Part shown: positions 1-15,781 of the stretch, piece after piece | Layout of the letters: each line of letters begins with the position of its first letter | Position numbering within the stretch: the first letter of the stretch is position 1 | Origin: Candidatus Heimdallarchaeota archaeon LC_2 | GTDB lineage: Archaea; Asgardarchaeota; Heimdallarchaeia; Heimdallarchaeales; Kariarchaeaceae | Direction: 5' to 3' | Length of the DNA stretch: 15,781 nucleotides | Assembly (NCBI GenBank): GCA_001940725.1 | Contig: MDVR01000153.1 | Span: 1 to 15,781, forward strand | Program-made: the position numbers and the translations under genes | The notes under the pieces: generated by a model | Told to the model about the DNA's origin: nothing | The model's database searches: none | Seen by the model: only the letters and a program-made list of their open reading frames with translations

Positions 1-272
1 GGATGGGGTATCTCAGGAATATATTTCTTTGCGAATCGTTGAAGTGCTCGATTACTATCTGCCAAAATAGCATCGCTGAGCAGCAGTGTTGCCTGTTGGA
101 TACTTGTGGCAGTGATGGTTGTCATCATGAGCAGCAGTAAGCATATTTCCATCGGTACGGCATTACACCAGTTTTTAACTTTCTGGGGTATATTTTTGAT
201 AAATTCCGGTATGATACTCTGAATAAATCTATCTTTTAGCTTGAACTGATCAATTCTACTGTAAGTTTTCAT
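1..272 (-). CDS. Unrecognised protein, N-terminal 90 residues (gene runs off the left edge)
   Basis: An open frame on the minus strand begins with ATG at 272 and is still open at base 1. The 90 visible residues start MKTYSRIDQF. They are mostly helical in character: a basic N-terminal stretch, a hydrophobic Met/Leu-rich helix at about residues 41-50 (MEICLLLLMM), and an amphipathic segment with RALQRFAKKY near residue 80. No catalytic motif is in view. The helical DNA-binding look and the neighbouring repeats and integrase relic make a transposase N-terminus possible, but that is inference and I do not recognise the family. The frame is uninterrupted and starts cleanly, so the gene is probably real at this end. 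Confidence 0.55.
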   Translation of the reverse strand, partial: MKTYSRIDQFKLKDRFIQSIIPEFIKNIPQKVKNWCNAVPMEICLLLLMMTTITATSIQQATLLLSDAILADSNRALQRFAKKYIPEIPH

Positions 273-426
273 ATCTGGAGATTCGCGATCTTCATAATAA
301 TTTTATGAAAAACTGTAATTTGAGGTTTAATTGAGAATATAAATCGATGCAAAGATCATTATCATCTAGTGACTGGTTAATTAATGAACTAATAGGCAAA
401 GACATTAACTGGATCGATCGATGCAA
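273..426. other. AT-rich non-coding leader; short open frame 347-460 on the plus strand
   Basis: This gap holds no convincing gene. A 37-codon plus-strand frame runs from ATG 347 into the hairpin of the downstream repeat and ends at TAA 458-460. Its tail (CKQH) lines up in frame with the WQH of the integrase relic at the second repeat copy, so it may be a heavily decayed counterpart of that gene end. A CGATCG site lies at 415-420. Confidence 0.3.
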
Positions 427-514
427 GCAGCATGTCAATTTTATGAGCAAACGCTCATAAATTTTTCAAGGAGTTGATGTCTCATTAATTATTAAGGGAA
501 ACAATCGATCGAAT
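427..514 (+). repeat. Direct repeat copy 1 with 8-bp hairpin
   Basis: This ~88-base element matches 2613-2694 closely. It contains a perfect inverted repeat: TTATGAGC (441-448), loop AAAC, then GCTCATAA (453-460). A block shared with copy 2 follows, centred on GGAGTTGATGTCTCA, and the element ends in ACAATCGATCGA. Both copies are in the same orientation. The stem is identical in both copies while the loop differs, which suggests that the hairpin itself is maintained. In copy 2 the element overlaps the 3' end of an integrase-like frame, so the likeliest identity is the right end of an insertion sequence. Confidence 0.75.
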
Positions 515-519
515 ATTAT

Positions 520-753
520 GTGCAGTATTACTATTCTGTTTTCGGAATTTCCAATGTATATCGCAATACTGTTAATCGAGATTTTCTGAGTCATGAAGAT
601 TATCATATTATAGATGATCCTGTACTTGAACCTCGATCATTTAGATTCAGTTTCTCTGATACATTCAAGTTATTTGGAATTCTTGTTGATAATAAAATTC
701 AGATTTTTAATATAACATCAAGTTATCCTACTATTGAAATCGATCGAATTTGA
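520..753 (+). CDS. Doubtful 77-residue open frame, possible gene fragment
   Basis: The frame begins with GTG at 520, directly after repeat copy 1, and ends at TGA in the next CGATCG site. The product is rich in Phe, Tyr, Ile, Asp and Ser, with a beta-strand-like pattern (FSDTFKLFGILVDNKIQIFN). It has no signal peptide, no membrane segment and no motif I can name. No ribosome binding site precedes GTG, and the frame is open upstream back to 496, so the start is arbitrary. It could be the remnant of an extracytoplasmic beta-rich protein like those elsewhere in the window, or chance. Confidence 0.25.
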   Translation: MQYYYSVFGISNVYRNTVNRDFLSHEDYHIIDDPVLEPRSFRFSFSDTFKLFGILVDNKIQIFNITSSYPTIEIDRI

Positions 754-801
754 TTTTAATTGATAAGGACTAATCAGTGATCCTTTGTTCAAATGCTTAA
801 A

Positions 802-815
802 TTATAAATTATAAA
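802..815 (+). promoter_or_regulatory. TATA-like element upstream of the 895 gene
   Basis: TTATAAATTATAAA lies about 80 bases before the start codon of the 895-1623 gene. It would give a transcript with a leader of roughly 55 bases, in keeping with that gene having a ribosome binding site. Confidence 0.4.
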
Positions 816-882
816 CAATCAAAATATCGACGATATATTCAGATTACTTTAATGGATAGATAGAAGATAGAATCTAATAATA

Positions 883-888
883 GGGAGG
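883..888 (+). promoter_or_regulatory. Shine-Dalgarno site GGGAGG
   Basis: GGGAGG sits six bases before ATG 895 and is complementary to CCUCC in the 16S tail seen at 2228-2239. It fixes the start of the downstream gene. Confidence 0.7.
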
Positions 889-894
889 AATGTA

Positions 895-1623
895 ATGACT
901 GCTTCCAGATTTAAGGGATATCCATATGTCCGTAATTTATCTGTTTTAATACTCCTACTCTTGTTTGTCCAACCTTTGGTCAATTATCATCCTATTCTGA
1001 GTTCCTCTGGTAAAAATAACCAGATTATCCTTTTCTATGAAGGTTTTGAAGAACTCACCTCGTCTGATCTCTTGTCAGAAGATTTCAATTCAGAAGTGAC
1101 CGGTAACGTGCCTTTTGGAATTACGTCTGAATCAGCTCATTCTGATTCTCATTCACTATTTGTTGGACCAAGTACATGTGGTAGTTTTTGCTTTGATGAT
1201 TTCTCAGTAAAGATTACCTTTGTTTCTATGAATTTAGCTGATGATGAATACACTATCTCATACTGGCGACGAGAATCTCGTGATTTTGGTGGAGCATTCC
1301 AAGTTCTTATTGATGGACAATTGGTCTATATCGAAGAGATTATAGATGGAGTGTGGAATACTGGAGAAGATACAGGTTGGTATGGGAGATTTTTCATCTA
1401 CAATGGGTCTATTAATTCATTAACATTTAGAGAAACTGATTTAACTAATTCAAACACCATTTACATAGATGATATCACAATTCAGAAATCAGATCGTCCC
1501 CAACTAAAGCTTGATCTAGGCTTTTCTGGAAATGAATTAGTGTTAGGATTCGTTTTTGCAATGGTAATTTCAGTCGCAGTTATAGTGATAAAAACAAGGA
1601 GCTCACAATCTTTTAACCAATGA
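895..1623 (+). CDS. Exported, C-terminally membrane-anchored beta-sandwich protein
   Basis: The 242-residue product has a hydrophobic signal or anchor segment at about 14-29, an extracytoplasmic domain at about 40-200, and a C-terminal membrane helix at 212-232 followed by a short basic tail (KTRSSQSFNQ). The ectodomain opens with FYEGFEE and has alternating strands ending in NTIYIDDITI. That architecture resembles jelly-roll/concanavalin-like (MAM- or CBM-type) domains, which bind sugars or proteins on the cell surface. C95 and C99 could form a disulfide. The start is set by a strong GGGAGG site. The gene stands alone between repeat copy 1 and a gene relic. Surface localisation is well supported; ligand and function are unknown. 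Confidence 0.8.
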   Translation: MTASRFKGYPYVRNLSVLILLLLFVQPLVNYHPILSSSGKNNQIILFYEGFEELTSSDLLSEDFNSEVTGNVPFGITSESAHSDSHSLFVGPSTCGSFCFDDFSVKITFVSMNLADDEYTISYWRRESRDFGGAFQVLIDGQLVYIEEIIDGVWNTGEDTGWYGRFFIYNGSINSLTFRETDLTNSNTIYIDDITIQKSDRPQLKLDLGFSGNELVLGFVFAMVISVAVIVIKTRSSQSFNQ

Positions 1624-1881
1624 GTTAGTTGTGTATACGTAATTGTATCTAGATTAGCAAACTTTGGATAAATAACTTGACAAATCGATCTAGCTTGTCT
1701 CAAATTCAATTATATATCTAATGTTTATACATTTTAATTGATTAAAATATTCAGTTTCATAAATTATTTGAATTGCGTATTAGGATGATAATACACATTT
1801 GGACATTTGATTTATTAATACATCATTCCACTGTGGGTTTATAATTAACGCTCTGAAGAACCTTTCGACTTAAGATCATAA
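1624..1881. other. Non-coding AT-rich spacer
   Basis: I see no credible gene here. The only notable structure is the inverted repeat at 1731-1748. The spacer separates the 895 gene from the convergent gene relic. Confidence 0.5.
1731..1748. repeat. Perfect AT-rich inverted repeat
   Basis: ATTTTAAT and ATTAAAAT form an 8-bp inverted repeat around a TG centre, about 110 bases after the 895 gene. It could act as a transcription end site or an operator; nothing decides between them. Confidence 0.4.
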
Positions 1882-1938
1882 TCATTTTCCCATCCTACTC
1901 CCTGTACAAACCCCTATAAACATGTTTGATTTTTTAAT

Positions 1939-1948
1939 CGATCGATCG
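1939..1948. repeat. CGATCG tract (two overlapping units)
   Basis: Two overlapping CGATCG palindromes lie inside the gene relic at 1882-2227. This is one of three multi-unit tracts in the window. Confidence 0.7.
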
Positions 1949-2038
1949 CGATTTTCACATCTTACAAATATAATCACAAATAAAAGTACTGACACTCCCA
2001 ACTGAAAATCTAGGGTTCTTGATTTAGTTTTCGTTTCC

Positions 2039-2158
2039 GTATTTAGAACAGGATTCGTTTCCGTCTAAGTTATTGTAATTGTCTGAACATCCGTTCCTGT
2101 AATTAGAACAAGAATTGATTCTGTCTCTGTTGTTGCAATTTCTTGAATATCAATAAGT
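2039..2158. repeat. Two imperfect 60-base tandem units
   Basis: Units 2039-2098 and 2099-2158 agree at about 41 of 60 positions by eye, best over the first 52 bases. On the minus strand each encodes a 20-residue unit with the pattern QxIxxTETxxxL. Period divisible by three supports an origin as a protein stalk repeat. Confidence 0.55.
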
Positions 2159-2227
2159 GTCCCATTGGAGAAAACAGTTATTGTTTGGTTCTTTGTTGAG
2201 ATCATTGTAACAGATACAATAAAACTT

Positions 2228-2358
2228 AGGAGGTGATCCGTCCGCACCTTCTTTTACCACAAAACACCTTGTTACGACTTCTTGCTACTCAAAAAGCAAA
2301 GACTCGTTCACGGCCTCTCGAAAGTGATCACAGCCTCATCAATACCCTTCTCGCCTCG
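2228..2358 (-). rRNA. Isolated 3'-terminal fragment of 16S rRNA (helix 44 to anti-Shine-Dalgarno tail), probably a relic
   Basis: On the plus strand the segment opens with AGGAGGTGATCC (2228-2239), the complement of the universal 16S 3' end. It contains ACCTTGTTACGACTT (2266-2280), the near-universal site around position 1492. Further into the rRNA, the minus strand reads as a helix 44-like stretch: CGAGGCGAG near 2357, GATGAGGC near 2340, and a returning arm ending in GCAAGAAGTCG. Similarity fades beyond about 2358, and the highly conserved ACACACCGCCCGTC block is absent, so about 130 bases survive. Between the two conserved blocks, the helix 45 region lacks the GGGGAACC-type loop that is normally dimethylated, which argues for a non-functional copy. 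No 23S or tRNA sequence is nearby. Confidence 0.8.
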
Positions 2359-2386
2359 ATTTTGAATTCACCTTTAGATTAAAAGG

Positions 2387-2656
2387 GTGGGTAATTTGTT
2401 ATGTTGTTGTGAAGAATCATATCATATTGAAGATCAAATTGTTTTCAATTTCCAAAAGGTGTGTTTCTTAATCAATATCGATCGATCGATCGAAGCAGTA
2501 GATAACTGGAGAGGCTTTTACAACAAGGTTCGGGTTCATTCATCAACCAAAATGACACCTCATGAACGATACCTTGGTCAGGAGGTAGAATATGCAGCCA
2601 AGTTTTCAGCATGGCAGCATTATGAGCATTCGCTCATAAAATTTGAATGGAGTTGA
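2387..2656 (+). pseudogene. C-terminal remnant of an rve-type integrase/transposase
   Basis: The 89-codon frame starts at a GTG without a ribosome binding site. Its first ~40 residues look unlike any family. From about residue 33 it reads RSIEAVDNWRGFYNKVRVHSS and then TKMTPHERYLG. This matches the C-terminal end of the DDE integrase core in IS481/IS3-type transposases, where a Trp-x-x-Phe-Tyr-Asn helix is followed by Arg-x-His-Ser-Ser and Thr-Pro-x-x-x-Tyr. The two upstream catalytic Asp motifs are missing, so it cannot be active. A 14-base CGATCG tract lies inside the frame just before the conserved part. The last codons run through the hairpin of repeat copy 2, linking that repeat to the element's end. 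Confidence 0.7.
2479..2492. repeat. CGATCG tract (three overlapping units)
   Basis: Three overlapping CGATCG palindromes lie inside the integrase relic, immediately before its conserved C-terminal motif. They encode the IDRSI stretch. Confidence 0.75.
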
Positions 2657-2694
2657 TGTCTCACTAATTATTAATGATAACAATCGATCGATTC
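2613..2694 (+). repeat. Direct repeat copy 2 with 8-bp hairpin
   Basis: This is the same element as 427-514. TTATGAGC (2620-2627), loop ATTC and GCTCATAA (2632-2639) form the hairpin, followed by GGAGTTGATGTCTCA and ending in CAATCGATCGAT. The integrase relic stops within it. The two copies bracket about 2.1 kb containing the beta-sandwich gene, the stalk relic and the 16S fragment. Confidence 0.75.
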
Positions 2695-2735
2695 TAACAT
2701 GGTCTTCCAAAAGCTTCTCCTTTCCAATCATCAGT

Positions 2736-4427
2736 CTAAATTTGATCGGTCTCTTGATCGATCGGCTCTTGCGCGTGTTGAGGGGTAAATTTGCTCTCTA
2801 TTTCAATTTTGTCTACTCCATCCTGCAATAATCTTTGGTCATGAGAAGCGATTAAGACAATTGAATTTGACGATTGGACAAAATCCTGTAAGATAGACAA
2901 GATTATTTGAGTATTATTGTCATCTTGATGAGACGTCGGTTCATCCAATAATAAGATTGAAGGCGGATTAGAAAGGAAAAGGCCAAGAACAAATCGCTGT
3001 AATTGTCCTCCTGAAAGTTGGAGAGGAGAGGTAGTGACTAAAGGTGGTAAATTAAGTAAATTAAACAGGTAAGGACTAGTAACAACGGAATTTGAGAGCA
3101 GTTTCCACATATCGATGATTTTTAACATGATCTCATCTGGTACTATATCTAGTAATTGCGGCATGTACCTAAGAGCATTGTTTTGGAATAACTGGAGATG
3201 ATCTACCGGTCGATCGACGCAGATCCCATTTATATGGATGTTTCCGGAGGACTTTATTACATCACCAACAATGCATTTTAGGATAGAAGATTTACCAGAC
3301 CCGGAACGCCCCATTAGTACTGAAATCTTCCCTCCTGTCAATTGCATATTAAAATTACTTACTATTGCTTTATTATTGTACTCAATACTTAGCTGTGTAA
3401 GTGTTAACTTGGAAGGTATGTTGTACTGTTTTTTCCCTTCATTTTCCACTTCAAAGGTATCCTGTCTATTGGCTGAGTTATTGTTTTGGATATTTTTTAA
3501 TGATAATTCCCGCTCATTTTCCTCTTCTTTGGGTTTAGATAATAGTACTTTATCCTCTACAATCTCATAGTTAATATTAGTGTCAATCTTGAGGTGTTTT
3601 AGAATCGAAGTGGGAATTTGGGAAAATCCAAAAGAGTCTACATGTCTCGAATATTGTTGTGTAGTCATTTGACTATTGTATTCTGAAAACAATGTCTGCG
3701 TCATTGTTGTTTTATCTTGTATTGCTGAGGAGAGCCTACCATCGGATAGAATAAACAAGCAATCTGTATACTCGACATAATTTGCATCATGGGTCACAGA
3801 AACTACAGTTTTACCCTCATTCTTGCATTTAGAAGTTAGGATTTCTAATAAGCGATGGACATTTTCAAGATCCAAGTTACTTGTTAATTCATCAAAAAAA
3901 TAGATCTCAATATCATCGCGAAGAATAAAATTCCCAAATCCAACTCGTGCAATCTCTCCACCACTTAATTTATAGACTTGTGAATTTAGGCGATCAATTA
4001 GACCTAACTTCTTTGCCATTGATGTAATTGCTTCTTCAACAAATTGGATTTGGGAGTTATTCATCAAGGCGAGCCTGAAATTATCCTTGATTGATAAAGA
4101 AGGAAATACATTGTCAATGATATTTTGAGAATATACACCAATTTTGATTTTCTTAATCGAATTAATGGATTTTAAGTCAAATTCGTCTACACTCTTTTCC
4201 TTGTAAAATAATTTCCCAGTTGTCTTATCTGCATTTAATGACAAAATATTTAACAAGGTACTTTTTCCAGACCCACTTCTTCCCATGATTACACTATGCT
4301 TGCCTTGTTCTATCGATAAATCACACCCCCGCAATGCACTTACCTGTACTTTAGGATTCACTTGATAGATTTTAATCAGGTCAAATGCTTCAATTACCTT
4401 CAATAAACCGACTCCTTTTGTTTTCAT
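2736..4427 (-). CDS. ABC transporter ATPase with two fused nucleotide-binding domains (MacB/LolD type)
   Basis: The 563-residue protein has two complete ATPase domains. Domain 1 has Walker A GRSGSGKST (49-57), Q-loop Q101, signature LSGGE (154-158), Walker B with E180 and switch H213. Domain 2 has GRSGSGKSS (373-381), Q423, LSGGQ (471-475), LLLDEPTS with E496 and H529. Both keep all catalytic residues; domain 1 reads DELTS where DEPTS is usual. The linker, about residues 260-300, has the pattern of an AbrB/SpoVT swapped-hairpin domain (IPTSILKHLKI, then YEIVEDKVLLSKPK). A Lys/Glu-rich segment follows. The gene overlaps the end of the permease by 38 bases, so the two are surely co-translated. 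It should drive the permease from the cytoplasmic face. The C-terminal tail (QEPIDQETDQI) contains a CGATCG site and may have been altered. Confidence 0.93.
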   Translation of the reverse strand: MKTKGVGLLKVIEAFDLIKIYQVNPKVQVSALRGCDLSIEQGKHSVIMGRSGSGKSTLLNILSLNADKTTGKLFYKEKSVDEFDLKSINSIKKIKIGVYSQNIIDNVFPSLSIKDNFRLALMNNSQIQFVEEAITSMAKKLGLIDRLNSQVYKLSGGEIARVGFGNFILRDDIEIYFFDELTSNLDLENVHRLLEILTSKCKNEGKTVVSVTHDANYVEYTDCLFILSDGRLSSAIQDKTTMTQTLFSEYNSQMTTQQYSRHVDSFGFSQIPTSILKHLKIDTNINYEIVEDKVLLSKPKEEENERELSLKNIQNNNSANRQDTFEVENEGKKQYNIPSKLTLTQLSIEYNNKAIVSNFNMQLTGGKISVLMGRSGSGKSSILKCIVGDVIKSSGNIHINGICVDRPVDHLQLFQNNALRYMPQLLDIVPDEIMLKIIDMWKLLSNSVVTSPYLFNLLNLPPLVTTSPLQLSGGQLQRFVLGLFLSNPPSILLLDEPTSHQDDNNTQIILSILQDFVQSSNSIVLIASHDQRLLQDGVDKIEIESKFTPQHAQEPIDQETDQI

Positions 4428-7050
4428 AGTAAAGATAAGAATTACTTATTATGATACCCAATATGATTATAAGACTTGGAAAATAGAAATGAGGGTAAAT
4501 ATTAGTCAAGTTAATTGAATAATTGTCTTCATAAATGATTGATTCCGGGGAATAGTATTGAACTAAAAATGGTAAAACAATGCTCATGAATAAAATGGCA
4601 ATAACGGTATAAGTAATGAAATTATATACTACAATAGATAATGAAGTCAACCGGACATACTGCTTAAGTCTACCATTAAGTCGAAACATTTCCTTCGTTC
4701 CCTTGTCCCAAGTCTTCATTGTAAAAATATATAGAACATTGAAAAAAATTAATGATAGACCTGCATAAAATGCTAAGAGAGTAAATAATGAGAGGATTAC
4801 TGAATCAGTATAAGAGAGATTTTCCTCTCTATAAGCAGACAAGGTTGTCACTGTTACTGTTTTATGGGATTCAGCATAGTCATCTATCCTTTCTTGATCT
4901 ACCTCACTTGGATTACCAAGAATTATCCACGAAGTAATCACAGGATCATTAATTGTTAGATCTTCCCTTATGATATCATATAATGCTGCTGAGATTATAT
5001 AGACCGATTTTGATAGAGGAATAAATTCTAATCCAGGAAAATATTTGTATCCATGATTACCTATCGGGTATTGAAATTTTAAACTAGAATTGTACGAATT
5101 TTGAAAAGCAACCTGAGGGAGGCGAGTTAATTGTTGATCGATAAATATCTTATTTTCGGATATTGCCTTTAAATCTCCTTCACGAATGTCACTTATACTA
5201 GGTACATAATCATAGTTCATGAAATTATTAGGTAAAACCAGGAAATTTACACTGTAATTTGACCCTAGATCAATCAAACTAAAATTGAAATATTGAGTCT
5301 TTTGTATTAGACTAACAAGATCTGGATGTTCTGAGAATTCGCAGTCAATCCTTGAGCTTCCACCCATATAAAATGAGTAGGAGCTATCAATTCTTGAATT
5401 GTAAATGCTAGTATAGATATTAAATGTCAATAAGAACAAGATCAGTATTGATAATATTGTCGCATATCGAATTTTTTCTTTCTGATTAAATGAAGAAAAG
5501 CGTAAGAAAACATTATCAGTAATCACTTTATTAGAAAGATCCAAAACGACCATGAATGTCTTCATAAGGTAATAAACTCCAAAATATGCAATGAACATTG
5601 ATGATAGTAAGACTAAAATTAGTAAATTAATTTCAGCCAAAGCAGAATCCTGTCCCATATTTGCATAGGTTAGTCCTTTGACATCTTTAGTGAAATAAAA
5701 GTAAAGTACAAGACTCAAGTTACTGATTATTAATCCTATTATGACTTGTTTACTAAAAAATAGTTTGACTAAAGTGGATTCTCTTATTGCAAAAAATAGG
5801 TCAAATAATGAAATGATGATGAAGGAAAATAAAATACCAAACATGAGATCATTATAGGTCGATATCATTGAAAATACAGATTCGAAAACTGATCCGGTAA
5901 TGTCTAAATTCACGAAAAATATCGTAAGCATTAGAATTAATAGTGGTAAGGCTAAAATGAGAGCGGTTACATTTTGGACTATACTATCCAATAAAATTAT
6001 CAAAACTAATCTTGGCGGCGAAAAGCCCATTTTCAAAAACTTCCTATATTCATTGAGCCTGTGGGTATGCGAAGTCTGGTTAAATTGATGATACAAGGCA
6101 AGAATCAAGAAAAGGAAAGGTATTATGAATGGTATCAAACGAATTATCAATGATAAATTCATATCGATGAATCCAGTCAATACCTCATTTAGATTTGACC
6201 GGTAAACAATATTGACGGGATAAAAAATCTCAAATTTAGGATGGTAAAATTCCAGGTTAGTACTATATTCTCGATATTTATCAATATCTCGGAGAACCAA
6301 TTCATCTTCCTTATACGAAAAGAAAATATCCCCTTGTAGGTTTAAATCAACATAGTTAAAGTGGTTAATCAATGAAAGAAAGGTATCATAGTTTACTATA
6401 AACTGACTGAAGGAAACCAAATTTTGTAACCATTCCGAATCGATCGACTTCCTGATTTCTGCTGGTTGAAGTTGAGTTATGGCATTTATTTCTCCAATGA
6501 GATTATCTGCAGATTTTGAGGGTGATGCTGAGAAGTTTAATGAATGGATCGGATTTATAAAGAGGATAGTCAACTCTTCACTATTGTTAATTTTTCCTTG
6601 ATTCATAATTGGCAATAATTTGGCATACAAAAAATCATTCACTATTTTTATTCTAATATCCGGAAGAACATCTTCAGAATTACTTTCCTGTGATTTTGGA
6701 TAGTCTGAGAATTCAGCCGCATAGGCAACTGAATAATTCTCCAATATTCTTGAATTGCCACTCCTTTTCAGATCCACTGAAATATACTCTTCGATACGTG
6801 TAAAATACTGGATTTCAAGGTCCTGGAATTGTCCCTGAGAGTAGATGTCAGAAGATATTGTACCATCGGCCACTCTATTTGACGTGAAATACTCAGAAAC
6901 TGTTTTATCAAATAAAGAGTTCTTATATGCGAATATCGTAAAGATTGAGGAGAGGATTAAAACATGTAACATTATAAGTGAAAATTGGCGTTTTAATCGG
7001 ATTTGCGAATTTGACTTAATTGTTAGATATAGTAGAGATACTAGTTTCAT
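4390..7050 (-). CDS. FtsX/MacB-type ABC permease, two half-permeases fused
   Basis: The 886-residue membrane protein has an N-terminal helix at about 24-42 and a large ectodomain at about 45-295. A multi-helix block spans about 300-500; its cytoplasmic coupling segment reads KMGFSPPRLV near 339, the usual FtsX-domain signature. Another helix at about 530-548 and a second ectodomain at about 550-745 follow. Three final helices lie near 750-775, 805-830 and 858-880, with KEMFRLNGRLKQYV as the second coupling segment. This is helix-ectodomain-helices twice over, so one chain should equal a LolC/LolE-like pair, matching the two-domain ATPase. MacB/LolCDE-type systems extract or push lipids, lipoproteins, peptides or antibiotics at the outer face without a classical channel. 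The start lies five bases after the stop of the preceding propeller gene. The substrate is unknown. Confidence 0.9.
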   Translation of the reverse strand: MKLVSLLYLTIKSNSQIRLKRQFSLIMLHVLILSSIFTIFAYKNSLFDKTVSEYFTSNRVADGTISSDIYSQGQFQDLEIQYFTRIEEYISVDLKRSGNSRILENYSVAYAAEFSDYPKSQESNSEDVLPDIRIKIVNDFLYAKLLPIMNQGKINNSEELTILFINPIHSLNFSASPSKSADNLIGEINAITQLQPAEIRKSIDSEWLQNLVSFSQFIVNYDTFLSLINHFNYVDLNLQGDIFFSYKEDELVLRDIDKYREYSTNLEFYHPKFEIFYPVNIVYRSNLNEVLTGFIDMNLSLIIRLIPFIIPFLFLILALYHQFNQTSHTHRLNEYRKFLKMGFSPPRLVLIILLDSIVQNVTALILALPLLILMLTIFFVNLDITGSVFESVFSMISTYNDLMFGILFSFIIISLFDLFFAIRESTLVKLFFSKQVIIGLIISNLSLVLYFYFTKDVKGLTYANMGQDSALAEINLLILVLLSSMFIAYFGVYYLMKTFMVVLDLSNKVITDNVFLRFSSFNQKEKIRYATILSILILFLLTFNIYTSIYNSRIDSSYSFYMGGSSRIDCEFSEHPDLVSLIQKTQYFNFSLIDLGSNYSVNFLVLPNNFMNYDYVPSISDIREGDLKAISENKIFIDQQLTRLPQVAFQNSYNSSLKFQYPIGNHGYKYFPGLEFIPLSKSVYIISAALYDIIREDLTINDPVITSWIILGNPSEVDQERIDDYAESHKTVTVTTLSAYREENLSYTDSVILSLFTLLAFYAGLSLIFFNVLYIFTMKTWDKGTKEMFRLNGRLKQYVRLTSLSIVVYNFITYTVIAILFMSIVLPFLVQYYSPESIIYEDNYSINLTNIYPHFYFPSLIIILGIIISNSYLYYENKRSRFIEGN

Positions 7051-7055
7051 TCAAA

Positions 7056-8351
7056 TCAATTTTTCTTTCTTTTTAGTTTAAAGGATATTAACGTTAAGAT
7101 TGCAAGTAGTGAACCTGTGAATTGGAAATTCGATTTATTTTGAGTGGAAACATATGCCAACACTGATATTTCACCTTCGGAAATCAAATATATACTGCCA
7201 ATATTTTTTCTGTTTACTGTTCGGACAAAGCCGGTAAAATCATTGCTTTCACCAAACTTGACTTCATTGATTGGCTCATCAAAGGCAACAGTAGTAGAAT
7301 TCCAAATTGGATTTTCTAAACCTGTATTGATGCTGTGTAATTGTACAAAATTCTCAGGATAGGATTGGTAAGAAAGTAAATATACAATATTATCAATAAG
7401 AGCTATTTGAGGATACCTATTAGAAGATAATGAAATTTTATTAGAAATAAAGGATTTTTCCTTTTGGTCATAGATTGAAAATGAAACACTGCTGCCATTC
7501 CCACCACTTGATACTGTAATGAATTCATTACCATCTTGGGTAAGCACTTTTGGGGATGCAACAGGTTCAATACCTAAGATATCATTCAATTCAAATATTG
7601 ATTTGATTTGTCTGTCTTGTAATGTTTTAGATGTGATATTATAAGCACTGTTCAACAGGTAGTATCCAGTGGCATTTCTGGCCAAAATAGAATCTTTGAT
7701 TAGAGGTAAATCTAATTCCCTAAATGAGGAACTGAATACCAAATCAGTTCCATCCAGCATACTTACGGGATGATGAGCTTCAAATAAATTAGTTCCATCA
7801 AGAAATACATCATATCTATCTTCCTGTTTCAACCCTAACAAAATCATAAATACTTTATTTTCGTATATATCTACGTTATCAACTATGGTATAATACCCGA
7901 TATTATCAGGTATAAATAACAGTTCAATGGCTGGTTCATTAGATTTAAAATCAAACTTATAAATCCCCCCTCCTTTGGCTATGTCTTCACCAAATGCTAT
8001 TACAGCAAATAACTCAGCCCCTTTATTCAGGATTTTGTAGTTCAATTGCCCGTTTTCTGCATTCTCAAGTAAAATCCACTTCTGGACTTGTCCTGCTGAA
8101 AAGTAATAAGCAACTAAATTCCCACTCCCTGATGGATTAGGAGTTTCAAACTGAATTAGTGCAATATCATTTCCTTGCTTACTAATTTCTGGTGAAATAA
8201 TGTAGGTTTGCGTTTTAACTAGTAATATTAGTTCGTCTGATTGTGTTGCAGTCGATTGACTGTTGTCATTCAACCTATATATAATTGGTGTCCCTACTAT
8301 GATGAAACACAGTAATGAAATTTCTACTATGTAGAATTTATCAATTTTCAT
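7056..8351 (-). CDS. Membrane-anchored beta-propeller-like accessory protein of the ABC exporter
   Basis: From ATG 8351 the product is 431 residues. A signal/anchor helix lies at about 7-24 (IVEISLLCFIIVGTPII), then about 380 residues of repeated short beta strands with Gly/Asp/Asn turns, then a C-terminal helix (TGSLLAILTLISF) before KLKRKKN. The strand pattern fits a beta-propeller-like ectodomain; no blade motif is sharp enough to name the family. I chose ATG 8351 because TTTATAAATA lies 26 bases upstream, as expected for a leaderless message. The frame is also open to an ATG at 8399, which would add 16 residues (MEIHLDFINIGMYYML). It is the first gene of the operon, and its stop is five bases before the permease start, suggesting a sensor or substrate-presenting partner outside the membrane. 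Confidence 0.82.
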   Translation of the reverse strand: MKIDKFYIVEISLLCFIIVGTPIIYRLNDNSQSTATQSDELILLVKTQTYIISPEISKQGNDIALIQFETPNPSGSGNLVAYYFSAGQVQKWILLENAENGQLNYKILNKGAELFAVIAFGEDIAKGGGIYKFDFKSNEPAIELLFIPDNIGYYTIVDNVDIYENKVFMILLGLKQEDRYDVFLDGTNLFEAHHPVSMLDGTDLVFSSSFRELDLPLIKDSILARNATGYYLLNSAYNITSKTLQDRQIKSIFELNDILGIEPVASPKVLTQDGNEFITVSSGGNGSSVSFSIYDQKEKSFISNKISLSSNRYPQIALIDNIVYLLSYQSYPENFVQLHSINTGLENPIWNSTTVAFDEPINEVKFGESNDFTGFVRTVNRKNIGSIYLISEGEISVLAYVSTQNKSNFQFTGSLLAILTLISFKLKRKKN

Positions 8352-8371
8352 TAACATATAATACATTCCAA

Positions 8372-8381
8372 TATTTATAAA
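8372..8381 (-). promoter_or_regulatory. TATA box of the ABC operon
   Basis: The minus strand reads TTTATAAATA, centred 26 bases before ATG 8351, the classic spacing for a leaderless archaeal transcript. The same decamer occurs at 8458-8467 facing the other way. Confidence 0.65.
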
Positions 8382-8457
8382 ATCTAGGTGGATTTCCATT
8401 ATGGATTTATTTTCTTATATTCAAATCTGGATAACCATATTGGAAATGTTGAATAAA

Positions 8458-8467
8458 TTTATAAATA
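8458..8467 (+). promoter_or_regulatory. TATA box of the divergent regulator gene
   Basis: TTTATAAATA is centred about 28 bases before ATG 8491, which suits a nearly leaderless transcript and argues for that start over the ATG at 8401. Confidence 0.6.
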
Positions 8468-8490
8468 AAATATTGATTGATTACAAAAGG

Positions 8491-9123
8491 ATGAAATTAT
8501 CAGTATCCATGCCAAGCAGCAAGAAATATCGATTTCTCTCCTCCCTTTATGTAGTTCTTTTTTTCGAGATAGTGTACTTTTTGTCTTCAGGTAATGTAAT
8601 ATTATCATTAATCTTGTTAGGTCTTGGTGCGATTTTAATTATATTTCGACTTTTAATATTCCCTCACCGCAACTCCTACTGGTTTAACTTGAAACAACAA
8701 TTAAGTGATATTTTATTAAACAAAAAGATATTACTATCAGATAATTCAAACGATTCTACTGATTTAACATTCATAAGACAACAAAATTTCCCTTTACTCA
8801 TAAACCCTGAATTGATAGATAACACTCCAATTAATTTTGAAAATAAACAGGGGATAATTCAGGAATTACGATCTATAGGATTAGATGGGATATTGATATG
8901 TTTATTCCTTGTCAAGAACAATAAGGTATTTTGCAGCGCTAAAAATATATTTCGCGCAGTAAATCTCCCTCAGACATCGGGTTACAGACATATGCAAAAA
9001 TTACTTAATCTCAATTATATTTACACCAAAAGCACTTTTGACAATCCACATCGGAATTATTTTCAATTAACTGTAGACGGAAATTTTCTGATTTATGACT
9101 TATATAAAATAATCAAGTTTTGA
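8491..9123 (+). CDS. Membrane-anchored winged-helix regulator, divergent to the ABC operon
   Basis: From ATG 8491 the product is 210 residues: two adjacent membrane helices near 15-32 and 35-56, a cytoplasmic linker, and a C-terminal winged helix at about 128-208. In the latter, SAKNIFRAVNLPQTSGYRHMQ looks like the recognition unit and NYFQLTVDGNFLIYDL the wing and last helix, as in MarR/ArsR-like folds. The frame is open to ATG 8401 (240 residues), but a TATA box sits inside that extension and AAAAGG directly precedes ATG 8491. One-component regulators tethered to the membrane can report on envelope state. Its divergent position, 139 bases from the operon start, suggests it controls the exporter and possibly itself. 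The target is inferred. Confidence 0.78.
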   Translation: MKLSVSMPSSKKYRFLSSLYVVLFFEIVYFLSSGNVILSLILLGLGAILIIFRLLIFPHRNSYWFNLKQQLSDILLNKKILLSDNSNDSTDLTFIRQQNFPLLINPELIDNTPINFENKQGIIQELRSIGLDGILICLFLVKNNKVFCSAKNIFRAVNLPQTSGYRHMQKLLNLNYIYTKSTFDNPHRNYFQLTVDGNFLIYDLYKIIKF

Positions 9124-9158
9124 GGTTCAATAGATCTGAGACCGAACATCTTTGAAGC

Positions 9159-9175
9159 TTAATTTTTCTTCTTTC
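9159..9175 (+). terminator. T-rich tract after the regulator gene
   Basis: A T-rich run (AATTTTTCTTCTTTC) lies about 40 bases after the stop of the winged-helix gene. Archaeal RNA polymerase terminates at such tracts without a hairpin. Confidence 0.3.
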
Positions 9176-9180
9176 AGTAG

Positions 9181-9297
9181 TTTCTTGAAACAGGTCATAC
9201 TTGGGTATTAGATGTTAAATGTAGTAATCTGGACTCGATCGAGACTTATGTCCTCTGGTGGTGGCTGTCAACCACCCTATCGTTGGAATATAGATAA
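9181..9297 (+). other. Short open frame, possible transposase scrap, with GC-rich hairpin
   Basis: A 38-residue frame without a start codon follows TAG 9178-9180 and includes GHTWVLDVK and ETYVLWWWLS. The Trp-x-x-Asp-x-x pattern faintly recalls the first catalytic Asp region of DDE transposases. It contains a CGATCG site (9236-9241) and a hairpin, GGTGGT (9257-9262) with ACCACC (9271-9276). The rest of 9124-9394 shows nothing I can identify. Confidence 0.2.
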
Positions 9298-9394
9298 ACA
9301 TAATTTCTAAATCTGATTGATGGACAACTAATTGCTCATTCTGAGATTAATTTCAAGAATATAGAATCAGGCTGAATTCATCGATCAACATATC

Positions 9395-10183
9395 TCATTG
9401 CTCAGGATACAATTCATTATGATTCAAATCGGAATGTTTTCCCTTAAATTTCCTAAGAGCTTTGAAAATTAAAAATAACGAAACTACAAGGATTATTATC
9501 ATAATGAGCATATTGAATAGACCAATCAAAGCGATTGGAGCAATATCATAATTATAGGCTTTCGTATTTGTGAAAGTTGAACAATCTGTGACCTCTACTA
9601 CATTACTCCAACCAATGTCGTCATTTGTATCATAGTTAATTGATAATATTTCATCATCAGGAGCAACAACGGGATTAACCCAGAACAGACGAAATTTTGT
9701 ATTTTGTTTTGTATGGATTAAATCAAACTGGCCAGAATAATAGTAGTTTTCAATTTCCAAAGGGAAATCAAGCGATTTGGAAGAATGTAATTCCAATGTA
9801 TTGTTTCTTAGATCATTATTTAATTGATTCAAACGCAAATAATTAACCGAATCATCATATAAAGCGAATGCTGAAAAATTCAACCATAATGGGTTAATGT
9901 TATCAATATCTATTGTAAATTGTCCAATATCAATTTCAGGAATCTGTTCATCAAAGTAAATTGTTCTAATAAAATCGGACTCATCGACCTTATATATTTC
10001 TAACAATTGAACATCGCCTTCTTGAGCCAAAATTACCATGTATTTTCCATTTAACAATATTTGATCAGCTGAATATGGCGTATCTGCTAAAAGCCCTAAT
10101 TTCTCGTCAATAAACAAATCATCATCATTTGGTGAATTTACTGAAGGCCAGTCCCACATGACTTTGAAATCGGTGGTGAACAT
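9395..10183 (-). CDS. C-terminally anchored extracytoplasmic protein lacking a signal peptide, probably 5'-truncated
   Basis: The 262-residue product is a beta-rich, Asp/Asn-rich domain at about 1-210, a strong membrane helix at about 215-240 and a basic cytoplasmic tail (KALRKFKGKHSDL). The plan is the same as in the propeller-like protein at 7056-8351 but without an N-terminal signal sequence, so export would fail as annotated. The frame stays open upstream past ATG 10183, through the CGATCG tract, to a TAG near 10314. That extension overlaps the polymerase start and adds no hydrophobic segment. Only five bases separate its ATG from the PolB ATG, leaving no room for a normal promoter. I read it as the 3' part of a longer surface-protein gene cut at this junction. 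Expression is uncertain. Confidence 0.6.
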   Translation of the reverse strand: MFTTDFKVMWDWPSVNSPNDDDLFIDEKLGLLADTPYSADQILLNGKYMVILAQEGDVQLLEIYKVDESDFIRTIYFDEQIPEIDIGQFTIDIDNINPLWLNFSAFALYDDSVNYLRLNQLNNDLRNNTLELHSSKSLDFPLEIENYYYSGQFDLIHTKQNTKFRLFWVNPVVAPDDEILSINYDTNDDIGWSNVVEVTDCSTFTNTKAYNYDIAPIALIGLFNMLIMIIILVVSLFLIFKALRKFKGKHSDLNHNELYPEQ

Positions 10184-10188
10184 TTGGA

Positions 10189-12744
10189 ATGTCCCATTTA
10201 TTTCGAAGATGTTGGGATATATTCGATCGATCGATCGATGATCAATCGGGCGATCCCTTCGATACAGAAATTGTACGTAAGACCGATCTATTATTTGACG
10301 AAGAGATCGATACTATAGAACTAACTGATCTAGAGTCCATTGAAGTATTCACCAACGAATTTGATCGAAAGAAACGTAAGATCCACAATCCACTGCCTGT
10401 ACAGTTGATGTACTTTCACAAGACAGGTTTGATTCCAGGAACATGGATTAAAATTGAGAATAATGAATTAATCAAGGTCTCCAAGAATGATTCAGAGGAG
10501 ATGAAAAATAAAACAGAGGATATCAAGAGATTGTTGTTGGGTGACAGCAAAATCATAATTGATCTTTGTCAGGAAAATATACCTATTATGGAGGACAGTA
10601 TTCCTGATATCAAACGTATCGGCTTTGATCTGGAAGTTGCTTCGCCAAGAGATACCTTTCCTATTCCAGAAGAGGCCAGTTTTCCTATTAATGCAATTGC
10701 TTCTTACGATAATAGTGGAAGGGCAGTTATCTGGTTATTATCTTATGAGCCCACTAGAAAGGAGAGAAAAGATATAGAGAAAAGATTGGGATACATTCCA
10801 ACCATCAAGACATTTATTCTTGAGAAGGATCTGATCAAATCATTTTATACTGAATTAATTGATTATCCCATCATATTAACCTATAATGGAGATAGTTTTG
10901 ATTTACAGTATTTGTTTTATCGATCTAAAAGGCTGGGAATTGAGAGCCCGATTGTCAAAGGACGTTATCTTTTCTACAGAGAGGAATGGCAGTTCACACA
11001 TTCTATTCATATCGATCTCTACCGTCTTTTATCAAACAACGCGGTAAGATTATATGCTTTTGGGGCTAAGTATTCCAGATCAAGATTGATGGATGTGGGA
11101 GAGGCACTGGTTGGTAAGAAAAAAGTTGAGCATGATCTATGGTTTGATGAGATGTCAAGGGCTGAAATGATTGAATACAATATCAGAGATGCTGAACTAA
11201 CACTGCAATTAACAACATTCAACAATAATCTTACTTGGAAATTATTTATTATCTTAATGCGAGTGGGAAGATTATCTCTTGCTTATGTTAATCGTGCACC
11301 CATCTCCAAATGGATTCTAAACTGGATTATTGCTGAACATGAGAGAAGAAATCTTGTCTTACCCAGAAAGAAAGATCTGGAAAAGCTAAAGGGCAGCTTT
11401 GAATCGGATTCACTTGTTGATGGAAAGGGCTTCAAGGGTGCAATAGTACTTGATCCCAAACAGGGGGTATTCTGGGATGTTTCGGTGGTGGATTATAATT
11501 CCCTCTACCCAACGACAATTAAAAATTATAATTTATCCTATGAGACCATACGTTGTCTACATGAAAGTTGTAAAACCAATACAGTTCCTGGTCTTGAACA
11601 CTGGGTATGTCGAAAACGAATAGGCATTATGTCATCACTGGTTGGCTTTCTACGTGAGATCAGGGTGCGATACTACAAGGATATGAGTAAATCCAAGGAT
11701 CAAGACCAAAGAGAGCTGGGGAATACAATTCAAGCTGCACTTAAGGTGTTTATCAATGCATCTTACGGGGTATTTGGTGCCCCTAATTTCTATCTTTATT
11801 GTCCACCCGTGGCAGAATCAACTACTGCTCTATCCCGTTCAATGTTACTCAAAGCAAAAGATTTGGCAGAGGAAATGGGATTAACAGTATTGGGAGGTGA
11901 TACCGATTCCATATTTGTCCATAAAATTTCAAAGGATCAGATGGCACAACTCACTGAGTGGTCGGTAATTGATCTGGGAATTGAGCTTGGCCTTGACTAT
12001 ACCTTCAGATTCATGGTATTATCAAGCAGAAAGAAGAATTATTTCGGAATAACCACAGATAACAAGATTATCATCAAAGGATTGGCCATCAAGAAGAGTA
12101 ACACTGCCCAGTTTATCAGAGGGACTTTTGATACAGTTGCTGATATGTTGAAATTAGTGAAAAACAAGGATGATCTGGAGGATGCTAAACAATTCATGAT
12201 CAGATTAATCTATGAGAAGTTACAGATGCTGAAGAATGAACAGATCCCACTTGAGGATCTTCAACACATGGTATCACTAAATAAGAAATTTAGTGATTAC
12301 TTTGCCAAGACTCCTGCTGTCCAGATAGCCCTGCAAGAGATGAATGAGAAGAACGAGCATCAGATTACCAGAGGTACACAATATGTGACAATCAAGGTGA
12401 AATCCTTCACCATTGAAATTAAAACAACAATGTTTCTAAATTTCCAGAAACATCACTTTGTAGAGTGTTCCTATAAGGAAACCAAGAAAGTGAAGAACTA
12501 TAATGAAATTGACATGAAACACTATACACAAGCAATGAAAAAGGCATTCTTACCGATTTTCGATGCATTTGATCTTAATTATGATAAAGTGGTAACCAAT
12601 AGAAATCAGGATATTATGGAGACAATAAGACACACAGATGATGACATGATGATTGTTCCGGAGAATATTATAAATGTCGGTAAGGTTTTGGAAAGTGCAG
12701 AAAAACAATTTATTGATGGTAATATTGAGGAATTTGGTTTCTAA
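10189..12744 (+). CDS. polB: Family B DNA polymerase, PolB1-like, with intact proofreading and polymerase sites
   Basis: The 851-residue enzyme keeps all motifs. Exo I is FDLEVA with D147 and E149. Exo II is NGDSFD with N233 and D238. Exo III is YNIRD with Y330 and D334. Motif A is DYNSLYPT with D435. Motif B is KVFINASYG with K519, N523, Y526 and G527. Motif C is GGDTDS with D571 and D573. KKNYFG follows at 615-620. It should copy DNA and proofread. The KNYNLSYETI after motif A and the RAPISKWI and RRNLVLPRK stretches are typical of the PolB1 type. Motif C has Gly where Tyr is usual (YGDTDS). Exo I lies near its position in Pyrococcus enzymes (about 141), while Sulfolobus PolB1 has a longer N-terminus, so the start is plausible but not certain. 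Residues 11-17 are encoded by a CGATCG tract, and no TATA box precedes ATG 10189. Confidence 0.95.
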   Translation: MSHLFRRCWDIFDRSIDDQSGDPFDTEIVRKTDLLFDEEIDTIELTDLESIEVFTNEFDRKKRKIHNPLPVQLMYFHKTGLIPGTWIKIENNELIKVSKNDSEEMKNKTEDIKRLLLGDSKIIIDLCQENIPIMEDSIPDIKRIGFDLEVASPRDTFPIPEEASFPINAIASYDNSGRAVIWLLSYEPTRKERKDIEKRLGYIPTIKTFILEKDLIKSFYTELIDYPIILTYNGDSFDLQYLFYRSKRLGIESPIVKGRYLFYREEWQFTHSIHIDLYRLLSNNAVRLYAFGAKYSRSRLMDVGEALVGKKKVEHDLWFDEMSRAEMIEYNIRDAELTLQLTTFNNNLTWKLFIILMRVGRLSLAYVNRAPISKWILNWIIAEHERRNLVLPRKKDLEKLKGSFESDSLVDGKGFKGAIVLDPKQGVFWDVSVVDYNSLYPTTIKNYNLSYETIRCLHESCKTNTVPGLEHWVCRKRIGIMSSLVGFLREIRVRYYKDMSKSKDQDQRELGNTIQAALKVFINASYGVFGAPNFYLYCPPVAESTTALSRSMLLKAKDLAEEMGLTVLGGDTDSIFVHKISKDQMAQLTEWSVIDLGIELGLDYTFRFMVLSSRKKNYFGITTDNKIIIKGLAIKKSNTAQFIRGTFDTVADMLKLVKNKDDLEDAKQFMIRLIYEKLQMLKNEQIPLEDLQHMVSLNKKFSDYFAKTPAVQIALQEMNEKNEHQITRGTQYVTIKVKSFTIEIKTTMFLNFQKHHFVECSYKETKKVKNYNEIDMKHYTQAMKKAFLPIFDAFDLNYDKVVTNRNQDIMETIRHTDDDMMIVPENIINVGKVLESAEKQFIDGNIEEFGF
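10224..10237. repeat. CGATCG tract (three overlapping units)
   Basis: Three overlapping CGATCG palindromes lie in the first codons of the polymerase, encoding FDRSID, right at the head-to-head junction with the truncated surface-protein gene. Confidence 0.75.
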
Positions 12745-12858
12745 TGAAAGTCGATCGAAATAAACAGATGAAAACTAATTTTTTGTTTAAGATCGATAGA
12801 TAGATTGACACATATATTACAATTTTAGTTAAATAGAATTCATAAATAAATATAAGTA

Positions 12859-13383
12859 ATGCAAAACTTGCCTAATCAGAAATTTATAGGTTCTATTGAA
12901 GATTACACCTTGGTTCACTATGAATGCTCCACTAAACATGAAGGAACCAGAGGGCTCCTATTTGCCACCGATCTGGGTTTAATTTATGACCCCCCAGATA
13001 ATGAACCTGCATACATGCTCTACAATGATATTCTCAATTTTAAAAAAATTGAACGTGGCGATAAGATCTATCACCGCCTTATGTTTCATTTATATCCAAT
13101 TCTGTTGATTATTGCTTTTATATTATGGATGGATGATATCAATGCGACACTACAAAATTTACTAATGTTTTCCCTTTTACCTCTAATTGTGTTGGGAAGG
13201 TATTTTATTCGCTATTTGAATTATTTAGAATTCGACTACTTCATTGACCATCGTCACATAGCAAAGGTTCGATTTAAGTTAAGATTTGTAGATATGATTT
13301 TCATGTATAGTATTTTACTTCAGAACCAAGCCAAAGTTCGTTCAAGATCGTATGGCATGCGCGAAACAAATTTGACTAACTAA
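12859..13383 (+). CDS. Small membrane protein, PH-like fold interrupted by two membrane helices
   Basis: The 174-residue product starts with a beta-rich region at 1-70 (GTRGLLFATDLGLIY, then YNDILNFKKIERGDK). Two membrane helices at about 76-92 and 98-117 follow, then further strands and a C-terminal helix (LEFDYFIDHRHIAKVRFKL onward) with a basic end. A domain in which 'convert to internal sign' strands precede an inserted helical hairpin and more strands resembles membrane-tethered bacterial/archaeal PH or GRAM-like proteins such as the YcxB type. Such domains may bind lipids or scaffold complexes; no function can be assigned here. It follows PolB by 114 bases on the same strand but has its own AT-rich upstream region, so co-transcription is unclear. 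Confidence 0.72.
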   Translation: MQNLPNQKFIGSIEDYTLVHYECSTKHEGTRGLLFATDLGLIYDPPDNEPAYMLYNDILNFKKIERGDKIYHRLMFHLYPILLIIAFILWMDDINATLQNLLMFSLLPLIVLGRYFIRYLNYLEFDYFIDHRHIAKVRFKLRFVDMIFMYSILLQNQAKVRSRSYGMRETNLTN

Positions 13384-13616
13384 TGTTAATCAATGCAATA
13401 TTTATCGGTACGGAAATGCCTACCTTAGTGTATCGAGACTAATAAGGAACTAGATTTCAAATTTAGATTAAGAGAAAATCGATTTACCGAAAATATAGTT
13501 ATATTGCTTCTAACGTTGCTTGCTAAAACATTACATTATCAAATCGTCACTCATTGTCGATCGAATCATGACCAAATCCCAGAGAAAAACCATTATTTCG
13601 AATATCTTCAAAACTT
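13384..13616. other. Non-coding spacer
   Basis: I see no gene in this spacer. It contains one CGATCG site (13558-13563). Its right end leads into the palindromic TATA element of the next gene. Confidence 0.4.
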
Positions 13617-13633
13617 GGGGTAAATAAACCCCC
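13617..13633 (+). promoter_or_regulatory. TATA-like box inside a GGGG/CCCC inverted repeat
   Basis: GGGG (13617-13620), TAAATAAA (13621-13628) and CCCCC (13629-13633) stand together, with CTT before and TTG after. The AT core is centred about 26 bases before GTG 13651. The G/C arms would make a hairpin or an operator overlapping the promoter. Confidence 0.5.
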
Positions 13634-13650
13634 TTGAATAGTTTAAAACA

Positions 13651-14148
13651 GTGCCTTTCACCCCTTTTCATTTCGGCCCCATTGTGTTGATCCACGGTAT
13701 CATCTCGCTCTTTCGAAACCAATGGAGTAACGAACGCGGAAATAGAATGTCAATCCTCTTATTGTATATTGGTTGTGTGATACCAGATCTACAGGGAGTG
13801 TACAGTATATTTATTGATCGTAGTGTAGCGTTGCATGGATTCTCGCATACACTGGTGGGTGCACTAGTGTATACATTGATTATGTGGGGTGCACTTTTCC
13901 TCATAAAATACACACCGTCAACAGAGTATCTTGAGTTCCAACCAGCCAAGCACTTTATTCTTCTCCTTTTAGCAATAGTCATATTCCACTTCCTCCCGGA
14001 TATTTTTATCTGGGCTGATATGAATATTTTTTGGCCATTTGGAAGCTACAGTCCAGGTGAAGTTGAAAATTATGGGGTTGTTGCACAGGTACTTTTTCTC
14101 TCGGGAGTAACCGGTGTGGGTGTTTGGGGAATTGGGTATCTCAAGTGA
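13651..14148 (+). CDS. YdjM-family membrane-bound metal-dependent hydrolase
   Basis: The 165-residue protein opens with MPFTPFHFGP, the hallmark N-terminus of the YdjM/PF04307 family of integral-membrane putative metal-dependent hydrolases. Likely metal ligands are spread as in the family: H7, D46 in GCVIPDLQG, H62 and H66 in LHGFSHTL, H113 and D117 in FHFLPD, and D123 before NIFWPF. About four membrane helices lie near 10-20, 34-52, 68-86 and 102-120, with another at the end (about 143-163). The substrate is unknown for the family as a whole. The start is GTG 13651, chosen because the conserved MPFTPFH begins there and a TATA-like core lies 26 bases upstream. It appears to be a single-gene unit. 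Confidence 0.85.
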   Translation: MPFTPFHFGPIVLIHGIISLFRNQWSNERGNRMSILLLYIGCVIPDLQGVYSIFIDRSVALHGFSHTLVGALVYTLIMWGALFLIKYTPSTEYLEFQPAKHFILLLLAIVIFHFLPDIFIWADMNIFWPFGSYSPGEVENYGVVAQVLFLSGVTGVGVWGIGYLK

Positions 14149-14171
14149 AGTAAAAGAATAGATTATTTTAA

Positions 14172-14327
14172 TCAACAATTCAATTGCTCACTAACAAATT
14201 GTGATAAAAATGATTGATCATATAACACAGAAGTACCACAGTACTCAACCTCCCATTCCCCGATGACTGGACCGACGAGGAGCCCAAACACATGAAACCC
14301 ATCATGAATATACTGTGTAGTTCTCAC
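14172..14327 (-). CDS. Possible 51-residue small protein or gene fragment
   Basis: A GTG-started minus-strand frame encodes MRTTQYIHDGFHVFGLLVGP and then VIGEWEVEYCGTSVLYDQSF to QLNC. The central part is visibly richer in G and C than its flanks and has a plausible amphipathic strand pattern. There is no ribosome binding site and no family I recognise. In-frame stops lie just upstream, so if it is a fragment the rest is gone. It lies downstream of the PadR gene on the same strand and could be a third member of that unit. Confidence 0.25.
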   Translation of the reverse strand: MRTTQYIHDGFHVFGLLVGPVIGEWEVEYCGTSVLYDQSFLSQFVSEQLNC

Positions 14328-14397
14328 ACAAATTTATTAACTGGCTGTAGAACAATCGATGTTCAGGTTATCGAAAAATAAAATACATGTACTGCAC

Positions 14398-14751
14398 CTA
14401 AGATTCAGAGATGTCTTGGAATTCGCCTATTGCTGATGTTATAATTTCCCAGTCTTGGAGCATTTTTTGAAGTAAATTAACTCCTGAACTCGTAAGTGAG
14501 AAATATCGTCTATTTTTACCTTGTTTCTGTAATAACTTGCTACTTAAAAATCCTCTATGTTTAAGACGTGACAATAGTGCATAGATTGGACCATCAGCAA
14601 TCTCCTCAGCCACAGGAATATTCGCTCGGATTAATTGCAAAATATCATAGCCGTGTCGTTCCTTTCTTAGTAGGAGTAACGTAACGAATTCAATTAGTCC
14701 CCGATTTAATTGCCCTTTCCATTTGGAATATTGGTCTTCAAGCTCATCCAA
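14398..14751 (-). CDS. PadR-family winged-helix transcriptional regulator
   Basis: The 117-residue product matches the PadR fold from end to end: RGLIEFVTLLLLRKERHGYDILQLI (about 17-41) is the first helices. EIADGPIYALLSRLKHRGFL (about 50-69) is the recognition helix with the signature GPIYxLLxRL. NRRYFSLTSSGVNLLQKML (about 80-98) is the wing and following helix, and a short dimerisation helix ends the protein. PadR proteins are usually repressors of export or stress genes that respond to small ligands. Its ATG lies inside the last codons of the upstream membrane-protein gene (eight-base overlap), so the two are co-translated and very probably functionally linked. Confidence 0.92.
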   Translation of the reverse strand: MDELEDQYSKWKGQLNRGLIEFVTLLLLRKERHGYDILQLIRANIPVAEEIADGPIYALLSRLKHRGFLSSKLLQKQGKNRRYFSLTSSGVNLLQKMLQDWEIITSAIGEFQDISES

Positions 14752-15373
14752 TTATTTTTTCCTCCAGTGGTTTAATGAACAGTGAGGTTAATATCATCAA
14801 AAACACAAATACACTTGACCAGTTGGAAAATAAAGGTACTTTTGAATTGAAATAGAGATAAATTTCCAATTGTTGTCCCTTCGAATCTATTACATCTAAA
14901 AAATAACTGAATACCAAAGTGGTTGATTTCGAAATAGACATTTTTACGCTCTGAATTCTAACGTTATCCTCGATATCATTAATTAGGAAATTTTGAGGAT
15001 CAGTAGAAGTGATTAGAATCTTTGGATCAGAGACATCCGTAATATTCCAAGTGAAGATGGACTTAATAGGCGAAAAAATCAAAGTAGTGAGTGAACCAAC
15101 CTCTGTTAACTCAAAAGAAGTTTGCCCAGAGTGCTGGTAGGATGAACTGTTTACGATAACTGGATGTTCAGCAGTAGAAGAGTAGATTGGTTGACGAATT
15201 AAGAAAATTACGATTACTAAGATGAATAATGATTTTCTGTTAAATTGATCAAATTTTGTAAATTCAATAATTTTTTTCAAGTTTATTTTGCTTATGATCA
15301 GAATCGAAGTTAACCACAAAACCGTTAATGTCACAAGTACTACTACTGAAATTCTAAATATATTAGCATTCAA
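14744..15373 (-). CDS. Three-helix membrane protein with ectodomain, partner of PadR
   Basis: The 209-residue product has membrane helices at about 8-27 and 47-61, an extracytoplasmic beta-rich domain at about 64-185, and a third helix at about 186-202 with a charged tail (KPLEEKIIG). No catalytic motif is visible and I do not know the family. There is no in-frame ATG upstream; the first usable start is TTG 15373, and the frame is open a further ~16 codons or more without ATG, so the start is uncertain. It precedes and overlaps padR in a two-gene operon. A membrane sensor with an external domain paired with a PadR repressor is a reasonable reading, as is a transport or immunity protein whose level PadR controls. 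Confidence 0.75.
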   Translation of the reverse strand: MNANIFRISVVVLVTLTVLWLTSILIISKINLKKIIEFTKFDQFNRKSLFILVIVIFLIRQPIYSSTAEHPVIVNSSSYQHSGQTSFELTEVGSLTTLIFSPIKSIFTWNITDVSDPKILITSTDPQNFLINDIEDNVRIQSVKMSISKSTTLVFSYFLDVIDSKGQQLEIYLYFNSKVPLFSNWSSVFVFLMILTSLFIKPLEEKIIG

Positions 15374-15556
15374 AAAAACTGAATTCGATCCAGTAAGTGT
15401 CTCTAGTAAATAGTTATTCTTTCTAGCGAATACCTAATCAAAACTGCTTCATTCATCAAAATTCTTTGTGCTTATCTCAACTTTTGCAAAATAACTCATT
15501 AATAATTCATGTTGAAAATCAAAATTACATACTATCCGCTAGGATCGGTTTTGTAA

Positions 15557-15600
15557 ACCAGTGTTGAATGAGGTTTTGAAGTTGTTATTCAACTACTGGT
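15557..15600. terminator. Long imperfect hairpin across the end of the edge gene
   Basis: ACCAGTGTTGAAT (15557-15569) pairs with ATTCAACTACTGGT (15587-15600), a 13-bp stem with one bulged base and a 17-base loop. The stop codon of the minus-strand gene at the right edge lies within the 3' arm. It could stabilise or end that transcript, or mark the end of a mobile element. Confidence 0.5.
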
Positions 15601-15781
15601 GCTTTTTCCTCTTGTTTCAGAAGGTGGATCACAGCCAGTTTGGATCCAATCTTTCATCATGCCAACAATTATTTTCTTGAAAGAGTCACATAATTCTCGT
15701 AATGGTTCTACTGGAATAGGAACCCATTTACGCCTTGGGAATTCATTGGTCACTCGACACCAGGTGGGAAACTTTCTGCTT
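15589..15781 (-). CDS. Unrecognised protein, C-terminal 63 residues (gene runs off the right edge)
   Basis: A minus-strand frame enters from the right edge and stops with TGA at 15589-15591. The visible end reads SRKFPTWCRVTNEFPRRKWV, continues with PIPVEPLRELCDSFKKIIVG, and closes with MMKDWIQTGC and a polar tail. It has several Trp, Cys and basic residues and two helical stretches, but no motif I can assign. Transposase or other nucleic-acid-binding proteins are possible given the composition and the adjacent hairpin; that is a guess. Confidence 0.5.
   Translation of the reverse strand, partial: SRKFPTWCRVTNEFPRRKWVPIPVEPLRELCDSFKKIIVGMMKDWIQTGCDPPSETRGKSTSS

Follow-up and report, generated by a model that had tools for sequence, protein, structure and literature searches.

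A lone 16S rRNA 3' end in a Heimdallarchaeota contig and the recurrence of displaced 16S ends in Asgard archaea

Contig MDVR01000153.1 of Candidatus Heimdallarchaeota archaeon LC_2, of which we analysed a stretch of 15,781 nucleotides (hereafter the window), carries about 130 bases that resemble the 3' end of 16S rRNA. Are these bases a real piece of a 16S gene and, if so, how did they come to stand where they do? Window positions 2360-2228 on the minus strand are homologous to the archaeal 16S 3' minor domain and comprise helix 44, the 1492 block, helix 45 and the anti-Shine-Dalgarno tail. The parts of the fragment and the features around it are as follows.

2281..2360, minus strand: helix 44 of 16S rRNA, 5'-truncated near its first base pairs (match to covariance model R1; 22 of 28 homologous pairs standard)
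2265..2282, minus strand: conserved 1492 block AGAAGTCGTAACAAGGTG, with no difference from G018 and G001 in the alignment
2240..2265, minus strand: helix 45, altered, with a 4-base insertion and the GGAA loop lost (column comparison with 13 kin)
2228..2239, minus strand: anti-Shine-Dalgarno tail GGATCACCTCCT, intact and identical in the kin aligned
2204..2227, minus strand: probable start of the 16S trailer, AAGTTTTATT followed by a hairpin; AAGTTTTATT resembles G022
2387..2656, plus strand: transposase relic, located 5' of the rRNA fragment, with an integrase-core C-terminal motif (rve_3, E 0.013, 15.6 bits, under the Pfam cut-off of 26.5)
428..512, plus strand: direct repeat D1, copy 1, a putative insertion-sequence end (repeat comparison)
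2607..2691, plus strand: direct repeat D1, copy 2, 84% identical to copy 1 (repeat comparison)

The identity of the fragment was assessed with a covariance model, R1, built from 13 Asgard 16S 3' domains with the window excluded; nine of these come from the class of G001 (Candidatus Heimdallarchaeota where its members are named), three from Lokiarchaeota and one from Baldrarchaeum. In a search of 31 kb, R1 matched the window at 2360-2224 (minus strand) with 54.0 bits (E 1.6e-12) over model positions 1-126, the full model length. Four genuine full-length 16S ends scored 121-129 bits in the same search, all four being R1's own members, and the truncated 16S end of G001, which is outside the R1 set, scored 99 bits. 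BLAST of the stretch matched the 16S 3' ends of four of the eight genomes examined from the nearest family, 'nearest' being judged by the 16S end only (G018, G021, G022 and G001; 75-78%, E 1.1e-9 to 3.7e-13). A fifth match (G016, L131, E 0.011) is not 16S and was taken as chance. Given the R1 score and the BLAST matches, the similarity extends well past the 15-base universal block, which bears out what the sequence-only reading had proposed for about 130 bases of 16S 3' end. The orphan genuinely derives from a 16S gene.

The fragment also stands alone, as had been claimed. The 15.8-kb window contains no other rRNA (Rfam) and no tRNA; the fragment itself falls below the Rfam gathering score and is unlisted in the Rfam search even at E 10. 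The upstream 16S body is absent from the window, with none in the 13.4 kb that lie 5' of the fragment, and the 16S-end copy is single, no second one having been found. In the alignment with kin there is no similarity upstream of helix 44, at the ACACACCGCCCGTC block, so that the homology starts at what we take to be about E. coli position 1410-1416, just past this missing block. At the other end, blastn alignments continue past the tail to 2218 against G022 and to 2220 against G021, the trailer likeness to G022 amounting to about 10 bases. A 6-bp hairpin (ATTGTA/TACAAT) follows AAGTTTTATT; kin trailers also have a hairpin here, and the two may be homologous. The further claim that a gene relic starts exactly where the rRNA ends was not borne out: the open reading frame (ORF) at 2065-2247 shares bases with the rRNA tail and matches no family above the Pfam cut-off.

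Judged from its sequence, the fragment is probably a decayed relic or pseudogene and not a functioning RNA. Over 134 bases of the fragment, the predicted fold is no better than that of shuffles (z -0.31), and helix 44 of the window alone gives z +0.71, against z -4.01 for the same piece of a genuine 16S end (G018). As was noted from the sequence at the outset, the conserved blocks are intact while the helix 45 loop between them is altered; in the 1492 block AGAAGTCGTAACAAGGTG, G021 and G022 each differ by one base. Considered as a functional 16S gene or a piece of one, the fragment has the homology and lacks the upstream 16S body, an intact helix 45 with its GGAA loop and a stable fold. The evidence from helix 44 is less direct. 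Its 22 standard pairs of 28, as assigned by hand, were reached by 8 of 20,000 shuffles of the 3' strand, and six pairs are flagged as non-standard in the R1 alignment. The kin break 0-5 of the same 28 pairs (mean 1.7), so that on its own helix 44 argues only weakly for decay; the six broken pairs in the window are one above the worst functional kin (G022, five). The 22 kept pairs, far above the shuffled strand, are as expected for a copy of a real gene. In helix 45, 4 of the 14 columns that are invariant in the 13 kin are changed, compared with 0 of 34 such columns elsewhere (Fisher p 0.005; the columns were counted by hand, and the contrast was chosen after seeing the data and depends on gap placement). 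Decay, if neutral, was therefore uneven, the changes among kin-invariant columns being confined to helix 45, and a single local event there is one possible reason. Several Heimdall 16S genes have short insertions at helix 45.

We consider it improbable that the fragment is a working RNA, either as the 3' part, encoded apart, of a split 16S or as a small RNA mimicking the decoding region or titrating Shine-Dalgarno sites. The kept helix-44 pairs would suit such a role but are already predicted by descent from a real gene. The two universal blocks are intact and the changes cluster in helix 45 (p 0.005), unlike the prediction of uniform decay; nevertheless the helix 45 loop is lost and the fold does not exceed that of shuffles. 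A second orphan, in G046, has an intact helix 45 and begins at about the same point, which also favours function, and complete 16S genes in three nearest-family genomes (G018, G021 and G022) argue in the opposite direction. A split 16S with trans-splicing was considered after the G046 orphan, in whose genome no 16S body was found, and was set aside for the window only, where helix 45 is altered. Of the three origins first suggested, debris and the footprint of an attachment site both survive, whereas the small RNA is not supported by the fold values or by the altered helix 45.

The same altered helix bears on the possibility of an assembly artefact, in which two contigs were joined via 16S reads. 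Several Asgard contigs do end in or just after the 16S 3' end. However, a join of this kind should have an intact helix 45, and a 22-base piece that includes the altered helix 45 has no exact match in our collections of genome contigs and viral contigs. Since it exactly matches nothing in these two collections, a chimera is unlikely, and we regard an artefact as very improbable.

How, then, did a decaying 16S end come to lie here? Two explanations deserve weight. In the first, a host-lineage 16S end, from helix 44 to the tail and probably the start of the trailer, would have been copied as DNA and, 5'-truncated and non-functional, would now be decaying. Insertion of DNA at the 16S 3' end would have supplied a fresh end, keeping the real gene intact, and the old end, displaced by the insert, would have been left behind as an orphan. 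There is a parallel in tRNA genes: genomic islands and proviruses that target tRNA genes leave displaced tRNA 3' ends. These resemble the window copy in being lone 5'-truncated 3' fragments of a stable-RNA gene, and differ in that the target here is 16S and that neither an integrase nor an intact gene at the other end was seen. Our tentative preference, which falls just short of an even chance, is that the window copy is an old displaced 16S end, most likely left by an insertion at the 16S 3' end. The copy is, as such an end should be, the 3' end of a gene and 5'-truncated.

In the second explanation, a piece of the 16S end was copied during a rearrangement as ordinary debris of recombination or of insertion sequences, unconnected with any insertion hot spot at 16S. 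We hold such debris, near insertion-sequence relics, to be nearly as likely as a displaced end. The two D1 copies, 85 bases each (428-512 and 2607-2691), flank the rRNA fragment on either side, and the transposase relic adjoins it. The region has also been rearranged, since the PolB encoded in the window (10189-12744) is without about 83 first residues of its close homologues; the similarity starts at 10255, and a minus-strand ORF begins at 10183. Moreover, the nearest family has no displaced ends at its 16S genes. On the other hand, the copy ends with the natural 16S 3' end, probably with trailer, like the recurrent displaced ends described below, and debris need not do so. No site-specific recombinase or homing endonuclease was detected by Pfam in 14 of the 28 listed window ORFs, only the weak transposase-core motif; a recombinase for the window copy may act in trans or lie outside the window.

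The remainder of the window was compared with other genomes. The PolB is 84-86% identical to Candidatus Heimdallarchaeota proteins, one of them from LC_2, and 75% identical to one Kariarchaeaceae protein. Among the 58 genomes of the class of G001, 26 were matched by this PolB at a strict threshold, the best at only 48% identity, so there is no close relative among them. An 885-residue permease-like protein of the window has no match in the eight nearest-family genomes. Window proteins and DNA compared with the fetched 16S loci revealed no common neighbourhood, only ABC-domain matches and the 16S itself. Plasmid records gave no match, and phage records, among the matches listed, only ones at E 0.06 or worse. 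Short ATCGATCG runs are scattered across the intergenic parts of the window.

To survey displaced 16S ends, we took from each genome the last 45 or 60 bases of 16S together with 200 bases of trailer and searched for them in the DNA downstream in the same genome. Matches were accepted up to E 1e-3 in the class, phylum and non-Asgard sets and up to 1e-2 in the long-range comparison in the nearest family and G025; inverted matches, seen for example in G025, G140, G230 and G231, were not counted, and a single copy sometimes gave several matches. Within the class of G001, where a locus is the 16S end with some downstream DNA (1.6-28 kb), same-strand copies occur in 11 of 23 loci (G024, G031, G004, G002, G026, G039, G027, G034, G007, G037 and G058). 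Seven of these include bases of the 16S tail (G024, G004, G002, G027, G007, G037 and G058), and in G024, G004, G002, G007 and G037 the copy begins no more than three bases from TGGATCACCTCCT, the junction of helix 45 and the tail, one of these five having a changed base in TGGATCACCTCCT. Copies with 16S bases are the stronger evidence, because trailer-only parts are terminator-like and could spread for other reasons.

Elsewhere in the phylum, a further 11 of 42 loci were positive, G123 weakly (58% identity); six include 16S bases (G087, G185, G198, G206, G210 and G218) and the remainder trailer only. This set started from 45 loci chosen for a 16S match with downstream room, G091 contributing two; G087, G181 and G092 were added after surfacing as candidates, four loci (G184, G193, G217 and G221) have less than 0.8 kb of downstream DNA, and G094, G122 and G153 were dropped when the pattern found no 16S end. 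Matches were most numerous in G198 (11), G210 (10) and G201 (8), where again a single copy sometimes gave several. Among 38 non-Asgard genomes searched, 11 had a 16S end and nine were fetched; with G257 and G261 dropped, in which the pattern found no 16S end, a same-strand copy was present in 0 of 7 testable loci, two of which have inverted matches. Displaced 16S ends thus recur beside other genes in Asgard genomes, where they were presumably displaced by insertion; site-specific insertion, a homing endonuclease and homologous recombination are all candidate mechanisms.

Several observations stand against the displaced-end reading of the window copy. The four loci of the nearest family have no displaced same-strand copy downstream of 16S (9 kb in G001, 16.8 kb in G018, 5 kb in G021 and 60 kb in G022), the window lacks a 16S 5' of the fragment, and the piece is longer than most: displaced ends mostly hold about 10-50 16S bases or trailer only, compared with about 130 in the window and G046.

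Orphans were sought in 227 phylum genomes, 115 of which gave any match; 10 contigs that scored low or matched twice were then selected by eye. Five of the 10 held orphans: G194 (three), G087, G195, G081 and G205. Four others (G109, G120, G092 and G111) proved to be contig-end cases, that of G111 being a bacterial-type 16S, and G181 carries an insertion in a complete 16S; copies at the start of contigs in G027 and G039 were left out of the count. No 16S body was seen upstream of the orphans in G046, G062, G195, G205 and G081. The cases in G046, G062 and G058 came from the model and BLAST searches. The G046 orphan has about 120-130 bases and begins close to where the window copy does, and that of G062 consists of the last 27-29 16S bases plus trailer. 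The 5' flanks of the window and G046 copies share no likeness beyond chance (1429 of 2000 shuffles) and no significant junction motif. In G058, a displaced end made of the last 22-23 bases plus trailer lies 3.25 kb downstream of the true 16S, and the insert encodes a beta-propeller protein and a C13-type peptidase on the opposite strand.

Some Asgard arrays reach about 10 copies, with toxin-antitoxin and other genes between them. Contig C9 of G194 has 8 copies within 14 kb and none in the remainder of its 74 kb; linkage of this array to 16S is not shown, as the true 16S ends another contig. Its cargo comprises PemK, three PIN, VapB, Fic, UPF0175 and DUF3368 (families in 8 of 10 scanned ORFs, which were chosen). 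In G198 we found HicA, VapB, two PIN, ParE, UPF0175, DUF3368, GNAT, PSII_BNR, LVIVD and PK_C (families in 11 of 15 scanned, of 18 ORFs), and in G210 HNH, AlkZ-like, ParE, LVIVD, DUF4256 and OmdA (6 of 10 scanned, of 14 ORFs). Between the copies of G027 and G039 are tandem paralogues of a protein of about 530 residues with sub-threshold TPR matches. The five scanned neighbours (of 7) in G147, a copy-free control, are mostly housekeeping genes. The Pfam scans, which took in none of the 7 ORFs in G119, cover too few ORFs, with one control, for us to claim cargo enrichment, and no integrase was found among the cargo proteins scanned.

The 16S ends of these archaea also vary in themselves. Insertions of about 30-40 bases, which may be mini-introns, lie inside helix 45 of the Heimdall 16S loci L187, L190, L191, L192 and L196 (G031, G004, G027, G034 and G026). 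L193, L195, L196 and the G037 16S have an insertion at the junction of helix 45 and the tail, where several displaced tails start. The trailers of L187, L190, L192, L196 and L200, whose helix 45 has an insertion, contain CCTTGTTRYGAC, the reverse complement of the 1492 block, which by its sequence could pair with the 16S end. L202 (G046:C13) has, at about 1480-1515, a hairpin-like insert of about 30 bases within the anti-Shine-Dalgarno tail, between GGAT and CACCTCC. At about 7045-7155 of a 4.9-Mb contig, L243 (G053:C1) has a run of N in place of the 16S after its first ~117 bases, either a scaffold gap or masking.

Insertion at this very site has been described. HeimM2 was inserted exactly between 16S and tRNA-ArgTCT in Ca. 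Heimdallarchaeum, and HeimV2 (44 kb) has the same 16S 3' insertion site (Wu et al. 2022, PMC8813620). As described in the parts of that paper on which we draw, both lie, as inserted DNA, directly at the 3' end of the sole 16S gene of a Heimdall-group archaeon; unlike the window, they are elements of 8 and 44 kb beside an intact 16S, and displaced 16S ends are unmentioned in those parts. In the window, 16S and tRNA are both absent, so that the position between 16S and tRNA-Arg does not apply; no homing endonuclease was found among the ORFs scanned, and there is only a relic. Downstream of the G025 16S there are copies of the trailer that lack tail bases, at 38.0, 40.8 and, weakly (E 0.003), 45.0 kb, as well as a tRNA-like gene, its anticodon unresolved, at about 44 kb; this layout would fit the published HeimV2 (44 kb). 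The suggestion that the fragment marks an attachment site thereby gains support, both from displaced ends beside inserted genes in other Asgard archaea and from what these parts of the paper say of HeimM2 and HeimV2.

A second known system for comparison is that of integrons and CALINs, which are reported to be enriched in Asgard archaea with toxin-antitoxin cargo (Ghaly et al. 2022, PMC9668308). Some of the Asgard arrays found here are similar in having same-strand repeats between short, toxin-antitoxin-rich genes. The repeats seen here differ in being copies of the 16S tail and trailer, and term searches of the main text of that paper gave neither '16S' nor 'rRNA'. A CALIN is defined by at least 2 attC sites less than 4 kb apart; the 16S-end copy in the window is single. 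Among the open-licence PMC papers listed in our searches, no description was found of recurrent displaced 16S ends with gene arrays at the Asgard 16S 3' end, nor anything further on such ends or on arrays anchored at 16S.

Taken alone, the fragment is modest and most likely a pseudogene; its value is as a pointer to a recurrent pattern. A broader and more doubtful proposal is that in several Asgard lineages the 16S 3' end anchors a gene-capture system, in which cassettes, often of toxin-antitoxin or defence genes and each terminated by a copied 16S tail and trailer, would be added serially downstream, the window orphan then being a fossil in a lineage that has no array now. Should insertion at the 16S 3' end be recurrent in Asgard archaea, false 16S matches could arise from displaced tails, and the pattern may help to explain why contigs break there and why 16S was not found in many of the genomes examined. 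The site would also be a place to look for mobile genes.
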